DNA from: a virus
Virus record (IMG/VR): IMGVR_UViG_3300047564_003843
Coordinates: 1 to 64,000 of that record
DNA length: 64,000 bases
Strand: one strand, 5' to 3'
Shown here piece after piece: positions 1 through 64,000 of this stretch. Each line of letters begins with the position of its first letter. The stretch's first letter is position 1. The translations under genes were made by a program, and so were the position numbers. Below the pieces are notes generated by a model. It searched no databases. It had not been told where the DNA came from and was given only the letters and a program-made list of their open reading frames with translations.

Positions 1-843
1 TGGGACCTCTGGGGTGAGGTCATCTGCATTTGCAGCGGCGGTCACGGGTGCCTCCATTGTTTCCTGAACCACTACTGGTTCAATTGGTTGGGTTTCTTTG
101 ATTGATGCCTCTGCTGCATCTGCAACATCGGCGGCTGCGTCTGCTGCATCATCTGATGCTGCATCTGCAATTTCTGCTTCGGAAGCTTCTGCTTCCGCTG
201 GTGCATCTACTGATGCTTCAGCAGCTGGTGCTGCCTCTTCATCTGCTGATGCAGTTACTGGTGCCTCTGTAGCAACTGGTGCTACTTCAGCTGTCTCGGT
301 TGTGTCAGTTGAGAGCTCTGCGGTCTTATCCGCTTCGGTTGACGCTTCGGTCATGGCCTTTTTCTCCTCTTCCTTTTCTTTGTCTGCATCTGTTTCAGCA
401 ACAGGTGCTTCTTCAGCTGCAGGTGCGGATTCGGCAGGAGCAGCAGGAACTTCTTCAGCAATAGCTGGAGCTTCTTCCTTCTTCTCCTCTTCCATCACAG
501 GTGCTGCCATTTCAGTTGACTTTTCCATTTCGGTGTCATCATCTTTAGCTTCATCTGTTTCTGGCATTTCGCCATCTTCCTTCTTCATGTCGTCGCCGTA
601 CACACGGGACGCTGCCTCAGCGGCCCGCTGGGCGAGCTCCTGAACTGCGGCTTCGCGCTGCTTCAGTTCTGATTTAACAGAATCAAGCATGTCGGCAAGC
701 GACGTCATAGCGTCAACTGTTGCAGGAGTAGGCTCTTCTTTCTCAACCGATTCGAATTCGCTGATGATTGACTTTTGAAGCTCGGCGACTGAAGAGTCAT
801 CGAGATCAGCAAGTTGATCCATCATTTCTTTGATTCGGTCCAC
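1..843 (-). CDS. Ala/Glu-rich acidic protein, partial (scaffold-like?)
   Basis: The last gene of the leftward head cluster; it runs off the window edge in frame after 281 codons. The start is GTG at 843 (reads MDRIKEMMDQLADLDD), with AAGGAGG at 848-854 about five bases upstream; the later ATGs are too far from it. The first 90 residues look helical and coiled-coil-like. The rest is low-complexity Ala, Glu, Pro, Thr and Asp with repeated APVA/EEAPA words, so the opposite strand shows a false Ser/Ala-rich ORF. Position after the capsid protease and acidic helical composition suit a scaffold or head-assembly protein, but this is inference; no domain is recognised. The 168 bases upstream hold two small inverted repeats (about 866-884 and 931-946). 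Confidence 0.8.
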   Translation of the reverse strand, partial: MDRIKEMMDQLADLDDSSVAELQKSIISEFESVEKEEPTPATVDAMTSLADMLDSVKSELKQREAAVQELAQRAAEAASRVYGDDMKKEDGEMPETDEAKDDDTEMEKSTEMAAPVMEEEKKEEAPAIAEEVPAAPAESAPAAEEAPVAETDADKEKEEEKKAMTEASTEADKTAELSTDTTETAEVAPVATEAPVTASADEEAAPAAEASVDAPAEAEASEAEIADAASDDAADAAADVADAAEASIKETQPIEPVVVQETMEAPVTAAANADDLTPEVP

Positions 844-1011
844 TGTCCCTCCTTGGGCAGTTGTGTAGAACAAAAATAGTTCTATCGCTGATTTAGTCGA
901 GGCCGAGGGACTCCGAGAGACGCAATGAATGCGTGGAGGCACTCCACCTGTTATAAATGGTACAACCATCTAAAACAAGTGATTGGACGGAAAACGAGGT
1001 GTTTCTGTCCT

Positions 1012-1734
1012 TTATGTTAAAAGTCTTAAAAGCTTCGCCATCTGTGAGGAAATCTCTGACTGGTTGTAGAGTTCACTACCAGACATAAACTTCTTAAGTT
1101 CTGCGGTTGCAATATCTGCGTCCTCATCGCCAATCTTGTCTTCAACCCGAGAGATCATGTCCTTCATAAGTTTGCGTAGGGCTGGAGGTACATCTGAGAA
1201 TCTAATTTTTTCAGCCTCTGCTCCAAAGGCAAATGGAAGGTTTGCAATAACCTTTCCAAGCTCCGCAGAACTGGTACGAATGTTCTCTAAAGCTTCAGGA
1301 TTAAGGGCTTTTGCGTCCAATCGGTCAATAATCCCGATAAGAGCATCTGCTGCTTTAGCAGCATTGCCATAATCTCCAGCATTGTCAAGGTTTTCAGCCT
1401 CTTCTACCTTGGAAATAACGCGGTCAAGACCAGCAGTTCCAAGGTCGGACTTCAAACGAGCAAGTACTTGACGGAACTTACCTGCAGCATCCCGAGGTTG
1501 AGTTTTAGGGGTGTACTTACCTCGTTCTTTTTCAGCTATATCTCTTGCTGTTTTTTCCAGTTTTAGAGCTTTAATCTCTTCTTCAGTTAAACCTTCTAAT
1601 GCTGGGTCTTCAGCAAAAAGTGCTTCTGATTTTTCAAATACAGCACTTTTTACTCCCCCAGCTGCTAATGCAGCCTGAGTAGAGGAGATAACTTCCCGCA
1701 TTCGAGAAGCGACATCGTCAGTGTTTGTAGTCAC
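1012..1734 (-). CDS. Helical head-region protein of unknown function
   Basis: A 240-residue protein with a GTG start at 1734 and AAAGGA upstream; it begins right after the stop of the fused protease gene, so it is likely co-transcribed and coupled. It is predicted mostly helical, rich in Ala, Glu, Lys and Leu, with a short basic PRDAAGKFRQVLARLK segment near residue 80 that resembles the RDxxGKF linker words of its giant neighbours. No catalytic motif, signal peptide or membrane segment is seen. A structural or assembly role is inferred from context only. Confidence 0.8.
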   Translation of the reverse strand: MTTNTDDVASRMREVISSTQAALAAGGVKSAVFEKSEALFAEDPALEGLTEEEIKALKLEKTARDIAEKERGKYTPKTQPRDAAGKFRQVLARLKSDLGTAGLDRVISKVEEAENLDNAGDYGNAAKAADALIGIIDRLDAKALNPEALENIRTSSAELGKVIANLPFAFGAEAEKIRFSDVPPALRKLMKDMISRVEDKIGDEDADIATAELKKFMSGSELYNQSEISSQMAKLLRLLT

Positions 1735-1736
1735 TA

Positions 1737-4700
1737 TTAGTCCTTTTTAGATTCAGTTGACTCTTTCGATTCAAGCACTGCGGCTGCAGCTAGAGCACGC
1801 TCTCTCATTGATGCGATTACAGAATCATCAATAGCAGCTGATTTCCACTTGTCTGGAATCATACCCTCTTTATTAAGGGCACGGGCACGCTTCATAATAT
1901 GCTTGCGAACAAGACCACGCTTACCAGCTTTTGCACGACCATAAGCCTGAATTGCGTTTCTCAAATCTCCAGAATTACGGATAGGAAATGAGCCATCGTC
2001 TAGAGCCTTACCTTCTTCGGCAAGCTTCTTACGTTGCTGGCGAGTAATAACAGCCATTTCTGACTCTGGGTCTTCGTCAAACATTTGAAGCATGTATTCA
2101 GATGCAGCATCTGCTTCTGCCTTTGCACCCGCAACGCGAGCAGAAAGGCTAGCCATTTTTTCAGCCATAGCTGCAGCTTGAGAAGCTTTATGAATACTCT
2201 CTAGAGCATCAATCTTGTAATTGATTTCGGCAATTGGGTCATGCTTCATTTGAGCAAGAACGTTTGCACCTGCTGCAACCAAAGCCATTACCTGACCTGA
2301 TGCAACACGAGCACGAGCAATTGGGAAGCCTGGAACGTTTACTTGGCAAACAGCAACCAGTTCAAGGTGTCCCTTGATTGGTCGCCAGTCACCTGATGGA
2401 GCTGATGCACGAGCGGCTCTGATTTGCTCGGGGGTTGTGCCAGGGCGTAGAGCACCTGAAACCCAAATTCCGTAAGCATCTTCACCTGCGTGCACGTCTG
2501 CGAATGCTGATGCAGTGTCATCATAATGACGCACTGCTTCTTCAGCAGAAGCCTCAAGACCAGCGTGACCGCCAGCCAAAGTTAGTTGACCAACTGGAAC
2601 ATCTTTACCTTCTGCGGTACGAATAATTCCAGTGTGGAAGTATGAATATTTAGAACGACTGCGTGGAGGACGAGTTCCAAACGCCATTCCAATGTGGTCT
2701 ACATGCCAAGCGGCAATGTGACCGAATACGCGACCTTCATCTGTGATGGTGAGTGGAGTCGCTTTATCAAGTTTCTGGTTTTCAAACCATTCTGCAGGAG
2801 GTTCTACAGGAATTGCACCCGCGACCATTCCGCAAGCAACAAGCGCTGATGCGTCTAGTGGGTTCACCCCATCTACATAAATACCATCTGGAACTGACAC
2901 AGCATCCTCCTCTAACTCGTTGCCATCATCAACGATTTGGATATAGCACTCTTGGAATGCTGGTTTTGGCACAATGGTGACAGCCATAATCCGAGCATTC
3001 TTGATTACTATTCTACCCGCCTCTACTTTACCTGAGTCTTCTGAAGCTTCCTCTTCGTCAGCTTCAAACATATCCATGTCAGCGGAAACTCCACGGATAA
3101 ACCCATTGCGAACAAGCCTTTCAGCTTCTTTTCCGTATTCGCCAGTATCAAAAACGCCAACGGCATTTCCAATTCCATCCCCGATGCGCTCCATATGAGT
3201 AATCTGTCCAACAACTACAGAGCCATCGTGACCTTGACCTGTCTTAATCTGCCAAAGTAATGGCAGAGGTAGGTCTCTCATAACTATTACACCTTTATCA
3301 AAGATGCGACCATCCCCAGATTCCTTATTTTCAGGAATAACTAGAGGTATTACAAATTTTGCTCCGTGCTCAACTGGCTTAGCGCCTTCGCGACCTGCAA
3401 ATTTAGCTTTAGCGGCTTCAGCACGAGCAGTCAAAGTAAATGAATCAATAATTTGCTCTTCAGAACGAAGTGCTTCAATACTGGAAACTAAAGACTTCTT
3501 CTTCATACCTGGATTGCGCTTATCTCCTGGCCACATACCAGTCATCTCTTTATGACGTAGTGCGCAGTAGCCCTTAGAACGTGGACCAAGATACTTAGAT
3601 AGATAACGGTGGCAACGAGTCCAGTCTCCTGGGGAGTTCCAACGAATCTTTAATCCGCCCTTGCCAACTGTCCAATAACGACGAAGTTTTTCTGCATTAC
3701 CGCGGTTTTGGTCAGCACCACCAGCGGCAGTGATTGGATTTAGACTCAAAGCCATTGCAATGTTTACATTTAAAGAAGCAACAATTCCACCATCAATTTG
3801 AGAAACAACATCAGCAAGTTGTTCTGTGCTTAGAACAATAGTTGGTGGAGGTGTTGGACTTTTTAGGTCAGCAAGAATTCTTTCATCGCGTTCCCATTTA
3901 CGATTACGACGTTTAAATGTTGCTGGTTGAGTTGTGTCTACACCTGCAGGAACTAGTGCAATTAACTCCATAACTGCAGCTGGATCATCCTCAGCGACAA
4001 TTGCAATGTACATAGGAGCAACGTCTGTTTTTTCAGGGGTAATCTCATAGTTAGGCTTTTTACCCTCAGCTGAAGAAATAATTGACATCTCAAGGTCTGG
4101 GTCAAACTTCTTCATGTAGTCCGCTGCGCTAATCTTTTTTACATCTTTTGCAGACTTTTTGCCCTCTACCTTAGGTCCAAGATTTCCATAAGGGCTACTT
4201 GGTTTGTACCAACCATCTCTGTGATAAGCAGTTTCAGGGTCAGCAGTTTTATTGTATTTCTTATCTAACCAACTACGAAGTAGTGGATTGTTATAAACAT
4301 TTTCTGTTGTAGCAGGATTCCAACCTGGTTTAGGGGTCCCGTCAGGATTAAATGAACCTGTGTAGTACTGACCAAGAACAGTGTTTGGGTCAAGTCGTGT
4401 ATCTACAGCAGGAGAAGTTCCAGCAGCTGGTGCTGGTGCACTTACAGGTTGCCCTGTGTATTCAGGAGTAACTCTTTGGTCTGCAACCCAACTTGTCCAG
4501 TCAGTAAGCATGACTTGAAGACTGTCTACTGTAAGAGGTGGTAGACGTCCTGGAAGTTTTGCTGTTGGCTCATCAATAGGAACTCGAGGCTCTCCAAGAA
4601 TTCCAGAGGTGTCTAATTCAAAACTAGGAAAACCTTGAACAGGAAGTGGTTGATAATCTTCTGCTAACTGAGTCTGATTTGCAGGAACAGCAACAACACT

Positions 4701-5942
4701 TCCACCTGGGAACTCTACGTTAGCTTCCTGAGTATCGGAATTAATAGAAAGAATTTTTCCTGTGTATTTAGGGTCGTTTCCAACAATGACAGTGCTTCCA
4801 GCTTTTGCAAATTTACCAAGCTGGTCTCGTACTTGTCGAGAAGCCTTCTCTGAACGCTCTTCTGGTGTGTAGTCACCGTCTTGATTTGTTGGAGCTTCAG
4901 TAGTTGGAGCACCTACAGCAAGAAGACCATCATCCCACTCATCTACTTCGTAAACATCATCTTCAGATAATTGGTCTAAGAAATTCCAGTCAATTTCAGG
5001 GATTGCTCTTTCAATTAAATCTGATTCATCAAAATCAATCATCTGCACCGATACTGGATTAAAAGGATTGTTATCCAGCATTGCAGAGATTTTTACTGCA
5101 GACTCACGGTCTACAGGAGTATGGATTTTTTGAACTTGGTCATATGGGTCATCAAGCGATTTGTCATATGTGATGAAGTCGTGTTCGATGTGACCCAAGT
5201 CTTCCCAGCAGCCGTCATCCCAAACGGTGCAATAACCTTCAATATCTACTTTATATAAACGATCAATTCCAGAACCGTCTAAACGAATACGAATATAAAA
5301 ATCTGGTTCATAATCTGACGGAGTGAATGCTGTGTAATCAATTCTTTGAATAGGCATGAACTCATCAATTGATGCAACAACTGAATTGTTTGAACGCTTT
5401 TTATTGTCGCGTTCTACTATTGCTGACGCCCACCTCTTGCCCGCGTCTCCACCCCAAAGAGCCCAAGCAATGCGACCGTTGCTGGGGTAATTCGCTTGAC
5501 CCGGTTTATAACCCTTGCCCTTTTTGTCAACTTCATGTCTTGGGAAGTACTTTGCAATGTGGCGGATTTTTGCGATGCCGATTTGGCCGCCGCCAGCAAG
5601 CGTGCGAGCGGTATTAAGCCCGACTGGTGTCCCTCCTCGTTTTTCTTCTCGTCTCCAAGCAAGACCTCTTTTAGCTTCTGCAATAACAGCATCAGGAATT
5701 GTGTACATGTTGCTGCTATCGCCATTACTTAAAACTTTAATATCTAGGTCAGTTACAGCAGCATTTGCAAGTTCAACAGAAGAGGCAACTGGCTTTTCAG
5801 CATAAGTGTCCCAATCTGCAGAAGCAAGCAACACTGAGCTACTGTCTACTCGAACAACAGTGTTTGTAGACTCGTCAATAACTGCTGCTAAGTTTTCGTT
5901 CGAAAATAGAACGTAGCTATCATTTCTACCTAGATATTGCAT
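1737..5942 (-). CDS. Fused capsid maturation protease, multidomain
   Basis: A 1401-residue protein far longer than a usual phage prohead protease (about 200 residues). Visible blocks: residues about 87-180, a segment with RGGTPVGLNTARTLAGGG and RIAWALWGGDAG, recurrent in actinophage capsid-associated proteins; about 740-820, a Cys/His-containing block ending YCALRHKEMTGMWPGD; about 834-1004, the protease-like domain, with GHDGSVVVGQITH (candidate catalytic His near 905) and RGVSADMD (candidate Ser near 952); about 1050-1220, the tail block with GRVFGHIAAW and GIWVSGALRP found fused to actinophage proteases; about 1300-1374, a DUF6582-like block with DGSFPIRNSGDLRNAIQAYGR. The middle is Pro/Thr-rich linker. 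It should cleave scaffold or head proteins during assembly. Protease call is firm; the other blocks have no assigned activity. Confidence 0.85.
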   Translation of the reverse strand: MQYLGRNDSYVLFSNENLAAVIDESTNTVVRVDSSSVLLASADWDTYAEKPVASSVELANAAVTDLDIKVLSNGDSSNMYTIPDAVIAEAKRGLAWRREEKRGGTPVGLNTARTLAGGGQIGIAKIRHIAKYFPRHEVDKKGKGYKPGQANYPSNGRIAWALWGGDAGKRWASAIVERDNKKRSNNSVVASIDEFMPIQRIDYTAFTPSDYEPDFYIRIRLDGSGIDRLYKVDIEGYCTVWDDGCWEDLGHIEHDFITYDKSLDDPYDQVQKIHTPVDRESAVKISAMLDNNPFNPVSVQMIDFDESDLIERAIPEIDWNFLDQLSEDDVYEVDEWDDGLLAVGAPTTEAPTNQDGDYTPEERSEKASRQVRDQLGKFAKAGSTVIVGNDPKYTGKILSINSDTQEANVEFPGGSVVAVPANQTQLAEDYQPLPVQGFPSFELDTSGILGEPRVPIDEPTAKLPGRLPPLTVDSLQVMLTDWTSWVADQRVTPEYTGQPVSAPAPAAGTSPAVDTRLDPNTVLGQYYTGSFNPDGTPKPGWNPATTENVYNNPLLRSWLDKKYNKTADPETAYHRDGWYKPSSPYGNLGPKVEGKKSAKDVKKISAADYMKKFDPDLEMSIISSAEGKKPNYEITPEKTDVAPMYIAIVAEDDPAAVMELIALVPAGVDTTQPATFKRRNRKWERDERILADLKSPTPPPTIVLSTEQLADVVSQIDGGIVASLNVNIAMALSLNPITAAGGADQNRGNAEKLRRYWTVGKGGLKIRWNSPGDWTRCHRYLSKYLGPRSKGYCALRHKEMTGMWPGDKRNPGMKKKSLVSSIEALRSEEQIIDSFTLTARAEAAKAKFAGREGAKPVEHGAKFVIPLVIPENKESGDGRIFDKGVIVMRDLPLPLLWQIKTGQGHDGSVVVGQITHMERIGDGIGNAVGVFDTGEYGKEAERLVRNGFIRGVSADMDMFEADEEEASEDSGKVEAGRIVIKNARIMAVTIVPKPAFQECYIQIVDDGNELEEDAVSVPDGIYVDGVNPLDASALVACGMVAGAIPVEPPAEWFENQKLDKATPLTITDEGRVFGHIAAWHVDHIGMAFGTRPPRSRSKYSYFHTGIIRTAEGKDVPVGQLTLAGGHAGLEASAEEAVRHYDDTASAFADVHAGEDAYGIWVSGALRPGTTPEQIRAARASAPSGDWRPIKGHLELVAVCQVNVPGFPIARARVASGQVMALVAAGANVLAQMKHDPIAEINYKIDALESIHKASQAAAMAEKMASLSARVAGAKAEADAASEYMLQMFDEDPESEMAVITRQQRKKLAEEGKALDDGSFPIRNSGDLRNAIQAYGRAKAGKRGLVRKHIMKRARALNKEGMIPDKWKSAAIDDSVIASMRERALAAAAVLESKESTESKKD

Positions 5943-5944
5943 TA

Positions 5945-6550
5945 TTATTCCTCTACCGCGTAATCTGCTAGGTCTGTTTTAGTGATCTTGTCACCAGCAT
6001 CCCAGCGGCTTACAAGGTCTGCTGATTTGTCATAGTCAATGTCTGTAATTTCTGAGCCGTCATATTCTTCAGACATTTCAGGAGTGGCAGGAGTCCACTT
6101 ACCATCTGTGCGGAAGAAAGTGCCAAGCCCAGTAACTGTGAAGACAACAGCTGTGACGTCGCCAGCATCGTTTGACAATGCCTCAACGGCTTGTTCTAAA
6201 CCGACTTGTTCGTCGATTGCCATCATTTCCTCCATCATTTGCGGGGTTAGAGTCAGTCCATAACCAGTTAGAAGCGCAGAGTCTTCCTCTGTGAACTTCC
6301 TGATTCGATAGGTACCGTCGAACGCAGCAAACTCAATTGTACCGTTGGTTTCCTTAACTAACTCTGGATCAACTGGGTAAAACATGCCGCGTCCTCCACG
6401 AACGAGGATGCCGCTATCGGCTTCATCGTCGTCTCCCTCATACACGAACTGAACTGCATCGAATATAGGGAATTTGATTTGGTCTTCTCCAGATAGTTTC
6501 TCGATAACTCCAGGAGTGCCAAAAATTACGTCTTCAGAGATAAGAGCCAT
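5945..6550 (-). CDS. Acidic head-region protein of unknown function
   Basis: A 201-residue protein, strongly acidic (many Asp/Glu, including GDDDEAD near residue 38), sandwiched between the giant 3133-residue gene and the fused protease, with start and stop codons touching both. This spacing implies one mRNA and coupled translation. Alternating short beta-like segments; no recognised motif. Likely a virion or assembly component by position only. Confidence 0.8.
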   Translation of the reverse strand: MALISEDVIFGTPGVIEKLSGEDQIKFPIFDAVQFVYEGDDDEADSGILVRGGRGMFYPVDPELVKETNGTIEFAAFDGTYRIRKFTEEDSALLTGYGLTLTPQMMEEMMAIDEQVGLEQAVEALSNDAGDVTAVVFTVTGLGTFFRTDGKWTPATPEMSEEYDGSEITDIDYDKSADLVSRWDAGDKITKTDLADYAVEE

Positions 6551-9500
6551 TATTTCTTAGCCCCTTTCTTTTTCTTTTTACCAGCAACAATGTCTGCTAA
6601 ATCAGTCTTTCCTTCAGACATCAATCTTTCAATCAGCTTTTCTCTAATAGCTGTTGGCATTGATATGGAGGACAAGTCTGCCCAAGAGAGGTTCTTTTTA
6701 AACATCAACTCGCCGTAATTATTGCTTAAAGATTCAACAATGTCTTCCGAGTCAGATTGAAGCTGCCCATACTTATCAGAGTTGTTCTTGTAGTAGTCAA
6801 GACGACGAAGCACACTCTTAGAGTTAAAGTAGAAAGCTAGATTTGAAGAAGTGCTCGAGCCTTTTGATGATGGAGAGGCAAAAACGTAATTTCCTCCGTT
6901 GGCATCAATATCAGAAGAGGAGGACATTCCACTCTTGTTAATCCCATTCATCCAACGAGTAGCAGTTGCGTAGATTCCTCCAGATGTAATAACATCGTAG
7001 AACCAATCAACAGTGTTGGTTTGGTCTCCACCCTTCCAGTTATGAACAATGTGTGGAGAGAATCCTGTCTTCTCCATAAGCTTTTCTACAGCAGCCTCTG
7101 GCATATAATAATTAATACGTCCTCTAGCTAGAGGGTCTGCAACAATTTCAACATCATCTGCAGTAAATCCATACTCTTCTTTGATAATGTCTAAAGTCTT
7201 TTGACGAAGCTCTCCAGCGTAGTTCTTTTTGCCATCAGTTGCTGCACCAAGAAGCCAAATCATTTTGTTTTCAATAACACCTCGAACATCTGACTCAAGG
7301 GCAGGACGAACCTGTGAAATACCACCTAAAGAGTTTAAAGCTTCTGCAACATCTTCAGGAGTTGCATCTGCTGGCAGATAAATCTCTGCTTTGTTGTGAA
7401 ATGAAACAGCGTATGGACTACTACTGTGATACTTAAAGAAGTCGACCTCGGTGTCATCTATTGACTTAGATGCACGGTGAAGAAGGAAAGTTCCCTTTCC
7501 AGCAGGTCCTTCGAAAGTCACACCGTTCTTGTTTGAATCAACAGTGCTGGTATCCCAAGTGTCTTGCCAAACAACAGAACCGTCTGGTTGCTTTTTCCAT
7601 TTATCAAGTCTTAAAGCTTTGGTCTTTGTAATATTTGGGTCTGAGTCTGCTTTAGATGTTACTTGCTTTCCAGCCCAGCTTGTTAGAGTAAATTGCAGAC
7701 GAATTTTCTTTTGACCATCTTTGTCAGTAACCATACCAACGTGAACTTCTAAATCCTCAATTGAATCCGAGTCAAGCAGAGTAGTTGAACCGTTAGCAGC
7801 TTCCGCTGGGTTGTCATTATTTGCCATTTTAAGAGCATCTACTAAAGAAGGAACACTTGGGTGAGGAGATACAGAGTAGTCAGGGGCTGCATCTAAAGTT
7901 TGAATAGCAAAACCTGGACCATTAACTGTGAACTTATCTTTTAAAGCTTTTGCTTCAGCAGCTTGCTGAGCTTTCTTTAGCTTTTCGGCTTGTTGTTTAG
8001 CGTATAACTCACCCTTAGCTTTTGCAGCAGCCTTTGACTTATCAAATAGAGTTTGGTCAATTTCAATGTCTAATTCTTTTGCTTGCTCTGGAGTAATAAA
8101 CTTTTCACGGGACCAGATTTTGTCTGACTTTGTAGATTTTGTCTGTCCAGCTAAAGGACCATCAAAGTATGAAACCTCAATGTCACCAGTCTTTGCATCT
8201 TGCTTTGAGATAACTCCATAGCTAGTTAAATCTTGGTCTGAATCATTTGGGTTAGCGTTTTGGACCAAAATGCCAGGAGCCATGTTCTTAGAGTTAGGGT
8301 CTTTAATAAGTTCACCTTGCAAGAACTGCTTGTAATCGCTGTAATCGTTTGCACCATATGAAGCTAAATGACCAATAGAATTTTTATCTACTGCTTTTGC
8401 TTCTACATCTTTAATTGAAGTAGCACCTGCTAAATCCGCGCCTTCGTATTTAGGCAACTCAACTTTAGGCTCTGTGCTGTTTACTGGCGCAGGGCTGGAT
8501 GGAGTCTTAGGGGTTGTAGGTGTTCCTCCACCGCCACCAGTAGGTCCATCATCTTCTGGTTTATCTGGCTTTACTCCTGAGGTATCTTGAATATCTAGGT
8601 AGGTTGAAACCTTCCAATTCTTCTTTCCATCTTCCCATTGGACTTTTGCAACATCTGTATAAGTGTAACCCTGTGGGTTTGATTTGCTCTTAGATGTAAC
8701 AAGCTCATCCTTAAGAGATACAACCTTTCCAATCTTTCCAGTCTTGGTATCTTTGACAATCATTCCAACCTTAATTGGAGTCTTGCCATCAGCAGATACG
8801 TAAGCACCCTTCTTTGTAGGGATTGCAGAAGGTGCAATAGTTCCTGGAGTTTCTGGCTTAGATTTTGAGATAACTTTACTTGGAGTTATCTTTGCTTTCC
8901 ACTTTTCGTTCTCGATACGGCTTGAAAGAGCAGTGTATGAGTGCCAACGTCCTGCAAGAGTTTTAACTCTAGAAGTTCCGTCATTACCTTTGATTCGGTG
9001 ATAGACACTGAATGTATTATCAGCGTTGCGCTTAACCATTGTGTAAATAGTTGAGCCAGCTGGAGTTACATTCTCAGCAACAACAATGTCACCGTTTTCA
9101 AGTACAGAAATTCCCTTTTCATCTTTTACCTTTGCCCAAATCAAATCTGGGTCTAAAGGCTTCTTCAATTCTTCTGCAAGTGCTACAGGGTCAATTGGCG
9201 CTACTTCATCTTCTGGAGCAGCATCTTCATCTGGAGTTAGAGCTTGCGAAAGGTCAGATTGAATCTTTTCTTCTGGAGTTGCATCTGCAGGAGCAGATGG
9301 AGTGTTTATATCTTCAAGAATTGAATCAATCAGATCTGTGTTAGCACCATCTTGACCCTTTAAAGATTCAAGTAAGTCTTTTGTCTTACCCTTATTACCA
9401 AAAAGTTTTTCTGCAAGAGCAGAGACTTCATCAAGAACCTTTTGCTTCTCTGCTGGATCAATCTGAGCAGCCTCTGGAGCTTGTGGAAGTTCCTTCTCAG

Positions 9501-12500
9501 GTGTTGGAGCAGCCTCTGGTGCTTCTGAAGCAGTAGAACCGCTTTGCTCAAACTTAGAAAGGGTGTAATTCTTCTTTACACCATCTTCACCAATTGCTGA
9601 AAGGTTAATGTTGCCATTCTGTGGGTTCTTCCACACTCCCTTTGGAGTTACAACTCTTTCTTTTCCGTTGTATTTAAATGCAATCTTCTTTCCAGAAGCC
9701 TGAGCAGCAGAAATTTGTGCTTCGATATCACCAGAAGAATCAATAACAACAGTGTTACTGTCAACAACTGGCTTATCCTCTTCAACTGGTTCTTCAGCTG
9801 GCTTTTCACCCAAGAATCGATTAATTAAATACTCACGACGGGCTTTAAGAGTTTCTTTAAGTGAATCAGCAACTTCTGGGTCAGAGATAGCAGCATCTAC
9901 TATTTCATCAATCTTTTCTGGAGTTACTGCTTGAACTTTCTTTACGGACTCAGCAATCTCTTCATCACTCATGCTGCCAAACATTTCAACTGTAAGAGCA
10001 TTAGACATTGCCTTTGAACTACGCATTGAATCAATTTGCGTAGCTTCTGGTCCAAACTCTTTATCAGTTCCACCTTGAGCACGGAATAACAGAGAACCAC
10101 CAGCATCTACTCTGATTATGTTGTTATCAGAATCAACAAGTATGTTGTCGCCGCCAAGACCTGTTACATCATAATTTCCTACCCAAGCGTCAATTGCGAA
10201 GTCTTCTTGAACTTTCTTCTTCAGTTCTGATGATGGGCTTGTTCCTAAAATCTCACCTTGCTTAATTGGAGAAACAAGAACAGTGTTTCCGTTCTTATCT
10301 ACACCCTTATATGCACGACCGAAACTAACACCAGCCTCTTCGTAAAGAGCACCGCCTAATATTTCGTTCTCTGCATGTTTGTCAGACTTTGGCTTCTTAA
10401 CGTAATACTGATTTCCAGTATCTGGGTCTATATAGAATGCACCTTGGTTAGAACCAGCCTGTCCTGCAACTTTTTTCCACTTAGAGGTATCGAACACTGA
10501 AGAGACATCTTCAGGTGAAACTTCTTCTGCTGGAATTGGCTTATCTGTTTTAGCATCTTCATCTTCAAGGTTGCTAACGATATTAGGGAAAGAATCTGCA
10601 AAGTCTGAATGCAACATACCTGCATCAGACATTTTGTTAATCTGATCTCCAGTAAACCAACCAGTTGCAGTGTTCTCTCCATCCTTTGATGAAAGATCGT
10701 TGTACTGATCTGGTCCTACTTCAAAGACAGAAGTTTCGTATGCCCATTCAGCGCCGACTTTGTTTGTGTCAACGTAGATTGGCTCGAGTGCAGAGATGTC
10801 TCCGCCAACTTCTTCCATAAACTCTTCTTTTGCAGTTGCATTAGGAGCCTTAGCAATTGTTTGGTCTTTATGGGCTCCTCCAGGGATTCCCCACTTACCG
10901 CCACCTTGTGACAAAGAACTAGAACGCTTTGCAAGGAAGTATTCGTACTCTCCATCTGCATTCTTACGACGAATAAGAGCACCACCAGCACCATACTTGC
11001 CCCAGAAGCGCTTACCATCTGTAGTAAAGAAGTAGCCTTCACCAGTCTCTTGATTATTTCCGCCACCAAGAGGTGCAAAGAATGGAAGCTTAGGAGGAGT
11101 AAGAGTTCCAGCCTTTAGAGCTTGAACATCTGCAGCAGAAATATTTTCTGCGTAGAAGACGCCATCAGTTCCTTCTGCAATTGTGTAGTCATTCCACTTA
11201 CCAGCGTTTGCTTCCTTTTCAGGAGCTTCATCAATCTCAAGTTGTGGTTGTTCTAATTCTGGCTCTGGTGCAGGAACAGCTTCTGGCTCACCGTTGCGAC
11301 GCCATACTTCGTAAGCTTGATACTTAACCCAAGCAGATTCATACTCTTTTCCATTTGCAAGAAGTCTGCGCTTAACAAGTACACGCTTGTCGTCGCCTTC
11401 AATTGGGGTAATAGAAATAATTTCGTGGAATCCATCGTGCTTTGCCTTGATGAAGTCGCCTGGTTGCCACTCTTCAACAGCAATTGCTCCAACATTTGTT
11501 GTGTTCTCTGGGTCAGATACCCAGTTGTTGGATACGTTTCCGCCCAAGACTGATTCGACTTGAAAGTCTCCATCTGAAAGTTCGGTTGGCTTTGCAGAAG
11601 TAGATGGTGAAACTTCGTCTGAAGTTGGCTTGTCTTTTGGCATAGCCTTGACAAGAGCATCGGTTTCTGGAACATCTTTTCCAGCCATACCATCTGCAAA
11701 AGTCTTTGACATAACAAGTTCGGAGTCTGCTTTGCTCTTTCCAGACTTGTATGCGTCGTACTCTGCTTTTGCCTTGTCATAATCTGCAGAAGACTTCTCA
11801 AGGTCAAGAACATCGATACCAGACTTAGTAACAGCCATCTCATCCAAGAGATTGTTAAGAATTCCAGGCAATACAGCAACGTCAACAGAAGCATCGTGCC
11901 AATCAGTGTTTGGCTCAGCAAGTCCATAACGATTTGCTACAGCCTCAAGCTTGTGGTCTCCTGCGCTTCCATTAATAACCTTGCGAGCAAGTGAGAGTGT
12001 GTCAATCTCGCCAGCTGGTTTGTAATCAAGTCCATACTCGGCCATCTTGCGACGAAGGATTTCTCCATCAAATGGCATGTTGTGTGCAGAAACAATTGGG
12101 TCTGCACCAAGGAAGTCAGAGATTTCTTTAAATGCATCTGCTTGCGACATCTGCTTAGACAAGAACTCATCAGAGATTGGGTTTCCATCTGAGTCTTTAA
12201 GAACTTCTGAAGGGTCTTTGTCAGTATAGAAAGAGTCAAGTGGTTGTTCTGGGTTCATGAAGAGAGTCTTCTCTTCAATGATTTCACCATTCTTAACCTT
12301 GGTCATTGAAACTTGAATTGGGCTTGGAGATGTAAATCCTCCAGTGCTCTCAAAGTCAAGGTGAACTACTTCTTCATTAGCAAGAAGTTCTTTAAATTTA
12401 ACTGGGTCACCATTTGCTTCAGCAGCAATTGCCTTGAGCTTATCTCCCATAAATGCAGGAGGTGTTGGGCGTGAGACCTTCTTTGGCTTAGGTGGAAGTG

Positions 12501-15500
12501 CATCTACATCAATTGGAGGAGTAAATGTTGCAGCAGACTCTTTCTTTGCTGCATTGAACTCTGCATACTTCTCTTTGTATGCAGGGTCATCCTTCTTTGG
12601 ACGCTCGAGTGCTGGCTTCTTGCCTGGTTCTGGTAAATCAGATGCACCACGAATTACTTCGATAGGAGTGGTGCCCTTCCAAGTCTTTGTTTGAGACTGG
12701 TGACCTGGATAGTAACCTGTAACGACAGCATTACCAGTTTCATCAGTTGTTACATCTTGGACAATGAAATACTCGTAGAAGTCATTCTTTCCTTCTTTCT
12801 TGAAGGCAATGTCTCCTGGTTTTACTTCAGTTGCTCCAACCCCAACAACACCGACAGGTTTGCTTGGTGTGTAAACAGGAGCTTCAGATTCAGAAACCCA
12901 CTCTTCTAATCCTTCAGGAGCAGACCACATTTCTTTAGCTTGAGCAAGTTCTTCGTTGTATTTTTCAAAATCTGCTAAATATTGTTTTTGTGCAGCAGCA
13001 TCTTTAGGAACCCAAACTCCTTCAGGGTTCTTGTAAACCTTACCTTCAGGGTCATACTCTTTTGCCTTTGGTTTTGAAAGCACAGGCAAGTCACCCTTTG
13101 TTGGAGCATCTACATTTCTAAAGACAGAAATGTCAGTATCGTTGTTCCACAACTTAGTCTTTTGTGAGACGTGACCTGGATAGTAACCAGTAACCCATGA
13201 CTTACCTGGGAACTCAGAAGGTTCTACAGACTCAATTGTGAAGAAGTCATTTGTTGTGACATCTCCTGCTTTAAGTTCAGTAGTTTTAGCCTTTAACTTT
13301 GCTGGTCCTGTTGGTTCTCCAACTGCAACTCCGTCAACGGCTTCGGGTCCCTTTTCATCCGACGGAGCTTGTTCCGTGGTTTCGGTAGGCGCTTCTTGGG
13401 CAGGTTCTGGTGTGATTTCTTCTGTATCAGGTGCTTCTCCTTCTAGAGCGTCATTAATTTGCTCAGGAGTCAGTGCGTCTTCTTCTTGACCAGCGAAACC
13501 TTCATCATAGATTTCTTTGGTCAAAGCATTGGTGTCTTCACCTTGTAATTGCAGCGCATCACGAATTGCTTCGCCTGGAACATACGCTGAATACTCTTCA
13601 CCATCGTCGGTTTGTGTGCCAAGCATTCCATAACCAGGCATTTCATTTCCTGGCTCAAGAGCACGACGCAATTCGCCCTTCAAATCTTCCGTGTCGTAGT
13701 AATTAGCAATATCAACAGGGTCGTAATTAAATCCTTCAGGTGCATCTTCAGGAATTACGTATTGGTCTTTATCAAATGCTTCTGGAGAAAGCTCTGCGTA
13801 ATCTTCTGGAACATCAAAGGTGTCATTCTTTGGAAGATATTGCTTATACTCACCAGTCTTGGCGTAGTTATCCTTCTCATCGTCAGACAAACCTTCAAGA
13901 AGTGTAGGAAGCTCTGTTGGGTCTCCGCCTTCCATTTCTGGCACTTCTGGTAAGTCTTTACCAAGTTCATCTTTAACTTCATCAGAAACTTCTGGAGTTG
14001 CATCTTTCTTTCCATAAATACCATCAAGAATTGCATCAGCATCTTCACCCTGCTCTTTAAGAGCGTTGTAAATTGCTTCTGCTGGAACAATTTCATCTCC
14101 ATCTTCAAATGGCAAAGTTCCATAACCAGTTGCAGGAGATTTTTCTGTTCCCTTAACACCATCTTCTAGAGATTTCTCAAGAGTTGGAGTATCAAACTTC
14201 TGTGCAAGCTCTGCTGGGTCATCTGTAAAGTCAGAAGCTTCTTGTCCATCAATAGGGCCTTCAGGTGTGTATTCACCGCGGTCTACGTTGTAGTAACCAG
14301 GAGTTGGCTCAGCTGGTTTTTTACCGCTATCTTTTATTTGTTCAGGAAGATTTAATTTTGGTCCTACATCTAATTTTGCTTTTACTGCTGGCTCTTCTGT
14401 AGGAGCTTGTCCAGACGCATCGCGTTCTAACTCTCCAGTTTCAGCGTCAACTACAGAACCATCAGGAAGAAGAATGTGGTCCTTACTTGGGTCAAGTGGG
14501 AATAGCCCACCGTTTTCTTCGTAGTCCTTTAGATTCTTCTTATACTCTTTCATATTCTTCTTAAGGTTCTTCTTTGAAACCTTAGGAATTAATTCACCCT
14601 GAACTTCTGATGCAGGAGTTTCTTCTGGAGTATCTGGAGTTGGTTCTTCTCCTCCCTCATCTAGCATCTTTGCTGGATTTGGAAGTTCGCCCTTCTCAAA
14701 ATTAGGTTCGTCTTGTGAAATGTAATCTTGAACATCAGACCAACGCTGTGCAACAGCAAAAGGCTTGCTGTCATCTTCACCACGGCGAGATACAAAGTAA
14801 ACAGGAAGATTTGGGTCTAATGAACCATTCTTTCCTGCTCCTTCAGTAACAACATTCTGTCCTTCACCCTCGCGTTGCTGCGCTGCTTCAAACTTATCTT
14901 TTGCAGCAGCATTAGGTGTAGAAATTTTAATAACATCGTATGCATCATCTGTGTACTTAGTTCCAAGGTCAATCTTGGTTCCGTAATACTCTTTATCAAC
15001 GTCACTTGGAGACCAGCTCTCATCTTTACTAAATCCAGCAGGTGCATCAATCTTTACAAGATCAGCTTCCTCGATAACTGGGTCACCAGTTTTTACCTTT
15101 GCTGCAGTCTTGCTGTATCCATCTGGACCCTGAGCAGACTTAAGAATTGCCTTAACACCTTCAGCAGACTTTGCAGGGACGCGAACTAAATCACCATTTG
15201 GTAATTCCATATCGAAGGTATCGCTACCTTCATCAGTTGCTACAGCACGACCACTAAGAGATTGAACTGCTCCACTAATACGACGAATAAGTGCACGTAG
15301 ACCGCCACCCATCTCAGCAAAGCGACCCTTACGGTCACGGCGCTGACGCATAGCACGAGCACGACGGGCTGCAGGAGAGTTTCCATCTCCTAGAGCAGCA
15401 AGAAGTGCATACTGAGGCACAGAGCCTTGAGGCATTGATTGCAAGCGAGCAATAGAGTATTCATACTCAGGTGAAGCTGGATGTGCTGTTAAAGCAGAAG

Positions 15501-15951
15501 AAAGAATTGAACGAACAGTATCGTCTTGAATATTTGGGTCATCAATAATCCAACGAGCACGGTGCTTCATTACCTCTGCAGCGCTGAGCTCATGCTTGCG
15601 AGTTGAACGTGGGTGTGAAATAGGAAGTAAGTCTGTATTTTCAGGAGAGACGGAAAAAACCTTGTTGTACTGAGCAAGTTGGATATAACCATTAAGCTCT
15701 TTTAAAGTGCGCATACGGCGCAGCGAATAAGTTTCGTTCTCATACTTAGATAAGCAACGAGTCATAACAGACTTAGCGGCTCTACGAGTAATAAGTCTTG
15801 AACCAGAGAATTTAGTGTTTGCAGATTTAACTATGTCAAAACCTGCTTCTAGGATTCTTTCATTCTGTTGTTCTAGAGAAAGAGTCTTAACTTTCTTCTT
15901 TGCAATAGCAATAGCAGCTTGCTGCTTAGGTGTCTTTGAATACTTGGCCAT
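6550..15951 (-). CDS. 3133-residue multidomain virion-associated protein
   Basis: The largest gene of the window. Visible parts: basic QRRDRKGRFAEMGGG near residue 205; an imperfect internal repeat (about 620-830) with GYGTLPFED and GYGMLGTQT units; repeated VTGYYPGH modules (about 910-1100); a DEDDh exonuclease-like domain at about 1192-1375 (HLDFEST, SAHNMPFDGE, HDASVDV); a NUDIX-like domain at about 1657-1737 (GIPGGAHKD then AKEEFMEEVGG, Lys instead of Arg in the box); a kinase-fold-like block at about 1830-2050 (GSNQGAFYIDPDTG, YYVKKPKSD, NYDVTGLGGDN, RVDAGGSLLFRAQGG); a C-terminal 280-residue block with FYDVITSGGIYATATRW, possibly ADP-ribosyltransferase-like. It lies two genes after the portal, the place of MuF-type fusion proteins that can be packaged and injected. 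The exonuclease and NUDIX calls rest on motifs; kinase and transferase calls are tentative. Confidence 0.8.
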   Translation of the reverse strand: MAKYSKTPKQQAAIAIAKKKVKTLSLEQQNERILEAGFDIVKSANTKFSGSRLITRRAAKSVMTRCLSKYENETYSLRRMRTLKELNGYIQLAQYNKVFSVSPENTDLLPISHPRSTRKHELSAAEVMKHRARWIIDDPNIQDDTVRSILSSALTAHPASPEYEYSIARLQSMPQGSVPQYALLAALGDGNSPAARRARAMRQRRDRKGRFAEMGGGLRALIRRISGAVQSLSGRAVATDEGSDTFDMELPNGDLVRVPAKSAEGVKAILKSAQGPDGYSKTAAKVKTGDPVIEEADLVKIDAPAGFSKDESWSPSDVDKEYYGTKIDLGTKYTDDAYDVIKISTPNAAAKDKFEAAQQREGEGQNVVTEGAGKNGSLDPNLPVYFVSRRGEDDSKPFAVAQRWSDVQDYISQDEPNFEKGELPNPAKMLDEGGEEPTPDTPEETPASEVQGELIPKVSKKNLKKNMKEYKKNLKDYEENGGLFPLDPSKDHILLPDGSVVDAETGELERDASGQAPTEEPAVKAKLDVGPKLNLPEQIKDSGKKPAEPTPGYYNVDRGEYTPEGPIDGQEASDFTDDPAELAQKFDTPTLEKSLEDGVKGTEKSPATGYGTLPFEDGDEIVPAEAIYNALKEQGEDADAILDGIYGKKDATPEVSDEVKDELGKDLPEVPEMEGGDPTELPTLLEGLSDDEKDNYAKTGEYKQYLPKNDTFDVPEDYAELSPEAFDKDQYVIPEDAPEGFNYDPVDIANYYDTEDLKGELRRALEPGNEMPGYGMLGTQTDDGEEYSAYVPGEAIRDALQLQGEDTNALTKEIYDEGFAGQEEDALTPEQINDALEGEAPDTEEITPEPAQEAPTETTEQAPSDEKGPEAVDGVAVGEPTGPAKLKAKTTELKAGDVTTNDFFTIESVEPSEFPGKSWVTGYYPGHVSQKTKLWNNDTDISVFRNVDAPTKGDLPVLSKPKAKEYDPEGKVYKNPEGVWVPKDAAAQKQYLADFEKYNEELAQAKEMWSAPEGLEEWVSESEAPVYTPSKPVGVVGVGATEVKPGDIAFKKEGKNDFYEYFIVQDVTTDETGNAVVTGYYPGHQSQTKTWKGTTPIEVIRGASDLPEPGKKPALERPKKDDPAYKEKYAEFNAAKKESAATFTPPIDVDALPPKPKKVSRPTPPAFMGDKLKAIAAEANGDPVKFKELLANEEVVHLDFESTGGFTSPSPIQVSMTKVKNGEIIEEKTLFMNPEQPLDSFYTDKDPSEVLKDSDGNPISDEFLSKQMSQADAFKEISDFLGADPIVSAHNMPFDGEILRRKMAEYGLDYKPAGEIDTLSLARKVINGSAGDHKLEAVANRYGLAEPNTDWHDASVDVAVLPGILNNLLDEMAVTKSGIDVLDLEKSSADYDKAKAEYDAYKSGKSKADSELVMSKTFADGMAGKDVPETDALVKAMPKDKPTSDEVSPSTSAKPTELSDGDFQVESVLGGNVSNNWVSDPENTTNVGAIAVEEWQPGDFIKAKHDGFHEIISITPIEGDDKRVLVKRRLLANGKEYESAWVKYQAYEVWRRNGEPEAVPAPEPELEQPQLEIDEAPEKEANAGKWNDYTIAEGTDGVFYAENISAADVQALKAGTLTPPKLPFFAPLGGGNNQETGEGYFFTTDGKRFWGKYGAGGALIRRKNADGEYEYFLAKRSSSLSQGGGKWGIPGGAHKDQTIAKAPNATAKEEFMEEVGGDISALEPIYVDTNKVGAEWAYETSVFEVGPDQYNDLSSKDGENTATGWFTGDQINKMSDAGMLHSDFADSFPNIVSNLEDEDAKTDKPIPAEEVSPEDVSSVFDTSKWKKVAGQAGSNQGAFYIDPDTGNQYYVKKPKSDKHAENEILGGALYEEAGVSFGRAYKGVDKNGNTVLVSPIKQGEILGTSPSSELKKKVQEDFAIDAWVGNYDVTGLGGDNILVDSDNNIIRVDAGGSLLFRAQGGTDKEFGPEATQIDSMRSSKAMSNALTVEMFGSMSDEEIAESVKKVQAVTPEKIDEIVDAAISDPEVADSLKETLKARREYLINRFLGEKPAEEPVEEDKPVVDSNTVVIDSSGDIEAQISAAQASGKKIAFKYNGKERVVTPKGVWKNPQNGNINLSAIGEDGVKKNYTLSKFEQSGSTASEAPEAAPTPEKELPQAPEAAQIDPAEKQKVLDEVSALAEKLFGNKGKTKDLLESLKGQDGANTDLIDSILEDINTPSAPADATPEEKIQSDLSQALTPDEDAAPEDEVAPIDPVALAEELKKPLDPDLIWAKVKDEKGISVLENGDIVVAENVTPAGSTIYTMVKRNADNTFSVYHRIKGNDGTSRVKTLAGRWHSYTALSSRIENEKWKAKITPSKVISKSKPETPGTIAPSAIPTKKGAYVSADGKTPIKVGMIVKDTKTGKIGKVVSLKDELVTSKSKSNPQGYTYTDVAKVQWEDGKKNWKVSTYLDIQDTSGVKPDKPEDDGPTGGGGGTPTTPKTPSSPAPVNSTEPKVELPKYEGADLAGATSIKDVEAKAVDKNSIGHLASYGANDYSDYKQFLQGELIKDPNSKNMAPGILVQNANPNDSDQDLTSYGVISKQDAKTGDIEVSYFDGPLAGQTKSTKSDKIWSREKFITPEQAKELDIEIDQTLFDKSKAAAKAKGELYAKQQAEKLKKAQQAAEAKALKDKFTVNGPGFAIQTLDAAPDYSVSPHPSVPSLVDALKMANNDNPAEAANGSTTLLDSDSIEDLEVHVGMVTDKDGQKKIRLQFTLTSWAGKQVTSKADSDPNITKTKALRLDKWKKQPDGSVVWQDTWDTSTVDSNKNGVTFEGPAGKGTFLLHRASKSIDDTEVDFFKYHSSSPYAVSFHNKAEIYLPADATPEDVAEALNSLGGISQVRPALESDVRGVIENKMIWLLGAATDGKKNYAGELRQKTLDIIKEEYGFTADDVEIVADPLARGRINYYMPEAAVEKLMEKTGFSPHIVHNWKGGDQTNTVDWFYDVITSGGIYATATRWMNGINKSGMSSSSDIDANGGNYVFASPSSKGSSTSSNLAFYFNSKSVLRRLDYYKNNSDKYGQLQSDSEDIVESLSNNYGELMFKKNLSWADLSSISMPTAIREKLIERLMSEGKTDLADIVAGKKKKKGAKK

Positions 15952-15953
15952 TG

Positions 15954-17300
15954 CTAGCTCTTCCTTTTCGGCAGAAGGTCGGAATCCATGCTGTCGTATG
16001 TCATTGTTGCAAGAACAGCTGCTCGCTTAAATGGGTTTTCATTGTTGCGAACTGCACGAAGCCAAGATGCACGGAATGCAGACTCTGCTTCATAACCTAG
16101 ACCTGCAAATTCTGTCATAGCAAAGATTGCTTGTTCTGGAGTTTCATAATCTAACTCGGACTTCAACTCAACATTAAGTTCTGCATCTGCTTCAGCGGAT
16201 GCAAGTAAAAGCTCAAGGTCTTCTTCATCGCGAACAGGAACGTCATAACCTGACACTGCACCCTCTGGTAGAACAGCAAAGCGGCATTTGCCATCTGCTT
16301 CAACCTCAAGGGAGATAATCTGGCACTTATTTGGGCCTTGGAAAAATACGCAGTTTGAACACTTAACTCCGATGTCTTTAACTTCGTTCTCATAAGCAGG
16401 TGTGTAACCAGCCCACACTCCGTCACCATCTTGGTCAAATGGTCCATGCTTTCGAGTAATTGCAATAAGCGCATCTGCTAAATCTTGCTCTTCTGGAATT
16501 AAACCTGAAGCGATAATTGTAGAAGCGTTCTTCTTTGAAGAACGTGGGTGTGCTGCTGGTAGTAAATCGTTATCTGCTTTGTATGCAGAGTTCTTTGGCT
16601 TGCCAGACTTAAGTAGGCGCAAGAATGCATTTACACGACCCATTGCCCATTGGTTGCGAGTCATTCCTGGACGATGTGAAACAGAGTAGGCACCAGCACC
16701 ACGGCGATATACAGCTTTTAGGGTTGAGACAGAAGTCTTGCGACCTTTTGGAGCTTTCTCATTGTGCTCTTCTACCTTCTTGCGAAGAGACGATTCAATT
16801 GCTGGAGTAAAAGTGATTTTCTTTCCACCTGAAGCTGAGCCTTTTGAATTCTTGTCAGAACCTTTGACACGGTCTTTCTTTGGTGCAGGTGTTTGAGAGA
16901 TTGTTTTTTTCTTTTTTGTTGCAGAAGCTGTTACAGGACCACCAGAAACCCAAGCGCGGCAAGTCCTAGCACTAGCGCACTTAAAATCAAACGCTTCGCA
17001 ATATCCGAGGTCACCAGCTTCTTGAATTGAATCGTATTTATCATTTTGTTCTCCTGTGAGTCCACTGGCAATGCAGTCCAGCATCTCTGGAGTCTGAATA
17101 AAGACAGCACAGTTACCACAACGTTGTTTCTTTGCTGTCTCAGCGTCTACTTGCCATTCGTCAGCAAGTGCTTGCCAATACTCATCGTTTGGTTCTGTTG
17201 GATTAAGTGGACCGTACATTGCAGTATCAATTGCTTTTTTACGGTTATCAAGATTAAGAGCAACATCTTGTGTTGCAGGGGGGCAAGTTTCTTCAGCCAT
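15954..17300 (-). CDS. Cys-rich actinophage head-cluster protein
   Basis: 448 residues directly after the portal, start overlapping the portal stop. An N-terminal cluster (Cys 61, 64, 76, 101, 108, 114; CGNCAVF, GYCEAF, ARTCRAW) resembles a high-potential iron-sulfur-like or zinc fold seen in actinophage head genes. A central block carries RKTSVSTLKAVYRRGAGAYS and RPGMTRNQWAMGRVNAFLR, a conserved phage module. A second Cys set (CSNCVFFQGPNKCQ, about residues 310-335) follows. Both this protein and the giant one contain a DLLPxxHPRS word, which suggests shared processing or a common ancestral module. Catalytic activity unknown; metal binding is inferred from cysteine spacing. Confidence 0.8.
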   Translation of the reverse strand: MAEETCPPATQDVALNLDNRKKAIDTAMYGPLNPTEPNDEYWQALADEWQVDAETAKKQRCGNCAVFIQTPEMLDCIASGLTGEQNDKYDSIQEAGDLGYCEAFDFKCASARTCRAWVSGGPVTASATKKKKTISQTPAPKKDRVKGSDKNSKGSASGGKKITFTPAIESSLRKKVEEHNEKAPKGRKTSVSTLKAVYRRGAGAYSVSHRPGMTRNQWAMGRVNAFLRLLKSGKPKNSAYKADNDLLPAAHPRSSKKNASTIIASGLIPEEQDLADALIAITRKHGPFDQDGDGVWAGYTPAYENEVKDIGVKCSNCVFFQGPNKCQIISLEVEADGKCRFAVLPEGAVSGYDVPVRDEEDLELLLASAEADAELNVELKSELDYETPEQAIFAMTEFAGLGYEAESAFRASWLRAVRNNENPFKRAAVLATMTYDSMDSDLLPKRKS

Positions 17301-19084
17301 TATTGCTGAACCTCCTCAGTTGGGGGTACTGCCTCCTCGGTGGGTGTTTCAGTCGCTGGTGTCGTTTCGGTTGGTTGAGTTTGACCAATTGCACCGTCAA
17401 GAAGAGTTTGTAACTCTGGAGACATTGGTGCAACGGAATTTTCTTGACTTACTTGCTGAACTGCTTGCATAACTTCAGGCGCTACTGCTTTGAGCATTGC
17501 TTCTGTAAGTTCTGGAGTAATTGCTCCACGCTCTTGTAGAAGTCGAAGTGCAACTTCTGTTGGAGTAGGTGCATCTTGGTCTGAGAAACCATGAGCACGA
17601 CGCCATGTGTCTCCTGAGATTGCCATACGGTCAAATCCTGAATCAGCATCTGCTGCACGGTCATTGCGTGTTGAAACTGCTGATGGGTCATACCAAACAA
17701 CAATTCGATTTACTTCAGACTCAGTGAAACCATTAGCCATCAAATATGGACGTAGGTAAACAACTGTTAGAGCATCTGAAATCAAAAGCATCAATGGCTC
17801 GATGTGTGCCTTGTAAAGTGATTCATCAATTTGCATTGCATTTGAATACTTAACATTTGCAAGACCTGTAACGATGTCCTTTGGAACATCTAGTCCCTGA
17901 AGAATGCGCTCTAGTACACGGTCAGAACGTTCTGCAAGTGATGGGTCAAAAGAACGCTCAAACTTGAACTGCTTAATCTTGTCGCCAAGTTCTGCAGGAC
18001 CACGAATGATGAGAGGAACAACAGCGCTCGCAGATTCTTCATCGCGAATCGGAGTTGTCATCGCATCAATAAGTTGTTCTTCGAATTCGTCTTCTGCTTC
18101 TTCAGCTGTGAAGCCCGCTCCCATTCCGTCTTCAGAATCGTATGGATAGTTAGGGTCTGCTTGTGCAGCAACAGAAAGTCCGTCTGGAAGATAAAGTGCT
18201 CCTGCATTGAGACGAGAACGTGCAGTTGCACGGAATGTTCTGTTGAGGAGAAGAAGTTCAGCACACATATCAAGCAAACCACGAAGTGATGAATCAGCTT
18301 CGTCGGAATAACGAGGATGTGAACGCCAGATGCGTCCTACGAATGCATTCTTATTAAGTTTGCTTACTCCAAAAGCAGAACCGCCACCTTGTCCTGCACC
18401 TTGTTCGCGGCGACCAATAACATTAAATCCACCACGAGCATCTGTTACTACTTCGTCAACAGAACGAATGTCCCAAGACTCAGGAACACCACTTCCTGTG
18501 CGAGCTGGCATTTGTACCAAGTAGCACTCGCCAGCGACTGAAAGATTGAGAGCTGCATCTTTAAGAAGACCTGCTTGACCGCCATATGCAGAGTTTAGAC
18601 GATCTAGAGCACGCTCTGCTGCAGATGCAAGACGTTCTTCAACTACTCGAGATTCATTTACAGAAACTGGAGCTTGTGAAGGATCATCAATTGCTGCTGC
18701 ATAAATACGAATACGAGATACAACAGAGGCAACTAAGTTAAATGCGTATTTGATTTCTCCAATTGCATCGTAATATTCCCATGCTTCTGCTTGCCATGCA
18801 GAGGAAGAAGCGGAACGACGATTTTTAAATTGCTCGAACTCGCCTTTGTCATTTACTTTGACTTGGACTGCTGCTGCAGTCATAGAGCGAGGAGTGTTGT
18901 ATGAAAGTGGAGCTGGAGAATTCGGTGAACTAAAGACTGAAAGAATTCCTGTTGATTGCGGAGTAGTTTTTGGCGCAACAACTTGACGGGAACGAGTGGT
19001 ACGCGTACGGCGACTAGAACGTGGTTTCTTAATTTCAGAGACGACTGGTTCTTGTGCTGGTTCTTCTTTTTTGAATACCGCCAC
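17300..19084 (-). CDS. Portal protein
   Basis: 594 residues. After a basic, disordered N-terminus (Arg/Ser/Thr-rich to about residue 55), the WEYYDAIGEIKYAFNLVASV segment and the later body match portal proteins of actinobacteriophages, the dodecameric ring at the head vertex through which DNA is packaged. A Lys/Phe-rich FKFERSFDPSLAERSD region and the LQGLDVPKDIVTGLANVKYS block are typical. The C-terminal 60 residues are Pro/Thr/Glu-rich. It heads the structural series portal, Cys-rich protein, giant protein and protease. The large terminase that would dock on it is not in the window. Confidence 0.9.
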   Translation of the reverse strand: MAVFKKEEPAQEPVVSEIKKPRSSRRTRTTRSRQVVAPKTTPQSTGILSVFSSPNSPAPLSYNTPRSMTAAAVQVKVNDKGEFEQFKNRRSASSSAWQAEAWEYYDAIGEIKYAFNLVASVVSRIRIYAAAIDDPSQAPVSVNESRVVEERLASAAERALDRLNSAYGGQAGLLKDAALNLSVAGECYLVQMPARTGSGVPESWDIRSVDEVVTDARGGFNVIGRREQGAGQGGGSAFGVSKLNKNAFVGRIWRSHPRYSDEADSSLRGLLDMCAELLLLNRTFRATARSRLNAGALYLPDGLSVAAQADPNYPYDSEDGMGAGFTAEEAEDEFEEQLIDAMTTPIRDEESASAVVPLIIRGPAELGDKIKQFKFERSFDPSLAERSDRVLERILQGLDVPKDIVTGLANVKYSNAMQIDESLYKAHIEPLMLLISDALTVVYLRPYLMANGFTESEVNRIVVWYDPSAVSTRNDRAADADSGFDRMAISGDTWRRAHGFSDQDAPTPTEVALRLLQERGAITPELTEAMLKAVAPEVMQAVQQVSQENSVAPMSPELQTLLDGAIGQTQPTETTPATETPTEEAVPPTEEVQQ

Positions 19085-19117
19085 TGTCTAACCCTTCACT
19101 TTGTTACGGAGCATGAG

Positions 19118-19402
19118 CTATTTGTCCTCATACGCAGTCAACAGTCCTGCTACCGCTGACAGTGCGAATGGCACTAAAAGGATAACAGTTACTGATGTAA
19201 TCATAAAGCATCCGTAGATAAGTGATGCTGTCCAAATCGACATACACCACTCGCAGGTAAACAGATAACCTAGCTTTGATGACTCTGGAGGACGCTTTTT
19301 CCAGACTCTAGCCCTAATAGGCTCGGTAATAACGTCCCGCGTTATTAGTCTGGTAATTCGGAAGGTCGCAAGAGCAAGAACTGTAAACTCAAATAATTCC
19401 AC
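19118..19402 (-). CDS. DUF1360-like small membrane protein
   Basis: 94 residues from a GTG at 19402 with GGAGG six bases upstream; a longer reading from a TTG at 19426 lacks such a site. It overlaps the end of the upstream gene by 14 bases. It contains ALATFRITRLITRDVITEP, then LGYLFTCEWCMSIWTA (CxWC) and a hydrophobic C-terminal stretch, matching DUF1360-type proteins common in actinobacteria and their phages. At least two membrane segments are likely. Function unknown. Confidence 0.75.
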   Translation of the reverse strand: MELFEFTVLALATFRITRLITRDVITEPIRARVWKKRPPESSKLGYLFTCEWCMSIWTASLIYGCFMITSVTVILLVPFALSAVAGLLTAYEDK

Positions 19403-19760
19403 TTGGGTCCTCCGTAGAAGCAACAATACCGTTGAATGGGTTCCAACCCCTCAACCGAGAGCCACAACCGCAATTGGTGTCCTTTATGAAGGCCAGCATC
19501 TTGCCTGATTCGGTTTTTACCCTGTCCAAGCCTTTTTCATTAATCATTTCAACTATCTTTTCCCGAAACACAAGTTGCGGACCTTCTGGAGAATCCACAG
19601 CTATCAAAACTGTCTCATTCAAAACTACAACCCTGCAACGGTCCAATTTCCTAGTCCCTTGGGGCATATCTCCCTTGACACTGGTCATGCTTAGTTCGGA
19701 AAGGGCGCCCGGAGAAATGAGTTTTACGATTGCTGGAAAGACATCTAACTGCTTTTTCAT
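19389..19760 (-). CDS. Hypothetical protein with CxCG motif
   Basis: 123 residues. The centre is beta-rich and the C-terminus carries DTNCGCGSRLRGWNPF, a word I associate with small actinophage proteins near the portal genes. Its start overlaps the stop of the preceding gene by four bases. It contains the first copy, in coding sequence, of the dispersed TTTTTACCC word (19514-19522). Function unknown. Confidence 0.75.
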   Translation of the reverse strand: MKKQLDVFPAIVKLISPGALSELSMTSVKGDMPQGTRKLDRCRVVVLNETVLIAVDSPEGPQLVFREKIVEMINEKGLDRVKTESGKMLAFIKDTNCGCGSRLRGWNPFNGIVASTEDPSGII

Positions 19761-20083
19761 TGTTCCTCAACATATTCGGTTGGTACATAAAAGTTTTCCC
19801 AGCCTAAAGCTGATTTAGCAATAGGCATTGGAACTATTAAAGGGTGGCTTCGAGTGCTTTGGGAGATAAGGTCAAAAACCTCTTGAACGCTAGAAACAAA
19901 AGTTGCATTACTCCACTCCCTGTTTTTCTTTAAATAGGTAGCAGGAAAAACAATCGGTAGGGTTGAATCCTCTGTAGTCATAGTCTCAAGGGCTCTGCCT
20001 CTACCTTTTGGGTTAGACCAAACAACAATTGCCAACTCAGAAGGAGCGTAGGAGCCAGTTTTATTCTTGAAGGTTGTATTCAT
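19757..20083 (-). CDS. Hypothetical protein
   Basis: 108 residues, overlapping its neighbours by four bases at both ends, so part of the leftward operon that starts at 20574. No motif recognised; mixed alpha/beta composition, with VVWSNPKGRGRALETMT near the N-terminus. Location upstream of the portal might hint at a packaging-associated role, which is only positional inference. Confidence 0.7.
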   Translation of the reverse strand: MNTTFKNKTGSYAPSELAIVVWSNPKGRGRALETMTTEDSTLPIVFPATYLKKNREWSNATFVSSVQEVFDLISQSTRSHPLIVPMPIAKSALGWENFYVPTEYVEEQ

Positions 20084-20574
20084 CTACTAATCCTTCGAAT
20101 CATAGCTCTGTAAGAGACACCAGCGGAATCCGCCAACGCCTGAGCAGGAACGCCCATTGTGTAGAGGGTTTTAACCATAACAGTCAGTTGGTCATTGGCA
20201 AGAGCCACAGGGTGCCCTGCAGGAGTCTTAGCCCTGTAAAGACGTGCCTGTAGAGATAACTGTTTAATCTCGTTCTTAAGGTGTTCAGGGACGCCAGGAG
20301 AGATAGTCCTGACTCGAGGGGCAGTCTTAGTTGGAACGCTAGTTGTTAGAGAGCGGGGTGGCGGTGAGGGGACCTGCCTATGTTGTTGCTCAGGGGTGGC
20401 TCGTTTGACCCAGAAGTGGATTGTGGTCTTAGGGCGTTGAGGAACGAGAGAGGACCCGATTGATTGTAGGGACCAGCCAACCTCCCACAAAGCTCGCATG
20501 CGAGACTCAGCTTGCGGGCGCGGTAAGGATTGGATGAAGGTGACTTCATCTAAAGGAAGAGTTGGGATTTCCAC
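20080..20574 (-). CDS. Helix-turn-helix protein heading the head operon
   Basis: 164 residues from GTG at 20574. The C-terminus (about 125-164; VKTLYTMGVPAQALADSAGVSYRAMIRRI) is a clear helix-turn-helix of the type that binds DNA, and an N-terminal segment MRALWEVGWSLQSIGSSL reads as another. The middle is Pro/Arg/Thr-rich. It is the first gene of the leftward structural operon. It could be a small terminase or a regulator of the operon; the sequence does not decide. The start is leaderless-type: TACACT, six bases, GTG. Confidence 0.75.
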   Translation of the reverse strand: MEIPTLPLDEVTFIQSLPRPQAESRMRALWEVGWSLQSIGSSLVPQRPKTTIHFWVKRATPEQQHRQVPSPPPRSLTTSVPTKTAPRVRTISPGVPEHLKNEIKQLSLQARLYRAKTPAGHPVALANDQLTVMVKTLYTMGVPAQALADSAGVSYRAMIRRISR

Positions 20575-20586
20575 TTACCTAGTGTA
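20575..20586 (-). promoter_or_regulatory. Leaderless -10 element before the head operon
   Basis: On the minus strand TACACT (586-581) is followed by AGGTAA and then the GTG start at 574. There is no Shine-Dalgarno at the usual distance. The six-base gap between -10 and start codon recurs at many genes of this window and would place transcription start on or next to the start codon. Confidence 0.6.
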
Positions 20587-21350
20587 CAGGCTTTTAAAGG
20601 AGCCGTACGGAGCCACTTCATTGTACGGCAGCAGCGATTTTATGAACCTTAACGATTTCTTCTTTTGGCCTGTGAGACGGCTCCGCTTATATATAGCCTT
20701 TTGCCAAATCGTTCCGGGCTTTTTTTCGTTGTTTTGTTGGTTTTTGTTTTGCTGCCAGGATTGTTTTTTCTTGTGCTTTGTTATGTGCTTTTTAGTTTTT
20801 GTTTTATAAAAAGTAGGCAGGTTGTCATTGTCTTGTTATTTTTTTGTGTTTATGTGCTTGCTTTGTTGAGAGGCTCTTACTTTTTTGTGTCTATGTGCTT
20901 GTGCTTGTCAATGTTGAGTGTGTCTTGTGTTGTCTAGGTGTTGGTGCTTGGGCTAGGTGGTCAAGGTTGTCAAGGCTTGGGGCTAGTGCTTGGGCTAAGT
21001 GCTTGTGAGTAGAGGTGGGTGGGTTAGTAGGTGGTGGGTCTGGTGATAGAGGAGGTGGAGGAAGCTACTGACGAGTAGCAAATGTTTTGGCTAGAGATAC
21101 AAACAACTTGTGTAAGTCTGACCAGGTATGCCTGGTGTGCCTAGTGCTTGGCTGGTTAGTCTGGCTGGGGGCTATAGGTGGTCAGGTCTGGTCAGGTGTG
21201 TAGGGGTTATTGTGATGTTAGAGGCTAAAACTTTGTTACCAAATCGTTATCAAATATGGGGGGTTATGACTTGACATAGTGCAGGAAGGTGATAGATTAA
21301 GCGTGTGGTGAGAGGCTCACCGCATAACGACAAAACGAAAGAGGCACACA
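20587..21350. other. G/T-rich divergent non-coding region
   Basis: About 760 bases without a supportable gene, between the leftward head operon and the rightward small-gene cluster. From about 20700 to 21225 the plus strand is strongly enriched in G and T with very little A or C. It carries degenerate direct repeats of GTGCTTGGGCTAAGTGCTTG type (20940-21010), GGTGGGT words and CAGGTNTGCC repeats (21120-21200). The right end holds a TTACCAAATCGTTATCAAA element (21238-21256) and a strong promoter. Strand asymmetry and divergent flanking transcription suit an origin, packaging site or regulatory hub; none is shown. Confidence 0.6.
21271..21298 (+). promoter_or_regulatory. Promoter with conserved spacer (copy 1)
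   Basis: TTGACA (21271-21276), 16-base spacer tagtgcaggaaggtga, TAGATT (21293-21298), ahead of the rightward small-gene cluster. The spacer word GTGCAGGAAGGTG recurs in two more promoters downstream and, slightly altered, in several leftward ones. Confidence 0.8.
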
Positions 21351-21560
21351 ATGAAGACTTATGGAATTTCAATCACCGCAGGTGGAAGTCAATACAACTT
21401 TCACGTTGATACAGTTCAAAAGGTTAGAGAGTTATTTACTGGCTCTCACTCTATTACAGAGTTCACCGTATACGAGCAAACACACACAGGCACAGCAATG
21501 ACTCACCGCACTATGTCTGACGCAGAGGTGCAGGACATTATCTGGGGAAGGGTTGCCTAA
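21351..21560 (+). CDS. Small hypothetical protein
   Basis: 69 residues, beta-rich N-terminus (TYGISITAGGSQYNFHV) and acidic C-terminus. AAACGAAAGAGG precedes the ATG. Its stop overlaps the next start by one base. First gene of a three-gene rightward unit. Possible regulator or early protein by position; no family recognised. Confidence 0.75.
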   Translation: MKTYGISITAGGSQYNFHVDTVQKVRELFTGSHSITEFTVYEQTHTGTAMTHRTMSDAEVQDIIWGRVA

Positions 21561-21676
21561 TGTTTATTCTTGACTGGATAGATGAAAACCTAGATGCACA
21601 AATGGCAGGTATAGGAGGGGCAATACTAACCGTAGTTATTATTGCAACACTTGGAGTATTGGGGGTATTCAACTAA
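21560..21676 (+). CDS. 38-residue membrane peptide
   Basis: ATG overlaps the previous stop by one base, and its own TAA overlaps the next ATG, so it is translationally coupled on both sides. Reads MFILDWIDENLDAQMAG then a single hydrophobic segment (about residues 18-36) ending GVFN. Acidic outside, one transmembrane helix. Function unknown. Confidence 0.7.
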   Translation: MFILDWIDENLDAQMAGIGGAILTVVIIATLGVLGVFN

Positions 21677-22005
21677 TGACAAACGCTCTAGTAATCACCG
21701 CAGAAGGTGAGATTAAAACTCTGGACAATACAGGGTTGCAAGCTTTACAATCCGCAGTAGGTGGTTGGGTTCAGGCTATTGACTTAGCAAACGACCTAAC
21801 TATCTGGGTCAATGAGGAAGGCAAACTCATTGGGCTACCGCACAATCAAACCGCACAGAAACTCTGGGACAAGACTTTCTGGGTAGGCTCTGACTTTATC
21901 GTTGGCGATGTCGTCCTCACAGGTGGCACAGGGGAAGAGGGTGAGACTCTGGCTCTGGCTAAAGACACCGAACAACGAGTCCGCGAGTTACTGGTTGCCT
22001 CCTAG
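21676..22005 (+). CDS. Hypothetical protein
   Basis: 109 residues; resembles small phage proteins of the form with a VGGWVQAIDL helix and a GLPHNQTAQKLW segment followed by VGSDFIVGDVVLTGG. DUF3846-type proteins in actinophages have this layout (beta strand, helix, WVNEEGKLIGLPxN, then GDVVLTG), so that family is my best guess. It is the last gene before a strong terminator. Confidence 0.75.
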   Translation: MTNALVITAEGEIKTLDNTGLQALQSAVGGWVQAIDLANDLTIWVNEEGKLIGLPHNQTAQKLWDKTFWVGSDFIVGDVVLTGGTGEEGETLALAKDTEQRVRELLVAS

Positions 22006-22022
22006 ATAACTCGAACGAAAGA

Positions 22023-22052
22023 CCCTCCCTCCCTTTCTAGGGGGGGTTTTTT
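22023..22052 (+). terminator. Rho-independent terminator
   Basis: CCCTCCC paired with GGGGGGG over a short loop, followed by TTTTTT, 18 bases after the stop at 22005. Confidence 0.8.
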
Positions 22053-22088
22053 GTTATCAAAATGTGATGTAATAAACAGCGATTCGAC

Positions 22089-22116
22089 TTGCAATAGTGC
22101 AGGAAGGTGCTATTGT
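22089..22116 (+). promoter_or_regulatory. Promoter with conserved spacer (copy 2)
   Basis: TTGCAA (22089-22094), 16-base spacer with GTGCAGGAAGGTG, TATTGT (22111-22116). It drives the zinc-ribbon gene at 22150, which has the leader CGACGAAAGG at 22133-22142. Confidence 0.75.
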
Positions 22117-22149
22117 TCTACTTAGAGGCAAACGACGAAAGGAAAACAA

Positions 22150-22383
22150 ATGTCAAGCAACTATCCCGCAGGTGTTACAGGAAACGAATACCAAATCTCA
22201 GGGGCTCAGCACGAGTGGAGTGATGTTCGTGCAGAGGCTTGCTATAACGAAGAGTGCAAGATGTTTGAGGTTGAAGATGTCGAAGCAGATGTCGAAATCG
22301 AATTGTCACACGACACCGAATACTACGAGTGGAAGTGTCCAACTTGTGGGGCAACTAGAGACATTGAAAGAAATGTCGAGTAG
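22150..22383 (+). CDS. Small zinc-ribbon protein
   Basis: 77 residues with two cysteine pairs, CYNEEC near residue 31 and CPTC near residue 64, consistent with a zinc ribbon. The ATG lies eight bases after the CGACGAAAGG leader. It has its own promoter between two terminated units, so it may be expressed strongly and separately. Similar small proteins are common in actinophages; function unknown. Confidence 0.8.
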   Translation: MSSNYPAGVTGNEYQISGAQHEWSDVRAEACYNEECKMFEVEDVEADVEIELSHDTEYYEWKCPTCGATRDIERNVE

Positions 22384-22392
22384 GCGTGTCGC

Positions 22393-22420
22393 TTGACAAA
22401 GTGCAGGAAGGTGTTAAAGT
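22393..22420 (+). promoter_or_regulatory. Promoter with conserved spacer (copy 3)
   Basis: TTGACA (22393-22398), 16-base spacer aagtgcaggaaggtgt, TAAAGT (22415-22420), immediately after the stop of the preceding gene and before the gene at 22472. Confidence 0.8.
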
Positions 22421-22471
22421 TCTACCTATAAGGCAAACGCCTTATAGAAACAAACGACGAAAGGGAAACAA

Positions 22472-22636
22472 ATGAAGTGCAAAGTTCCAAACTGTGAGAG
22501 CACAGACCTAGTATTCTCAGGCACAGACGCTTTTCAACTAGGGCTCCCAGCAACAGAGAAGTATTGCCGTGGTTGTGCCGTAGCGTATTACATAATCAAG
22601 CAAGATGTAGACGCTCTAATTCAAGCAACAGCATAA
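22472..22636 (+). CDS. 54-residue Cys-containing protein
   Basis: Too short for a usual length cut-off but well supported: CGACGAAAGG at 22455-22464 eight bases upstream of the ATG, its own promoter, and a terminator 20 bases after the stop. Cysteines at CKVPNC and YCRGC suggest a zinc-binding fold; the C-terminus is helical. Confidence 0.75.
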   Translation: MKCKVPNCESTDLVFSGTDAFQLGLPATEKYCRGCAVAYYIIKQDVDALIQATA

Positions 22637-22657
22637 AACTTAATAGATTTAAGAAGA

Positions 22658-22685
22658 CCCTCCAGGAAACTGGGGGGTTTTTCTT
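22658..22685 (+). terminator. Rho-independent terminator
   Basis: Perfect-looking stem CCCTCCAG / CTGGGGGG with GAAA loop and TTTTTC tail, ending the rightward small-gene cluster. Confidence 0.85.
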
Positions 22686-22760
22686 TTGCAGCAGAGACAC
22701 AGGAGAGCTTGACGGGGTAAAAATTTAGGCAGCCAAGCTCTCCCGCACCTTGCGTTGTCC

Positions 22761-22807
22761 AAACAAAAACGCCCAGCGTTCTGATTTTCTCAGATTTACT
22801 GGGCGTT
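22761..22807 (-). terminator. Terminator of the leftward lysis operon
   Basis: AACGCCCAG (22768-22776) pairs with CTGGGCGTT (22799-22807); on the minus strand the stem is followed by TTTTTGTTT. It lies just past the stop of the gene at 22826, between converging transcription units. A GGGGTAAAAATTT word lies close by (22714-22726). Confidence 0.8.
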
Positions 22808-22825
22808 GATGCTGTAAAAACTAAA

Positions 22826-23314
22826 CTATGGGAGAACCTCAACTGAAGTTCCAGCGAATACAGCCTCAATCATCTCTTGTGAGTAGATGTCTGAAGCAAC
22901 CGCGTTATCACTCTTGAAGTCTTCAAGGGCTTTTGCAGTTCCCGCACTAATCCAACCTTGCTTGTCGTCTCCAGCAGTCGCATAACCAAGTTCGATTAGG
23001 CGTATCTGAAGCACAGCAACAGAGTTACTGTTCCTTGCATACTCAGATTCAAAGACAACTTTAGAAAGATAAACAGAAGTTCCATCGGCGATCTGCGATC
23101 CGACCACGGATTTTTTACCCCTGGTCTTCTTGTCAGTTGGCGCGATCTGTTCTTCAACCGCAACAACTTCAGGCTCAACTACGATGGCAACTGGTTCTTC
23201 AACCTTGACCATCTCAGGTGCTGGCTCAGCCATCACAACAGGGAGAGTTTCAGGCTCAACTGCGAGCGCCTTAGGCTCTTCCATCTCATACAAACGCTCT
23301 GGTTCTTGACTCAT
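22826..23314 (-). CDS. Peptidoglycan-binding-like protein
   Basis: 162 residues. The first 70 are Pro/Glu/Val-rich repeats (VEPE, VVMAEPAPE) and probably extended. From about residue 75 the sequence NSNSVAVLQIRLIELGY followed by GWISAGTAKALEDFKSDN fits a PG_binding_1-like repeat. It is two bases after the lysozyme-like gene, so the two probably act together on the host wall. The fold match is moderate. Confidence 0.7.
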   Translation of the reverse strand: MSQEPERLYEMEEPKALAVEPETLPVVMAEPAPEMVKVEEPVAIVVEPEVVAVEEQIAPTDKKTRGKKSVVGSQIADGTSVYLSKVVFESEYARNSNSVAVLQIRLIELGYATAGDDKQGWISAGTAKALEDFKSDNAVASDIYSQEMIEAVFAGTSVEVLP

Positions 23315-23316
23315 AA

Positions 23317-23964
23317 CTATCCTTTGGTTGGGTATTCAGCAAGGAAAGATTCAAACCTTTCACTGCCATTATTATAGCCAGTAACCTTCCACGCTGAGAA
23401 GTTAGTTCCTGCACCACTCATATGGAAAGCAACCTCCGCGTTAGTCACAGGGTTGAGTAGGTCTTCGTTCTTCTTGAGTTCAAACTTCTCGATGCGTGCA
23501 TCTCCAAGTGCTCCAATCATATTGATTTGGAACAACCCGTAAGAGTTATCGCCTGTTCGAGTATTTGAGTTATGGGCTTTAGGACGAGCATTGGACTCAG
23601 TCATTACAACTGCCCAAGCGGTCTTCAAGCCTTGACCCTCAAACCCAACGAGTCTGAGTAAGGTCTTCAGTTCTAGAGCAGCAAGGGGAACAGTTCGGTC
23701 TTCGAACAGCTCAAGCTGCATCTGGGTTCTTAGATTTTTTACCTCTTGGAGCTTCTCCTCTTTGGACTCAGCTCCAGCTATCCGTGCTGCTGCCATATTG
23801 ATGAGCCGCACTTCTTCCAATACAACAGCGGGTGCTGCTGCTCCTGCGTTCGTTTCATTAGTTTCTGCACTTGCTGCCGCACTCCATACGACTGCTCCTG
23901 CTAGCACTGCTGCTATCACACCAAACGTAGTAGTTTCGGCATGGCGAAATAAAGGGTTTCGCAT
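23317..23964 (-). CDS. Secreted lysozyme-like (SLT) protein
   Basis: 215 residues. Hydrophobic segment at 13-32 ending ASA, a probable signal peptide or anchor. The C-terminal half has the lysozyme-like hallmarks: AWAVVMTESNARPKAHN (candidate catalytic Glu at 123) and NSYGLFQINMIG (141-151), as in SLT-type transglycosylases that cut peptidoglycan glycan strands. A helical, charged stretch (about 65-90) links the two. AAAGGAGAAGC precedes the ATG. Promoter candidate TTGACA (24092-24097, minus) lies upstream. Followed by the peptidoglycan-binding-like gene. Could be an endolysin or a virion wall hydrolase; the signal sequence favours an exported enzyme. Confidence 0.8.
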   Translation of the reverse strand: MRNPLFRHAETTTFGVIAAVLAGAVVWSAAASAETNETNAGAAAPAVVLEEVRLINMAAARIAGAESKEEKLQEVKNLRTQMQLELFEDRTVPLAALELKTLLRLVGFEGQGLKTAWAVVMTESNARPKAHNSNTRTGDNSYGLFQINMIGALGDARIEKFELKKNEDLLNPVTNAEVAFHMSGAGTNFSAWKVTGYNNGSERFESFLAEYPTKG

Positions 23965-24111
23965 TTGCTTCTCCTTTGTTAGGGGACATGGGCAGGTTGC
24001 TAGTTACTCGCAACCAATGGGCTAGGACGCCCTTCGTTTTGTCTAATGTGTCGTTTCATCTATAAAACCATAGCACAGATGCAGAAAAGGCTGTCAAACC
24101 AAGACACGCAC

Positions 24112-24507
24112 CTACGCCTGAGGGTAACTGTATTCTTCCTCATACCAGCGTGAACCTAAAGTGCTTGCCTTTTTGGTCTTTTTACGCTTGTCAGACACTT
24201 CTAACATCTCATACCAGACTCCGTGCAGAGGCTCCGCGAAATCATAACCGCGTGTCTTTGTCACCTGAGTCTTGAAATTGTCATAGTTCAACTCCTCAAC
24301 TCGGGTTGCAAGCCATTGAGTCAGTTGTTCTTTTGTCAGGTAGATGCGATATTCATAATCACGATGCTCGAGTTCTACAATTTTTACCCTGAACATCTTC
24401 ACAAAACCTTCTAACGACTTCTTATCGCGAGCGCGAACAGAAATCTTAGTTCGGTCTTCCTTTGAAACAACCGCACTAACAAAACCTGTATCAGTAAATA
24501 ACCACAT
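24112..24507 (-). CDS. Conserved hypothetical protein
   Basis: 131 residues, mixed alpha/beta, with MWLFTDTGFVSAVV at the start and a basic KRKKTKKAS tract near the C-terminus. Its ATG follows the stop of a 48-residue membrane gene directly. I believe such proteins are widespread in actinophages (DTGFxSxVxS, then LAxRVxxxNYDNFK), without known function. Confidence 0.75.
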   Translation of the reverse strand: MWLFTDTGFVSAVVSKEDRTKISVRARDKKSLEGFVKMFRVKIVELEHRDYEYRIYLTKEQLTQWLATRVEELNYDNFKTQVTKTRGYDFAEPLHGVWYEMLEVSDKRKKTKKASTLGSRWYEEEYSYPQA

Positions 24508-24654
24508 TTATTCTCTCCCACTCAAGATGGCAAACGAAATTGCTGTTGCACCAAACGCCATCACTAAATCAGATGCACCAAATACCGCAGAGATTACTGA
24601 ACCTACAACGGCGAGCGCAGAAATCAACGCTGTCCAAACAATGTTCTTAGGCAT
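24508..24654 (-). CDS. 48-residue two-helix membrane protein
   Basis: Reads MPKNIVWTALISALAVVGSV with a second hydrophobic stretch (MAFGATAISFAIL) and ends SGRE. It touches the gene after it and overlaps the one before it, so it is translated as part of this operon. Two short membrane helices could suit a holin-like or accessory role, but there is no evidence for one. Confidence 0.65.
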   Translation of the reverse strand: MPKNIVWTALISALAVVGSVISAVFGASDLVMAFGATAISFAILSGRE

Positions 24655-24844
24655 TGACTACGCTCCTATCTGGGCGAGTTCGCCCAACTAATCTTTGAGA
24701 TGGGTCTCTAAACTCCACCCCACCTGCTCTAATGGCTTTGCGTGCTGTCCTGTAGGCAACTCCCAACTTCTGGGCTACTGCCTCGACTGCCAAACCATCT
24801 ACATACATCTTTGCTGCTTCTTCAGCCAAACGCTGGCTCTTCAT
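24647..24844 (-). CDS. Small helix-turn-helix protein
   Basis: 65 residues. AKMYVDGLAVEAVAQKLG followed by VAYRTARKAIRAGG is a clear helix-turn-helix like that of resolvases and sigma-like regulators. GGAGAG lies upstream of the ATG. Probably a DNA-binding regulator or nucleoid-type protein; no partner domain. Confidence 0.8.
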   Translation of the reverse strand: MKSQRLAEEAAKMYVDGLAVEAVAQKLGVAYRTARKAIRAGGVEFRDPSQRLVGRTRPDRSVVNA

Positions 24845-24846
24845 TT

Positions 24847-25335
24847 TTACTCTCCATCTCTCGGTCGTTGGACTGTGTGCTTTGGGTCGAAACCCATATC
24901 ACGCATTTTCTGTTCCATCTCTTCTCCACCATCTTCACCTGAAACGGCACGACCCGTCTTCCAAGTAAAAGGCGTTGTATCTCCCATCGCTAAAACAAAC
25001 AAGTGATACTGATTAGCACCATCAACTAACAATGCTTCAGGTGGGAAAATCTCTATTGCTTCTCGTTGAGCACCCGCAAGTTCGTTCTTGATGCGTTGGA
25101 AATGACGCCAATCTCGAATAGCCTTGCGCTGTTGATGTCTAATGCTGAGGTGCATCGGACCATCTGCTCCGTGTGCTGTTAGGTATTTCCTAAACACCAC
25201 ATAAAACTTGTTCTGCCACATTGTTTCTTGGTCACTTAGTAAATCAGGTCTAGGTTTCCCATCAACATACGGCGTGCACTCAACAAACTCGTCCCAAGTC
25301 GGCGCTGTTGTGCCAGCTTTTTTACCCCCTGACAT
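24847..25335 (-). CDS. DUF7694-like protein
   Basis: 162 residues. The block HLSIRHQQRKAIRDWRHFQR, then KNELAG and DGANQYHLFVL, matches what I recall as DUF7694 in phages and bacteria. The C-terminus is charged. It sits in the leftward small-gene operon between two short genes. Function unknown. Confidence 0.75.
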   Translation of the reverse strand: MSGGKKAGTTAPTWDEFVECTPYVDGKPRPDLLSDQETMWQNKFYVVFRKYLTAHGADGPMHLSIRHQQRKAIRDWRHFQRIKNELAGAQREAIEIFPPEALLVDGANQYHLFVLAMGDTTPFTWKTGRAVSGEDGGEEMEQKMRDMGFDPKHTVQRPRDGE

Positions 25336-25337
25336 CT

Positions 25338-25517
25338 TCAGCCCCCAATCTTCGGGAGAGGAAGGTTTCTTACATACGCCTTCCGTGCTTCTTTTGTTGG
25401 TAGCGCATCACGCTCTGCTAATTGTGCGTCTGTCATAAAGGCAAACTTCAATAGGAAGTCCGCGAAGTCGCTATCTGAAATCTCAGATAGGTCTTGACCA
25501 AATCTTCCCTTACGCAT
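25338..25517 (-). CDS. Small hypothetical protein
   Basis: 59 residues from the ATG at 25517, which overlaps the preceding stop by one base (TAATG); a longer reading would overlap the neighbour more. Contains DLSEISDSDFADFLLKF and a basic ARKAYVRNLP segment. No family recognised. Confidence 0.7.
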   Translation of the reverse strand: MRKGRFGQDLSEISDSDFADFLLKFAFMTDAQLAERDALPTKEARKAYVRNLPLPKIGG

Positions 25518-25726
25518 TACTTGCCCCCAAACTGACACTCAATGATGTCGCCCCAGCAATAACCATTTTCTGTCCACCACAAGTTCTTTGCAACTGTCCA
25601 AATCACGGCGAGCGCGATTATTGCGATTAGAGTGAATACAACATTACGGCGCACTACATACTTGCGCTCTTGCTTCCACTTGGAAGTGTCGAACATAAAT
25701 ACTGCCTCTAGCACTTTGTCGAACAT
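25517..25726 (-). CDS. Small single-span membrane protein
   Basis: 69 residues from ATG 25726, chosen because ACGAAAGG lies just upstream in the same form as other leaders of this phage. Basic first half, a hydrophobic segment at about 26-45 (VVFTLIAIIALAVIW), then a short C-terminal domain with two Cys. Function unknown. Confidence 0.7.
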   Translation of the reverse strand: MFDKVLEAVFMFDTSKWKQERKYVVRRNVVFTLIAIIALAVIWTVAKNLWWTENGYCWGDIIECQFGGK

Positions 25727-25762
25727 TTTGTTTCCTTTCGTCATTTTGTCTTACTGGATAAG

Positions 25763-25790
25763 TTTATTACATCTTCCTGCATTTTGTCAA
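25763..25790 (-). promoter_or_regulatory. Promoter with conserved spacer
   Basis: Minus strand: TTGACA (25790-25785) then aaatgcaggaagatg and an AT-rich -10 region (TAATAAAC). It lies between the stop of the gene at 25793 and the start at 25726. Confidence 0.75.
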
Positions 25791-25792
25791 AT

Positions 25793-25951
25793 CTATCGGC
25801 GAGCCTTTCGGCGCAAGTTCCAGACATAGAGAGCGTGTAGGAGTTCCTGCACTATCTCTAGGAAGGTAAGTTCCTGTCGGCTTCTACGGCTACGGCGTGG
25901 CTTTAGACGCTTGTAAGTTCCGTAAATCGCACTATCAGGTAGTCCTCGCAT
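25793..25951 (-). CDS. 52-residue basic protein
   Basis: Begins MRGLPDSAIYGTYKRLKPRR and continues with Arg-rich segments (RRSRRSR, NLRRKARR). The leader CGACGAAAGG (25959-25968, minus) is eight bases upstream of the ATG, and a promoter lies at 25988-26015. The strong positive charge suggests nucleic-acid binding. No family recognised. Confidence 0.7.
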   Translation of the reverse strand: MRGLPDSAIYGTYKRLKPRRSRRSRQELTFLEIVQELLHALYVWNLRRKARR

Positions 25952-25987
25952 TGTCTTTCCTTTCGTCGTTTTGTTCTTACATAGAGA

Positions 25988-26015
25988 ACTTTACTCAGAA
26001 ATGCAGGAAAGTCAA
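25988..26015 (-). promoter_or_regulatory. Promoter upstream of the 52-residue gene
   Basis: Minus strand TTGACT (26015-26010), 16-base spacer, TAAAGT (25993-25988). The spacer holds the TGCAGGAA element in the opposite orientation to the other promoters. Confidence 0.65.
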
Positions 26016-26146
26016 GTCGAAATGGCAGGAAAATGAAATAATTTTTTGTGATAAAGACCACAGTCAAAATGTCCGAATTGTCTTAACACTTTTGAGGTCA
26101 AGGCGGAGAGGGGCTTTTCAACTTCCAAATAACTTTTTGTAGATGG

Positions 26147-26728
26147 TTAGCCTGGCTGACGGCACTCATCTTGCTGAACAGAGATGAGCAACTGACCACC
26201 AGTATTAGGGTCAAGCCTTGTTGCAACCTCTAGCGAGCGCCGAACCGCAGCACGCACAGCAGTTAGCGTAAATTTTTTACCCTCAAGCTGACTATGCAGC
26301 GAACCCAGAGCGTATTCTCCTCCAGAACCAAACGCATAAATTCCGCTTTGGTCACGGCACCAATCGTAACCAGAGCCAATCTCGTAGATGCGTCCGTGCA
26401 CAACGCAGAGGATTTCTGACTCTTGGTTTCCCTTTTCCCCGTATTGAACTTCATCAAACAATGATTTCAACTCAGGTATGAATTTACTTGAGACGAATTT
26501 GTCTAGTCTGCTTCCAGAACAGTTCACGGGAGGAACAGGTGGCTTGAACTGATAAGCAAGTAAGTTGATAGCACGCATATCGCCCGCAGCACCAAACAAG
26601 AAAGGACCATTTCTCATTATCTTTGGATTATCTTTAGGAAGGATAAAAATTTTATTGTCTTCAGTAACTTGGCTGTCGCAGCCAACGACTGCCCAAGTAG
26701 GTCCTTGCACTGCTACCATCGTTGTCAT
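26147..26728 (-). CDS. HslV/proteasome-like Ntn peptidase
   Basis: 193 residues, close to the length of HslV. MTTMVAVQG would expose an N-terminal Thr after Met removal, the nucleophile of Ntn hydrolases. VGCDSQVT (Asp 18) and NPKIMRNG (Lys 36) sit where HslV and proteasome beta subunits carry catalytic Asp and Lys, and GAAGDMRA and GSGGEYALGSLHS match the conserved core and the later glycine-rich motif. It should assemble into a ring peptidase. No HslU-like unfoldase is adjacent; the nearest AAA ATPase (33996) is MoxR-type. It might use a host ATPase, remove host proteins or act in head maturation; all inference. Confidence 0.8.
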   Translation of the reverse strand: MTTMVAVQGPTWAVVGCDSQVTEDNKIFILPKDNPKIMRNGPFLFGAAGDMRAINLLAYQFKPPVPPVNCSGSRLDKFVSSKFIPELKSLFDEVQYGEKGNQESEILCVVHGRIYEIGSGYDWCRDQSGIYAFGSGGEYALGSLHSQLEGKKFTLTAVRAAVRRSLEVATRLDPNTGGQLLISVQQDECRQPG

Positions 26729-26730
26729 TA

Positions 26731-26976
26731 CTACTCCCAGAGCAAATCACGAAGTAGAAAGTCGTATCTTCCACCATCTTGGGTGTGCTTTTTTGCAGAG
26801 ATATCTTCTTCTTCTATTAAAGTATCTAAATCAAGAACAGCCGTATAGCCTTCTTCTTCAAACATAATTACTAACTTGACGCGACCATCATTAGCATCGT
26901 CAATCAACGCAGCAACAAACCTCTCACCTTCAGGGTTTGGGTGAACAGAGGAGTCAAGGATTTCTACATCAGCCAT
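26731..26976 (-). CDS. Acidic hypothetical protein
   Basis: 81 residues, two bases upstream of the Ntn-peptidase start, so probably co-transcribed with it. Acidic, with strands FVAALIDD, VKLVIMFEEEGYTAVLDLD. Possible partner of the peptidase by proximity only. Confidence 0.7.
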   Translation of the reverse strand: MADVEILDSSVHPNPEGERFVAALIDDANDGRVKLVIMFEEEGYTAVLDLDTLIEEEDISAKKHTQDGGRYDFLLRDLLWE

Positions 26977-27172
26977 AGATACATACTAAACCGCATACAG
27001 GGAAGTGATAGGAAAAGACTCGACACCTCTCCCCCGCTAGGGGTTGCGGGCGGAGGGTGCGGCAGGGGGTAGCAGTCCCGCCTCATCAACACACCGCGAG
27101 CGCGAAGCTCCAGCTGCGTGTGCTGGAGCTCTAGAATAAAACAGAATTTTTACCCTGATTTCCTTCAGGAGC
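26977..27172. other. GC-rich structured intergenic segment
   Basis: About 195 bases without a gene. GC-richer than the surroundings at 27030-27135, with an inverted repeat AGCTCCAG / CTGGAGCT around 27107-27131 and one AATTTTTACCC word (27145-27155). No T-tract follows the hairpin, so a terminator is uncertain. I tried and failed to fold it as a tRNA. Confidence 0.5.
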
Positions 27173-27391
27173 TCACTCCTCGACAATCCCAATCTCATTG
27201 GCTACTGCCTCTAAGTCCCACCCGTAGTAGCCCAACATAAACTGTTTTGCCAAGCGAATAGCGAAATCATCATCATCTTCGCCTTCCGCACGCTTGCTCT
27301 CCTCAAGGACAACTGTGGTCATCAGGCTGAAGTAGTCACCCACAAATAAAACTGTCCGCGAAAGATTTATCTCGTCTATGCTCTCACTCAT
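27173..27391 (-). CDS. Acidic hypothetical protein
   Basis: 72 residues; contains EGEDDDDFAIRLAKQFMLGY and WDLEAVANEIGIVEE. Overlaps the preceding stop by one base. Helical; no known family. Confidence 0.7.
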   Translation of the reverse strand: MSESIDEINLSRTVLFVGDYFSLMTTVVLEESKRAEGEDDDDFAIRLAKQFMLGYYGWDLEAVANEIGIVEE

Positions 27392-27753
27392 TATTTCCAG
27401 CCCCCCAAACCATCAGCAAAGTAAGTTCTTCCTGTCATAGCATCTCCTTCGTGCTTCCAAGCCCAATCACAGCAGGGCTTGGTTTTATCGTCAGTTGGGT
27501 GAAGACCTCTCGGTAACTTAGCCGCAAGCATCGGGAAAGTTTGTAACATCTTAAGTATGCACTCGTGACATAGGTTCCACTCCAAATTTTTATCCCCCAT
27601 CGCTGGAGCATTGTCTATGAAACCCCCGTAGTAACCTAACTCTTGAAAATTAAATGCGATGCCATTATCAACAACTTCTTCTTGACTATGGCACTCTTTG
27701 GGAACACCGCACGCATCACAGGTCTGATACCCGTAGAAAGGTTCAGTCGTCAT
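27391..27753 (-). CDS. Cys-containing hypothetical protein
   Basis: 120 residues from the ATG at 27753, which overlaps the preceding zinc-ribbon gene by 11 bases; a 132-residue reading from 27789 would lie deeper inside that gene. CDACG near residue 13 and CHEC near residue 63 suggest a treble-clef-like zinc site. Function unknown. Confidence 0.65.
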   Translation of the reverse strand: MTTEPFYGYQTCDACGVPKECHSQEEVVDNGIAFNFQELGYYGGFIDNAPAMGDKNLEWNLCHECILKMLQTFPMLAAKLPRGLHPTDDKTKPCCDWAWKHEGDAMTGRTYFADGLGGWK

Positions 27754-27919
27754 AGCAACCACAACAATCAACACAGAGTCTGTCATCATCTTTGGAGCAG
27801 TTCGGACACAAGTATTGGTCTAGTGTCTTCTCAGGTTCTTTGCACTCTTCGCAAATAATCTTTTCTAACTCTTGGATAGACATATCCCGTAAGTGTTTTC
27901 TGTCTTCAGTTGCTGACAT
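27743..27919 (-). CDS. 58-residue zinc-ribbon protein
   Basis: Begins MSATEDRKHLRDMSIQELEK and carries CEEC, CPNC and CVDCCGC. Three Cys pairs imply one or two zinc sites. The start codon abuts a TTTTTACCCC word (27919-27928) whose G-rich complement sits where a Shine-Dalgarno would be. Overlaps the following gene. Confidence 0.7.
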   Translation of the reverse strand: MSATEDRKHLRDMSIQELEKIICEECKEPEKTLDQYLCPNCSKDDDRLCVDCCGCYDD

Positions 27920-27921
27920 TT

Positions 27922-28116
27922 TTACCCCTTCACTTCATAGAAACATTTCATACCAACATCTTCTTTTGATTTGATGAGGGATTTTACATAATCCCCCATC
28001 AACTCTCCAGCCCTGACTTCCGCATCATACATATCCGCATCAGAGTCTCCGACAAGTTCTTCTAAGTCGTATTCTTTTACAAGGCTTACTACTATCTTTG
28101 TTTTTCTTTTTGCCAT
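27922..28116 (-). CDS. Small hypothetical protein
   Basis: 64 residues; N-terminus MAKRKTKIVVSLVKEYDLEE then an acidic DSDADMYDAEV stretch. Overlaps the preceding stop by one base. No family recognised. Confidence 0.7.
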   Translation of the reverse strand: MAKRKTKIVVSLVKEYDLEELVGDSDADMYDAEVRAGELMGDYVKSLIKSKEDVGMKCFYEVKG

Positions 28117-28406
28117 TAGTCTATTCCGAGTTCTTCACGAATAGTATCCACTGCTTCTAGCCACACTTGCGCACGGACTTCATTGAGGACTTCATCGTTC
28201 TCCCAGAGTCTAAGGAACTTTATCCATTGTTCGTCTGTGATTTCAACACCAAGGTCTGACTCAACATCTGATTTACTGTAGATATTGTAAGAAACAATTT
28301 CGTTCTCATCAAACTCTTGTTCAAGATACTCGCCAACTAACCCCGCAGTTAGAAACTCGCTATCTTCTTCTTCTAGTTCTTCTAGTTCTTCTACTTCCTT
28401 GCTCAT
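28116..28406 (-). CDS. Acidic hypothetical protein
   Basis: 96 residues from the ATG at 28406, which forms an ATGA overlap with the upstream stop. The first 20 residues are almost all Glu, Leu and Asp; then DEQWIKFLRLWENDEVLNEV. A similar DEQW word occurs in the gene at 38019, so the two may be distant relatives. Confidence 0.7.
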   Translation of the reverse strand: MSKEVEELEELEEEDSEFLTAGLVGEYLEQEFDENEIVSYNIYSKSDVESDLGVEITDEQWIKFLRLWENDEVLNEVRAQVWLEAVDTIREELGID

Positions 28407-28597
28407 AGTGCATACTCCATTTCCCAAGAAACATCAGGCCAATGCAGGTCGTGTTTATCGGAGTCTATTGCCCCTAGGTCGTCTAGGTGCGAGTTTATTT
28501 TTTTATTTGCTTCTGCCTCATTTTTAGCAGAAACAATTCCAGAAAGTTTTATTACAAACGCAAAGTTTTGCTCTACCGCATCTTTTTTATTTGTCAT
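28403..28597 (-). CDS. Small hypothetical protein
   Basis: 64 residues with a beta-alpha-beta look (FVIKLSGIVSAKNEAEANKKI). The FxVxxxxxVxAxxEAEA pattern resembles small domains seen repeatedly in phage early regions. Overlaps both neighbours by four bases. Confidence 0.7.
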   Translation of the reverse strand: MTNKKDAVEQNFAFVIKLSGIVSAKNEAEANKKINSHLDDLGAIDSDKHDLHWPDVSWEMEYAL

Positions 28598-29109
28598 TTT
28601 ATATAACCCCCTAAAAAACCTTGATTCTTTTTATGGCGAAAGTTTTTTATATTAAAAGTAGTGTGACCCGTAGCCTCTGCTATTTCACGGGCAGTTATTT
28701 TATTGTCTATGGCAAGAATTATTAGTTCTTGCTTTCTTTTCTTCAGGTCGGAATACTGTTTAGAGATAATTTCCAACTCGGTAAGGATTTTTACCGCAGT
28801 AGTATCTACTGTTACTGACTTTGGTCTGCCTACTCTAAACTTTTGTGTAGATTTCACCTCACCTTTTTGAGTGAAACCAATAGAGTAACTCTGCTTTACT
28901 CTTTTATAACGATTAGTTATTGCTTGACTACTTTGATAACCTAAAGCAAGAGCAAGTTCTACTGCTGTAACTCCTCTTTCAATTTCATCTACAATCAGTT
29001 TGTCAAACTCTAAAACTTCAACCGCAGCTCTATTGCCACCCCACGCTTTCTTTTGGTCTGGTTTTAGTTCTAGTAATCTCGCAACTACTTTCTCATCTGC
29101 TTTCGTCAT
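28594..29109 (-). CDS. DNA-binding protein with two HTH-like segments
   Basis: 171 residues from ATG 29109 with GGAAGGATAAAA upstream; a longer reading would invade the preceding gene. GVTAVELALALGYQSSQAIT and KITAREIAEATGHTTFNIKN both read as helix-turn-helix units, separated by a basic segment (FRVGRPKSVTV), an AT-hook-like word. Probably a regulator of this leftward operon or of the dispersed repeat elements around it; target unknown. Confidence 0.75.
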   Translation of the reverse strand: MTKADEKVVARLLELKPDQKKAWGGNRAAVEVLEFDKLIVDEIERGVTAVELALALGYQSSQAITNRYKRVKQSYSIGFTQKGEVKSTQKFRVGRPKSVTVDTTAVKILTELEIISKQYSDLKKRKQELIILAIDNKITAREIAEATGHTTFNIKNFRHKKNQGFLGGYIK

Positions 29110-29111
29110 TT

Positions 29112-29354
29112 TTATCCTTCCTGCTCTGAGATATATTGAGAAATCTCTTCTCTTGTGAGTCCTGTAGTCATTTGATACCGCACCCACAAATCACCTGTTG
29201 TTGCATACATTTCCATTAACGCAAACAACTTATCCATTGAGTAATCTTTATGATTTTTATGCTTGTTGAGTTGTTCTTGCATAAAGGTAAGCAGTAGTGC
29301 CATACCCATCGCAGATAGTTCTGCTTCTTTTTCAGTTAATTCAATCTGTGCCAT
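29112..29354 (-). CDS. Small helical protein
   Basis: 80 residues, helical, with AELSAMGMALLLTFMQEQL and a C-terminal TGLTREEISQYISEQ. First gene of its operon, after a promoter at 29466-29494 and a structured leader at 29383-29458. Function unknown. Confidence 0.7.
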   Translation of the reverse strand: MAQIELTEKEAELSAMGMALLLTFMQEQLNKHKNHKDYSMDKLFALMEMYATTGDLWVRYQMTTGLTREEISQYISEQEG

Positions 29355-29382
29355 CTGAGTTGTCCTCTCGTCATTTTTAGGT

Positions 29383-29458
29383 ATACACGGAGCAACATCT
29401 TGTTTCCGACCCTCTAGAGTTAAAGTCGTTCAGGTGACCACTGCTGGACTCCGTGTAT
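29383..29458 (-). ncRNA. Structured 76-base leader element
   Basis: On the minus strand ATACACGGAG and CTCCGTGTAT form a perfect 10-bp helix closing a 56-base interior, between a promoter and the gene at 29354. Inside are CGAC/GTCG, GTG/CAC and AACA/TGTT helices, giving a branched, cloverleaf-like outline with an AGUGGUCA loop that resembles a D-loop. There is no credible anticodon or T arm, so it is not called a tRNA. A leader riboregulator or tRNA mimic is possible. Confidence 0.5.
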
Positions 29459-29465
29459 GAAAGTA

Positions 29466-29494
29466 ATCATTTCATTTACCTGCAACTTTGTCAA
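29466..29494 (-). promoter_or_regulatory. Promoter with conserved spacer
   Basis: Minus strand TTGACA (29494-29489), 17-base spacer with TTGCAGGTAAATG, AATGAT (29471-29466); it reads into the structured leader. Confidence 0.75.
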
Positions 29495-29660
29495 ACTCAT
29501 TTCTAGCGTGTCGCAAACATTTCTTTTGCGAGCGCCACCACCACCGCACCCACCATCTCCGCCGCAGGTGCATCATTGTGAAGTTGTTTGGTTGTTCACC
29601 ATTACATAAACCGGGCCGATCAAAAATTTTTACCCCAGCGGCAGCGGCAGCTTTCCAACA

Positions 29661-29694
29661 AAAGAAAAACTCCCGCATCTTTCGACACGGGAGT
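29661..29694 (-). terminator. Rho-independent terminator
   Basis: ACTCCCG / CGGGAGT stem followed on the minus strand by TTTTTCTTTT, 16 bases past the stop of the gene at 29711. Confidence 0.85.
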
Positions 29695-29710
29695 TCTTGT
29701 TCTTCGACGC

Positions 29711-29929
29711 TTAGTTAATACTCCACGCTCCGAAGTCAATGTCACTTGCTTCACGACGGGAGTCTGCCCAAGCCATTTCTCCGTAGTAATACTTCTTCTT
29801 CTTCGTTGCTTTGTTTGTAACTGCCCAATAGTCCTGATAAAACTCTGCTGTTCCAACTGAAACTGATACTAAGTCGCTGTCGTAGACAACTTCCCAATTC
29901 TTTACTTTGGTAACACTTGGCTTTGCCAT
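29711..29929 (-). CDS. Small hypothetical protein
   Basis: 72 residues (WEVVYDSDLVSVSVGTAEFY then TNKATKKKKYYYGEMAW), beta-rich. A complete single-gene unit: promoter 29957-29985, leader CGACGAAAGG (29936-29945), gene, terminator. Independent control suggests a regulated early product. No family recognised. Confidence 0.75.
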   Translation of the reverse strand: MAKPSVTKVKNWEVVYDSDLVSVSVGTAEFYQDYWAVTNKATKKKKYYYGEMAWADSRREASDIDFGAWSIN

Positions 29930-29956
29930 AGCAATCCTTTCGTCGTTGTTGAAAGT

Positions 29957-29985
29957 AATCTAACACTTTCCTGCATCTTTGTCAA
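29957..29985 (-). promoter_or_regulatory. Promoter with conserved spacer
   Basis: Minus strand TTGACA (29985-29980), 17-base spacer with ATGCAGGAAAGTG, TAGATT (29962-29957). Confidence 0.8.
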
Positions 29986-30123
29986 GCATTTGCAAGAAAG
30001 TCACCAAATAATCCGTGCATCATTAAAAAGTTATTCGCACCTGGTGCAGGAATTTGCTGCTGACCTAGATTTTTTGCTTCAGCTCCCGGAATTTTTACCC
30101 CGCAATTCCGCACGCATCTGGAC

Positions 30124-30156
30124 AAAAGAAAAACCCCCACATCTCTGCGGGGGCTT
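30124..30156 (-). terminator. Rho-independent terminator
   Basis: CCCCC (30134-30138) and GGGGG (30149-30153) form the stem; the minus strand continues TTTTTCTTTTG. It ends the gene at 30171. Confidence 0.85.
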
Positions 30157-30170
30157 CTCGTTACTGCTTT

Positions 30171-30533
30171 TTACTTAGCGACTAGCACCACATACTTGCT
30201 AAGGGTTTGTGTTGCTTCGTATGCCTCTGGAAAGGCGGTCTTTAGGGCTTCGGTGTCAATACCGCGACGCTCGCGGTGTGATACTTCAAGACGGAGAGTT
30301 CCATCTGGTAGAAGTCCCTGTGTAGCCTCACCAAGATAAGTCTTGATTTGTGCCTCTAGTTCCTTCTTTTCTTTTTCCATCTTTGTGATGAGGTCACGCT
30401 TTTCAATGAACTGCTCAATCACAATCTGGGTTGCTTTGTCGAGATAAACGGCATTTGCCTTTGTCTCAACTGTGGTTGTTACTTCTACTACTGCTGGTGT
30501 TGCTATTGTCTTTGTAACTGTTGCCTTAGACAT
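30171..30533 (-). CDS. Phage protein with coiled-coil centre
   Basis: 120 residues. Thr/Val-rich start, a helix (about 35-70; IEKRDLITKMEKEKKELEAQ) and a C-terminal RRGIDTEALKTAFPEAYE module I associate with small proteins found beside phage recombination or exonuclease genes. AAAAGGAG precedes the ATG; promoter at 30614-30641. Function unknown, DNA metabolism possible. Confidence 0.75.
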   Translation of the reverse strand: MSKATVTKTIATPAVVEVTTTVETKANAVYLDKATQIVIEQFIEKRDLITKMEKEKKELEAQIKTYLGEATQGLLPDGTLRLEVSHRERRGIDTEALKTAFPEAYEATQTLSKYVVLVAK

Positions 30534-30613
30534 AACTAAGACTCCTTTTCATTTCGTCATTTCTCTCGGAGACTTCCTCAGAGAGGTTCTCAGGTTTCCC
30601 TGATAGATAGAAC

Positions 30614-30641
30614 ATTACACGACCTTCCTGACATCTGTCAA
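30614..30641 (-). promoter_or_regulatory. Promoter with conserved spacer and upstream element
   Basis: Minus strand TTGACA (30641-30636), spacer gatgtcaggaaggtcg, TGTAAT (30619-30614). About 20 bases upstream lies AACTTGTTACCAAATCGTTA (near 30683-30664), the same element as before the plus-strand promoter at 21271. Confidence 0.75.
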
Positions 30642-30647
30642 GTCAAG

Positions 30648-30800
30648 TCAAGCACTTTTTGGTAACGATTTGGTAACAAGTTTTGATACTTTTGATGGTT
30701 GATGGGCTATACCATCTGAACAAGTGAGTTCGCCAAAGGCATCTACCCACCCAAAGTCTTGATGGAGTTCCCAACCGCATCTAACGCAAACGCTTAGCAT
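30648..30800 (-). CDS. 50-residue Cys-containing protein
   Basis: Begins MLSVCVRCGWELHQDFGW and continues with LTCSDGIAHQPSK. The CVRC and Cys/His spacing resemble a zinc knuckle. ATG overlaps the stop of the preceding short gene, so translation is likely coupled. Its 3' end coincides with the shared promoter-upstream element (30655-30685), an unusual coding/regulatory overlap. Confidence 0.6.
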   Translation of the reverse strand: MLSVCVRCGWELHQDFGWVDAFGELTCSDGIAHQPSKVSKLVTKSLPKSA

Positions 30801-30901
30801 TTACCGCACCCTGCGTGATGTGTGTAATCACTTTCCTTGATGGAGAACGGGCTTCCGCATCTCCAACAATGTATGTAAATAATGACGGGTTTTTTCGCCA
30901 T
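30794..30901 (-). CDS. 35-residue zinc-knuckle protein
   Basis: Begins MAKKPVIIYIHCWRCGSPF and ends HHAGCGKC: CWRC and CGKC pairs plus His. The leader CGACGAAAGG (30909-30918) and promoter 30927-30955 directly precede it. Short but well supported by signals. Confidence 0.7.
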   Translation of the reverse strand: MAKKPVIIYIHCWRCGSPFSIKESDYTHHAGCGKC

Positions 30902-30926
30902 TTCTACTCCTTTCGTCGTTGGAAGT

Positions 30927-30955
30927 ATTCTTGCACTTACCTGCACTCTTGTCAA
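30927..30955 (-). promoter_or_regulatory. Promoter with conserved spacer
   Basis: Minus strand TTGACA (30955-30950), 17-base spacer agagtgcaggtaagtgc, AAGAAT (30932-30927). Confidence 0.7.
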
Positions 30956-30978
30956 ACACATTTTGCTGGGCGTGTCGC

Positions 30979-31464
30979 TTAGTGGTGGAAACTCACCGCA
31001 ACTAGGTATTGCATCTCAGGGGCAAGTTCGCAACGCTCTCTAAAGGCTTTGAGATTTGCTGACCAAGTTTCTAGGTCATAGACGGCACTATCCATAGTCC
31101 ATCTATCTTCCAAGATGCTGGCTATCTTTCTAATCTCATAGATACGGAAGTCATCTTCTGTGTAACCACCTGACTTGAACGGGTCGTAATTTTCAACAGA
31201 TTTTTTCAAATCGAAATTTTTTACCCGGTCGTAATACCTCTTCAGTTCAGCTTCCCGTTCTGCAACCATCTCGTTAAACATCATCTTGCCAATGGTTGTT
31301 GAGTAGGGAACCGCTTCTTCCTTGTCGAAGAACTCAACTACATCGTGATAATCCGACCAATCAGGTGTAGGCGAACCATCACCTTCAAGCAAACCAAGAA
31401 CAGACCGCTTTGCGTCTTCTGCGCTTTCTGCTTCTACCAACATCAACTGAATAACTCTTGCCAT
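30979..31464 (-). CDS. Hypothetical protein
   Basis: 161 residues. The start MARVIQLMLVEAESAEDAKRS is a beta strand and helix like ferredoxin-type small domains, then an acidic, aromatic middle (KSGGYTEDDFRIYEIRKI). GTAGGAG lies upstream. Function unknown. Confidence 0.7.
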   Translation of the reverse strand: MARVIQLMLVEAESAEDAKRSVLGLLEGDGSPTPDWSDYHDVVEFFDKEEAVPYSTTIGKMMFNEMVAEREAELKRYYDRVKNFDLKKSVENYDPFKSGGYTEDDFRIYEIRKIASILEDRWTMDSAVYDLETWSANLKAFRERCELAPEMQYLVAVSFHH

Positions 31465-31496
31465 CGTCGTTTTCTCCTACCCGTTATTTTTACCCG

Positions 31497-31949
31497 TTAC
31501 ACCATCTCCAAGCCAACATTTTCAATGGCTTGTGCGTTCTGCTTCTCTTCTTGTAACCAAGAAATAGCACTCCGTATTGCGTCCCACACATCGTGCGTCA
31601 CCGTATCAAGATGCTCGCCATCGCAATACAAATCGAACCAACTGTTATTGACAATCTCTAAGTCACCGCTTTCGGTTGCCTGATTTAGCAACTCGTCCGT
31701 CGTGTAGTCGTGCATTATCAAATCCCCGCCGTATGTATAACGCTGGCCATTTGTTCTATCACGAACATCGGTAATGCCGTCGCAATAAATGTCCACCGAG
31801 AACTCAGCTATTTTTACCCCTGCCACAAATCGTGAAGAGTTGCCGTCGCAATAAAACATCGCGTCCCGTTTATCTTCGTGCATCGGCAAACCGCTATCCC
31901 ACTCAACTGTTGCACCTACATTGTCAAGTAGTGGTTGTATGCCGTCCAT
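31497..31949 (-). CDS. Hypothetical protein with YCDG repeats
   Basis: 150 residues with four YCDG/FYCDGN words (at FYCDGNSS, IYCDGITD, LYCDGEHLD), suggesting short internal repeats, perhaps metal-binding. The ATG is embedded in GGGTAAAAATG, i.e. a dispersed TTTTTACCC word (31949-31957) directly forms the leader after CGACGAAAGG (31959-31968). Another copy lies in the gene and a third just past its stop. Confidence 0.75.
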   Translation of the reverse strand: MDGIQPLLDNVGATVEWDSGLPMHEDKRDAMFYCDGNSSRFVAGVKIAEFSVDIYCDGITDVRDRTNGQRYTYGGDLIMHDYTTDELLNQATESGDLEIVNNSWFDLYCDGEHLDTVTHDVWDAIRSAISWLQEEKQNAQAIENVGLEMV

Positions 31950-31975
31950 TTTTACCCGCCTTTCGTCGTTTGGTG

Positions 31976-32005
31976 GGAAACCCCGCCGTGACCGACGGGG
32001 CTTCC
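31976..32005 (-). terminator. Hairpin after the VWA gene
   Basis: GGAAACCCCGCCG / CGACGGGGCTTCC form a strong imperfect stem on both strands downstream of the gene ending at 32083. The T-tract is weak, so termination is plausible but not certain. Confidence 0.5.
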
Positions 32006-32082
32006 ACTTTTACCTTCATCTTGTTTGGACAACGCGCTGGAAGGACGCATAACAAGACTCAGGTTGAGAGTTCGCCGTATTG

Positions 32083-33852
32083 CTACCGCGTTCCCACATT
32101 TGTTAGAACTCGCTCTGCCGTCCTTCCGATTTCTACGGAAGCCGATACAGGGTCAAGCACACCTGACATTACCACGCCCGATTTATTATCGAGTAAAGAC
32201 TTAGCGTAATGACCGCCATCAAAAGGAAGCCATAAAACCGCAACGCCTGACTCGGCGCAACGCTTTGTCCAATGACGAGCCTTTATTTTTTCTTCGTGTG
32301 TGTATTGTCCATCTGAAACAATTACAAGTAAGCGAGCGCCACTTCCATTGAGAAGATTTAGTGCGCCATCAAGTGCGCGAAATGCTTTGTCAAACTTTTC
32401 AGTTGAGTCGCTCGCAGAATAAACACGAACTTCTTCAAGGTGTTGTCCTGCCTTCAAGGTGGGAAAAACATCTGAACCATAATAAACCATCGCACATCTT
32501 CCTTGAACTCTGCGAGTTGCTTCAGACATAACCCACGCAGTTGTAGCCATTGGCTTCATCGCATCTCCCATAGAACCTGAAATGTCCACCATCACGCCAA
32601 CTGTAAGAGTTGTTTCTTCTGTCTGCTTACGAACTGTGCGACGCCACGCTTCTGTTTGTTGCACAATTCCGCGTGACTTCATCGCGGCATTTTGGACGAG
32701 TGCGCGAGAGCGCAATCTTCCGGGAGGAATAATCGAAGTAATCTCTGTCGCATCTCTGTCACGATACTTTGCTTTTTCTAGCATCTTAGAAATCGTAACT
32801 GCCGCGATGCGCTCTGCGCTAGTTGGCTTACGAACTTCTACGAGAGTCGAGTTTGTGTTTCCACCTGTTTCTGTTGTGGATTTATTGAAAACTTTTTTTG
32901 CCACATCTTTGTTGTCATTTTCTTCTTTGGCTTGGTTTGCTTTTGACTTTGCTTCCTCTGCCATTTCCTCAGACATTTGTTGGTCTGATAGCGCCATACT
33001 TGTTGAAACTGACATTTCATCTGAAGCCTCTTCTAATGCTTCCATAAGAGCCTGAGCGAAAGCCTGAGCCATCTGCTCATCTTTCTCGCCCTTCTCTTCT
33101 TTCACATCGCGAATAATCTTCGCCCACTCTTTTGCTAATGGATAGAGAAGAGTTTCTCCCTGAGTTGGGAAGTCAATAATAGTTTCGCGGAAAGTTTTAG
33201 AAATCTCTCGCAACTTAGAAACAACTTCTTCACCTAAGAAATCTAAAACTTGCTTTTCGATACCTGCAACTTCATCAGCATCTATGATGCCCGCATCAAC
33301 GCGAGCCAACACTAAACCAATCGCACTAGCGCAACTTTGAGTAGTTGAAGTGCTTGCTTCCATTTCTTTTGCATCTGCGATAACTATTTCCATCGCGCAA
33401 GAGCGTAGAAAGTTTAGAGAGTCAGGTTTGTGCCAAACACCCTGAGTTTCAATGCGACCTTCTTCAAGTAACATCAAAGCTTCAACTTCATCTTTTTCTA
33501 AATCTTTGTGAGCCTTTGGTATGTCAAAAATAGAAAACTTTGCGTGAAACGCTTCGTGAAGTATTGCGCCTGTTGCTTTAGGAAACTCATACTGCTGAGT
33601 GCGCTCGCGTAAATCTCCAACCATCATTGGAGTTGTTACTTTGCCAAACGCAATCTCTGTATTTACTTCAACCTCTGCGAGCGCAGGGTTGTAACACGCT
33701 GGTGCGCTACCACCTGCACCTTCACCTACATAAGCGATTAGGTCTGACCTATCAGACCAAGTATTTACAAGTTCGCCTATCTGTGCGCCTACGCCTAACC
33801 ACTCTTTCGGAGTGGACTCTGCTCTAGTGGCAGAAATCTTTATGTGTGCCAT
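32083..33852 (-). CDS. VWA-domain protein with HExxH motif (CobT-like)
   Basis: 589 residues. N-terminal region with HEAFH (99-103) and an EEGRIETQ helix, resembling a zinc metallopeptidase-like fold. Middle is acidic and helical (about 250-330). C-terminal von Willebrand A domain from about 410, with the MIDAS motif DISGSMGD near residue 420 and a later SDGQYTHEE. This is the layout of CobT/VWA partners of MoxR-type AAA ATPases, and such an ATPase is the next gene upstream (33996). The pair may act as a chaperone or metal-insertion-like machine on a target protein. In actinophages such pairs are recurrent and uncharacterised. Whether HExxH is catalytic is unknown. Confidence 0.85.
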   Translation of the reverse strand: MAHIKISATRAESTPKEWLGVGAQIGELVNTWSDRSDLIAYVGEGAGGSAPACYNPALAEVEVNTEIAFGKVTTPMMVGDLRERTQQYEFPKATGAILHEAFHAKFSIFDIPKAHKDLEKDEVEALMLLEEGRIETQGVWHKPDSLNFLRSCAMEIVIADAKEMEASTSTTQSCASAIGLVLARVDAGIIDADEVAGIEKQVLDFLGEEVVSKLREISKTFRETIIDFPTQGETLLYPLAKEWAKIIRDVKEEKGEKDEQMAQAFAQALMEALEEASDEMSVSTSMALSDQQMSEEMAEEAKSKANQAKEENDNKDVAKKVFNKSTTETGGNTNSTLVEVRKPTSAERIAAVTISKMLEKAKYRDRDATEITSIIPPGRLRSRALVQNAAMKSRGIVQQTEAWRRTVRKQTEETTLTVGVMVDISGSMGDAMKPMATTAWVMSEATRRVQGRCAMVYYGSDVFPTLKAGQHLEEVRVYSASDSTEKFDKAFRALDGALNLLNGSGARLLVIVSDGQYTHEEKIKARHWTKRCAESGVAVLWLPFDGGHYAKSLLDNKSGVVMSGVLDPVSASVEIGRTAERVLTNVGTR

Positions 33853-33896
33853 TTCGTCGTTCCTTCCATTTATGTCTTTGTCCGAGACAGGTAAAT

Positions 33897-33924
33897 ACTA
33901 TAATGAAAATGCTTTGGGTGTCAA
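33897..33924 (-). promoter_or_regulatory. Promoter before the VWA gene
   Basis: Minus strand TTGACA (33924-33919), 16-base spacer, TATAGT (33902-33897). It lacks the TGCAGGAAG spacer word, so it may be controlled differently. Confidence 0.75.
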
Positions 33925-33936
33925 GTAGGGAGAGTA

Positions 33937-33965
33937 GGGGGCGCGACACCCAATGAAGCGCCCCC
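33937..33965 (-). terminator. GC-rich hairpin between AAA and VWA genes
   Basis: GGGGGCGC (33937-33944) pairs with GCGCCCCC (33958-33965), between the AAA-ATPase stop and the VWA promoter. No clear T-tract; may be a terminator or attenuator. Confidence 0.5.
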
Positions 33966-33995
33966 CACCTGTTCAACGAAAATCCGACATAGGGG

Positions 33996-35039
33996 TTAGA
34001 TTTTCGCTGGCTTGACCTCTTCCCCATAAGCCCTTGTCAGCACATCGGCAACGACAGGTCTGTCTATTTCGGGGGCAGAGGCAAGAAGGTTCGAGATAGC
34101 GAAAGTATTGCCAAAAGTTTTCGCAACATCTCGGAAAGCAATAAGTTCTCGCATTTGTGGAGACCAAGAAACTTCATTTGATACTTGCTTCTTAGCAAGA
34201 TTTTGTGAAGCAGTAACCATCGCAGTTGGAACTCCAAGCTTTTTTGCGAGCGCCCAATCAGTAGTCATTTCAACTTGAATAGTGAAACGAGATAACAACG
34301 CTTCAGAAAGTCTAACTCCCGGAGCATTTGGATTTGTCGCAGCGACTACGAAAAAGTTTTCGTGAGCCTTGATAGTGCCACGCTCAGGATTTGCGGTGAC
34401 AACTAACTCGCGTCGTCCGTCCATCAAACCATAAGCAAGTGACAAAACCTTTGGGTCAATCAAACCAATTTCGTCAATGAAATAAACTTTGCCATTGACG
34501 GCGGCATCTATCAAACCACCATCAACCCAATCGAAACCACCACTTGGAGTTTGGACATAGCCACCAACTAAGTCAGCGACTTCTGTGTCACCTGTTCCCA
34601 TAAGTGTGACAACATCTTCACCAAACGCTGCTTCGACCATCGCAGTTTTTCCGCAACCCGGAGCGCCATAAATAAGTGCGAACATTGGAGAACCACCTTC
34701 ACCTGCGAAAGACTTCATTGTCATTTCTCTCGCTTTGCGAAGTGCCATAACATCTGAGTGTTCGCCCCACTTGCGACCAAAATACAAATCGCCATTTGGT
34801 CGAGCATAAGACTCAGCGCCTTCCATACTCTCGACACTAATAACTTGCTTTGACTTGCGTGGCGCTCTGTCAGAACCACTTGCGCGAGCAACATAACGCC
34901 CCGCAGGGTTCACTACTGCTGAAAGAGTTTTTGTTGAACTCTCAGATACTGCCTGTGCAACAACTTCTTCAGCGAATTGCCATAGTGTGCTACTCCCACC
35001 TAGTGAAGAGTATTTTTCTCTAAGATTTACATTTTCCAT
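33996..35039 (-). CDS. MoxR/CobS-like AAA ATPase
   Basis: 347 residues. Walker A GAPGCGKT (125-132), Walker B VYFIDE (about 185-190), sensor-1 ATNPNAPG (about 234-241) and LLSRF arginine-finger region (about 249-253) give a complete AAA+ domain of the MoxR/CobS branch. The N-terminus is less conserved. The downstream gene encodes a VWA protein with MIDAS, the classical partner of this branch, so the two likely form one ATP-driven remodelling machine. They have separate promoters with a hairpin between, which would allow unequal expression. Substrate unknown. Confidence 0.9.
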   Translation of the reverse strand: MENVNLREKYSSLGGSSTLWQFAEEVVAQAVSESSTKTLSAVVNPAGRYVARASGSDRAPRKSKQVISVESMEGAESYARPNGDLYFGRKWGEHSDVMALRKAREMTMKSFAGEGGSPMFALIYGAPGCGKTAMVEAAFGEDVVTLMGTGDTEVADLVGGYVQTPSGGFDWVDGGLIDAAVNGKVYFIDEIGLIDPKVLSLAYGLMDGRRELVVTANPERGTIKAHENFFVVAATNPNAPGVRLSEALLSRFTIQVEMTTDWALAKKLGVPTAMVTASQNLAKKQVSNEVSWSPQMRELIAFRDVAKTFGNTFAISNLLASAPEIDRPVVADVLTRAYGEEVKPAKI

Positions 35040-35059
35040 TTCCCTATGTCCTTTTCTCT

Positions 35060-35515
35060 CTACGCTATGAGTTCTTCAGGGAACTCGCTTGCTTCACGCA
35101 CTAAACCAATGCGATAAAGCAACTTGTTGGGTGTCTTACCTGTTCGGATTTCTTCTAAATCCTTTTTTGATACTTCCACAAGGAAAGCATCTTTTACAAT
35201 CTGCCAACCACCATTGTTTATCGCATCAAACAAATCCATAGCGAAAAACAATCTTTGAGTAGCAAACGCTTCTTTCTTTTCATCATCAAGCATTACTCCA
35301 CCTAGTTCAGTTATTGCGTGATTAGGTATTGGAGAGTTACGCCATTGTTTCTTTGGGGAAGCAGGTGTTACCACTCTGCGAAACAAATTGGCAGGAACAT
35401 CTTTGCCATCTGTTGTGTAACCATCAGGGGTGATGATTATTTGCATTGTTGCTCCGGGCTTACGGAACTCTGCATAAACTCCTACGCCCTGAACTTCTTT
35501 CGTGTTATCTAGCAT
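35060..35515 (-). CDS. Hypothetical protein next to the AAA ATPase
   Basis: 151 residues, 20 bases upstream of the ATPase start and preceded by CGACGAAAGG (35523-35532). Contains a strand-rich N-terminus (MQIIITPDGYTTDG) and helical C-terminus. Possible third component of the AAA/VWA system by adjacency; no motif supports it. Confidence 0.75.
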   Translation of the reverse strand: MLDNTKEVQGVGVYAEFRKPGATMQIIITPDGYTTDGKDVPANLFRRVVTPASPKKQWRNSPIPNHAITELGGVMLDDEKKEAFATQRLFFAMDLFDAINNGGWQIVKDAFLVEVSKKDLEEIRTGKTPNKLLYRIGLVREASEFPEELIA

Positions 35516-35556
35516 TGGGTGTCCTTTCGTCGTTGTTGGTGCTAGTGAAAACTAAT

Positions 35557-36048
35557 CTACCATCTCTCTGCTAAATGTGCAAACTCTTCAGCAAAAAGAT
35601 TTTCAGGTGTCGTGGTCTTTCCGAAAACTGAGGTGTAGAGGGCTAGACCCTCAGACCACTCTTCCCACCCCCCATCTGAGGAAACTTCAACTTGCTTCCC
35701 AAAAACATCTTTGATGAGTATTAGGGTTGCACAAACTAAAGTGTCGTAAGGGTGCATTTGGGTTTTGCAAAAGTTGAAAGAAGTTTTTGCATCTTTATCC
35801 CAATCAGGTGCAGGTGGCACGATTTGAGAGAAATGAAAAGTTTCGCACGCTTGTGGTTCTAAACCATTGAAAGCGATGCGCTCGCCACTTGCTTCCCAAG
35901 CGCCAGCCTTTTCTCCAAAAGCATCTGCAACTACAATGCCATTGAGGTCAGCTTTTTTTACTAACTCGATAAAACCTTTACGAACCTTTTCATAAAGTTC
36001 AGGCTCGTTACTATCGAGACTTCTTTTTAGATAATGGGTGTATCCCAT
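35557..36048 (-). CDS. MGYTHY-type conserved phage protein
   Basis: 163 residues beginning MGYTHYLKRSLD, the signature of a family widespread in phages of many hosts and some bacteria, with FETFHFSQ-like and FNFCKTQ(M)HPYD segments later on. Function unknown. Leader CGACGAAAGG (36057-36066) and promoter 36080-36107 precede it. Confidence 0.8.
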   Translation of the reverse strand: MGYTHYLKRSLDSNEPELYEKVRKGFIELVKKADLNGIVVADAFGEKAGAWEASGERIAFNGLEPQACETFHFSQIVPPAPDWDKDAKTSFNFCKTQMHPYDTLVCATLILIKDVFGKQVEVSSDGGWEEWSEGLALYTSVFGKTTTPENLFAEEFAHLAERW

Positions 36049-36079
36049 TTGGGTGTCCTTTCGTCGTTTGACAGGAAAA

Positions 36080-36107
36080 GATTATTTCATCTTCCTGCCA
36101 TTGTCAA
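36080..36107 (-). promoter_or_regulatory. Promoter with conserved spacer
   Basis: Minus strand TTGACA (36107-36102), spacer atggcaggaagatgaa, ATAATC (36085-36080). Confidence 0.75.
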
Positions 36108-36266
36108 GTAGAACACCAAAACTTTTTGATTTATTTCCTGACCCTGTGGGGATAAAAATGGCGAGCGCCAAAAAAAAGGTGAGCAGTTTTGTGACTTGCT
36201 CAGGTCTACGTGGGATAACGACGAAGAAACCCACGTAAGATTTTTACCCTATCAAGGGCCTAACTG

Positions 36267-36602
36267 TCAAGCTGGGTCCCGCGGCATGAAGTCATCGAGG
36301 TCAATACCGTATTGCTCGAACTTGTCATACAACACCGACATCTCCTCAGGCTTCTCGTAGGACTCCGTTATTAACCGTGCGACATTTGCACGCTGGCTAT
36401 CCGATGCTGACTCGAGGATTTCCCAATCTACTTCTCTCCAAAATGTAGTTTCCAATACGAGCAGACCGCTAGCGTCTCCGTAGTTCCCGTCAAGCGCGAA
36501 GTAACCTAGCGAGCGCTCTACAGGCTGCGGGTCTACTATTTTTACCTCTATAGGCGAGCCGTCTTCTACAAGCTCCGCGTCTAGAATCTCGTTCTCTTCC
36601 AT
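36267..36602 (-). CDS. Acidic hypothetical protein
   Basis: 111 residues, acidic throughout, ending GIDLDDFMPRDPA. The leader carries GGAAGGGTAAAAAACGGG, a copy of the dispersed word. First gene of a stretch (36.3-41.6 kb) with higher GC and many CCGTT words. No family recognised. Confidence 0.7.
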   Translation of the reverse strand: MEENEILDAELVEDGSPIEVKIVDPQPVERSLGYFALDGNYGDASGLLVLETTFWREVDWEILESASDSQRANVARLITESYEKPEEMSVLYDKFEQYGIDLDDFMPRDPA

Positions 36603-36656
36603 CCCGTTTTTTACCCTTCCGTTTCAATAAACTAATACTACCCTGCCGTTTGGTAT

Positions 36657-36680
36657 GGGTGGGGCTTTTTTACCCCACCC
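36657..36680 (-). terminator. Terminator hairpin with motif in loop
   Basis: GGGTGGGG / CCCCACCC stem; the loop is TTTTTTA of a TTTTTTACCCC word. It follows the gene ending at 36695. No long T-tract on the minus strand. Confidence 0.5.
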
Positions 36681-36694
36681 ACGCCGTGCCGTTC

Positions 36695-37420
36695 TTAGAC
36701 AATCATCTCGCTGATGTCCTCAAACTTCTGAATTACTTCTTCCGTCTTTTTGGCTTCTTGGGCGAGCCGTTCTTCTCGGTCAGGGCAGTCCTCATACCAC
36801 TCCTCAGGTTCATCCGAATAGTGGGCACAGGAACATCCGTCTGCGTTATCCCTTGCCACATAATCAGCGTGGCTTTCAGGAATGTCCCACTCTTCAACTA
36901 CAACTAACTCGCCGTTCTCGCTGGCATACTTCACGCCCCAGCCTTGCTCCTCTTCGCAATCAAACTCAAAGGTAAGTTCTGGATGTTGCTCAACCATTGC
37001 TCGGTAAGCACCTTCGGCAGGAGACCAAGCCGTAGAGAACTGATAACGAACCTCGCCTCTGGTTGAAATGTTATCTTCGTAGTAGAGGTCGCTACAATCC
37101 CACTTAGTTCCCCAGTTGCGGATGTTCCAGTCATACCAGCCATCTGACTTGAACTGCATAGAGACAGCCATCTTCTCTTCAACACTTAGTTCGTCATAAC
37201 CTTCTGGCTTGTAATCACTTGCCCCAAAGTAAAGTTGCTTGTTTTCTGGTTCTATGAAGTTCCAAAATGAAAGTTCTTTTTCTGAAACTTCTTCTTTTGT
37301 TTCATTTGTTTTCCAGTCCATCCAATAAGTTGTGTGAGGCTTGGTCGCCTTTTCAACAAACTTCTTGAGGTCTGCTTCTTCTCCTGTGATAACCACAGTA
37401 TTGAATACCCAGTTTGGCAT
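36695..37420 (-). CDS. YubB/Api92-like ferredoxin-fold protein
   Basis: 241 residues. MPNWVFNTVVITGEEADLKK, then FWNFIEPE, NWGTKWDC and FSTAWSPAEG, are the hallmarks of the DUF1281/YubB (Api92-like) family found on plasmids and phages, which has a ferredoxin-like fold and no known activity. The C-terminus adds an acidic Cys/His stretch. Leader CGACGAAAGG (37427-37436). Confidence 0.85.
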   Translation of the reverse strand: MPNWVFNTVVITGEEADLKKFVEKATKPHTTYWMDWKTNETKEEVSEKELSFWNFIEPENKQLYFGASDYKPEGYDELSVEEKMAVSMQFKSDGWYDWNIRNWGTKWDCSDLYYEDNISTRGEVRYQFSTAWSPAEGAYRAMVEQHPELTFEFDCEEEQGWGVKYASENGELVVVEEWDIPESHADYVARDNADGCSCAHYSDEPEEWYEDCPDREERLAQEAKKTEEVIQKFEDISEMIV

Positions 37421-37466
37421 TTTTATCCTTTCGTCGTTTTGGATAGTTCCATTTGGAACAGGTTTA

Positions 37467-37712
37467 TTATTTCACATCTCCACACTTTTCGCAAGTGCTC
37501 ATACAACAATCGCAATAGTTTTCGTGAGAGTTGTGGGAACAGCAGTCAGTATTGACAGCAACAAAATCCCACTTGGCGTTGATTTCATAATCCTCGAAGT
37601 CATCTGAAATCCAGTCATCAAGTTTGTTGATGGCGTCGTCTTCACTCTCTGCCTCGCCCACCTCAACCGCATACTCTTTGGTGAGGGTCGCATAGATTTT
37701 ATAGGTCGCCAT
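37467..37712 (-). CDS. Cys-rich small protein
   Basis: 81 residues. The first half (MATYKIYATLTKEYAVEVGE, then ESEDDAINKL) is a small alpha/beta domain; the second carries DCCSHNSHENYCDCC and CEKC, a dense Cys/His cluster for metal binding. Overlaps the preceding stop by one base. Confidence 0.75.
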   Translation of the reverse strand: MATYKIYATLTKEYAVEVGEAESEDDAINKLDDWISDDFEDYEINAKWDFVAVNTDCCSHNSHENYCDCCMSTCEKCGDVK

Positions 37713-38032
37713 TAGTCTTCATCCATCCAATCGAATCCCTGTGGAATGATGTTGATGAATCCTTCATTTGGGTCTGAAGGATTTGTGTTCACTGCTTGAA
37801 CGAATCGCAGTCCACAAGAGTTATCGAACCACTCCATTACTTTCTTTGACATTTCTTCAGGTGTCATTTCATCTGAAGTAATAAGTGGGTCGTATCCATA
37901 CTGGCGCATTAGAGCAACCTGCTCGTCGTCCATAAGAACATAGATTTTGTGGCAGGTGTCCCAAGCGATTGCTTTTGCGCTCGCTGTGTATTCATCAAGT
38001 TTTTCTGCTTCATAAACTTTATAGTTCGACAT
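37712..38032 (-). CDS. Hypothetical protein
   Basis: 106 residues from the ATG at 38032 (TAGGTG seven bases upstream, 14-base overlap with the preceding gene); a GTG at 38041 is the alternative. Contains SAKAIAWDTCHKIYVLMDD and MTPEEMSKKVMEWFDNSCGL. No family recognised. Confidence 0.7.
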   Translation of the reverse strand: MSNYKVYEAEKLDEYTASAKAIAWDTCHKIYVLMDDEQVALMRQYGYDPLITSDEMTPEEMSKKVMEWFDNSCGLRFVQAVNTNPSDPNEGFINIIPQGFDWMDED

Positions 38033-38216
38033 CAAAGACACCTACGCCTTCTTTGTAATCTTCAATGATGTCTGTGAGCAAACCATCAAGAAAGTTTTCA
38101 GCACGACCTTCTAGTTCGTCGGCAACTTTTTCCCATTGCTCATCTGTGATGAAAGCAGAAATCATTCCCTCGAAATCATCTTTCGAGATGGTGCTTATGT
38201 TCACTACCTTTGCCAT
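38019..38216 (-). CDS. Small hypothetical protein
   Basis: 65 residues, helical and acidic (ITDEQWEKVADELEGRAENF). Preceded by CGACGAAAGG (38223-38232). DEQW recalls the gene at 28116. Function unknown. Confidence 0.7.
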   Translation of the reverse strand: MAKVVNISTISKDDFEGMISAFITDEQWEKVADELEGRAENFLDGLLTDIIEDYKEGVGVFDVEL

Positions 38217-38367
38217 TTGTATCCTTTCGTCGTTTTACTTGGCATAACAAACATTACATCATCTACCTGATAAAAGCAAATCTCGCCACACCTGACTAGA
38301 CATCTTGGTAATCAAAAAGTTATTTGAAAGTTTGGACTGGCCTGGGGCCCTGGACCTGGACGAAAAG

Positions 38368-38559
38368 TTATTGGGAAGTTCCTGCTGATGGCGGATCAGA
38401 CATCAACGATTCTTGAACAGCCTCAATGTTTTTTACCCCGCGGGTTCTACGACGCTTCGTGCGTCGGTCCTCAAAGACTTGGGACTTCTGGTTCTGCACA
38501 TAGTTTCCAGGCACGCCCCGTGTTAAACGACGCAGTTCATCCCGTTCTTTTTTACCCAT
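38368..38559 (-). CDS. Small basic protein
   Basis: 63 residues from ATG 38559; a longer GTG reading would run through the upstream terminator hairpin. Contains RRLTRGVPGNYVQNQKS and RRTKRRRTRGVK, a strongly basic block. The start is leaderless-type: TATTAT, TTTGCT, ATG. Nucleic-acid binding is plausible from charge alone. Confidence 0.65.
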   Translation of the reverse strand: MGKKERDELRRLTRGVPGNYVQNQKSQVFEDRRTKRRRTRGVKNIEAVQESLMSDPPSAGTSQ

Positions 38560-38561
38560 AG

Positions 38562-38601
38562 CAAAATAATAAACCCGTGGGCTCGCAGTGAGCTCCACGG
38601 G
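38562..38601 (-). terminator. Rho-independent terminator doubling as promoter
   Basis: CCCGTGG (38574-38580) pairs with CCACGGG (38595-38601), plus an inner GCTCGC/GTGAGC arm; the minus strand continues TTTATTATTTT. The tail TATTAT is also the -10 candidate of the next gene. Confidence 0.75.
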
Positions 38602-38622
38602 CTTACCGTAGTTATTTGGATG

Positions 38623-39036
38623 TTACTTCGACGCTGCAGCGGATCTTGCTGACTCCACCATCTCACGAGTGAAGTATGTAGCACCCGTTATAGCATGCCG
38701 TTCGATTTTTTTACTCCTGTAGACCCAACTCTCCGCGCCGCCAAAGAACGCAGAGGAGTGATCCGTCCCGAGACTCCACAGTTGTTTGGACGTGCCGTTA
38801 GTTGAAATTTCAAATACGTAGATGCGGTCATGCCGTTCTAAGTCCATGCCGACTACCTTGCCGTTCTCGAACTTGTAGTGCGGGTGGTCTAGAAGTCTGA
38901 ACCACATAAAATTCATTGCGTCCGCAGGAGTGCACGCCGCGTAAATTTCTCCGAAGTGGGACTTTAATCCCTCGCCGTTGATGTCCGTGAACACGCACTC
39001 TGGTGCTGCGTGATACAACTTGCTCGGCACTCTCAT
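38623..39036 (-). CDS. Possible ADP-ribosyltransferase-fold protein
   Basis: 137 residues from ATG 39036 (ATGA overlap with the upstream stop). KLYHAAPE near the start, NGEGLKSHFGEIYAACTPAD and the later IYVFEIS fit the loose pattern of small ART-fold proteins (LxH ... EGL ... YxA.T ...). This is weak, fold-level evidence and catalytic residues cannot be assigned. The gene is followed by a strong terminator. Confidence 0.6.
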   Translation of the reverse strand: MRVPSKLYHAAPECVFTDINGEGLKSHFGEIYAACTPADAMNFMWFRLLDHPHYKFENGKVVGMDLERHDRIYVFEISTNGTSKQLWSLGTDHSSAFFGGAESWVYRSKKIERHAITGATYFTREMVESARSAAASK

Positions 39037-39338
39037 GCACGCCCGCAATCTTCATACGGGTATTCGTGCGGTTCTAAGTCTTCGCAACTGCAGAAACCGA
39101 ATAGTTCTACTTGCTTGCCGTGATTGAGATCCGCGAGCTCGCCCCACGACATCACAACATCTTCTCCTTCTTCGACGAGCCGCTGCCCCTTGCCTGTTCC
39201 CAAGCCGACGCCGTATGTATCAAAGTGTGGTTCACACATATTGCCCCACGGGCCGTATGTTGTCATGCCGTCAAATCTTGCTTTATCTGTGCAGAAGTCG
39301 CATTGAGGTAATGCCGCTACTTTTGTAATTGTTGACAC
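39033..39338 (-). CDS. Zinc-finger-like conserved actinophage protein
   Basis: 101 residues from a GTG at 39338 with GACGGAAGG upstream. CDFC near residue 13, then DGMTTYGPWGNMCEPHFDTY and GVGLGTGKGQRL form a conserved module common in actinophage early regions; a Cys pair (FCSCEDLEPHEY) ends it. Metal binding likely; function unknown. Confidence 0.75.
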   Translation of the reverse strand: MSTITKVAALPQCDFCTDKARFDGMTTYGPWGNMCEPHFDTYGVGLGTGKGQRLVEEGEDVVMSWGELADLNHGKQVELFGFCSCEDLEPHEYPYEDCGRA

Positions 39339-39380
39339 GGTTGTCCTTCCGTCATTTTGTTGAAGCAGGTGCTTCAGAAA

Positions 39381-39677
39381 CTATTCTATGTTCTCCCTGT
39401 CAAAATAGCAAATCGCTCCAACAAAGAAAACAACTGCTACCACAACATAGATAAGCGGGTTGATGAAGAGAGTAACGCTGGCCAAGGCTGCAGCTGCTAG
39501 TAAGGAACGAAAGATGTTCAGACCTGTGTGATGCCTCGCCACCAGAAAAACTCCGACTGGCCACAGTGCGGATCCCAAGACCAACATCCCAACAATCCAG
39601 TCTTGTTCACCATAAGGGTCGTTGTCTATGTCGTCTCGAATGCGAGTCAACTGCCAAAGTATTAATGTCTCTATCAC
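39381..39677 (-). CDS. Membrane protein
   Basis: 98 residues from GTG 39677, leaderless-type (TAGAAT seven bases upstream). Two or three hydrophobic segments (WIVGMLVLGSALWPVGVFLV; SLLAAAALASVTLF; LIYVVVAVVFFVGAICYF). No family recognised. Confidence 0.7.
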   Translation of the reverse strand: MIETLILWQLTRIRDDIDNDPYGEQDWIVGMLVLGSALWPVGVFLVARHHTGLNIFRSLLAAAALASVTLFINPLIYVVVAVVFFVGAICYFDRENIE

Positions 39678-39691
39678 GCCATCGATTCTAT

Positions 39692-40265
39692 TATAAATTT
39701 TTTATCTGCGCAAGTGTTTGGTTTGCAACCTACAGCTGTCATCTAGTTACAAAGTTATTTGGAAGTTCCACAGCTCGGGCCCGAAACGATCAGAAATTTT
39801 TACCCCTGCAAAAGCCTGGCACCTGGTGCTGCAGCTTGGGATGGTAAAAGTTATTTGGAAGTTGGAAGCTGAAGGGCCCTTTTTAGTTTTGCGGCCGCTA
39901 GGTTGCAAAACCTAATCCTACCTGGCTTGTCAAGCTCTGTCAACCTGGCAGCCAAAGTTGTTCATAAGTTGTTCAGGGATCTGGAGCTGGCCATCTTCAG
40001 GGGTAAAAATTCTTGATCTGGCGGCGGGCCGCTGTCTCAAGTTGTTTGGATGTTGACGGTGATCTGCAGCTACGTGGTGCCCGTTGGACCTGTTGGACCC
40101 GTTGGTCCAGAGCTGGCCGCTGTAGCTTGGCAAAGTTATTTGGAAGTTGGGAGCTGATCTGCAGCTGCAGCTAAATCTTCCTGCACTATTACCGTTGTAA
40201 TTTAGGTGTAAATTACTACGCGACATACCGTTGTATATATGTATGCGCTCAGGCGCACGCCGTTA
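39692..40265. other. Repeat-rich non-coding block
   Basis: About 570 bases with no supportable gene. It holds five copies of an AAAGTTATTTGGAAGTT-type word (39751, 39847, 39954, 40038, 40132), two AATTTTTACCCC-type words in opposite orientations (39795-39806; 40000-40011), several CAGCTGCAG-type palindromes, GTTGGACC repeats (40083-40110) and an inverted repeat TTTTGC/GCAAAA (about 39885-39908). A 98-residue reading frame across it is rejected. It looks like a cis-acting array: origin, partition or regulatory. Confidence 0.6.
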
Positions 40266-40403
40266 TTAGGAAGTGGTTGAGGCGGGCCGTTGAGTTGTGG
40301 CGCAGCTTTTACACACGCCGTCTGGATTAAGTTCCTCGCCGCACCAGAAGCAATCCGTTTTGCTCGCCGCCTTCGGTGGGTAAAAATTACTGAAGGTGCT
40401 CAC
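40266..40403 (-). CDS. 45-residue zinc-ribbon protein
   Basis: GTG at 40403 overlaps the TGA of the preceding short gene (GTGA). Begins MSTFSNFYPPKAASKTDCFW and carries CFWCGEEL and CKSC, a classical four-Cys zinc ribbon. Not long enough for usual cut-offs. Coupled translation with the 25-residue gene is likely. Confidence 0.65.
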   Translation of the reverse strand: MSTFSNFYPPKAASKTDCFWCGEELNPDGVCKSCATTQRPASTTS

Positions 40404-40477
40404 AGCAAATCGTCCATATCGCTCGCGCCGTCTTTTGGCGCAGGTTCTTTCGTGCAGTCACCCTCTAGCCGTCCCAT
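40400..40477 (-). CDS. 25-residue acidic peptide
   Basis: ATG at 40477 with AAGAGGAG seven bases upstream, one of the best ribosome sites of the region. Reads MGRLEGDCTKEPAPKDG and ends DMDDLL. It may be a leader peptide for the zinc-ribbon gene or a small product of its own. Confidence 0.55.
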   Translation of the reverse strand: MGRLEGDCTKEPAPKDGASDMDDLL

Positions 40478-40489
40478 GCCGTTCTCCTC

Positions 40490-40518
40490 TTGACAAACCG
40501 TTAATTACTAACTATGCT
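40490..40518 (+). promoter_or_regulatory. Rightward promoter inside leftward genes
   Basis: TTGACA (40490-40495), 17-base spacer, TATGCT (40513-40518). It faces against all neighbouring genes and its -10 lies in the left arm of a long palindrome, so it would make RNA antisense to the gene at 40541. Confidence 0.6.
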
Positions 40519-40544
40519 AGCACCTAGCATAGTTTAGTAATTAA
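40501..40544. promoter_or_regulatory. Long palindrome (operator or terminator)
   Basis: The left arm TTAATTACTAACTATGCTAG (40501-40520) and the right arm 40524-40544 are complementary over 20 pairs with one bulged base, loop three bases. It overlaps the stop codon of the gene at 40541 and a rightward promoter. There is no T-tract, so operator or RNA hairpin is as likely as terminator. Confidence 0.7.
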
Positions 40545-40747
40545 TCTATAAATCCCATGCCGCTAATGTTGCGAACAGGCTGCGGCTCATTTGATTGAAG
40601 TTTCAACAATCCGTTAACCATCTCCGCTGCTTCATTAGCGCGAGCCGTTACTCGAATGTGTTCGTCCCTTGTGCGGGCCAGCTTGATGTCGTTCTCGAGC
40701 CGCTCTGCGTGCAGCTGTGCTAATTCCAAAAGTTGTTCGGTTGTCAT
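40541..40747 (-). CDS. Small helical protein
   Basis: 68 residues, helical and heptad-like (LLELAQLHAERLENDIKLAR). Its start overlaps the terminase-small-like gene by four bases, so it may be a cofactor of it. No family recognised. Confidence 0.7.
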   Translation of the reverse strand: MTTEQLLELAQLHAERLENDIKLARTRDEHIRVTARANEAAEMVNGLLKLQSNEPQPVRNISGMGFID

Positions 40748-41736
40748 CGTAGCTCGTCGAGCTCCTCTTCAGAGATTGCTGGTTGGGAAAGTTGTTCCGA
40801 TGTCGAGCTCGGATCAGAGCTTTGGGGGGTAAAAATTTTGGGGTCTTCTTCCGTTAACTCCAAAATAACTTCTGCTTCTTTCTGGTCCGTGTGATCAACA
40901 AGCTCGCCTTGAATGATGGTGGCTCCTGCTTTTAAGCGGGCAAGCCGTTCAGCAATAATCTCAGCGGGTGTTCGGGAATCTTTAAGTTCCACGCCGAGGT
41001 CAATCTCCATACCAGCACGGATACCAGCACGGTCAAGAATCTCTGTCGCCGCTTTGAGTTTGACTGGCTCGGAGATGGCGTTCTCCATAAGTTCTTCAAG
41101 TTTGTCTACCGCGTAGGGTGCAGACTGCATCAGCTTCTTGCGAGCCCGTTCGATGTCCGCGCCCGTCTTCTTGTTCGCGCCAAGGTGTAGGCGACACAAG
41201 CCGTCATCTTTCATACGCCCCGATGACCACAGCATGCAGCGGATGCCCTCGGATGTGTGGGCACGGCAACGCATAGGTAATGCTTTTGGCGCTCGCCGAG
41301 CCGTTGGCGGTCCGCCATCTTCCTGCTCTTTTAGGTAGGCGCGGGTCGCGCCGAGTACCCAAGGCGGTACGAGTTTGCACGCCTCTGAATCAACAACCAG
41401 ATCCAGACCCGTCAAGTAATCGGAGTTATTCTGAAGTGGTTCGCTTAATAGGGCCCTTTTGCTGGAGAGCGACATGAGTCGCCGTTCCTTCATCTGCTCA
41501 AGGGAGCGGGCCTCAATTAGCCCAGTCGGGTGTCCGTTCTCTGTATAGACGGGAACCCATTGAAAGTTATGTTGGCGTAAAAGCAAGCGGTTCTCATAAG
41601 TATCTTCAACTATGCCGCGGTCATGCTCGATAAAACCCAATTCAGACAAATCGGGCCGCATGTCGACAGGGGTGTCGATGAGCGGTTCATTCGGCTCATC
41701 GTCACCCTTGCCGTCAAAAATCTGGAGGTCGGTCAA
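40744..41736 (-). CDS. Terminase small subunit candidate
   Basis: 330 residues. The centre has a Cys/His module (MRCRAHTSEGIRCMLWSSG, CRLHLG) followed by APYAVDKLEELMENAISEPV and KLKAATEILDRAGIRAG, a helical block typical of actinophage small terminases that pick viral DNA for packaging. The C-terminus is acidic and low-complexity. The apparent start is TTG at 41736 after GGGGGTAAAAATTT; an internal ATG at 41661 lacks a ribosome site. The gene is distant from the portal and no large terminase adjoins it, which lowers confidence. Confidence 0.65.
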   Translation of the reverse strand: MTDLQIFDGKGDDEPNEPLIDTPVDMRPDLSELGFIEHDRGIVEDTYENRLLLRQHNFQWVPVYTENGHPTGLIEARSLEQMKERRLMSLSSKRALLSEPLQNNSDYLTGLDLVVDSEACKLVPPWVLGATRAYLKEQEDGGPPTARRAPKALPMRCRAHTSEGIRCMLWSSGRMKDDGLCRLHLGANKKTGADIERARKKLMQSAPYAVDKLEELMENAISEPVKLKAATEILDRAGIRAGMEIDLGVELKDSRTPAEIIAERLARLKAGATIIQGELVDHTDQKEAEVILELTEEDPKIFTPQSSDPSSTSEQLSQPAISEEELDELR

Positions 41737-41751
41737 AATTTTTACCCCCAG

Positions 41752-41940
41752 CTATTCGTCAATGCCGAGATGTCTCCTGAGTTCTGCACGCTTCTCAACT
41801 AGTTGGTCGGCGTAATACATCTTTTCGGTTTTGGTTCGATACTCAGCGTTACGCATGAGAGTAACCAAACTCTCAATGTCAGCTTTAAGGCTGAGCTCCT
41901 TCTCAACGTGAGCGTTCAGCTCCTCTGGGGTCATTGGCAT
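41752..41940 (-). CDS. Small helical protein
   Basis: 62 residues, helical (MPMTPEELNAHVEKELSLKA, then YYADQLVEKRAELRRHLG). AAAGGA lies eleven bases upstream of the ATG. It sits between the holin and the terminase-like gene. Function unknown. Confidence 0.7.
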   Translation of the reverse strand: MPMTPEELNAHVEKELSLKADIESLVTLMRNAEYRTKTEKMYYADQLVEKRAELRRHLGIDE

Positions 41941-41958
41941 CTTAAAGTTATTCCTTTG

Positions 41959-42255
41959 TTAGGACTTCTTCTTTGCTGGAGCCTTCTTTGGCTTTGCGGC
42001 CTCGGAGGCAAGTTTCTTAGTAACTTCGGCAGCAGCGGCTACTGCGATGCGGCCAAATGCTGGGTCCTTCTTGTTAATCCAGCGGAGTGCCGTTGGGATA
42101 ACAGATGCCCATAGTGCGTTGGCTACAAGTAGCCATTCGCCAGAACCAAAGTCGAGTGGGGAGCCCACGCCACTGGTCTGACTAACAATCATTACTGCGC
42201 CGATAACCTGACCAAGGAGGTTCCGTAGGTAGGACTCGAGTGCTGCTTTGTTCAT
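41959..42255 (-). CDS. Holin-like membrane protein
   Basis: 98 residues from ATG 42255 (AAGGA eight bases upstream). An amphipathic start (MNKAALESYLRNLLGQVIGA), a hydrophobic segment, a SPLDFGSGEWLLVANALWAS module, a second hydrophobic stretch and an Ala/Lys-rich tail (KKAPAKKKS). This arrangement is common to a holin-like family of actinophages, which opens the membrane for lysis. It lies far from the wall hydrolases at 22.8-24 kb and 49.9 kb. Confidence 0.7.
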   Translation of the reverse strand: MNKAALESYLRNLLGQVIGAVMIVSQTSGVGSPLDFGSGEWLLVANALWASVIPTALRWINKKDPAFGRIAVAAAAEVTKKLASEAAKPKKAPAKKKS

Positions 42256-42257
42256 GA

Positions 42258-42482
42258 ACAAGTTCCTTCTAAGTAGGGTTTTTTAGTTTCTACTTGGAAT
42301 ACAAAATAACACACATGGTTGAAAAGTTTTTTTCAAAAATGCTGCAAGAAAAGAGTCCTTTATAAACAAAAGTTTGGGCCAAAACTCTGAAATGAGCGTA
42401 AATCAATGGGTTTCAAAGTGTTGGACGGCAGCACAAAATGGGTGAATAAAAAGTGATTCTGGTCGGCGTGTCGAGTCGAAAA
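42258..42482. other. Non-coding segment between holin and membrane peptide
   Basis: About 220 bases; T-rich stretches (AAGTTTTTTTCAAAAA near 42325) and a few short inverted repeats. No gene, promoter or terminator is clear enough to call. Confidence 0.4.
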
Positions 42483-42557
42483 TTAAGCCATAACTGCCAA
42501 AAGCAAAAGCAAGACTTGCATCAACTCAGACCAAGCAAGAAGGAAGAATTCGATCAC
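42483..42557 (-). CDS. 24-residue membrane peptide
   Basis: GTG at 42557 preceded by CGGAGG at ideal spacing. Reads MIEFFLLAWSELMQ then an almost pure Leu stretch to VMA: one transmembrane helix. Next to the holin, it could be an accessory lysis peptide. Very short, so uncertain. Confidence 0.5.
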   Translation of the reverse strand: MIEFFLLAWSELMQVLLLLLAVMA

Positions 42558-42623
42558 AGTAAACCTCCGTTCTGGTTTTCCGAAGACTACCTTAGGGGAG
42601 GTATAAAAGCAAGAACCTGCTAG

Positions 42624-42815
42624 TTAGACGTCAACGTCTAAAAATTCTTCAAGCTTTTTTATAAGACGACTTGAGTCATCTACAAATTGTTTTTTGCCTT
42701 TGGGCCAAGCACTCTCATTGAGTTCTGGGTTTAGGTACCATCCACCTGCTCGAGCAATCCGTAGAGCGGTTACGGCTTCCTCTTTAGTCAAGGTGATTTT
42801 TTCTTTACCGCTCAT
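42624..42815 (-). CDS. Small hypothetical protein
   Basis: 63 residues from the ATG at 42815 (reads MSGKEKITLTKEEAVTAL), overlapping the preceding gene by 11 bases. Helical C-terminus (SRLIKKLEEFLDVDV). No family recognised. Confidence 0.7.
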   Translation of the reverse strand: MSGKEKITLTKEEAVTALRIARAGGWYLNPELNESAWPKGKKQFVDDSSRLIKKLEEFLDVDV

Positions 42816-43101
42816 CTGGGGTGTCTTCCTTTTCAAGGATAGGCAGTTGCTTCAAGATGTCAGGGTCGTTATCAACCAAAACATCGATGGCTCGACGAAT
42901 CCCGAGGGTATAGAAAGTCTTATCTTCCTCACCCATTGAGGCTTCCCAATCTTTAACCATTTGCTCAAGCTTTCCGACTTTATCCAAAATGGCACCATCA
43001 GAAATATCCCCGACCTTCTGGATAATTTTTTGATAAGCCTCTGGGGAGATTTCATGATTAACAGTCATATCCCAAAGGATGGGTGTTAGTTGTTTTTTCA
43101 T
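42805..43101 (-). CDS. Helical hypothetical protein
   Basis: 98 residues, largely helical, with acidic C-terminus. Overlaps neighbours by four and eleven bases. Function unknown. Confidence 0.7.
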   Translation of the reverse strand: MKKQLTPILWDMTVNHEISPEAYQKIIQKVGDISDGAILDKVGKLEQMVKDWEASMGEEDKTFYTLGIRRAIDVLVDNDPDILKQLPILEKEDTPDER

Positions 43102-43577
43102 CGTATCGCCTCAAGACAATTCTCGCAAAGAAGAGCATCGTAACCAGTCGCTTCATAAGAGACGGTTTTATACTCGGTGACTGCTGTTGGCACAATTCTC
43201 ACATCTCCTGCTGGAGTTGCTTCAATCGAGCACTTGTCACATTTAGGATTTTCAATCCACTCAACATTTTTGTCTGCACTAAAAGATGCAGCAAGTCCAC
43301 GAGTCAAAGCGTGTTCTACTCCAGGACCACTGGTCTTTCTCAGGAACAGTCTGGTGTCTTCAACCTCAACTACTGGACGAAGATTTTTACAAGGGCAGTT
43401 GTATCTGCTTGGTACACATATAACCAAACCAGCGTCGGTTGAGTGTTTGTTTATAGCGTGACCACAGAGGCAAATCCTCTTGTCACGACTTGGTTTGCGA
43501 GTCAGACTTTCATCTGCCTCAACTGCTTCTTCTGCACTAAGTCCTAGCATGGCTAGTGCATCTCTAGCGTTCGTCAT
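43098..43577 (-). CDS. Zinc-finger protein with two Cys modules
   Basis: 159 residues from ATG 43577 (MTNARDALAMLGLSAEEAVE), which overlaps the preceding gene by 14 bases. First module RICLCGHAINKHS with CPCKNL; second module CDKC and LLCENCLEAIR. The CxCGH..xH..C..CPCK layout recurs in actinobacteria and their phages. Probably zinc-binding; function unknown. Confidence 0.75.
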   Translation of the reverse strand: MTNARDALAMLGLSAEEAVEADESLTRKPSRDKRICLCGHAINKHSTDAGLVICVPSRYNCPCKNLRPVVEVEDTRLFLRKTSGPGVEHALTRGLAASFSADKNVEWIENPKCDKCSIEATPAGDVRIVPTAVTEYKTVSYEATGYDALLCENCLEAIR

Positions 43578-43794
43578 TGTTGTCTCTCTCGTTTCCCATG
43601 AAGTTCCACCCCATGATGTTTCTGAACTGAGTATCCGTCTCAGCTTTTTCAATCAAGCCCCCAAGCATTCTCTCGAGGAACTCATTTTTGCGTCGTGCTT
43701 CTCTAAATGCGTTTATGGCAGAAATAATAAACATCGCCATAAAAACACTAAAGAAATTTACTACCCCAATAACTGCTACTTGTTCCCAACTCAT
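43564..43794 (-). CDS. Small membrane-anchored protein
   Basis: 76 residues: one N-terminal transmembrane segment (about 6-28; VAVIGVVNFFSVFMAMFIIS) followed by a charged helix. Overlaps the preceding stop by four bases. Function unknown. Confidence 0.7.
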   Translation of the reverse strand: MSWEQVAVIGVVNFFSVFMAMFIISAINAFREARRKNEFLERMLGGLIEKAETDTQFRNIMGWNFMGNERDNNDER

Positions 43795-43982
43795 TTGGCA
43801 CCTTCAACTTTCAAAAGTCCATGAGCCATCAATTCGTCAACCACTGCCTCAGCATCTCTGGTTGCGATTTTTAACCACTCGTCTGCATCTAGTGGAATCC
43901 TTGTAGGAAACCAATCTTTCATCAAACGACCAGCAATCACATACTTGACTCTCTCAGGAGTCACTGTCATTTTGTCATTCAT
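43791..43982 (-). CDS. Small helical protein, leaderless
   Basis: 63 residues from ATG 43982 (MNDKMTVTPERVKYVIAGRL). The start is fixed by a strong promoter whose -10 ends seven bases before it; a longer reading to 44048 would cross that promoter. First gene of the leftward operon 43982-41959. Function unknown. Confidence 0.7.
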   Translation of the reverse strand: MNDKMTVTPERVKYVIAGRLMKDWFPTRIPLDADEWLKIATRDAEAVVDELMAHGLLKVEGAK

Positions 43983-43989
43983 AAAAGTA

Positions 43990-44018
43990 TTATTACCTAA
44001 CACTAGAGAACTTGTCAA
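43990..44018 (-). promoter_or_regulatory. Leaderless promoter of the leftward operon
   Basis: Minus strand TTGACA (44018-44013), 17-base spacer, TAATAA (43995-43990), seven bases, ATG 43982. The clearest full-length leaderless promoter in the window. Confidence 0.85.
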
Positions 44019-44530
44019 CCTAAATCCTTCCACCAATTTCCACCCCAATCTGGGACTTAGATACTACCATACACTATTTTTAAATACAACCTAACACTAG
44101 TTTTAAATATTCAAATTCTCAACCCATTTTCTTAGGGGGTGAAACTTTTTTCTCATACGCGTATAGGAAATAGGTTGAATATTAAAATATTAAGTATAGT
44201 TTTTATTCTTACTATCACGATTTTTAAAAAGTTTTTGAATTTTCCTTGATAGTAGAGACCTTCCTGCAAAAAACTGTACTATCACGATTTTTTAAAAAAC
44301 TTTTTATTTTTCTTGATAGTATGTTTTACAATGAAAAAAATAACTATCGCAGTTTGTAAAGTTTTTTAGCTTTTTTCTTGATAGTTATTTTTACAGCCCA
44401 AATAAACTACTATCAGGATTTTACAAAAAATGCTGAACTTTTTTGATGATAGTAACTCTAAAAACTATACACCAAACACTAGATTTTGAATAATCGACCA
44501 TGCAGAGAAATCTGCCTCAAATGTCGACAT
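44019..44530. other. AT-rich non-coding block
   Basis: About 510 bases without genes and very AT-rich. The first half has two copies of ACACTANTTTTAAATA (about 44071, 44094), the palindrome ATACGCGTAT (44156-44165) and AATATTAAAATATT (near 44179); the second half holds the four-unit hairpin array. The features suit a replication origin or partition site. Confidence 0.7.
44211..44453 (+). repeat. Array of four imperfect-hairpin repeats
   Basis: Units at 44211-44253, 44278-44320, 44343-44385 and 44409-44453 each start ACTATCA (or ACTATCG) and end TGATAGT, so the ends can pair over 6-7 bases. Units are 43, 43, 43 and 45 bases; start-to-start spacing is 67, 65 and 66. Interiors share a CGATTTT...AAAAANTTTTT pattern with drift. 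No genes inside. Confidence 0.85.
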
Positions 44531-45184
44531 TTAGACAGTAAAAATGACTGCCTTATGATGCTCAACCCTGACCAAGGGGTGTAGCCAAATCTGGAACCCA
44601 GCCTCTTTAGCCCCAACACACCAAGAGTAGTCCTCCCCCAACATGACAGGAAAGTCTGCCCCTTCAACCCCAATCTCTCGAATCTTGAACCATGGCCTAG
44701 CCATCTTCTCAAAGACCCCAGACTTAACCCCCAAGAATCCAAAACCTACCCCATCAACCCTGACAGGCTCACCCTCTACTAGAAACTCCACAGCGTTTAG
44801 AGAGACAGGATGTCCTGCTTCATTGACCCTCATAGCCCCTATACGACCATCTCGACCTATAGCCATCATTCCAGAGATGATGTCCTTATCGCTTTTCAAA
44901 ATTAACTCAAAATCTTTCACAGACCAAGAGATGTCTGAATCTATCCAAATAATCTTTTCATAGGTAAAGGCTCCACCCCCAAAAGCCACCGCTTGCCAAT
45001 CCGCCCCGTAAGAGTCGGTTGCAGTGTTCTCTCTGGCGCTTGGAACAAAGCTCGAATATTGAGATACGAAGTGATACTTCAAACCCTTGTGATTAAGCCA
45101 TTTTGTAGTCTCTATCAGGCTCTTTACAAAATCCGCCTTCATATCAGAACCAGGCGTTGCAATTACTACGTTGTAGTGTTCCAT
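44531..45184 (-). CDS. Glycosyltransferase-like protein
   Basis: 217 residues from the ATG at 45184. KIIWIDSDISW gives a DxD motif (Asp 82 and Asp 84), the metal and sugar-nucleotide site of GT-A fold enzymes; VGFGFLGVKSGVFEKM and GEDYSWCVGAKEAGF are typical of the same phage-borne family, and VRVEHHK ends the core. It probably adds a sugar to DNA, a virion protein or a host surface molecule. Leaderless start (TAGGCT, six bases, ATG) from a divergent promoter pair shared with the gene at 45215. Confidence 0.8.
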   Translation of the reverse strand: MEHYNVVIATPGSDMKADFVKSLIETTKWLNHKGLKYHFVSQYSSFVPSARENTATDSYGADWQAVAFGGGAFTYEKIIWIDSDISWSVKDFELILKSDKDIISGMMAIGRDGRIGAMRVNEAGHPVSLNAVEFLVEGEPVRVDGVGFGFLGVKSGVFEKMARPWFKIREIGVEGADFPVMLGEDYSWCVGAKEAGFQIWLHPLVRVEHHKAVIFTV

Positions 45185-45214
45185 AACCACAGCCTACACC
45201 TGTAGGATTGTTTT
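45185..45214. promoter_or_regulatory. Divergent leaderless promoter pair
   Basis: Only 30 bases separate the two start codons. Leftward: TAGGCT (45196-45191), six bases, ATG 45184. Rightward: TAGGAT (45203-45208), six bases, ATG 45215. The -10 boxes lie back to back within CCTACACCTGTAGG, so the two promoters probably compete or share one regulator. Confidence 0.75.
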
Positions 45215-45535
45215 ATGGCAAAACCAAAGACATTTAAATTAGAGCACTCCTCGGTAAGGCTAAAGGACGTCCATCCTGAAGACCAGTGCTTAAAAGAGTT
45301 TTGCACCATCCACAACCGCTCTAAACACCATATGCGCCACCTGCCACAGAACTGGCGGGAAGACCTTGGAATTATGGAGCGAATCTGCGAGCATGGCGTC
45401 GGACATCCAGACCCTGACGAGTTTATGCTTAGTAAGGACATCTACAATTCAATTCACGGATGTGATGGATGTTGTACCCCAATAAGAAAGCTTATTGTTC
45501 GAAAAGACTTAAGGAAACAGGGCAGTGCAAATTGA
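45215..45535 (+). CDS. Conserved actinophage Cys/His protein
   Basis: 106 residues. CEHGVGHPDPDEF and IHGCDGCC are a recognisable module of small actinophage proteins, probably zinc-binding. First gene of the rightward right arm. Function unknown. Confidence 0.75.
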   Translation: MAKPKTFKLEHSSVRLKDVHPEDQCLKEFCTIHNRSKHHMRHLPQNWREDLGIMERICEHGVGHPDPDEFMLSKDIYNSIHGCDGCCTPIRKLIVRKDLRKQGSAN

Positions 45536-46028
45536 CGAATTAAAAGAGGCTCTCACCCTTCAGATGATGATGGCTGGCGGTTTTGATCCTGACAACCGAG
45601 AAGAGTCACCTCTTGAATGGGACTTGAATACTAAAGACAGTCAATACTCAATTTGTAAAGATATTGCAGATTCCCATGTAGATTTTGTTCTTACTCAAAT
45701 AATGTCTATTCCATCTCCTGAAGCACAAGAAGATGTAGAGAATGAAGATTATCTAGATTTTGAATATGAAGATAATCCTCTTGATAGTAAAAAGACAAAC
45801 ACAACTTCTGCAGCTCTTTTTATTTTTATGGATGCAGGTAATGGTAATCCACGTTATGTTTCAGATGTTCGGCAGTGGCTTGCAAATGTTGATAAAGCAG
45901 GTATCCCAGATGACACTGAAATCGAGGGACAGTTATATTTAAGTTATGACATTGAAGGTTCAATAGAAACTATTGAATGTGGTGAGTGTGGTTATGAAGA
46001 AACCCTCATCTCAAGTCACAATCACTGA
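45525..46028 (+). CDS. Hypothetical acidic protein with Cys pair
   Basis: 167 residues from GTG 45525 (AAGGAAAC upstream), overlapping the previous gene by 11 bases. Acidic; ends with IECGECGYEE, a Cys pair. No family recognised. Confidence 0.7.
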   Translation: MQIDELKEALTLQMMMAGGFDPDNREESPLEWDLNTKDSQYSICKDIADSHVDFVLTQIMSIPSPEAQEDVENEDYLDFEYEDNPLDSKKTNTTSAALFIFMDAGNGNPRYVSDVRQWLANVDKAGIPDDTEIEGQLYLSYDIEGSIETIECGECGYEETLISSHNH

Positions 46029-46414
46029 TGTTAAATCCACGAGTATTAGCCAATCTTGGCAAACAACAACAACAACAACCAACAAACATTTATTACCTAT
46101 CTGGACCAATGACAGGGCTACCTGACTACAACCGTCCGACATTCAATAAAGCAGCAGAATGGCTTAGAAATCAAGGTTTTAATGTATGGAACCCAGCAGA
46201 GGAATTTGACCCAAATTACATATACCCACGCAAGTTCTATATGCGTCGAGACATTGAAGCACTTTTAAAGTGTGAATCTATAGTAATGCTTCACGGTTGG
46301 GAGAAATCAGCTGGTGCCCGTTTAGAGCTTGAAATAGCCAAGGAATTAGAAATGAACATATTTTTTCTAGGGGATAATAATCTTGAGAGGAGCCACAATG
46401 AGACCAACCCCTGA
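46028..46414 (+). CDS. DUF4406-like nucleoside deoxyribosyltransferase fold
   Basis: 128 residues. After a Gln tract, YYLSGPMTGLPDYNRPTF, VWNPAEEF, YMRRDIEALLKCESIVML and SAGARLELEIAKEL match DUF4406, a family related in fold to nucleoside 2-deoxyribosyltransferases. It may handle nucleosides or nucleotides, in keeping with the ribonucleotide reductase 200 bases downstream. Start overlaps the previous stop by one base. Confidence 0.8.
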   Translation: MLNPRVLANLGKQQQQQPTNIYYLSGPMTGLPDYNRPTFNKAAEWLRNQGFNVWNPAEEFDPNYIYPRKFYMRRDIEALLKCESIVMLHGWEKSAGARLELEIAKELEMNIFFLGDNNLERSHNETNP

Positions 46415-46550
46415 GAAGCTTCCTGAAAATCTGCGTGACAAGTGTCCATATTGTGGACGTCCTCGTGAGTATGATGACGGCCATGGTCGTCCTCGTTGTC
46501 CTAAACAAGGATGCGCAGGACAACACTCTGGCTGGAATAAAGTCAAGTAA
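46398..46550 (+). CDS. 50-residue zinc-ribbon protein
   Basis: ATG at 46398 preceded by GAGGAGCCACA. CPYCG and CPKQGC form a zinc ribbon with a basic, Pro-rich body. Overlaps the preceding gene end by 17 bases. The same ribosome-site word GGAGCCAC precedes the reductase gene and the gene at 62353. Confidence 0.7.
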   Translation: MRPTPEKLPENLRDKCPYCGRPREYDDGHGRPRCPKQGCAGQHSGWNKVK

Positions 46551-46629
46551 TTCATCGCCTTTACTTTTTCGCGATAAACTATAGACTCACCTTAAATTTT
46601 TTAAACCCCTTTTACCTTTAGGAGCCACC

Positions 46630-48678
46630 GTGAGTATCGCTTTCTCTTTTTCCTTGTCAAAAGACTTTGTTGCAACATATAAGGATAAGAAAGCGCCATT
46701 TGGTTATACAGATGCAGCAGGTAACTCCGTAGGTGAGATTACATTTCTTCGCACATACTCACGATTAAAAGAAGATGGAACTAAAGAATCTTGGTCAGAT
46801 GTTTGCGAACGAGTTGTTAATGGTATGTACTCAATTCAAAAAGACCATTGCAAATCACAGCGTCTTCCTTGGAATGACTCTCGCGCACAAGCATCTGCAA
46901 AAGAAGCATTTGACCGTTTATTCAACTTGAAGTGGACTCCACCAGGACGTGGACTTTGGGTAATGGGAACTAACATTGTTAATGTCCAGAGAAACTCAGC
47001 AGCACTTCAAAACTGCGCATTTGTTTCAACTGCAGAGATGACAAAGAACAATCCATCAAAACCTTTTGGATTTCTTATGGAAGCATCAATGCTTGGCGTT
47101 GGTGTTGGTTTTGATGACAAAGGTGCTGACAAAGACTTTACAATCTACACACCAGAAGAAGGAGAGACCTATGTCATCCCAGACACCAGAGAAGGATGGG
47201 TGGAATCAACCACAGCCCTCCTCGATGCTTTCCTACGACCAGATACGGCGGCTCCAGTATTTGATTACAAAGAAATCCGCCCGCTTGGAGAGCCAATCAA
47301 AACTTTTGGTGGAACAGCAGCAGGACCCGACCCACTAATTAAATTACACAACCACATCCGCAAAATGTTTGCTGGACGTGGAGGTGAGAAGCTCACACGT
47401 GTAGACATTGCAGATATTGGAAATCTTATTGGCGTTTGTGTTGTCTCAGGAAACGTTCGTCGTTCAGCAGAGCTTTTAATTGGTCGTCTAGATGATGATA
47501 ACTTCTTGAACTTGAAGAATGCAGAGAAGTTCCCACAGCGTAACTCTTATGATGCAGATGCACCCGGTTGGGCTTGGATGTCTAACAACTCTGTCTCTGT
47601 TGAAGTAGGACAAGACCTTTCAAACATTGTTGAGGGTATTGCCAGAAACGGTGAGCCTGGTGTAATTTGGCTGGATGTTTCAAAACAATACGGAAGACTT
47701 GCAGACCCAATCAACAACAAAGACCACCGAGTTGCAGGTTACAACCCGTGTGCAGAGCAGTCACTCGAATCCTATGAGTGCTGCACTCTCGTTGAAACTT
47801 ACCTCAACCGTCACGACTCAATCGAAGATTACAAGCGAACACTTAAATTCGCATATCTCTACGCAAAAACTGTCACTCTCCTTCCAACACACTGGGAAGA
47901 GACAAATGCAATTATGCAACGTAACCGAAGAATTGGAACGTCTATGTCGGGAGTTGCAAACTTTGCAGACCTCCACGGACTCCCAGTCCTACGAAAGTGG
48001 ATGGACGATGGATACGCAACAATTAAAAGCTATGATGTTACTTACTCTGAGTGGCTTGGTATCCGTGAATCAATCAAAACAACTACTGTAAAACCATCAG
48101 GAACTGTTTCAATCCTTGCAGGTGAATCACCAGGAGTTCACTGGACTCCAGGTGGTAAGTTCTTCAAGCGAGCAATTCGTTTTGGAAACACAGACCCAAT
48201 GCTTCCACTTTTTAAGATGGCTAACTACACAGTAGAACCAGCATCTGAATCTCCAGATACAACTAGTGTTGTTTTCTTTCCAATTAAATCTGGCGCATCT
48301 CGTGCAGAGAAAGATGTAACCATCTTTGAGAAGATGAGCCTTGCTGCAACTGCACAACACTATTGGTCTGATAACTCTGTATCTGTCACAGTTTCATTCG
48401 ATCCTGAAAAGGAATCAGAGCATGTAGGCACAGTCCTTCACATGTATGACGGACAGCTAAAGACCGTAAGCTTCCTTCCTTCAGGAAACTTCACATACCC
48501 ACAAATGCCTTACACCCAAATCACTGAAGAAGAGTATGAAGATTCTATAATGAAACTCTTCCCTATCGATTTCTCTGGCGTGTATGCAGGACTAGCAGCT
48601 GATGCTATTGGCGATGCTTACTGCACCACAGACGCATGCGAGATTAAGCTTATTGTGGAGAACCAAAAAGATAAGTAA
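46630..48678 (+). CDS. nrdJ: Class II (B12-dependent) ribonucleotide reductase, monomeric type
   Basis: 682 residues, close to the roughly 740 of the Lactobacillus RTPR type. LQNCAF holds one redox Cys (129); NPCAEQ holds the thiyl-radical Cys 374 and Glu 376; Cys 385 (YECC) is the partner. The C-terminal pair Cys 665 and Cys 670 (YCTTDAC) can relay electrons from thioredoxin. It makes deoxyribonucleotides (the monomeric class uses triphosphates) with adenosylcobalamin and no oxygen need, so the phage depends on host or environmental B12. GTG start with TAGGAGCCACC; a short promoter-like region precedes it. Confidence 0.93.
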   Translation: MSIAFSFSLSKDFVATYKDKKAPFGYTDAAGNSVGEITFLRTYSRLKEDGTKESWSDVCERVVNGMYSIQKDHCKSQRLPWNDSRAQASAKEAFDRLFNLKWTPPGRGLWVMGTNIVNVQRNSAALQNCAFVSTAEMTKNNPSKPFGFLMEASMLGVGVGFDDKGADKDFTIYTPEEGETYVIPDTREGWVESTTALLDAFLRPDTAAPVFDYKEIRPLGEPIKTFGGTAAGPDPLIKLHNHIRKMFAGRGGEKLTRVDIADIGNLIGVCVVSGNVRRSAELLIGRLDDDNFLNLKNAEKFPQRNSYDADAPGWAWMSNNSVSVEVGQDLSNIVEGIARNGEPGVIWLDVSKQYGRLADPINNKDHRVAGYNPCAEQSLESYECCTLVETYLNRHDSIEDYKRTLKFAYLYAKTVTLLPTHWEETNAIMQRNRRIGTSMSGVANFADLHGLPVLRKWMDDGYATIKSYDVTYSEWLGIRESIKTTTVKPSGTVSILAGESPGVHWTPGGKFFKRAIRFGNTDPMLPLFKMANYTVEPASESPDTTSVVFFPIKSGASRAEKDVTIFEKMSLAATAQHYWSDNSVSVTVSFDPEKESEHVGTVLHMYDGQLKTVSFLPSGNFTYPQMPYTQITEEEYEDSIMKLFPIDFSGVYAGLAADAIGDAYCTTDACEIKLIVENQKDK

Positions 48679-48851
48679 TGGCAACCTACGACTATAAGTG
48701 TTCTAACGAGCACCACAGAGAAGTCGTTCGTTCCATGACTGCTGCCGAAGAACTGGTGACCTGCACGGAGTGCGGGGAAGAGATGACGAGAGTCTTTTCA
48801 TCCCCACCTGTCATGTTCAAGGCTAAAGGGTTCTACTCAAGTAGGGGTTAG
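48678..48851 (+). CDS. FmdB-like zinc-ribbon protein
   Basis: 57 residues, ATG overlapping the reductase stop by one base. MATYDYKCSNEHH and CTECGEEMTRVFSSPP are close to the FmdB/putative regulatory zinc ribbon (usual length 60-110), with Cys-His in place of the first Cys pair. Coupled to the reductase, but a direct link in function is not shown. Confidence 0.8.
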   Translation: MATYDYKCSNEHHREVVRSMTAAEELVTCTECGEEMTRVFSSPPVMFKAKGFYSSRG

Positions 48852-48902
48852 CGTTGGGCGAGTCTGTTGACGTGCCAGCAGACTCTCCCACATAATAGTC
48901 TC

Positions 48903-49067
48903 ATGATGTTTACCCAAGGCGATGTAATCGCGACAATAATTGCACTACTCGGTTGTTTAACAGTTATGGGCTTATTCTGGAAACAGAATATTGCCTTGCA
49001 AAGAGAGAACATTGCGCTTAGAAAGCGTCTAGTCGAACAAGAAGTTAAAAGCATTCTTCATAAGTAA
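48903..49067 (+). CDS. Small membrane-anchored coiled-coil protein
   Basis: 54 residues: an N-terminal transmembrane segment (about 8-25; VIATIIALLGCLTVMGLF) then a charged coiled coil. Leaderless-type start: CATAAT (48891-48896), six bases, ATG 48903. Function unknown. Confidence 0.7.
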   Translation: MMFTQGDVIATIIALLGCLTVMGLFWKQNIALQRENIALRKRLVEQEVKSILHK

Positions 49068-49108
49068 TAATGCTATGATTGAATACCAAAGCACAAGGAA
49101 GGACCACA

Positions 49109-49369
49109 ATGGCAATTCAAATCCCTGATTTTGAAGACCCTAAAGAAAAGGTTGCTTGGCTTCGCGCCAAAATGATTGAGCTATCAACAGACCATGACAA
49201 TCCTGCTATTGAAGCAGATAGAGCAAGTCTTGAAGCTCCATACTTCGCTGCACTAGAAGCAGCAGGTATGACAGATTGGGTGCCTAACGAAAACTTGAAT
49301 CGTCCAGAAGATACAGATGTTTTTGTTACCGAAGTTCTTGCACCTCCAGCTGAAGAACCAGCAGAGTAG
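49109..49369 (+). CDS. Small acidic protein
   Basis: 86 residues from ATG 49109 with AAGGAAGG upstream. Helical (DPKEKVAWLRAKMIELS) then acidic with a Pro/Glu-rich end. Touches the next gene. No family recognised. Confidence 0.75.
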   Translation: MAIQIPDFEDPKEKVAWLRAKMIELSTDHDNPAIEADRASLEAPYFAALEAAGMTDWVPNENLNRPEDTDVFVTEVLAPPAEEPAE

Positions 49370-49879
49370 TTGGAGCGCACCAAAGAATTCATAGAACCAG
49401 ACCTTGTGAACTTATCGCAGGGTCTGGTTTCTGTATCTAATGCAACAACTTTTAATTCAACAGCTCTTGAAGAGATTTACAATAGAAATTTAGAACTTAT
49501 AGAAAAATATCGAATTCCTCTTAAAGAAGGTTCGATTCCAAAAGTTTTTAATATTTTTTGGCAAAACCACATCTGCGGTCAAATTATTATACAAATCGAC
49601 AAAATAACAAACAGCGGACTTATTAGTTACTGGGTTGACTCTCAACTCTCTAATAGAAACATAGCAACTAACGCGGTTATTCTTATAAAACAATACTCTT
49701 TTGATATTTTTAATTTAGATTATCTAGAGGCTTATGTTCAACCAGATAATGTAAAAAGCCACCGTGTATTAGAAAAATCTGGTTTTATTAAGACAGAAGC
49801 AGTTTTTACTTATATAAACCCCGTAGGTACAGGCATCGAGCACTGTGTATACAGAATAGAGCGCGACTACCTCTCTTAA
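49370..49879 (+). CDS. GNAT-family acetyltransferase
   Basis: 169 residues. GLISYWVDSQLSNRNIATNAVI is the acetyl-CoA-binding region (NRNIAT replaces the usual RGxGxG/A-like loop, with Gln/Arg-x-x-Gly altered), and LEAYVQPDNVKSHRVLEKSG is the conserved C-terminal part of RimJ/RimL-like enzymes. The apparent start TTG immediately follows the previous stop. Substrate unknown; acetylation of a protein or small molecule is the family role. Confidence 0.75.
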   Translation: MERTKEFIEPDLVNLSQGLVSVSNATTFNSTALEEIYNRNLELIEKYRIPLKEGSIPKVFNIFWQNHICGQIIIQIDKITNSGLISYWVDSQLSNRNIATNAVILIKQYSFDIFNLDYLEAYVQPDNVKSHRVLEKSGFIKTEAVFTYINPVGTGIEHCVYRIERDYLS

Positions 49880-49916
49880 ACTAAAAATATTGTATTTTTA
49901 TTTAAGGCAGGTAGTA

Positions 49917-50591
49917 ATGGCAAAAGCACAATTTCCTATTGATGGAGTTCAGGGAAAGAGCTGGAAAATAACATCTCCCTTTGGTTGGAGAATTCATCCG
50001 ATTGAAAAGCGTAAAAAGCACCACAATGGAATAGACATTTGGTCTTCTCAAGAACCATGCTATATAGAATCAGCCTCTGACGGCACTGTGCTCTATGCAG
50101 GTCCTTCCGAGAAGAAGAAAGCAAATGGTGAACCAGATGGTTATGGTTATTACGTAAGAGTGTTGTCTGAGGTTGATGGCGTGTGGATGACTCACACATA
50201 CGCTCATATGGTTAAAGACTCGCTAAAAGTTAAAAAGGGTCAAAAGATTGAAGCTGGCACTGTTATTGGTAAAATGGGCACCACTGGTGCTTCCACGGGA
50301 AAGCATCTCCACTGGGAAATACATGAAGGGAAGAAACACCTATGGTCAGCAGATGGCTCAGGGTTTTTGGATCCAATCGCGTTTTGGAAAACTGTAATTG
50401 CGAAACAGAAGGCACTTGCAGATGCACCGTTAGCAACACCAGAGACTGCACCTGTAGCGCCAAGTCCGACGCACGGGAAAGCTCCCGTCACGAAGCCATC
50501 AGCCTCTGCTCCTGCGAAAGTAAAGCAGTCTTCCACTCGTGCTCCTGCGGGAACTGCTAAACCCAAAAGCAAGGGTAGGTTGACACCCTAA
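49917..50591 (+). CDS. M23-type peptidoglycan endopeptidase
   Basis: 224 residues from ATG 49917 (AAGGCAGGT upstream). SPFGWRIHP (20-28), HHNGID with the HxxxD zinc pair (His 36, Asp 40), YAHM (His 97) and KHLHWE (His 130, His 132) give a complete LytM/M23 active site, which cuts peptide cross-links of the wall. The last 50 residues are Ala/Pro/Lys/Ser-rich, a wall- or lipid-interacting tail. No signal peptide, so release would need a holin or the virion. Probably an endolysin or tail-associated lysin, in addition to the SLT-type enzyme at 23317. Confidence 0.88.
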   Translation: MAKAQFPIDGVQGKSWKITSPFGWRIHPIEKRKKHHNGIDIWSSQEPCYIESASDGTVLYAGPSEKKKANGEPDGYGYYVRVLSEVDGVWMTHTYAHMVKDSLKVKKGQKIEAGTVIGKMGTTGASTGKHLHWEIHEGKKHLWSADGSGFLDPIAFWKTVIAKQKALADAPLATPETAPVAPSPTHGKAPVTKPSASAPAKVKQSSTRAPAGTAKPKSKGRLTP

Positions 50592-50649
50592 GGTCTAACA
50601 CATAGACTGCAGGTAGAAGCAACAATAACGACAAGAAAGACGAAATGAC

Positions 50650-50832
50650 ATGGCACTAGCCCTACACTGCGACGCACCCAGTTGCGAAGCTTGGATTGAA
50701 AATAACTACACAAATAAGCAGAAGTACATCATCCTCAGCCATAACGGCGAAGATAAACATTTCTGCTCTTGGAATTGTGTAATTACATTTGTAAATGAAG
50801 TGGATGTTCTCGATGGTTTTGAGTCTAAGTAG
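50650..50832 (+). CDS. Small zinc-finger protein
   Basis: 60 residues. CDAPSC near residue 7 and CSWNC near residue 39, an arrangement used to bind one zinc ion. Upstream AGAAAGACGAAAT is a weak ribosome site. Just before the halogenase cluster. Function unknown. Confidence 0.7.
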   Translation: MALALHCDAPSCEAWIENNYTNKQKYIILSHNGEDKHFCSWNCVITFVNEVDVLDGFESK

Positions 50833-50846
50833 GATAGGCTCTCATC

Positions 50847-51551
50847 ATGGGAAAAAAGATAATCAAGTTTGGAAGAAGTCACGACTACCCTGAACTTCCT
50901 GTACCCGTTAGAAATGTAGTTCCAGATTGGTATAAAAAATCTCCTAGATTTATAGATGGCAAAGAAGCTTCTATTATTTATACCGAACGAGGTGCTCGTT
51001 CTAATATTGGTATGAAGATGTGCGTTCCATTTTTTGACGCGATGATTTGTGGATATACAGCAACTCTTTGGCAAGATGTCCAAGTAACAAGACGACCAGA
51101 TGGTTTAAAACTAGATTGGCTTGTAGACCCTACCCCAATCAATGACAGAAGTAGTCATGGTATGGAACTTCTTCCTATTCCTGCAGGACACTATCCTCAG
51201 CAATACGCTTGGGTAACACCTTTCTCAATTCAAACTCCTCCAGGCTATAGTGTTCTTATAACTCATCCGTTTAATCGTTATGACCTCCCGTTTACAACTT
51301 TGAACGGTATTCACGATTCTGACTCAATAATGCCTCACGGGCACTTACCTTTTTATATGAAAGATAATTTTGAAGGAGTAATTCCAGCAGGAACTCCTAT
51401 TTATCAAATCTTCCCATTTAAACGCGATGCTTGGGAATCAGAGTTTGACGAGACCCTTGGTAAAAAAGCAGAGAAGAGAATGTGGGACGGTATGACCAAA
51501 ATGTTTGGACATTACCGAAATAACATATGGAATAAGAAAGAGTACAACTGA
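50847..51551 (+). CDS. Conserved WYKK protein (DUF6065-like), copy 1
   Basis: 234 residues. VVPDWYKKSPRFIDG, CVPFFDAMICGY, VTPFSIQTPPGYSVLI, FEGVIPAGTPIYQIFPFKR and a C-terminal WNKKEYN align along the full length with the leftward gene at 62739, so the genome carries two diverged copies. I associate this family, from phages and bacteria, with DUF6065, unverified. Its stop overlaps the halogenase start by one base, which couples the two. In T4-like phages such genes lie near halogenase-type genes; role unknown. Leaderless-type start (TAGGCT, six bases, ATG). Confidence 0.8.
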   Translation: MGKKIIKFGRSHDYPELPVPVRNVVPDWYKKSPRFIDGKEASIIYTERGARSNIGMKMCVPFFDAMICGYTATLWQDVQVTRRPDGLKLDWLVDPTPINDRSSHGMELLPIPAGHYPQQYAWVTPFSIQTPPGYSVLITHPFNRYDLPFTTLNGIHDSDSIMPHGHLPFYMKDNFEGVIPAGTPIYQIFPFKRDAWESEFDETLGKKAEKRMWDGMTKMFGHYRNNIWNKKEYN

Positions 51552-53119
51552 TGGAGCTTAGAGACATAAAGAATGTGACCATCATTGGTGGTGGTACAGC
51601 AGGGTGGCTCGTTGCTCTTTATGCAAAGACAGTTCTTCCAACAAAAAGAATAACCTTAATCGAGTCAGACAAAATCGGTATTCTTGGTGCTGGTGAGGGA
51701 GCAACTCCTCAACTAATTAGCTTTTTAGACGTACTACAAATACCTGTTTCTAAATTAATTCAAGAAGCAGATGTAACACTTAAGCAGGGTATTAAGTTTA
51801 CAAATTGGCACAAAGGTGGAGATTCTGATTGGTTCTATCACCCATTTGTTGGTTTTGGTAATGTTGCTGCCACAGAGGTTTCTTTAGAAAGATATGTCTC
51901 TGGTACACCAGCTCTTTTTACACAGGTAGCAAAACTACAAGAACCTCAAGAAGAGTGGTGTTTTATGACCCGCTTATGTGAGCAGAACAAGGTTGCCTTC
52001 AAACCACATAGAGAAGAATTTTATCCAGCATCAGATCCAATTTTTCAATACGAAAAGATGGGAGCATTTTCTCTACATTTTGATGCTAGAAAACTTGCTG
52101 CGTTTTTATCAGAAACTGGTCAAGAACGCGGTATTCAAAGAATTGAAGGTTTAGTAGAAAGCTATAAAACAGATGATGAAGGTTATGTCAATGAACTTCT
52201 TTTAGATAATGGAAAGTCAGTAGATACTGATTTTGTTTTTGACTGCACTGGTTTTAAGTCTTTCTTTGCTAAAGAGTTTGAAACTAGTTGGGTGTCTGCT
52301 AAAGACCATTTAACTGTCAATGCTGCTATGCCTTTCTTCCTTGATATAGAAAGTCCTATCCCTCCATACACAGAAGCAGTAGCAATGAAGTATGGGTGGA
52401 TGTGGAAGATTCCTCTTCAATCTCGTTATGGTTGCGGTTATGTTTTTAATAGCAACATGATTGATGATGCTCAAGCAAGAGAAGAGATTATTGATTATCT
52501 TGGCTATGAACCTGAATGGCCTAGGGAAAAATCATTTAGTTGGGAACCAGGTTATTTATCAGAACCTTGGAAAAAGAATGTATTTACGATTGGTCTTTCT
52601 GCAGGTTTTGTTGAACCGCTAGAAGCTACTTCTATATGGTCAACTGTTATTGATTGGTCTAGTGCATTACTTGGCAATGTAGAACTTATGTATACAAAAG
52701 ACCAAAGTATTATTGATGATTTCAATAACTTCTGGCGTAAGAATCAAGAAGAAGTTATCGGCTTTATTTATGCTCATTACATGAGTGGAAGAACCGATAC
52801 AGAGTTTTGGGAGCACTACACCTACGAAAATGCACCTGCTTCATCAAAACGTTATTTAGATATAAATAATAAAAGATCCTTTATCCTTAATGATTTTATA
52901 GACCACAATTTCTTTGAAATTGATTCATGGTCTTATATTCTTCTCGGGCTTAAAAATAAAAAGTTTATAGAACACCACAAGCTATTCGAGTTCTATAATT
53001 TTACAAGAACTTTTATGGAACAAAGATATACAAGCTTTAAAAAACTTATTCAATATGTAGCAGACAATGAAGCAATCACCCACGACGAGTTTTTGGAGAA
53101 GATGAATGAAAAACAATAA
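51551..53119 (+). CDS. Flavin-dependent tryptophan halogenase-like
   Basis: 522 residues, the usual length. GGGTAGW (13-19) binds FAD; GEGATP (48-53); TLKQGIKF with the candidate catalytic Lys 78, which in PrnA-type enzymes guides HOCl; GWMWKIP (282-288), the family signature; and GFVEPLEATS with Glu 358 in the position of the PrnA active-site Glu. All core residues are present, so it should be active with a flavin reductase. Substrate may be tryptophan, an indole or a peptide; flanking genes suggest a small modification cluster (50847-54418). Known as rare phage cargo. Confidence 0.88.
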   Translation: MELRDIKNVTIIGGGTAGWLVALYAKTVLPTKRITLIESDKIGILGAGEGATPQLISFLDVLQIPVSKLIQEADVTLKQGIKFTNWHKGGDSDWFYHPFVGFGNVAATEVSLERYVSGTPALFTQVAKLQEPQEEWCFMTRLCEQNKVAFKPHREEFYPASDPIFQYEKMGAFSLHFDARKLAAFLSETGQERGIQRIEGLVESYKTDDEGYVNELLLDNGKSVDTDFVFDCTGFKSFFAKEFETSWVSAKDHLTVNAAMPFFLDIESPIPPYTEAVAMKYGWMWKIPLQSRYGCGYVFNSNMIDDAQAREEIIDYLGYEPEWPREKSFSWEPGYLSEPWKKNVFTIGLSAGFVEPLEATSIWSTVIDWSSALLGNVELMYTKDQSIIDDFNNFWRKNQEEVIGFIYAHYMSGRTDTEFWEHYTYENAPASSKRYLDINNKRSFILNDFIDHNFFEIDSWSYILLGLKNKKFIEHHKLFEFYNFTRTFMEQRYTSFKKLIQYVADNEAITHDEFLEKMNEKQ

Positions 53120-53477
53120 AACACCAAAGAACTACCAATACAAAGACCCAAACTTCTACACAAATCAAGAAGTCTTTGACGGAAATGTGAAGAAACACTT
53201 TCAATGGGTCAGAGCACTAAAGACGATGGGTCAACGCAGTTATTGGAATGTTCCTAACACTGTTGAGTTTCTAGCATTTACCACTAAGGCAGTTATCATC
53301 ATTCCAGGTTTGCTTTTTGGTGTTTCTATTTGGTGGCTGTATATTTTTGCTCTTGTAACTAGTTTTTTATTAATTTGGTCAGCTACTATAAAAACTTTGC
53401 CTACACTTATCTGGTTTAATATTTTATGGGTTATTCTTGCATCAACCTTTATTGTAAAGCACTTTGCAGGATTGTAA
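53106..53477 (+). CDS. Membrane protein in halogenase cluster
   Basis: 123 residues. Two or three hydrophobic segments after residue 50 (TTKAVIIIPGLLFGVSIWWL; FALVTSFLLIWSA; LIWFNILWVILASTFIV). It overlaps the halogenase end by 14 bases and its stop overlaps the next start, so the four genes are tightly coupled. May anchor or export the product; inference. Confidence 0.75.
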   Translation: MKNNKTPKNYQYKDPNFYTNQEVFDGNVKKHFQWVRALKTMGQRSYWNVPNTVEFLAFTTKAVIIIPGLLFGVSIWWLYIFALVTSFLLIWSATIKTLPTLIWFNILWVILASTFIVKHFAGL

Positions 53478-54418
53478 TGGATTTTTCAAAGTTTCCTTAC
53501 ATTAGAGATTTAGGCGGACATGTAATTGATGTCCGTCGATTAATTGACCCTAACAATAAAAATTGGGGTGCAACTAATCTTTCTATTGGAAACTACAAAA
53601 ATAAGTATGTTGGAGCTTTGCGCTCAAGTAATTATGTAATTATGGATAACGGAAGTTATACCGTTACCGAAGGTAATCTCATCACTTCAAAAATATATTG
53701 GGGCGAGTTTAATAAAGAATGGAAGTTAGAAAATCTAAGACAGATAGATACTTCTATTGCAGGAGATTTAAAACGAGGTTTAGAGGACCCTAAAGTTTTT
53801 TATCGAGATGGTGCTTGGCACATAACCTGCGTAATTATGGATAAAGAAGAAGTCCCATATGCACGTATGGCAATTGCTCGTCTTGACTCAAAGTGCACAA
53901 AGCTTGTAAGTTTTGAAGTCTTAAATGGTATGGATACTCAGCGTCCAGAAAAGAATTGGATGCTTCCTTACGAACCAAATCCACATTTTGATTTTATTTA
54001 TGGACCAAACTCCACAGTTCAAAATAATATGATGACAATGCTTTTTACAGATGTAAGAAAGCTTTCACAACTTCGAGGCAACACAAACTTGCTTCTTTTA
54101 GAAGATGGAACATATCTTGGAGTTATGCATAGAACTTTTGTAAGAAACGAGGCTAGGTGGGAGCCAAAACGATTTAGCACTCAAAATGCCTCTGTCAGAA
54201 ATTACATTCATTACTTTGTAAGATTTGATATTGAAGGCAGTATTTTGGAGATTTCTAAAGGCTTTCAGTTCTTCAAGTCAGGGGTTGAATTTGCTGCTGG
54301 TTTAGTTGCCCACAAGGACAATTTCTTAATTAGCTTTGGCAGAGATGACCTATCTAGTCATATCGCCGTGATGCCTAAAGACCTAGTTTTAAAATCACTC
54401 ACACCAATCGAGTATTAG
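53477..54418 (+). CDS. Five-bladed beta-propeller (glycoside-hydrolase-like) protein
   Basis: 313 residues from ATG 53477. Blade-like repeats: GALRSSNYVIMDNGSY, EDPKVFYRDGAWHITCVIMD, FIYGPNSTVQNNMMTMLFTD, and a later SGVEFAAGLV segment. The layout of short strands with DPK/DPR-type words fits the GH43/GH130/GH32 propeller superfamily, which acts on sugars. Catalytic acids cannot be assigned. Likely a carbohydrate-active partner of the halogenase cluster, or a surface-binding protein. Confidence 0.7.
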   Translation: MDFSKFPYIRDLGGHVIDVRRLIDPNNKNWGATNLSIGNYKNKYVGALRSSNYVIMDNGSYTVTEGNLITSKIYWGEFNKEWKLENLRQIDTSIAGDLKRGLEDPKVFYRDGAWHITCVIMDKEEVPYARMAIARLDSKCTKLVSFEVLNGMDTQRPEKNWMLPYEPNPHFDFIYGPNSTVQNNMMTMLFTDVRKLSQLRGNTNLLLLEDGTYLGVMHRTFVRNEARWEPKRFSTQNASVRNYIHYFVRFDIEGSILEISKGFQFFKSGVEFAAGLVAHKDNFLISFGRDDLSSHIAVMPKDLVLKSLTPIEY

Positions 54419-54428
54419 AATCATCAGT

Positions 54429-54665
54429 ATGACCCTGTTAGGTTCTGGCACGCAAAGCCAAGAAGACACTCGTACCGTCTACGAAAACGGCGACCACGAG
54501 CGTTACTCTCACTATGCTCCAAAAGATGAGATTATGGAAGCATTAATCAATGGGACACCAATTATGGCTTTGTGTGGGAAAGTTTGGGTTCCTTCTCGTG
54601 ATCCAAAAAAATTTCCCATCTGCCCAATGTGCAAAGACATATATGAGCAGATGAGCCATGAGTGA
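54429..54665 (+). CDS. DUF3039-like protein
   Basis: 78 residues. IMALCGKVWVPSRDPKKFP with CPMCKDIYEQM matches DUF3039, a family nearly restricted to Actinobacteria and their phages; this is one of the best host clues of the window. The Cys residues suggest a zinc site. Leaderless-type start (TAGAAT, seven bases, ATG). Confidence 0.88.
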   Translation: MTLLGSGTQSQEDTRTVYENGDHERYSHYAPKDEIMEALINGTPIMALCGKVWVPSRDPKKFPICPMCKDIYEQMSHE

Positions 54666-54870
54666 TACTACTCAAATCATAAAGCTAGACAACACACCGC
54701 TTGAATATATAACTCCCCGCGAACGTTGCGACGCTTGCGGTCATCAAGCATATTATCGTGTTACTTTTGAAGCAGGACATCTATTCTTTTGCAGACATCA
54801 CTACATCAAACAAGAAGATGCTTTCTTTGAGAAAGCTTTAGATATCGTTGACGAGTCTGAATTACTTTGA
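54658..54870 (+). CDS. Small actinobacterial-type zinc protein
   Basis: 70 residues, overlapping the DUF3039-like gene by eight bases. ERCDACGHQAYYRVTFEAGH with FFCRHHYIKQE gives Cys-x2-Cys and Cys-x2-His-His, like the small actinobacterial proteins I know as DUF7455. Probably zinc-binding; function unknown. Confidence 0.8.
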   Translation: MSDTTQIIKLDNTPLEYITPRERCDACGHQAYYRVTFEAGHLFFCRHHYIKQEDAFFEKALDIVDESELL

Positions 54871-55248
54871 AGGCTTTGTAAAGTCTTCGATAGTAAATCC
54901 ATCAGTTCTTTCAAGAACCACATAGGTGTAGTCAAAAAGACTGAGATTGCTTTCAAGATTATCTAGAACTTGTTTTACAGGAAGCTCTCCACATGTATAT
55001 AAATCAAACTGGACTTTTGAAGGTTTATCTTCATCCCAGATATGCATAGCAATATGAGAAGTCTCAATCATAACTACTGCTGTTAAACCACGGTTTCCTT
55101 CAGCAGTTACATATGAGGCATAAGGTCCTTGAATGACCTTCATATCAATGGATTCAACAAGCTCACGCATCCAATTGATAACAAGTGTTTCGTCAGTCGG
55201 TGGATTAAGTGTCCACCCGTTTACTAGTAAATGGTTGTGTAAAGGCAT
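54862..55248 (-). CDS. speD: S-adenosylmethionine decarboxylase-like (SpeD)
   Basis: 128 residues, the bacterial SpeD length. ETSHIAMHIWDE holds Ser 64, the cleavage and pyruvoyl residue, and His 69; FDLYTCGE holds Cys 86. Spacing agrees with Thermotoga-type enzymes (Ser 63, His 68, Cys 83). It should self-cleave and decarboxylate AdoMet, the first step to spermidine, whose polyamines could neutralise packaged DNA. The Glu-Ser pair is Thr-Ser here. Leaderless start (TAGGCT, six bases, ATG); stop overlaps the convergent gene by nine bases. Confidence 0.85.
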   Translation of the reverse strand: MPLHNHLLVNGWTLNPPTDETLVINWMRELVESIDMKVIQGPYASYVTAEGNRGLTAVVMIETSHIAMHIWDEDKPSKVQFDLYTCGELPVKQVLDNLESNLSLFDYTYVVLERTDGFTIEDFTKPSK

Positions 55249-55273
55249 AACTAAAGCCTACAGCAGAAAGTAA

Positions 55274-55555
55274 TTATTCCTCTGAAGCAGGGGCTTCTTC
55301 AGCAGGTGTTTCTTCTACGACAACAACTGCCTCTTCTTTTTCCTCTTCAGGAGCGTTATAGCGGACAAGACCAATGTCATATACCTGCTCACCTTCTTCG
55401 GCGGCTCGTACAACAGAGAAACCACCATCGCGCCATACGACCTCAGGTAGAGGAAGAATGTCCTTACAAGGACCATCAATCATGCATGCTTGGACGTGGT
55501 TAGCCAAGACTCGCCCGTTATTAGGCATTTGTTCAAATCCGCATAGACATTTCAT
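55274..55555 (-). CDS. Small Cys-containing protein with acidic tail
   Basis: 93 residues. MKCLCGFEQMPNNGRVLANH with a later Cys pair reads as a zinc-knuckle, then VVWRDGGFSVVRAAEEGE and a Glu-rich end. Leaderless-type start (TAGAAT, six bases, ATG). Lies upstream of the SpeD-like gene and divergent from 55628. Function unknown. Confidence 0.7.
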   Translation of the reverse strand: MKCLCGFEQMPNNGRVLANHVQACMIDGPCKDILPLPEVVWRDGGFSVVRAAEEGEQVYDIGLVRYNAPEEEKEEAVVVVEETPAEEAPASEE

Positions 55556-55627
55556 AGTTCTATTCTACATCCAATTCTTTAGCCTTAGGACCTTCTCGGG
55601 TCTTGTTTTTGCTTTACAATATAATAT

Positions 55628-56866
55628 ATGACTTCAACCCCTATAACCAATGTTTCAAAGCCAAATCGCGACCAGATTAATGGCTTCCGTACAGACATGT
55701 TTGGGCGTACTAAGGTCTCTCAAAACTACACATATTTTGATGCTTCGCATCGTTTTCAAGAGAATCCAGACTATAGCGACATCTTTATTGGCACTGCCAG
55801 TAAGTCTTACTCTCAGAATGAGAGCTGTGTAAACCTCACTATTGGAACTGCTTCAGGGGATAAGGTCCACCGCGAGACCAAAAAGGTAATGCTCTATCAG
55901 CCAGGTAAATCTCTTCAACTAATGCAGACATTTACAATGGAACCTGCAAAAACAAACCTACGCCAACGAGTTGGATATTACTCACGGCAGAATGGTTTTT
56001 ACTTAGAACAAACTGGTACAACTATAAATCTTGTCAAGCGTTCATATACCTCTGGTCAGTTAGTGGAAACTAGAGTTCCTCAGTCAGAGTGGAACATGGA
56101 TAAGCTCGATGGCTCTGGACCATCTGATGTGGTTCTAGACCTCAGTAAGTCTCAAATTCTGTGGACTGAAGTTGAATGGCTAGGCGTTGGTTCTGTAAGG
56201 ATGGGTTTTGCTATTGATGGTTACTTTGTCGCTGCTCACCAGTTCAATCATGCTAACCACGACACAAGCACCTATATAACTACAGCGGCTTTACCATTTG
56301 CCTTCGAAATTGAAAACATTGGGGCAACTTCATATGCAAGTACTATGAAACAAATATGTTGTTCCGCGGGTATCAATGGTGGGTATGAAAAAATTACAGA
56401 GTCATGGTCTGCATATAGAAGCACTCCAGTAAACATCACAACATCTTTTACGCATCTAGTATCGATTCGACTTTCAAATGGAAGAACAGATGCAATTGTT
56501 ATCCCCTCTGCTCTTGATATTATGGCAACTCAGGCTGGAAACTATGAGTGGGTTCTTCTTAGAAATGCAACTATTACTGGTGGTACATGGGTAACCCACG
56601 CTTCCCCTCAAAACGCTGATTACAACGTAACCGCCACAGGGCTTTCTGATATATCTGAAGCAATCATTGTTCGTCAAGGGTATTTTCAATCAACTAATCA
56701 ATCAAGCGGTTCTATTGAAATTGGTGGAATCAATCGTCTAGACCTACAGCTTGGCAGAACAAATGCTGACACCCCTGTCAGTGACACATTTACTCTTGCT
56801 CTAAGAACCCTCTCTGGCTCAGGTCAGGCTGTTGGTTCTATTGCTTGGTTTGACCTGCTCAGCTAA
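55628..56866 (+). CDS. Virion structural protein candidate (beta-rich)
   Basis: 412 residues, beta-rich. MTSTPITNVSKPNRDQINGF, FRTDMFGRTKVSQNYTYFDA and TASKSYSQNESCVNLTIG begin a domain seen in large aquatic phage structural proteins; then a lectin-like sandwich (VEWLGVGSVRMGFAIDG) and a C-terminal sandwich. It could be a decoration, fibre or adhesion protein. Leaderless-type start (TACAAT, seven bases, ATG). Family call is from memory of similar sequences. Confidence 0.7.
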   Translation: MTSTPITNVSKPNRDQINGFRTDMFGRTKVSQNYTYFDASHRFQENPDYSDIFIGTASKSYSQNESCVNLTIGTASGDKVHRETKKVMLYQPGKSLQLMQTFTMEPAKTNLRQRVGYYSRQNGFYLEQTGTTINLVKRSYTSGQLVETRVPQSEWNMDKLDGSGPSDVVLDLSKSQILWTEVEWLGVGSVRMGFAIDGYFVAAHQFNHANHDTSTYITTAALPFAFEIENIGATSYASTMKQICCSAGINGGYEKITESWSAYRSTPVNITTSFTHLVSIRLSNGRTDAIVIPSALDIMATQAGNYEWVLLRNATITGGTWVTHASPQNADYNVTATGLSDISEAIIVRQGYFQSTNQSSGSIEIGGINRLDLQLGRTNADTPVSDTFTLALRTLSGSGQAVGSIAWFDLLS

Positions 56867-56903
56867 CCTGGACTTTTTGCCTTTTTTCTGATAGCCTGGA
56901 GCT

Positions 56904-57983
56904 ATGGAGAGTTGGCAAAAACTAGATAGGTCATCTACCCCTTTGACCTCAACAGTTGAGATGGACAGCCTTACACAAGAGCTTGTTCGTCCCTTCGATT
57001 ACGAAACAAACGGTCTTTCAACCTTTCACCCGTTTGTTCTTCCAAAACTTCCTAGTGAGTTTAATCTTGGCGTAATTGTTGGTGCCTCTGGGACAGGTAA
57101 GTCAACTCTCCTCCAATCTTTTGGAAATCCAGTAATTCCAACTTGGGACTACAACAAATCAATTGCATCTCACTTTGATAATCCAGTAGATGCAAGTGAG
57201 CGCTTATCTGCAGCAGGACTTATGTCTGTTCCTGAGTGGGTAAAGCCTTATCAGGTTTTATCAAATGGACAAAAGTTTCGTGCTGACTTAGCAATATCTT
57301 TGCAAAGTGGTGCTGTCATTGATGAATACACATCTGTTGTAGATCGTAATGTTGCAAAAGCTGCATCAACATCAATGTCTAAATACATTCGTCGTAACAA
57401 CATAAAAGGAGTTGTGCTGGCAACTGTTCACCGCGACATCCTTGAGTTCCTTGAGCCAGATTGGGTTATTGATACTGACCGTGGCGAATGGACCTCAGGA
57501 AGGTATCTTCAACGACCTGAACTGGTTCTCGACATATATCCTGCCCACAACAGCGTTTGGGGATACTTCGCTTCGCACCACTATCTCTCCGAAAAGCTCA
57601 ATAAGGCCTCACACAGCTACTTGGCTATCTGGGAACAACAGTTAGTTGGTTATGTAGCAGCAATGACTTATCCGTCAGGCACTGTGCAAAATGCTTGGCG
57701 TGAGCATCGTTTAGTAGTTCATCCTGATTATCAAGGACTTGGGTTTGGCCCAAGAATTTCAGAAGCAGTTGCAGAGTATTATATAAATCAAGGAAAAAGA
57801 TATTTTTCAAAGACTTCTCATCCACGCTTAGGCGAATATAGAGACACTTCTAATTTGTGGAAACCTACATCAAAAAACCACATGAAACGTTTAGATGGAC
57901 ATATTGAACGTACAAATATGAGATGGCAATTAAATCCAAATCGATGGTCTTATTCTCACGAATATATAGGAGAAAATAAGTAA
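56904..57983 (+). CDS. ABC-type ATPase fused to GNAT-like transferase
   Basis: 359 residues. The N-terminal half is an ABC ATPase: Walker A GASGTGKST (60-68), signature-like LSNGQ (119-123), Walker B AVIDE (137-141), switch His 176. The C-terminal half (about 219-345) is GNAT-like: HRLVVHPDYQGLGFGPRISE with the QGLGFG acyl-CoA loop. No membrane segment, so it is not a transporter. Such fusions occur in actinobacterial genomes and phages; a Mom-like DNA or nucleotide modification role is conceivable but unproved. Leaderless-type start (TAGCCT, six bases, ATG). Confidence 0.85.
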   Translation: MESWQKLDRSSTPLTSTVEMDSLTQELVRPFDYETNGLSTFHPFVLPKLPSEFNLGVIVGASGTGKSTLLQSFGNPVIPTWDYNKSIASHFDNPVDASERLSAAGLMSVPEWVKPYQVLSNGQKFRADLAISLQSGAVIDEYTSVVDRNVAKAASTSMSKYIRRNNIKGVVLATVHRDILEFLEPDWVIDTDRGEWTSGRYLQRPELVLDIYPAHNSVWGYFASHHYLSEKLNKASHSYLAIWEQQLVGYVAAMTYPSGTVQNAWREHRLVVHPDYQGLGFGPRISEAVAEYYINQGKRYFSKTSHPRLGEYRDTSNLWKPTSKNHMKRLDGHIERTNMRWQLNPNRWSYSHEYIGENK

Positions 57984-58008
57984 TCTTTTTGAGGTCTACA
58001 CTGTAGAT

Positions 58009-58302
58009 ATGAGTGAGCCGAACTCACCCGAAGAGCCTCGGGACAAAGAACCTTCGTCTTTTGATTTCAATCGACTCGAGGTAGACCTTGGCATCTCATC
58101 TTTAGATGAAGATGCAATGCAGATGTATGAGCTTTTTAAGTCTTTAGTAAAAGCAGGTTTTAAAGACAAACAAGCTTTAAGACTTGTAGCTTTGATAATT
58201 ACAGAACATGATGTATTAGAAGAAGCTGTTATTTTTAATTTTGACCCTGATGATATGGAAGATTTAGAAGAACCAGAATCAGACCCTGACGAAGAGGAAT
58301 AA
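58009..58302 (+). CDS. Small acidic protein
   Basis: 97 residues, acidic. MQMYELFKSLVKAGFKDKQA and LRLVALIITEHDVLEEAVIF are helical; ends with EEPESDPDEEE. Leaderless-type start (TACACT, six bases, ATG). Next gene begins one base after its stop. Function unknown. Confidence 0.75.
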   Translation: MSEPNSPEEPRDKEPSSFDFNRLEVDLGISSLDEDAMQMYELFKSLVKAGFKDKQALRLVALIITEHDVLEEAVIFNFDPDDMEDLEEPESDPDEEE

Positions 58303-58303
58303 A

Positions 58304-58651
58304 GTGTCAGAAGAGCCAGAGCAAGACAGGTCAGACTACCTTTTCGGACTTCTTCTAGAAATAGGAGCAGTCGAGTTTTACGGAGTCTCTGGCGACACAG
58401 GGGAGCCTATCTACCGAATAACAGATTTGTGCGAAGAAATTTTCCCCGAGCTTTGGCAAGCGCAAGTACAACATGTTGGAGAGACAGCAAACAGGCTTTG
58501 GCAAATGGGGCTTGTTGAAATCAATCTTTCTGCAAAAGGGGAGACTGTCTACTTTAGAGAACATAATTACAGAAAATACTTAGAAATAAAAGATTCTCTC
58601 TCAGAAGAAGATAAAACCTTTATAGAGGTTTTTCTTGAAGATTTGTCTTAA
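58304..58651 (+). CDS. Winged-helix-like small protein
   Basis: 115 residues from GTG 58304 (GAAGAGGAAT upstream). RITDLCEEIFPELWQAQVQH and VGETANRLWQMGLVEIN followed by VYFREHNY look like a winged helix (helices then a beta-hairpin). Acidic overall, so DNA binding is uncertain. Coupled to the preceding gene. Confidence 0.65.
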   Translation: MSEEPEQDRSDYLFGLLLEIGAVEFYGVSGDTGEPIYRITDLCEEIFPELWQAQVQHVGETANRLWQMGLVEINLSAKGETVYFREHNYRKYLEIKDSLSEEDKTFIEVFLEDLS

Positions 58652-58668
58652 ACGCGTATACTGGAGAA

Positions 58669-58911
58669 ATGACTATGTCTTACGCCAGATTTTTTGCAGA
58701 TGATGTTTATGTATTTGCATCACCTAGAGGTCTTACATGTCAAATGTGTAGTTTTGGTGACATGTTGGAAACAAGCTTTTTAGCTGAATCAACCCAAGAA
58801 ATGGTTGACCACCTCAAAGCCCATCAGAAAAAAGGAGACAAGATGCCTTCAACAATTTTTGATGAGCTTTGGGCAGATGACTCCGAAAACTATCCTTCTA
58901 AAAAGAATTAA
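58669..58911 (+). CDS. Small hypothetical protein with Cys pair
   Basis: 80 residues. SPRGLTCQMCSFG and MVDHLKAHQKKGDKMP resemble a zinc-finger C2H2-like module (CxxC ... HLxxH). The promoter is clear: TTGAAG (58635-58640), 16 bases, TATACT (58657-58662), six bases, ATG 58669, i.e. leaderless. Confidence 0.75.
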   Translation: MTMSYARFFADDVYVFASPRGLTCQMCSFGDMLETSFLAESTQEMVDHLKAHQKKGDKMPSTIFDELWADDSENYPSKKN

Positions 58912-59318
58912 AAGTTTTTAATATCTTTTAACTTCTCAAACAGTTCCATAATTTTAGGTGGAGTGTTTGTAAGCTTTATATTATTATTGCTGTGATTTTC
59001 TTCAAACCGCGGGAACATAATTGTTGTATGTCCTCCATCGTTTGAATATGCTCTTGGATTTCTTTTATTTCTCCAAAGCTCGTCTGTAATCTGTTCCCAC
59101 TCATTCGGGTGGTCAGTTAGCTGCCTTAAGTTCTCGTGACGAAATAGCTTTTCTAAAGCTTCTGGCATAAAGTAAAGAGTATTTTCGGTGTGAGGATAAT
59201 CTGTAAAAAAATCTACTAACTTTATATAAAAAGCTTTTAGTTCAGGGTCATCTTCAGATAAATCAAGCTCATAATTAGCATGACGCATCCACTCTTCTTT
59301 GCTGTATTCAAATGCCAT
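58908..59318 (-). CDS. Hypothetical protein
   Basis: 136 residues, helical and acidic, aromatic (LYFMPEALEKLFRHENLRQL). Tail-to-tail with the gene at 58669 (four-base overlap), and overlapped 11 bases at its start by the pyruvyltransferase-like gene. Perhaps its partner. No family recognised. Confidence 0.7.
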   Translation of the reverse strand: MAFEYSKEEWMRHANYELDLSEDDPELKAFYIKLVDFFTDYPHTENTLYFMPEALEKLFRHENLRQLTDHPNEWEQITDELWRNKRNPRAYSNDGGHTTIMFPRFEENHSNNNIKLTNTPPKIMELFEKLKDIKNF

Positions 59319-60039
59319 TTATATTCCTATTCCTAACATTATCGTTATACCATTTTCGTCCCTCGGCTACGTTTGAGACAAAAACTGGTTCCCCTAAGTC
59401 TACCGAAGCAAACCAGTCATACCACTTAGGCAAGCAGTCAATGTATGGTCCGTCTAATAAAGCAAATGGTATCCCATACGCATGCGCTGTAATTGCAACG
59501 TGCATAGCCCCCGCTAAAACAAAGCGTGCTCCTGATATTTTGTGAACCATAGCAATAGTCTCATCAATAGTTTCTACAACAGCGCTTATTACAGCATCAG
59601 CACCATATTCGTGGTGCGTAAATTTATTATAATCAGATGGATCTTTTATGTGGCGCACAACTATTGCCATAGCGTTTGGAGCAGCTTTAGTTAAAATATT
59701 TGGCAGTATGTAAGCAGGATCTTTACTTACTTCTACATCAACTCCATGTTTTTCTAACTCCATTTGAGTGTATGGACCGCGAGCGCCGATAAATTCACAT
59801 GCACCTACAAGTTGAGGATCTAAACCTTCTCCACGCCACCCACAAGAAATAAATATTGGTTTGTAACCTTGTCTTAAAGTTTCATCTATTATTTCATTAC
59901 ATATAACACTTCCAAGAGGAAAGTACATATTTTCGGTGTCGTTGTACCAAGCGTTATACACAGATGGCGGAGTAATTAACTCAGCCAGAGCATCGCCATA
60001 GTTCCTGACGACCCCATCCATCTTCCACTCATAAATCAC
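59308..60039 (-). CDS. Polysaccharide pyruvyltransferase-like protein
   Basis: 243 residues. NYGDALAELITPPSVYN, FISCGWRGEG, FIGARGPYTQMELEKHGV, VSKDPAYILPN and MHVAITAHAYGIPFALLDG match the polysaccharide pyruvyl transferase family (GT-B fold), which adds ketal-linked pyruvate to surface sugars using PEP. Shorter than cellular homologues (about 300-380), so some parts may be reduced. It suggests surface or virion glycan modification. AGAGGTG precedes the ATG. Confidence 0.8.
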   Translation of the reverse strand: MIYEWKMDGVVRNYGDALAELITPPSVYNAWYNDTENMYFPLGSVICNEIIDETLRQGYKPIFISCGWRGEGLDPQLVGACEFIGARGPYTQMELEKHGVDVEVSKDPAYILPNILTKAAPNAMAIVVRHIKDPSDYNKFTHHEYGADAVISAVVETIDETIAMVHKISGARFVLAGAMHVAITAHAYGIPFALLDGPYIDCLPKWYDWFASVDLGEPVFVSNVAEGRKWYNDNVRNRNINGI

Positions 60040-60141
60040 CTCTCAACCTTACCTTCCCCCTCCCCTCTTTATTTCTCAACGCGCCGCTGCTTTTAACGGA
60101 AAGAGAGCCCGGAAAATTGAAATTTGTATTATGATAAACAC
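60040..60141 (+). promoter_or_regulatory. Leaderless -10 before the paralog pair
   Basis: TATGAT at 60130-60135, then six bases (AAACAC) and ATG 60142. No recognisable TTGACA at -35. The short interval also holds the divergent start of the pyruvyltransferase-like gene. Confidence 0.6.
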
Positions 60142-60885
60142 ATGGCACGCAAAGACGAAGTTACGGTTTATTGGTCTCCTTACTACCCTGTCAGGGCAGA
60201 GGAGCGCTATGACTGGAACATGATGTATCAGGACCCAAAATCCTTAACAGATTCTTTAAAGCCTGAAAGAGTAGTTGATGGTGACCCCAACAACAGTATC
60301 TTTTTTTGCCCTGCTTATAAAAATATGTTTTCTAATACATTTGTCTTTTCAAATCTTGTAGATAGTAAATATGAATTTAATCCAGAGACTAAACAGTTTG
60401 TTGCTGTTCAAGACCATCAATATGTATTATCTCGTTCGATGGAACCTTTTATGCAGGATAGAAGGGTAATTTGGATTCCTCTTGGTTGGACTTTCTTTTG
60501 CGAAGAGGATGTAGAAATGGAGCTTATGCCACCAATTCTTCACGACACTATTCATAGACACTATGGAAGTATCACCCCAGGACGATTTAACATCTCTAAG
60601 TGGTACAGACCTTGCATAACAGAGTTTATTCTTTGGAAAGGTCAAAACAGATTCCATCTTGCTGAAGAACCAGTAATGTACGCAAGATTTCATACAGACA
60701 AGAAAGTTGTCCTTAAACGTTTTGAAATGACAGCTGACCTACAAAAATTAGCTGAAAGCATTGCTGACACAAAAAACAACCTTGGCAGGTTCAAGTCCCT
60801 AGCTTACAGATACGATACTTTTGTTAAATCTCGAACCAAAGAGATTGTTCTTCGTAAAATAAAAGAGGCTGTTATAGATGAGTAA
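60142..60885 (+). CDS. Aquatic-phage conserved protein, paralog 1
   Basis: 247 residues from ATG 60142. YWSPYYPVRAEERYDWNMMY, IFFCPAYKNMFSNTFVFSNL, ITPGRFNISKWYRPCITEFI, FHTDKKVVLKRF and RTKEIVLRKIKEAVI align along the whole length with the next gene, so the two are tandem duplicates. No catalytic motif. I recall similar proteins in T4-like aquatic phages. Followed by a cytidylyltransferase-like gene, which may point to surface chemistry. Confidence 0.75.
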   Translation: MARKDEVTVYWSPYYPVRAEERYDWNMMYQDPKSLTDSLKPERVVDGDPNNSIFFCPAYKNMFSNTFVFSNLVDSKYEFNPETKQFVAVQDHQYVLSRSMEPFMQDRRVIWIPLGWTFFCEEDVEMELMPPILHDTIHRHYGSITPGRFNISKWYRPCITEFILWKGQNRFHLAEEPVMYARFHTDKKVVLKRFEMTADLQKLAESIADTKNNLGRFKSLAYRYDTFVKSRTKEIVLRKIKEAVIDE

Positions 60886-61618
60886 AGACGAGATTGTTGT
60901 TTATTGGGGACCTTGTTACGAAGTTGGTCCAGACCACATTATTGATTGGAACATGTTCTATGCCGACCCTACAGAGCTTCTTCCTGATTTAAAAAAGATG
61001 AAAGATAAGACAGCAGGAAATCAAAGCATACTTTACTGCCCTGCTTTCACCGAAAACTATAAAAATACTTTTGTATTCAGCAGCGTTGTAGACAGCAGGT
61101 TTTCATACAACCATCAACAAAATTGCTGGGAAATACCTAATAAGTATCAAATACACCCTGCTACAACCATGCGAACCAGTTACATGGAAAATCGCAAACC
61201 TTTAGTTCTTTCTATGATTTGGCTTTTTGTTTCTGAAGAGCCATTAGAGATGGAGATTATTTCTCCATACCTTCATCAAACAGAGTCTTCCAAGTACGGG
61301 GTTATTGCCACTGGAAGGTTTGATATTGGACGTTGGTATAGACCTATCCATGCCGACTATCTGTTGTGGAGCGGTCTTGACAACTTTGCAATTAAAGAAG
61401 GAGACCCCTTTTTCTATGTAAGATTTAATACTGATAAAAAGGTTGTTTTAAAAAGATACGTTAATACCCCTGAAATCTACAAGCAGACTGTTTCTAATGT
61501 TGAAACTAAATTTCTTTTTGGTAAGACACCCCCTCTTGCAAAGCTATACAACTACTTTTCAAAAACTAGAACCAAAGACATAATGCTTAAAAAGATAAAA
61601 GATGCGGTGATTGAGTAA
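60878..61618 (+). CDS. Aquatic-phage conserved protein, paralog 2
   Basis: 246 residues, ATG overlapping paralog 1 by eight bases. YWGPCYEVGPDHIIDWNMFY, LYCPAFTENYKNTFVFSSVV, ATGRFDIGRWYRPIHADYLL, FNTDKKVVLKRY and RTKDIMLKKIKDAVIE mirror paralog 1. Its stop overlaps the next start by one base. The two may form a heterodimer; inference. Confidence 0.75.
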   Translation: MSKDEIVVYWGPCYEVGPDHIIDWNMFYADPTELLPDLKKMKDKTAGNQSILYCPAFTENYKNTFVFSSVVDSRFSYNHQQNCWEIPNKYQIHPATTMRTSYMENRKPLVLSMIWLFVSEEPLEMEIISPYLHQTESSKYGVIATGRFDIGRWYRPIHADYLLWSGLDNFAIKEGDPFFYVRFNTDKKVVLKRYVNTPEIYKQTVSNVETKFLFGKTPPLAKLYNYFSKTRTKDIMLKKIKDAVIE

Positions 61619-62070
61619 TGGAATCTTCGGCACTGGTTGAGCTTGAGCGTATGTTTAAGCAGAACAAGGTTGGCTTTACAGCCTCTTGTTTTGACCTTCT
61701 ACACGCAGGACACATTCTTATGCTTGAAGAAGCAAAATCAGTTTGTGACCACCTTATAGTGGCACTTCAAGCAGACCCAAGCATTGACAGACCTCAGAAA
61801 AGAAAACCCATTCAATCTTTAATTGAGCGTCAAATCCAACTTAAAGCAGTTAAGTATGTAGATGAAATTGTTGTTTATGAGACAGAAGATGACCTACTCA
61901 ATCTACTCAAGACCTTGCCTATAGATGTTCGAATTATTGGTGAAGACTACATAGGTAAAGATTTCACAGGTAGGGACTACTGCATAACTCACAACATAGA
62001 TATTTACTACAATAGTCGCAGACACACCTACTCCTCTACAGAGTTGATAGAGCGCATCCGAAAGGTATAA
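61618..62070 (+). CDS. Cytidylyltransferase-like (TagD type) enzyme
   Basis: 150 residues. VGFTASCFDLLHAGHILMLE contains the HxGH nucleotide site (29-32), and YSSTELIERI near the end replaces the RTEGISTS-type motif. This is the nucleotidyltransferase fold of glycerol-3-phosphate and ADP-heptose-type cytidylyltransferases, which activate a phosphate compound with CTP. It fits the pyruvyltransferase-like and glycosyltransferase-like genes as sugar or polyol activation. The exact substrate cannot be read. Confidence 0.85.
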   Translation: MESSALVELERMFKQNKVGFTASCFDLLHAGHILMLEEAKSVCDHLIVALQADPSIDRPQKRKPIQSLIERQIQLKAVKYVDEIVVYETEDDLLNLLKTLPIDVRIIGEDYIGKDFTGRDYCITHNIDIYYNSRRHTYSSTELIERIRKV

Positions 62071-62090
62071 GGGAACGGGAGCCCGGAGAA

Positions 62091-62309
62091 ATGAACTATA
62101 GAGATATTCAAGCTGGCTCCATCTTTCAAGCATGGGGAAGTTTTAGTAGCCCAACTCTTTCAGAACCAGTAACTCTTTCTATAACTACAAAGTGTCCAGA
62201 GAAGTGGCTACTTATTGATAGAGAAACTGGTCAGGTTTATCAAGGTTCCGATGAAGTAAATCCTCATATGCCTTCACAGATGCTTTGGAAACCTATAGAA
62301 TCTAATTAA
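62091..62309 (+). CDS. Small hypothetical protein
   Basis: 72 residues (MNYRDIQAGSIFQAWGSFSS, then KWLLIDRETGQVYQGSDE). Possible beta-barrel-like small domain. GGGAGCCCGGAG lies upstream. Function unknown; I recall similar short proteins in actinophages. Confidence 0.75.
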   Translation: MNYRDIQAGSIFQAWGSFSSPTLSEPVTLSITTKCPEKWLLIDRETGQVYQGSDEVNPHMPSQMLWKPIESN

Positions 62310-62352
62310 CAGTAGAAAGTCTTCTGTTATTGCAGTACATATAGGAGCCACA

Positions 62353-62742
62353 ATGTTGGCTAAGACAAATTCAGGTAGTGACAAACAAGTAATACAACCA
62401 AAACAGTGGACATTAGTTTATTTTGGTGAAAAGAAACAAACATCTTTTATATCTCATGGTGCAGGTAAACTTCTTTTTAATGTCATCCTTCGTGTTGAAT
62501 ATCCCGAGATAGGGTGCCCAAGAACTCTTCGAGGACGATTTGTCAGATGGCCTAATACATCAAAAGCAGATGAAACGGGTCATAACGATGTTAATCCAAT
62601 TGCTGGACTAACAAGACATCACCACTGGGACCACTTCTTAGAGAACAGAGCTAAAATGCCAGTAGGTTTTATAGTCTGGCATGATGGAGAAAGCCCTATT
62701 GTTCTTGATGGAAGACAGATTAAAAGCTTTTTAAGTAACTAG
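62353..62742 (+). CDS. Conserved hypothetical protein
   Basis: 129 residues from ATG 62353 with TAGGAGCCACA upstream. TRHHHWDHFLENRAKMPVGF and IVWHDGESP form a His-rich module. Mostly beta. Ends convergent with the gene at 62739 (four-base overlap). Function unknown. Confidence 0.75.
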   Translation: MLAKTNSGSDKQVIQPKQWTLVYFGEKKQTSFISHGAGKLLFNVILRVEYPEIGCPRTLRGRFVRWPNTSKADETGHNDVNPIAGLTRHHHWDHFLENRAKMPVGFIVWHDGESPIVLDGRQIKSFLSN

Positions 62743-63464
62743 TTATATTCTTTTCTAGTCCAAAACTTATCTTTGTATGCATTGTAAAAACTCATTTTTA
62801 GTTTTCTTATGCTTCTTTGAATAGTTATCATGTCTGATCTCTCTCCATACTTCATTTCATAAGATTCTCTTTTAAATGGAATAACTTGAGCCATTGGATA
62901 CCCTGCAGGGATTATCCCCTCCCACTCGGGGTCAATTAAAAATGGAAAGTTAATTGGATGAGCGTAAGTATCAGTGTCAACGATAGCTGGGATACATTGA
63001 AGTATTTGGTCTTTTGCATCTCTATTCATTGGAGGAACAAATAAACATGAGTAACCTTTTGGAGTTATTACTGTCCAAGGTGAGTGAAATTTTGGAATTG
63101 CATTGTCAGGATGTTTTTGCACATGAGGATGAGTAGACATTTGTAATGGTGGATGAAACCCTAAAACATCGTAATCAGGCCATTGAAAAAGTTGCTGACC
63201 ATCTTTTTTTGTCACCTTCACATCTGTGGTTAAAGGGATTATGTAACCTGCTGTCATAGCATCCAGCATTGGCATGCACTTTTTTCCTGTCGCGGTGCCC
63301 GTGTTCAACCCGATGTCACTCCAGTAGACAGTCCCCTGCTCTCCATCTATGTATGAAGGCAGTTTTTTATACCAGTCTGGAACAGCTTTTTTGGCGGGGT
63401 AAGGTCGAGTCTCCTCTGGGAGGTCTCCCATAAGGTCCACAAAAGTAATTGGTACTGAAGTCAT
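62739..63464 (-). CDS. Conserved WYKK protein (DUF6065-like), copy 2
   Basis: 241 residues. VPDWYKKLPSYIDG, CMPMLDAMTAGY, WTVITPKGYSCLF, WEGIIPAGYPMAQVIPFKR and WTRKEYN match the gene at 50847 along the full length, about 11 kb away and on the other strand. Unlike copy 1 it has no halogenase neighbour. Leaderless-type start (TAGTTT, seven bases, ATG). Confidence 0.8.
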   Translation of the reverse strand: MTSVPITFVDLMGDLPEETRPYPAKKAVPDWYKKLPSYIDGEQGTVYWSDIGLNTGTATGKKCMPMLDAMTAGYIIPLTTDVKVTKKDGQQLFQWPDYDVLGFHPPLQMSTHPHVQKHPDNAIPKFHSPWTVITPKGYSCLFVPPMNRDAKDQILQCIPAIVDTDTYAHPINFPFLIDPEWEGIIPAGYPMAQVIPFKRESYEMKYGERSDMITIQRSIRKLKMSFYNAYKDKFWTRKEYN

Positions 63465-63524
63465 ATATCTAAAACTACACCTTTTTCCTCAAAAGACAAC
63501 ACACAACTTACCTATAATTATCAA

Positions 63525-63606
63525 GATACATAGATTTCCTTACCCGACATGCTAAGGAAAAAGGCGGCTGGACCCATAATCAACGGTCCAGTCGCCTTCT
63601 TTATTT
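63525..63606 (+). ncRNA. Candidate small RNA of about 80 bases
   Basis: TATAAT at 63513-63518 would start a transcript near 63525. It then has a hairpin TTTCCTTA / TAAGGAAA (63535-63560) and a strong terminator stem (63563-63596) with TTCTTTATTTT. There is no start codon or ORF in it on the plus strand. No clear -35 is seen, so expression is not certain. Confidence 0.55.
63563..63606 (+). terminator. Strong bidirectional terminator
   Basis: GGCGGCTGGACC (63563-63574) pairs with GGTCCAGTCGCC (63585-63596), 12 pairs with one G-U. Followed by TTCTTTATTTT on the plus strand and TTTTTCC on the minus strand. Confidence 0.85.
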
Positions 63607-63645
63607 TGAGCGATAATAGACCTTGGACAAGGTATTGGAGAAACA

Positions 63646-63876
63646 ATGAGAAAACTAGGGCTCCTAAGCGTATTGGCGCTAGGTCTTCTTTTAACAGGAT
63701 GTGGGTATCAGGGTAATTATCGATATCCATGCCAAGAACCACACAATTGGGAAACAGCTGAATGCAAGCCTCCTGTTTGCACTGTTGCTGGCACTTGTCC
63801 AGTAGACTTGGTAGGCGAGGATGTCTTTAACGGCGAGACAACAACAACAGATAGTGGAGCGACACCAAATGGCTAG
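63646..63876 (+). CDS. Small lipoprotein
   Basis: 76 residues. MRKLGLLSVLALGLLLTGCG is a lipoprotein signal with a lipobox (LTGC), so Cys 19 would be lipidated. The body YQGNYRYPCQEPHNWETAEC is a short Cys-rich module I recall from T4-like aquatic phages, followed by an acidic tail. It may act at the host membrane, e.g. in exclusion, or in the virion. TTGGAGAAAC precedes the ATG. Confidence 0.8.
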   Translation: MRKLGLLSVLALGLLLTGCGYQGNYRYPCQEPHNWETAECKPPVCTVAGTCPVDLVGEDVFNGETTTTDSGATPNG

Positions 63877-64000
63877 ATATAGATATTCTCAAGCAGAGCT
63901 TGACTCTCGCTTGAAGTTTACCCTTGGAATTATTCTTGGGGTTATTTTGCTGTGCACAGCAATTGGTATTTTGTATGGATTGCTTTTTGTAACACAGCCA
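63869..64000 (+). CDS. Membrane protein, partial at window end
   Basis: ATG at 63869 overlaps the lipoprotein stop by eight bases. The 44 visible residues read MARYRYSQAELDSRLKFTLG then a hydrophobic helix (ILGVILLCTAIGILYGLLF). It continues beyond the window. It is coupled to the lipoprotein, perhaps as one complex. Confidence 0.7.
   Translation, partial: MARYRYSQAELDSRLKFTLGIILGVILLCTAIGILYGLLFVTQP

Follow-up and report, generated by a model that had tools for sequence, protein, structure and literature searches.

Results

Gene layout of the cluster

The window analysed here, a stretch of 64,000 nucleotides, comprises bases 1-64000 of a 160,704-bp (160.7-kb) IMG/VR virus record. An actinobacterial host is indicated by WhiB-like genes (read from the sequence), by DUF3039 and by similarity to the Actinomycetia phage DSL-LC01, so that the virus, presumably from fresh water, is probably an actinophage. 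A flavin-dependent halogenase gene lies in the window as the second of four genes (Table 1).

Table 1 Genes of the halogenase cluster and the second DUF6065-like gene of the window.
Product	Position	Strand	Evidence
DUF6065-like protein, 234 aa, predicted dUTPase-like beta fold	50847..51551	+	phrog_7084 1.5e-36; relatives match PF19541
Flavin-dependent halogenase, 522 aa, catalytic residues intact by sequence	51551..53119	+	PF04820 3.4e-99; PDB relatives 9luq, PrnA, RebH, VirX1
Small membrane protein, 123 aa, three predicted helices	53106..53477	+	near virus-exclusive family pairing with halogenases
Propeller-like protein, 313 aa, possibly carbohydrate-active	53477..54418	+	42% identity to DSL-LC01 protein
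Second DUF6065-like paralogue, 241 aa, outside the cluster	62739..63464	-	clusters with the first copy, ~31% identical

The original prediction described the four genes as overlapping one another, and this is seen, with all four in one direction, in both the open reading frames and the sequence. The stop codon of the DUF6065-like gene and the start codon of the halogenase gene have one base in common (TGATG at 51549-51553), as do the stop codon of the membrane-protein gene and the ATG of the propeller-like gene (TAATG at 53475-53479), while the halogenase and membrane-protein genes overlap by 14 nt (ATG at 53106, TAA at 53117-53119). Co-translation of the halogenase with its neighbours, which had also been suggested, is supported as probable. 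Overlap itself is nevertheless weak evidence, because it is common in this genome: on a crude ORF map, 26 of 68 co-directional neighbour pairs in the window overlap. When the window was compared with its relatives, dN/dS was 0.03-0.15 for all four genes wherever dS was measurable (0.03-0.10 for the DUF6065-like gene). Such low values indicate that all four genes are real and are maintained under purifying selection.

The propeller-like gene had been placed at 53426 as a 330-aa ORF; the gene itself stands, but its relatives begin at the ATG at 53477. Its product gave no match in Pfam, NCBIfam or the sequences of the PDB, and was not placed among GH130-type enzymes or beta-mannosyltransferases. 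The carbohydrate-active label rests on the annotation of phage relatives, including the DSL-LC01 protein, which is annotated as a beta-mannosyltransferase and is encoded away from the halogenase of that phage. Elsewhere, a family related to the propeller-like protein adjoins DUF6065-like genes.

The halogenase and its relatives in phages

Judged by its sequence, the halogenase has its catalytic residues intact. It matches the Pfam family Trp_halogenase with 333 bits (cut-off 21), and the core residues that had been reported as complete are all in place: the FAD motif GGGTAGW (G13/G15), WMWKIP (W283/W285/I287/P288), EPLE with E358, and K78, a residue present in every one of the 75 phage halogenases aligned. 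The residue after E358 is alanine, as it is in 55 of the 75. The FAD motif, WxWxIP and the catalytic Lys and Glu are common to this enzyme, PrnA and RebH; however, the cluster has none of the genes of a pyrrolnitrin- or rebeccamycin-type pathway. Part of the Trp-binding site of PrnA lies in its C-terminal region. The phmmer match to PrnA spans only query residues 4-422, ending before that region, and free halogenated indoles are therefore less favoured as the product. The Flavin_Reduct family was not found in the phage genome.

A second halogenase, ~28% identical to that of the cluster, is encoded at 108065-109567 of the 160.7-kb record, behind collagen-like fibre, methyltransferase-like and glycosyltransferase genes, and is followed by a WhiB-like gene. 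The likely actinophage DSL-LC01 (PMC10611076) has a similar arrangement, its halogenase lying beside fibre, glycosyltransferase and WhiB genes, but neither the membrane protein nor a DUF6065-like gene adjoins it. The halogenase had been called rare phage cargo, which is contradicted both by the literature and by our counts. Phage halogenases are already known (PMC10452541, PMC3037559) and occur in 20 of 153 cyanophages (PMC10452541); we found halogenase genes in 78 phage records of GenBank and, in IMG/VR, in no fewer than 145 stretches.

Several of these genes lie beside virion-fibre or decorating genes, namely at the second locus of this genome, in DSL-LC01 and Sf-CH11, and at the loci L015 and L113, and the S-SRM01 halogenase is flanked by a tail-fibre operon on one side and by an adhesin-tip gene on the other. 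Glycine-rich fibre domains were found in 6 of 89 halogenase neighbours within 2 kb and in 1 of 84 genes further away, and 2OG-oxygenase domains in 8 of 89 and 2 of 84, respectively; both differences are modest. Many other halogenase/membrane-protein loci include sulfotransferase, Asp/Asn hydroxylase, APS-kinase-like and DUF2061 genes on their upstream side. No fibre gene directly adjoins the window halogenase, and one has to go ~1.2 kb beyond the cluster to reach the nearest gene for a virion protein.

The membrane protein

The membrane protein belongs to a family of ~95 aa with three hydrophobic helices and the conserved core YWN..N.VEF.AF..K..IIIPGL....WWLY..AL..S..LIW...KT.PT.I.FN..W. It had no significant match in Pfam, PHROGs or among PDB folds (pTM of the structure model was only 0.53). 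A profile search returned more than 560 relatives in IMG/VR and two in 84,980 cellular genomes, both of them metagenome-assembled; a wider search of 665 genomes related to these two hits gave no others. The protein was absent from 50,697 GenBank phages (tblastn, two family members as query), nor did it turn up in those cyanophage and pelagiphage genomes with a halogenase that we searched.

When loci were collected with the halogenase as the only criterion, almost every one had the membrane protein following it. The search was also run in the opposite direction: the membrane protein led to 73 new loci, of which 38 have a halogenase directly upstream and 14 more have one elsewhere in the locus, mostly adjoining downstream. 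The 19 loci with no halogenase within ~6 kb weaken the view that the protein is a strict partner of an adjacent halogenase. Five of these 19 contigs, including both that exceed 50 kb, carry a halogenase elsewhere, and the rest are mostly short fragments. A halogenase was present on all 12 contigs of at least 50 kb that encode the membrane protein, as against 3 of 14 in a comparison set of large contigs picked only for a DUF6065-like gene. Halogenases with an adjoining membrane protein are spread over at least four deep clades of the halogenase tree, and this trait changes state at least 12 times, a count that shows breadth and not frequency, since the sample was partly picked through the membrane protein. 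Cyanophage halogenases in fibre operons are without it, which may mean that halogenases serve different functions in the two contexts.

The DUF6065-like protein

The DUF6065 label did not hold for the window protein directly, as it has no match to PF19541, but is justified through its relatives, 17 of 53 aligned ones matching that family (best 1.7e-6). An AlphaFold model of the protein (pLDDT 93.9) had dUTPase and dCTP deaminase as the top PDB matches among those shown by Foldseek. The segments GIHDSD and IPAGTPIYQ align with GLIDSD and VQPGDRIAQ of dUTPase, an alignment that is not significant (hhalign probability 11%), and the dUTPase model of Pfam recognises neither this protein nor any other in the genome. 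The protein likely has a dUTPase-like fold, as modelled; this is a similarity of fold, and we claim no activity from it. The S-CREM1 homologue is annotated as a triphosphate nucleotidohydrolase. We also considered halogenation of nucleotides, given the predicted fold and a neighbouring ribonucleotide reductase, but found no supporting evidence and regard it as very unlikely.

The Syn10 relative of the DUF6065-like protein occurs in 15 phage records. A halogenase gene directly precedes the DUF6065-like gene in six cyanophage lineages (Syn9/Syn10, S-CREM1, S-RIM44, P-TIM40, Sf-FR1 and Sf-FP1/Sf-CH3), while in S-RIM4 no tryptophan halogenase lies directly before it. In several of these lineages, as far as annotation goes, fibre genes come first and are followed by one or two halogenases, the DUF6065-like gene, 2OG oxygenases and head-tail genes (in Syn9, in part). 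DUF6065-like genes are widespread and often adjoin fibre-like, glycosyltransferase-like and oxygenase-like genes (partly read from the sequence); most of them have no halogenase nearby.

Recurrence of the gene order

The four-gene order was found in other phages, yet it is confined to a few close relatives, one of which is without the membrane gene, and a strict four-gene unit was therefore dismissed as a general one. In that relative (L096), the halogenase is 79% identical to the one in the window, which rules out the replacement of the gene by an unrelated halogenase; only the membrane gene is absent. Beyond the close relatives, halogenase homologues do adjoin membrane-protein and DUF6065-like genes repeatedly, contrary to the outcome that would have refuted the original prediction: two sub-units, halogenase with membrane protein (in scores of phages) and halogenase with DUF6065-like protein, recur widely, each of them in unrelated phages.

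Discussion

From these results, we tentatively propose, as a possible reading, that the phage encodes a membrane-associated halogenation module which acts on a large surface or virion structure and not on free tryptophan. More generally, phage halogenases probably work with partners and not alone. The intact active site, purifying selection, recurrent partners, halogenases in fibre operons and a genome with no flavin reductase family were counted in favour of the module; against it were counted the membrane-protein loci with no halogenase within ~6 kb, the relative without the membrane gene, the DUF6065-like genes, mostly with no halogenase nearby, the cyanophage halogenases of fibre operons that are without the membrane protein, and the lack of fibre genes directly beside the window halogenase.

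The membrane protein may hold the halogenase at the cytoplasmic membrane or serve a generic need of the reaction, as one conserved protein is found paired with halogenases from several divergent clades; its presence argues for action at the membrane. FADH2 would be supplied by the host. The substrate would be an aromatic group on a virion fibre, or a glycan linked to the envelope or to a fibre, and the DUF6065-like and propeller-like proteins might act on this substrate or bind it. A large surface substrate is favoured by the fibre and decorating neighbours of phage halogenases, by the early end of the PrnA match and by what is known of VirX1, the cyanophage Syn10 halogenase, whose structure has been solved (PDB 6QGM) and which has been assayed: its active site is large and open, and it accepts many substrates (PMC8407142). 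The likely benefit would be altered adsorption, protection of the virion or a changed surface of the infected cell.

VirX1 is a viral enzyme of the same Trp_halogenase superfamily with the same catalytic residues, and the halogenase pair of Syn10 also precedes a DUF6065-like gene. However, it belongs to a different, deep clade of the halogenase tree; in Syn10 there is no membrane-protein partner, and the near-identical syn9 has 2OG-oxygenase neighbours. No natural substrate of VirX1 was named in the literature examined.

The main alternative, which we regard as rather unlikely, is a diffusible product: the unit would synthesise a halogenated small molecule, for instance an amino-acid or sugar-linked metabolite, and the membrane protein would aid its export. 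A small-molecule role was predicted in 2021 for a cluster of jumbo cyanophages such as S-SSM6a, which is likewise built around a halogenase and contains carbamoyltransferases, a HemK-like methylase and 2OG oxygenases (PMC7824862). Some halogenase/membrane-protein loci have carbamoyltransferase, SDR or sulfotransferase genes, and one of the two cellular relatives of the membrane protein is encoded on the same contig as a polyketide synthase, together with a TauD-like gene. Here, by contrast, carbamoyltransferase (PF02543) and 2OG oxygenase (PF13640) are absent from the 160.7-kb record, the cluster has no recognisable scaffold-building enzyme, and known exporters, none of which the membrane protein matches, are much larger than it.

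Two further explanations appear clearly unlikely. The halogenase might be a stand-alone auxiliary metabolic enzyme that halogenates free tryptophan or indoles, with incidental neighbours, as the name of its Pfam family and its kinship to PrnA, RebH and other tryptophan halogenases would suggest and as was assumed for cyanophages (PMC9964418). This agrees poorly with its recurrent pairing with two partner families, with a PrnA alignment that stops short of the C-terminal part, and with the many larger aromatic substrates taken by VirX1 (PMC8407142). Or else the genes might be independent cargo that hitch-hikes in a mobile, accessory-rich region with no joint function. Accessory regions do mix many tailoring genes in varying order, overlaps are frequent in this genome, and neither the DUF6065-like genes nor the membrane protein always have a halogenase next to them. 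Nevertheless, these pairings are seen again with divergent halogenases, whichever side the partner lies on, and in the six cyanophage lineages, and every long contig with the membrane protein also had a halogenase.

It is highly improbable that the membrane protein is a channel or importer providing the halogenase with halide in halide-poor settings such as fresh water: its conservation whatever the halogenase clade, the Lys, Thr and Asn residues conserved within its helices and close to them, and its absence from the searched cyanophage and pelagiphage halogenase genomes would fit a supply role, but the lake and reservoir phages DSL-LC01 and S-SRM01 have a halogenase and no detected membrane protein, and the protein has no fold match to any channel.

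No description of the membrane-protein partner, of the DUF6065-like partner beside the Syn9/Syn10 halogenases or of the predicted dUTPase-like fold was found in the open-access literature searched. Phage halogenases have long been listed among auxiliary metabolic genes, their roles a matter of guesswork, and the two conserved neighbours of the proposed halogenation module provide concrete experimental handles. Near virus-exclusive and paired with different halogenases, the membrane protein would also be of use as a marker in searches for such modules. The module may, more specifically, be a dedicated halogenation machine that is held at the membrane by the viral three-helix protein, served by the dUTPase-fold DUF6065-like protein and directed at virion fibres or envelope polymers, a version that we consider somewhat improbable; if true, it would be the first case of a virus modifying a macromolecule with halogens.

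Halogenase copies

In the near-identical virus at locus L014, the halogenase lacks the residues corresponding to 173-245 of the window protein, a clean in-frame deletion of 73 residues, and this gap may reflect natural loss of the enzyme's function or else a mistake in the assembly. The virus record that contains the window encodes a second halogenase, and two halogenases are also present in its close relatives G036 and G037. Directly ahead of the second copy stand collagen-like fibre genes together with one methyltransferase-like and one glycosyltransferase gene.

Features in the window and at compared loci
Feature	Location	Strand	Remarks
Halogenase with deletion	L014:8001-9350		near-identical virus
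Second halogenase	G000:108065-109567 (= L006:4065-5567)		same virus record as the window
Second DUF6065-like paralogue	window 62739-63464	-	
S-adenosylmethionine decarboxylase	window 54862-55248	-	AdoMet_dc, 1.2e-14
P-loop/ABC-like ATPase and GNAT acetyltransferase parts in one chain	window 56904-57983	+	phrog_11143, function unknown
Membrane-protein relative	L266:7896-9000		gammaproteobacterial MAG contig
Sulfotransferase, Asp/Asn hydroxylase, APS-kinase-like and DUF2061 genes	L019:5831-7992		

Gene neighbourhoods

The S-adenosylmethionine decarboxylase gene lies opposite the four-gene cluster and is kept in close relatives. Three DUF6065-like copies were found at locus L098, one of them adjoining a carbamoyltransferase-like gene.

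The membrane protein also occurs away from halogenases: in many phages (L120, L128, L138, L158 and others) it stands alone between primase-like and ssDNA-binding-like genes, both names being read from the sequence. Its relative on the gammaproteobacterial contig has as neighbours a polyketide synthase and a TauD-like gene that is split, and this locus may represent a cellular source or point to a natural-product role. Upstream of the halogenase/membrane-protein pair, the block of sulfotransferase, Asp/Asn hydroxylase, APS-kinase-like and DUF2061 genes recurs in many loci and perhaps constitutes a phage sulfation unit.

Follow-up and report, generated by a model that had tools for sequence, protein, structure and literature searches.

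Evaluating a 64,000-nucleotide stretch of DNA from an uncultured phage (hereafter the window; positions 1 to 64,000 of IMG/VR record IMGVR_UViG_3300047564_003843, 160.7 kb in full), we found a gene whose product is probably an ATP-gated DNA-base acyltransferase of the ABC-GNAT type that protects phage DNA. The observations behind this reading are the domain make-up of the protein, the conservation of both its active sites, purifying selection on the gene, a ParB-like partner gene in relatives, a correspondence between the partner's tail and the enzyme that follows it, and the exchange of ABC-GNAT with Mom in a common genomic slot.

Domain architecture and conserved motifs

The gene lies at 56904..57983 on the + strand, with an ATG start, an upstream GGAG and 359 codons. 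Its soluble, 359-residue product matched the PHROG 11143 profile at E 3.3e-105, with protein residues 17-358 of 359 falling on profile positions 8-352 of 357, and is a full-length member of this family with both catalytic motif sets intact; the profile also had matches in all 14 control genomes, which we attribute to unspecific ABC and GNAT similarity, and the control counts were left unused. Comparison with eight relatives gave dN/dS values of 0.07-0.16 for seven of them (in the eighth comparison, synonymous sites were saturated), and this strong purifying selection shows that the ORF is not a chance frame.

The sequence-only reading had described an ABC ATPase joined to an acyltransferase, which was confirmed by Pfam for the GNAT half, by an ABC profile of relatives, by the domains of an AlphaFold2 model and by conserved motifs. 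In the two-domain model (pLDDT 88.5, pTM 0.82), the ABC ATPase domain at residues 7-200 (56922..57503, +) matched ABC NBDs, best MJ0796 (1l2t, Z 13.0; VIA-align), and the GNAT domain at residues 207-357 (57522..57974, +) matched GNATs with Z up to 14.4 (VIA-align). The GNAT half passed Pfam thresholds at residues 218-300 (PF00583, 35.6 bits against a cut-off of 20.7; PF13508 and PF13673 also above cut-off). The ABC half by itself scored 18.7 bits with PF00005, under the cut-off of 25; a profile built from 39 relatives matched ABC transporter NBDs at E 1e-9, and a fused homologue passed PF00005 at 36.5 bits. Searched as a single sequence, the protein had no significant match among solved structures, and a match to the mad3 defence system (E 3e-7), which spans the signature-to-Walker B region only, was set aside as generic.

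Across 107 non-redundant relatives, the catalytic positions of both domains were kept almost without exception. In the ABC half (all motifs on the + strand), Walker A is GASGTGKS (residues 60-67, 57081..57104), with its invariant G/S/G/K positions retained in 106-107 of 107, and the signature LSNGQ (residues 119-123, 57258..57272) follows the form L-S-x-G-[QE] in 107/107; the Walker B Asp-Glu at 140-141 and the Asp of the D-loop S144..D147 (together 57321..57344), as well as switch His176 (57429..57431), were each found in 107/107. In the GNAT half (also +), motif A, the acyl-CoA pyrophosphate loop RLVVHPDYQGLGFG (residues 269-282, 57708..57749), conforms to R-x-V-x-P-[DE]-x-Q-G-x-G-x-G in 103-107 of the 107, the HHYL motif (residues 225-228, 57576..57587) keeps H-Y-L in 105-107, and a TSHP motif (residues 304-307, 57813..57824) is also conserved. 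With Walker A, signature, Walker B, D-loop and switch His all present, the protein is a member of the ABC ATPase superfamily, and with the motif A acyl-CoA loop and the fold present it is equally a member of the GNAT superfamily.

Two absences make the protein unlike a transporter subunit and argue against an ABC transporter identity. The whole protein has no membrane segment (highest 19-residue hydropathy 1.02), as the sequence-only reading had stated, and no recognisable Q-loop was seen, for the relatives' alignment lacks a conserved Gln in the stretch from Walker A to the signature. The description of the ATPase as complete therefore holds for Walker A/B, signature and switch His but not for the Q-loop. 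The Walker A-to-signature stretch is only about 50 residues, and such a short stretch without a Q-loop would suit a non-transporter.

Distribution and earlier prediction of the family

Phage proteins combining GNAT and ABC ATPase were predicted to form an acyl-modification system for DNA bases (Iyer, Burroughs and Aravind; PMC7824862), in a restatement of a 2013 prediction by Iyer, Zhang, Burroughs and Aravind that names phage pT24 and QAX98348.1. The latter is the annotated AsFcp_2 gene, which the window protein matches at 46% over 95% of its length, and pT24 is matched at 41%; the architecture is the same, whereas the window protein differs from these named members in that its phage is uncultured and has actinobacterial traits and that its clade lacks ParB. 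Mom-type DNA modification, which the sequence-only reading had raised as one option, is thus a sensible idea that was already in print (PMC7824862). In pT24, the ABC-GNAT (L071:5893-7065) is split in the annotation into two ORFs separated by a gap, reflecting either a sequencing error or a natural split. A literature search found no experimentally tested function for the family and no paper on COG2401, which we take to be 'ABC-type ATPase fused to a predicted acetyltransferase', and the window gene adds a member to a known, apparently untested, family.

The family is widespread. By tblastn, relatives were found in 81 phage records; the best from isolated phages were those of Aeromonas AsFcp/PX29 (46%), and near relatives at 60-99% identity occur in more than 25 uncultured phage contigs. 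Genome contigs held 410 relatives, of which we kept 80, mostly from planctomycete MAGs. Since those kept have as neighbours genes for portal, prohead and both the small and the large terminase, many if not most of them are prophages.

The architecture also varies within the family. In P335 and Javan141, ABC and GNAT are separate adjacent ORFs, and Nickievirus-like phages and an Acinetobacter phage-plasmid carry ParB and ABC genes followed by a separate GNAT (PHROG 886). The Nickievirus-like ABC is homologous to that of the window (E 1e-24 to 1e-33) and has ParB upstream, and its PHROG 886 GNAT is homologous to the window GNAT half (hhalign E 2.7e-8) with the HY pair present, but the genes are separate and the GNAT belongs to a longer, distinct family. 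One subclade has a third component, a formyltransferase-fold gene directly downstream of ABC-GNAT. The usual formyltransferase catalytic motif is N-x-H, and in these Formyl_trans_N genes (PHROG 9240; L066:9002-9619, L056:2248-2955, L069:2312-2962 and L061-L063) HPSLLP is kept and the catalytic Asn is replaced.

A ParB-like partner shared with Mom and DNA methyltransferases

Under a strict distance rule, 94 of 156 ABC-GNAT loci have a ParB-like gene immediately upstream, and in many of them the two genes overlap by 3-21 bp; a few further ParB genes stand slightly farther off, and contig ends truncate some of the loci. Searching 46 records with PF02195 gave a ParB_N match in 18, with the ParB gene adjacent in nearly all 18, and one locus (L119) encodes a natural ParB-ABC-GNAT fusion of 611 aa. 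The same ParB subfamily forms the N-terminus of phage DNA methyltransferases (PHROG 498; PADLOC MTase_II). Among 80 loci retrieved through ParB alone, the ParB was joined in 26 to a protein in which a simple pattern recognised a methyltransferase motif, and in 12 it was followed by ABC-GNAT; among Mom loci, ParB was directly upstream in 65 of 80.

The Arthrobacter phages EastWest and Wyborn are collinear at the locus, with 67-75% DNA identity in both flanks and protein identities of 67% for the gene before ParB, 60% for the ParB N-domain, 71% for the DNA-binding gene after and 54% for the sliding clamp. In the same slot behind the common ParB N-domain, EastWest carries ABC-GNAT and Wyborn carries Mom (gp71; PF25680, E 7e-59, 199 bits). 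ParB N-domains of the Mom-linked and ABC-GNAT-linked sets showed a median identity of 57% between sets. The ends of the ParB proteins followed the enzyme: CxxC (a zinc knuckle) was present in 51/51 Mom-linked and 0/81 ABC-GNAT-linked sequences, whose relatedness forbids a literal reading of the p-value, and a 'beta-alpha-beta' tail profile, so named from the sequence pattern and not from a model, recovered 40/40 held-out ABC-GNAT partners and 0/51 Mom partners, the Mom sample being biased to one Mom subfamily. We infer that the ParB tail is a docking element for the enzyme.

This tail can also stand free. In Mu-like phages of Pseudomonas and Porphyromonas it is an ORF of 42-49 aa upstream of ABC-GNAT, and ABC-GNAT lies after the tail genes or at the right end of the genome, i.e., at or near the com-mom position. 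In Mu, the small zinc-finger Com is encoded upstream of Mom at the right end of the genome, and the small Com gene precedes mom as the small tail ORF precedes ABC-GNAT.

Mom of phage Mu (PF25680, PDB 8bv8) likewise belongs to the GNAT superfamily, with an HY pair at a similar place that recurs in the separate GNAT of split operons, and in actinophages it has the ParB partner and genomic slot in common with ABC-GNAT. It has, however, neither an ABC domain nor the QxGxG loop, and its partner's tail is a zinc knuckle rather than beta-alpha-beta. By sequence, the window protein falls outside the Mom family, with no PF25680 match in Pfam at E up to 1. Aligned by hhalign, the window-family GNAT and Mom gave a non-significant match near the HY motif (E 0.02, probability 2.3%), and 8bv8 was not among the best 50 VIA-align matches listed, which is uninformative either way. 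The proposal of Mom-type modification is thus favoured by context (allelic exchange, a ParB partner common with Mom and methyltransferases, a com-mom-like location), but not by sequence membership of the Mom family. The exchange with Mom and the tail/enzyme correspondence may be new, and we claim no priority over the 2013 paper of Iyer et al.

The window's clade and genome neighbourhood

A single ParB-less group (24 rows, 100/92) in a maximum-likelihood tree of 107 sequences unites the window clade with the T4-like phages and with some members of marine and archaeal-MAG origin. No PF02195 match was found anywhere in the window's 160.7-kb record, and the whole clade also lacks ParB. As the clade is separate and ParB-less, the context evidence from relatives transfers to the window protein only by homology.

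Directly upstream of the fusion gene, at a distance of 37 bp, is a virion structural protein gene (PHROG 1645, E 6e-110; 55628..56866, +), which hints at late expression, and the next ORF starts 26 bp after the fusion gene. A homologue of the Tad3-type inhibitor of type I Thoeris (PF25185, E 2e-15) lies at 58908..59318 (-). Of 24 clade loci, 12 have such a Tad3-like gene near ABC-GNAT, and in 6 it runs on the same strand and overlaps the 3' end of ABC-GNAT; an anti-defence setting would be consistent with this. The record also encodes a Dam-type adenine methyltransferase (67135-67665).

A flavin-dependent tryptophan-halogenase homologue (51551-53119, +; PF04820, E 3e-99) is unusual cargo that is conserved in the clade, and a second halogenase is probable by eye at record 108065-109567. 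A polyamine gene, S-adenosylmethionine decarboxylase, is at 54862-55248 (-; PF02675, E 1e-14), and a second, stand-alone GNAT at 49370-49879 (+; PF13302, 41.9 bits) is unlike the ABC-fused one. A polysaccharide pyruvyl transferase (59308-60039, -; PF04230) and a cytidylyltransferase-like gene (61618-62070, +; PF01467) have possible surface-sugar or nucleotide-sugar functions. Two pairs of paralogous proteins are encoded at 60124-60885 with 60878-61618 and at 50847-51551 with 62739-63464; the two members scanned, 60124-60885 and 50847-51551, had no Pfam match. Farther along the record, a WhiB-like protein identified by eye (109560-110105, -; L081) suggests an actinobacterial host. The last ~24 kb of the record (137-160 kb; L082, L083) is a diverged copy, at 66-84% identity, of its first ~24 kb (window 1-24059); related contigs are 134-136 kb, and assembly may have joined two related phages in this record.

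Proposed mechanism and alternatives

The ParB partner and allelic exchange shared with Mom, and the sharing of ParB with DNA methyltransferases, point to DNA as the target. A GNAT's substrate cannot be read from its fold, and protein N-terminal acetyltransferases, RimI and Naa50 among them, are found in the top structural hits of this domain. In an alternative that these hits would suit but that we consider unlikely, the substrate is a host protein, be it RNA polymerase, a nucleoid protein or a defence protein; the GNAT would acetylate it, and the ABC domain would serve as a regulator or as a clamp for targeting, in the manner of phiKMV Rac. There are known phage GNATs that act on RNA polymerase (PMC7824862), and both the ParB-less state of the window clade and the Tad3-type anti-defence gene close by in half of it would agree with such a role. 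The partner sharing and allelic exchange argue instead for DNA. To our knowledge, no phage protein acetyltransferase has a dedicated ABC domain, which also counts against it.

Less likely again is an accessory role in DNA packaging or partition, in which ParB and the ABC ATPase would handle DNA near the terminase and acyl transfer would regulate the complex rather than modify bases. ParB and ABC ATPases are typical of DNA segregation, and in many prophages the module sits just upstream of terminase and portal; yet GNAT motif A is kept in nearly all relatives, Mom occupies the same slot in Wyborn, and in the window's record a long distance separates the gene from the probable terminase, a terminase-like ORF recognised by eye (record 74013-75434).

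In TmcA/NAT10, a GNAT is combined with a helicase ATPase, and base acetylation needs ATP hydrolysis (PMC4234376); the coupling of ATP hydrolysis to acyl transfer, called unusual in the sequence-only reading, thus has a precedent in nucleobase acetylation. The two systems are alike in pairing a P-loop ATPase with a GNAT; TmcA/NAT10 differs in its RecD-like helicase, RNA substrate and extra tRNA-binding domain, and identity with it was rejected since the window ATPase is of the ABC type and PF13718 scored just 12.5 bits against a cut-off of 24.6. A TmcA-like acetyltransferase acting on bases of tRNA or rRNA during infection is very improbable, for although the ATPase-plus-GNAT logic is the same, motif A has a weak sequence match to NAT10 (E 0.1) and Foldseek matched TmcA 2zpa (E 3.9e-5), that structural match is local only (TM 0.29, rmsd 13.8) and was not counted as homology evidence, the window protein has no tRNA-binding domain, and the family's partners are DNA-modification genes.

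For the DNA-base acyltransferase, we infer DNA as the substrate, the acyl donor, the dimer, the role of ATP and the protective purpose. ABC domains generally act as ATP-sandwich dimers, and our model matches the ATP-dimer structure MJ0796. Two copies would come together by their ABC domains, hold ATP between them and close on DNA; binding and hydrolysis of ATP would distort the helix or shift the enzyme, bringing a base into the GNAT active site. ATP-driven closure would thus offer the base to the GNAT, as cytidine is presented by the helicase of TmcA to the GNAT of that enzyme (PMC4234376), and the GNAT domain would move an acyl group from acyl-CoA onto an exocyclic amine. Like momylated Mu DNA, phage DNA modified in this way would withstand host nucleases. 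For most family members, it would be the ParB-like partner that engages DNA, its C-terminal tail being where the enzyme plugs in, and the window clade would work without ParB or through an unrecognised partner.

A broader proposal, which we offer tentatively, is that phages share one ParB-type DNA clamp whose C-terminal tails can be exchanged to plug in Mom, ABC-GNAT or methyltransferases, and that ABC-GNAT is the first ABC ATPase to drive DNA-base acylation, giving an undescribed acylated nucleobase. If DNA bases are acylated by these enzymes, phage DNA would gain a new chemistry, an ABC ATPase would be seen to act in base modification, and many genes misnamed as transporters would be accounted for.
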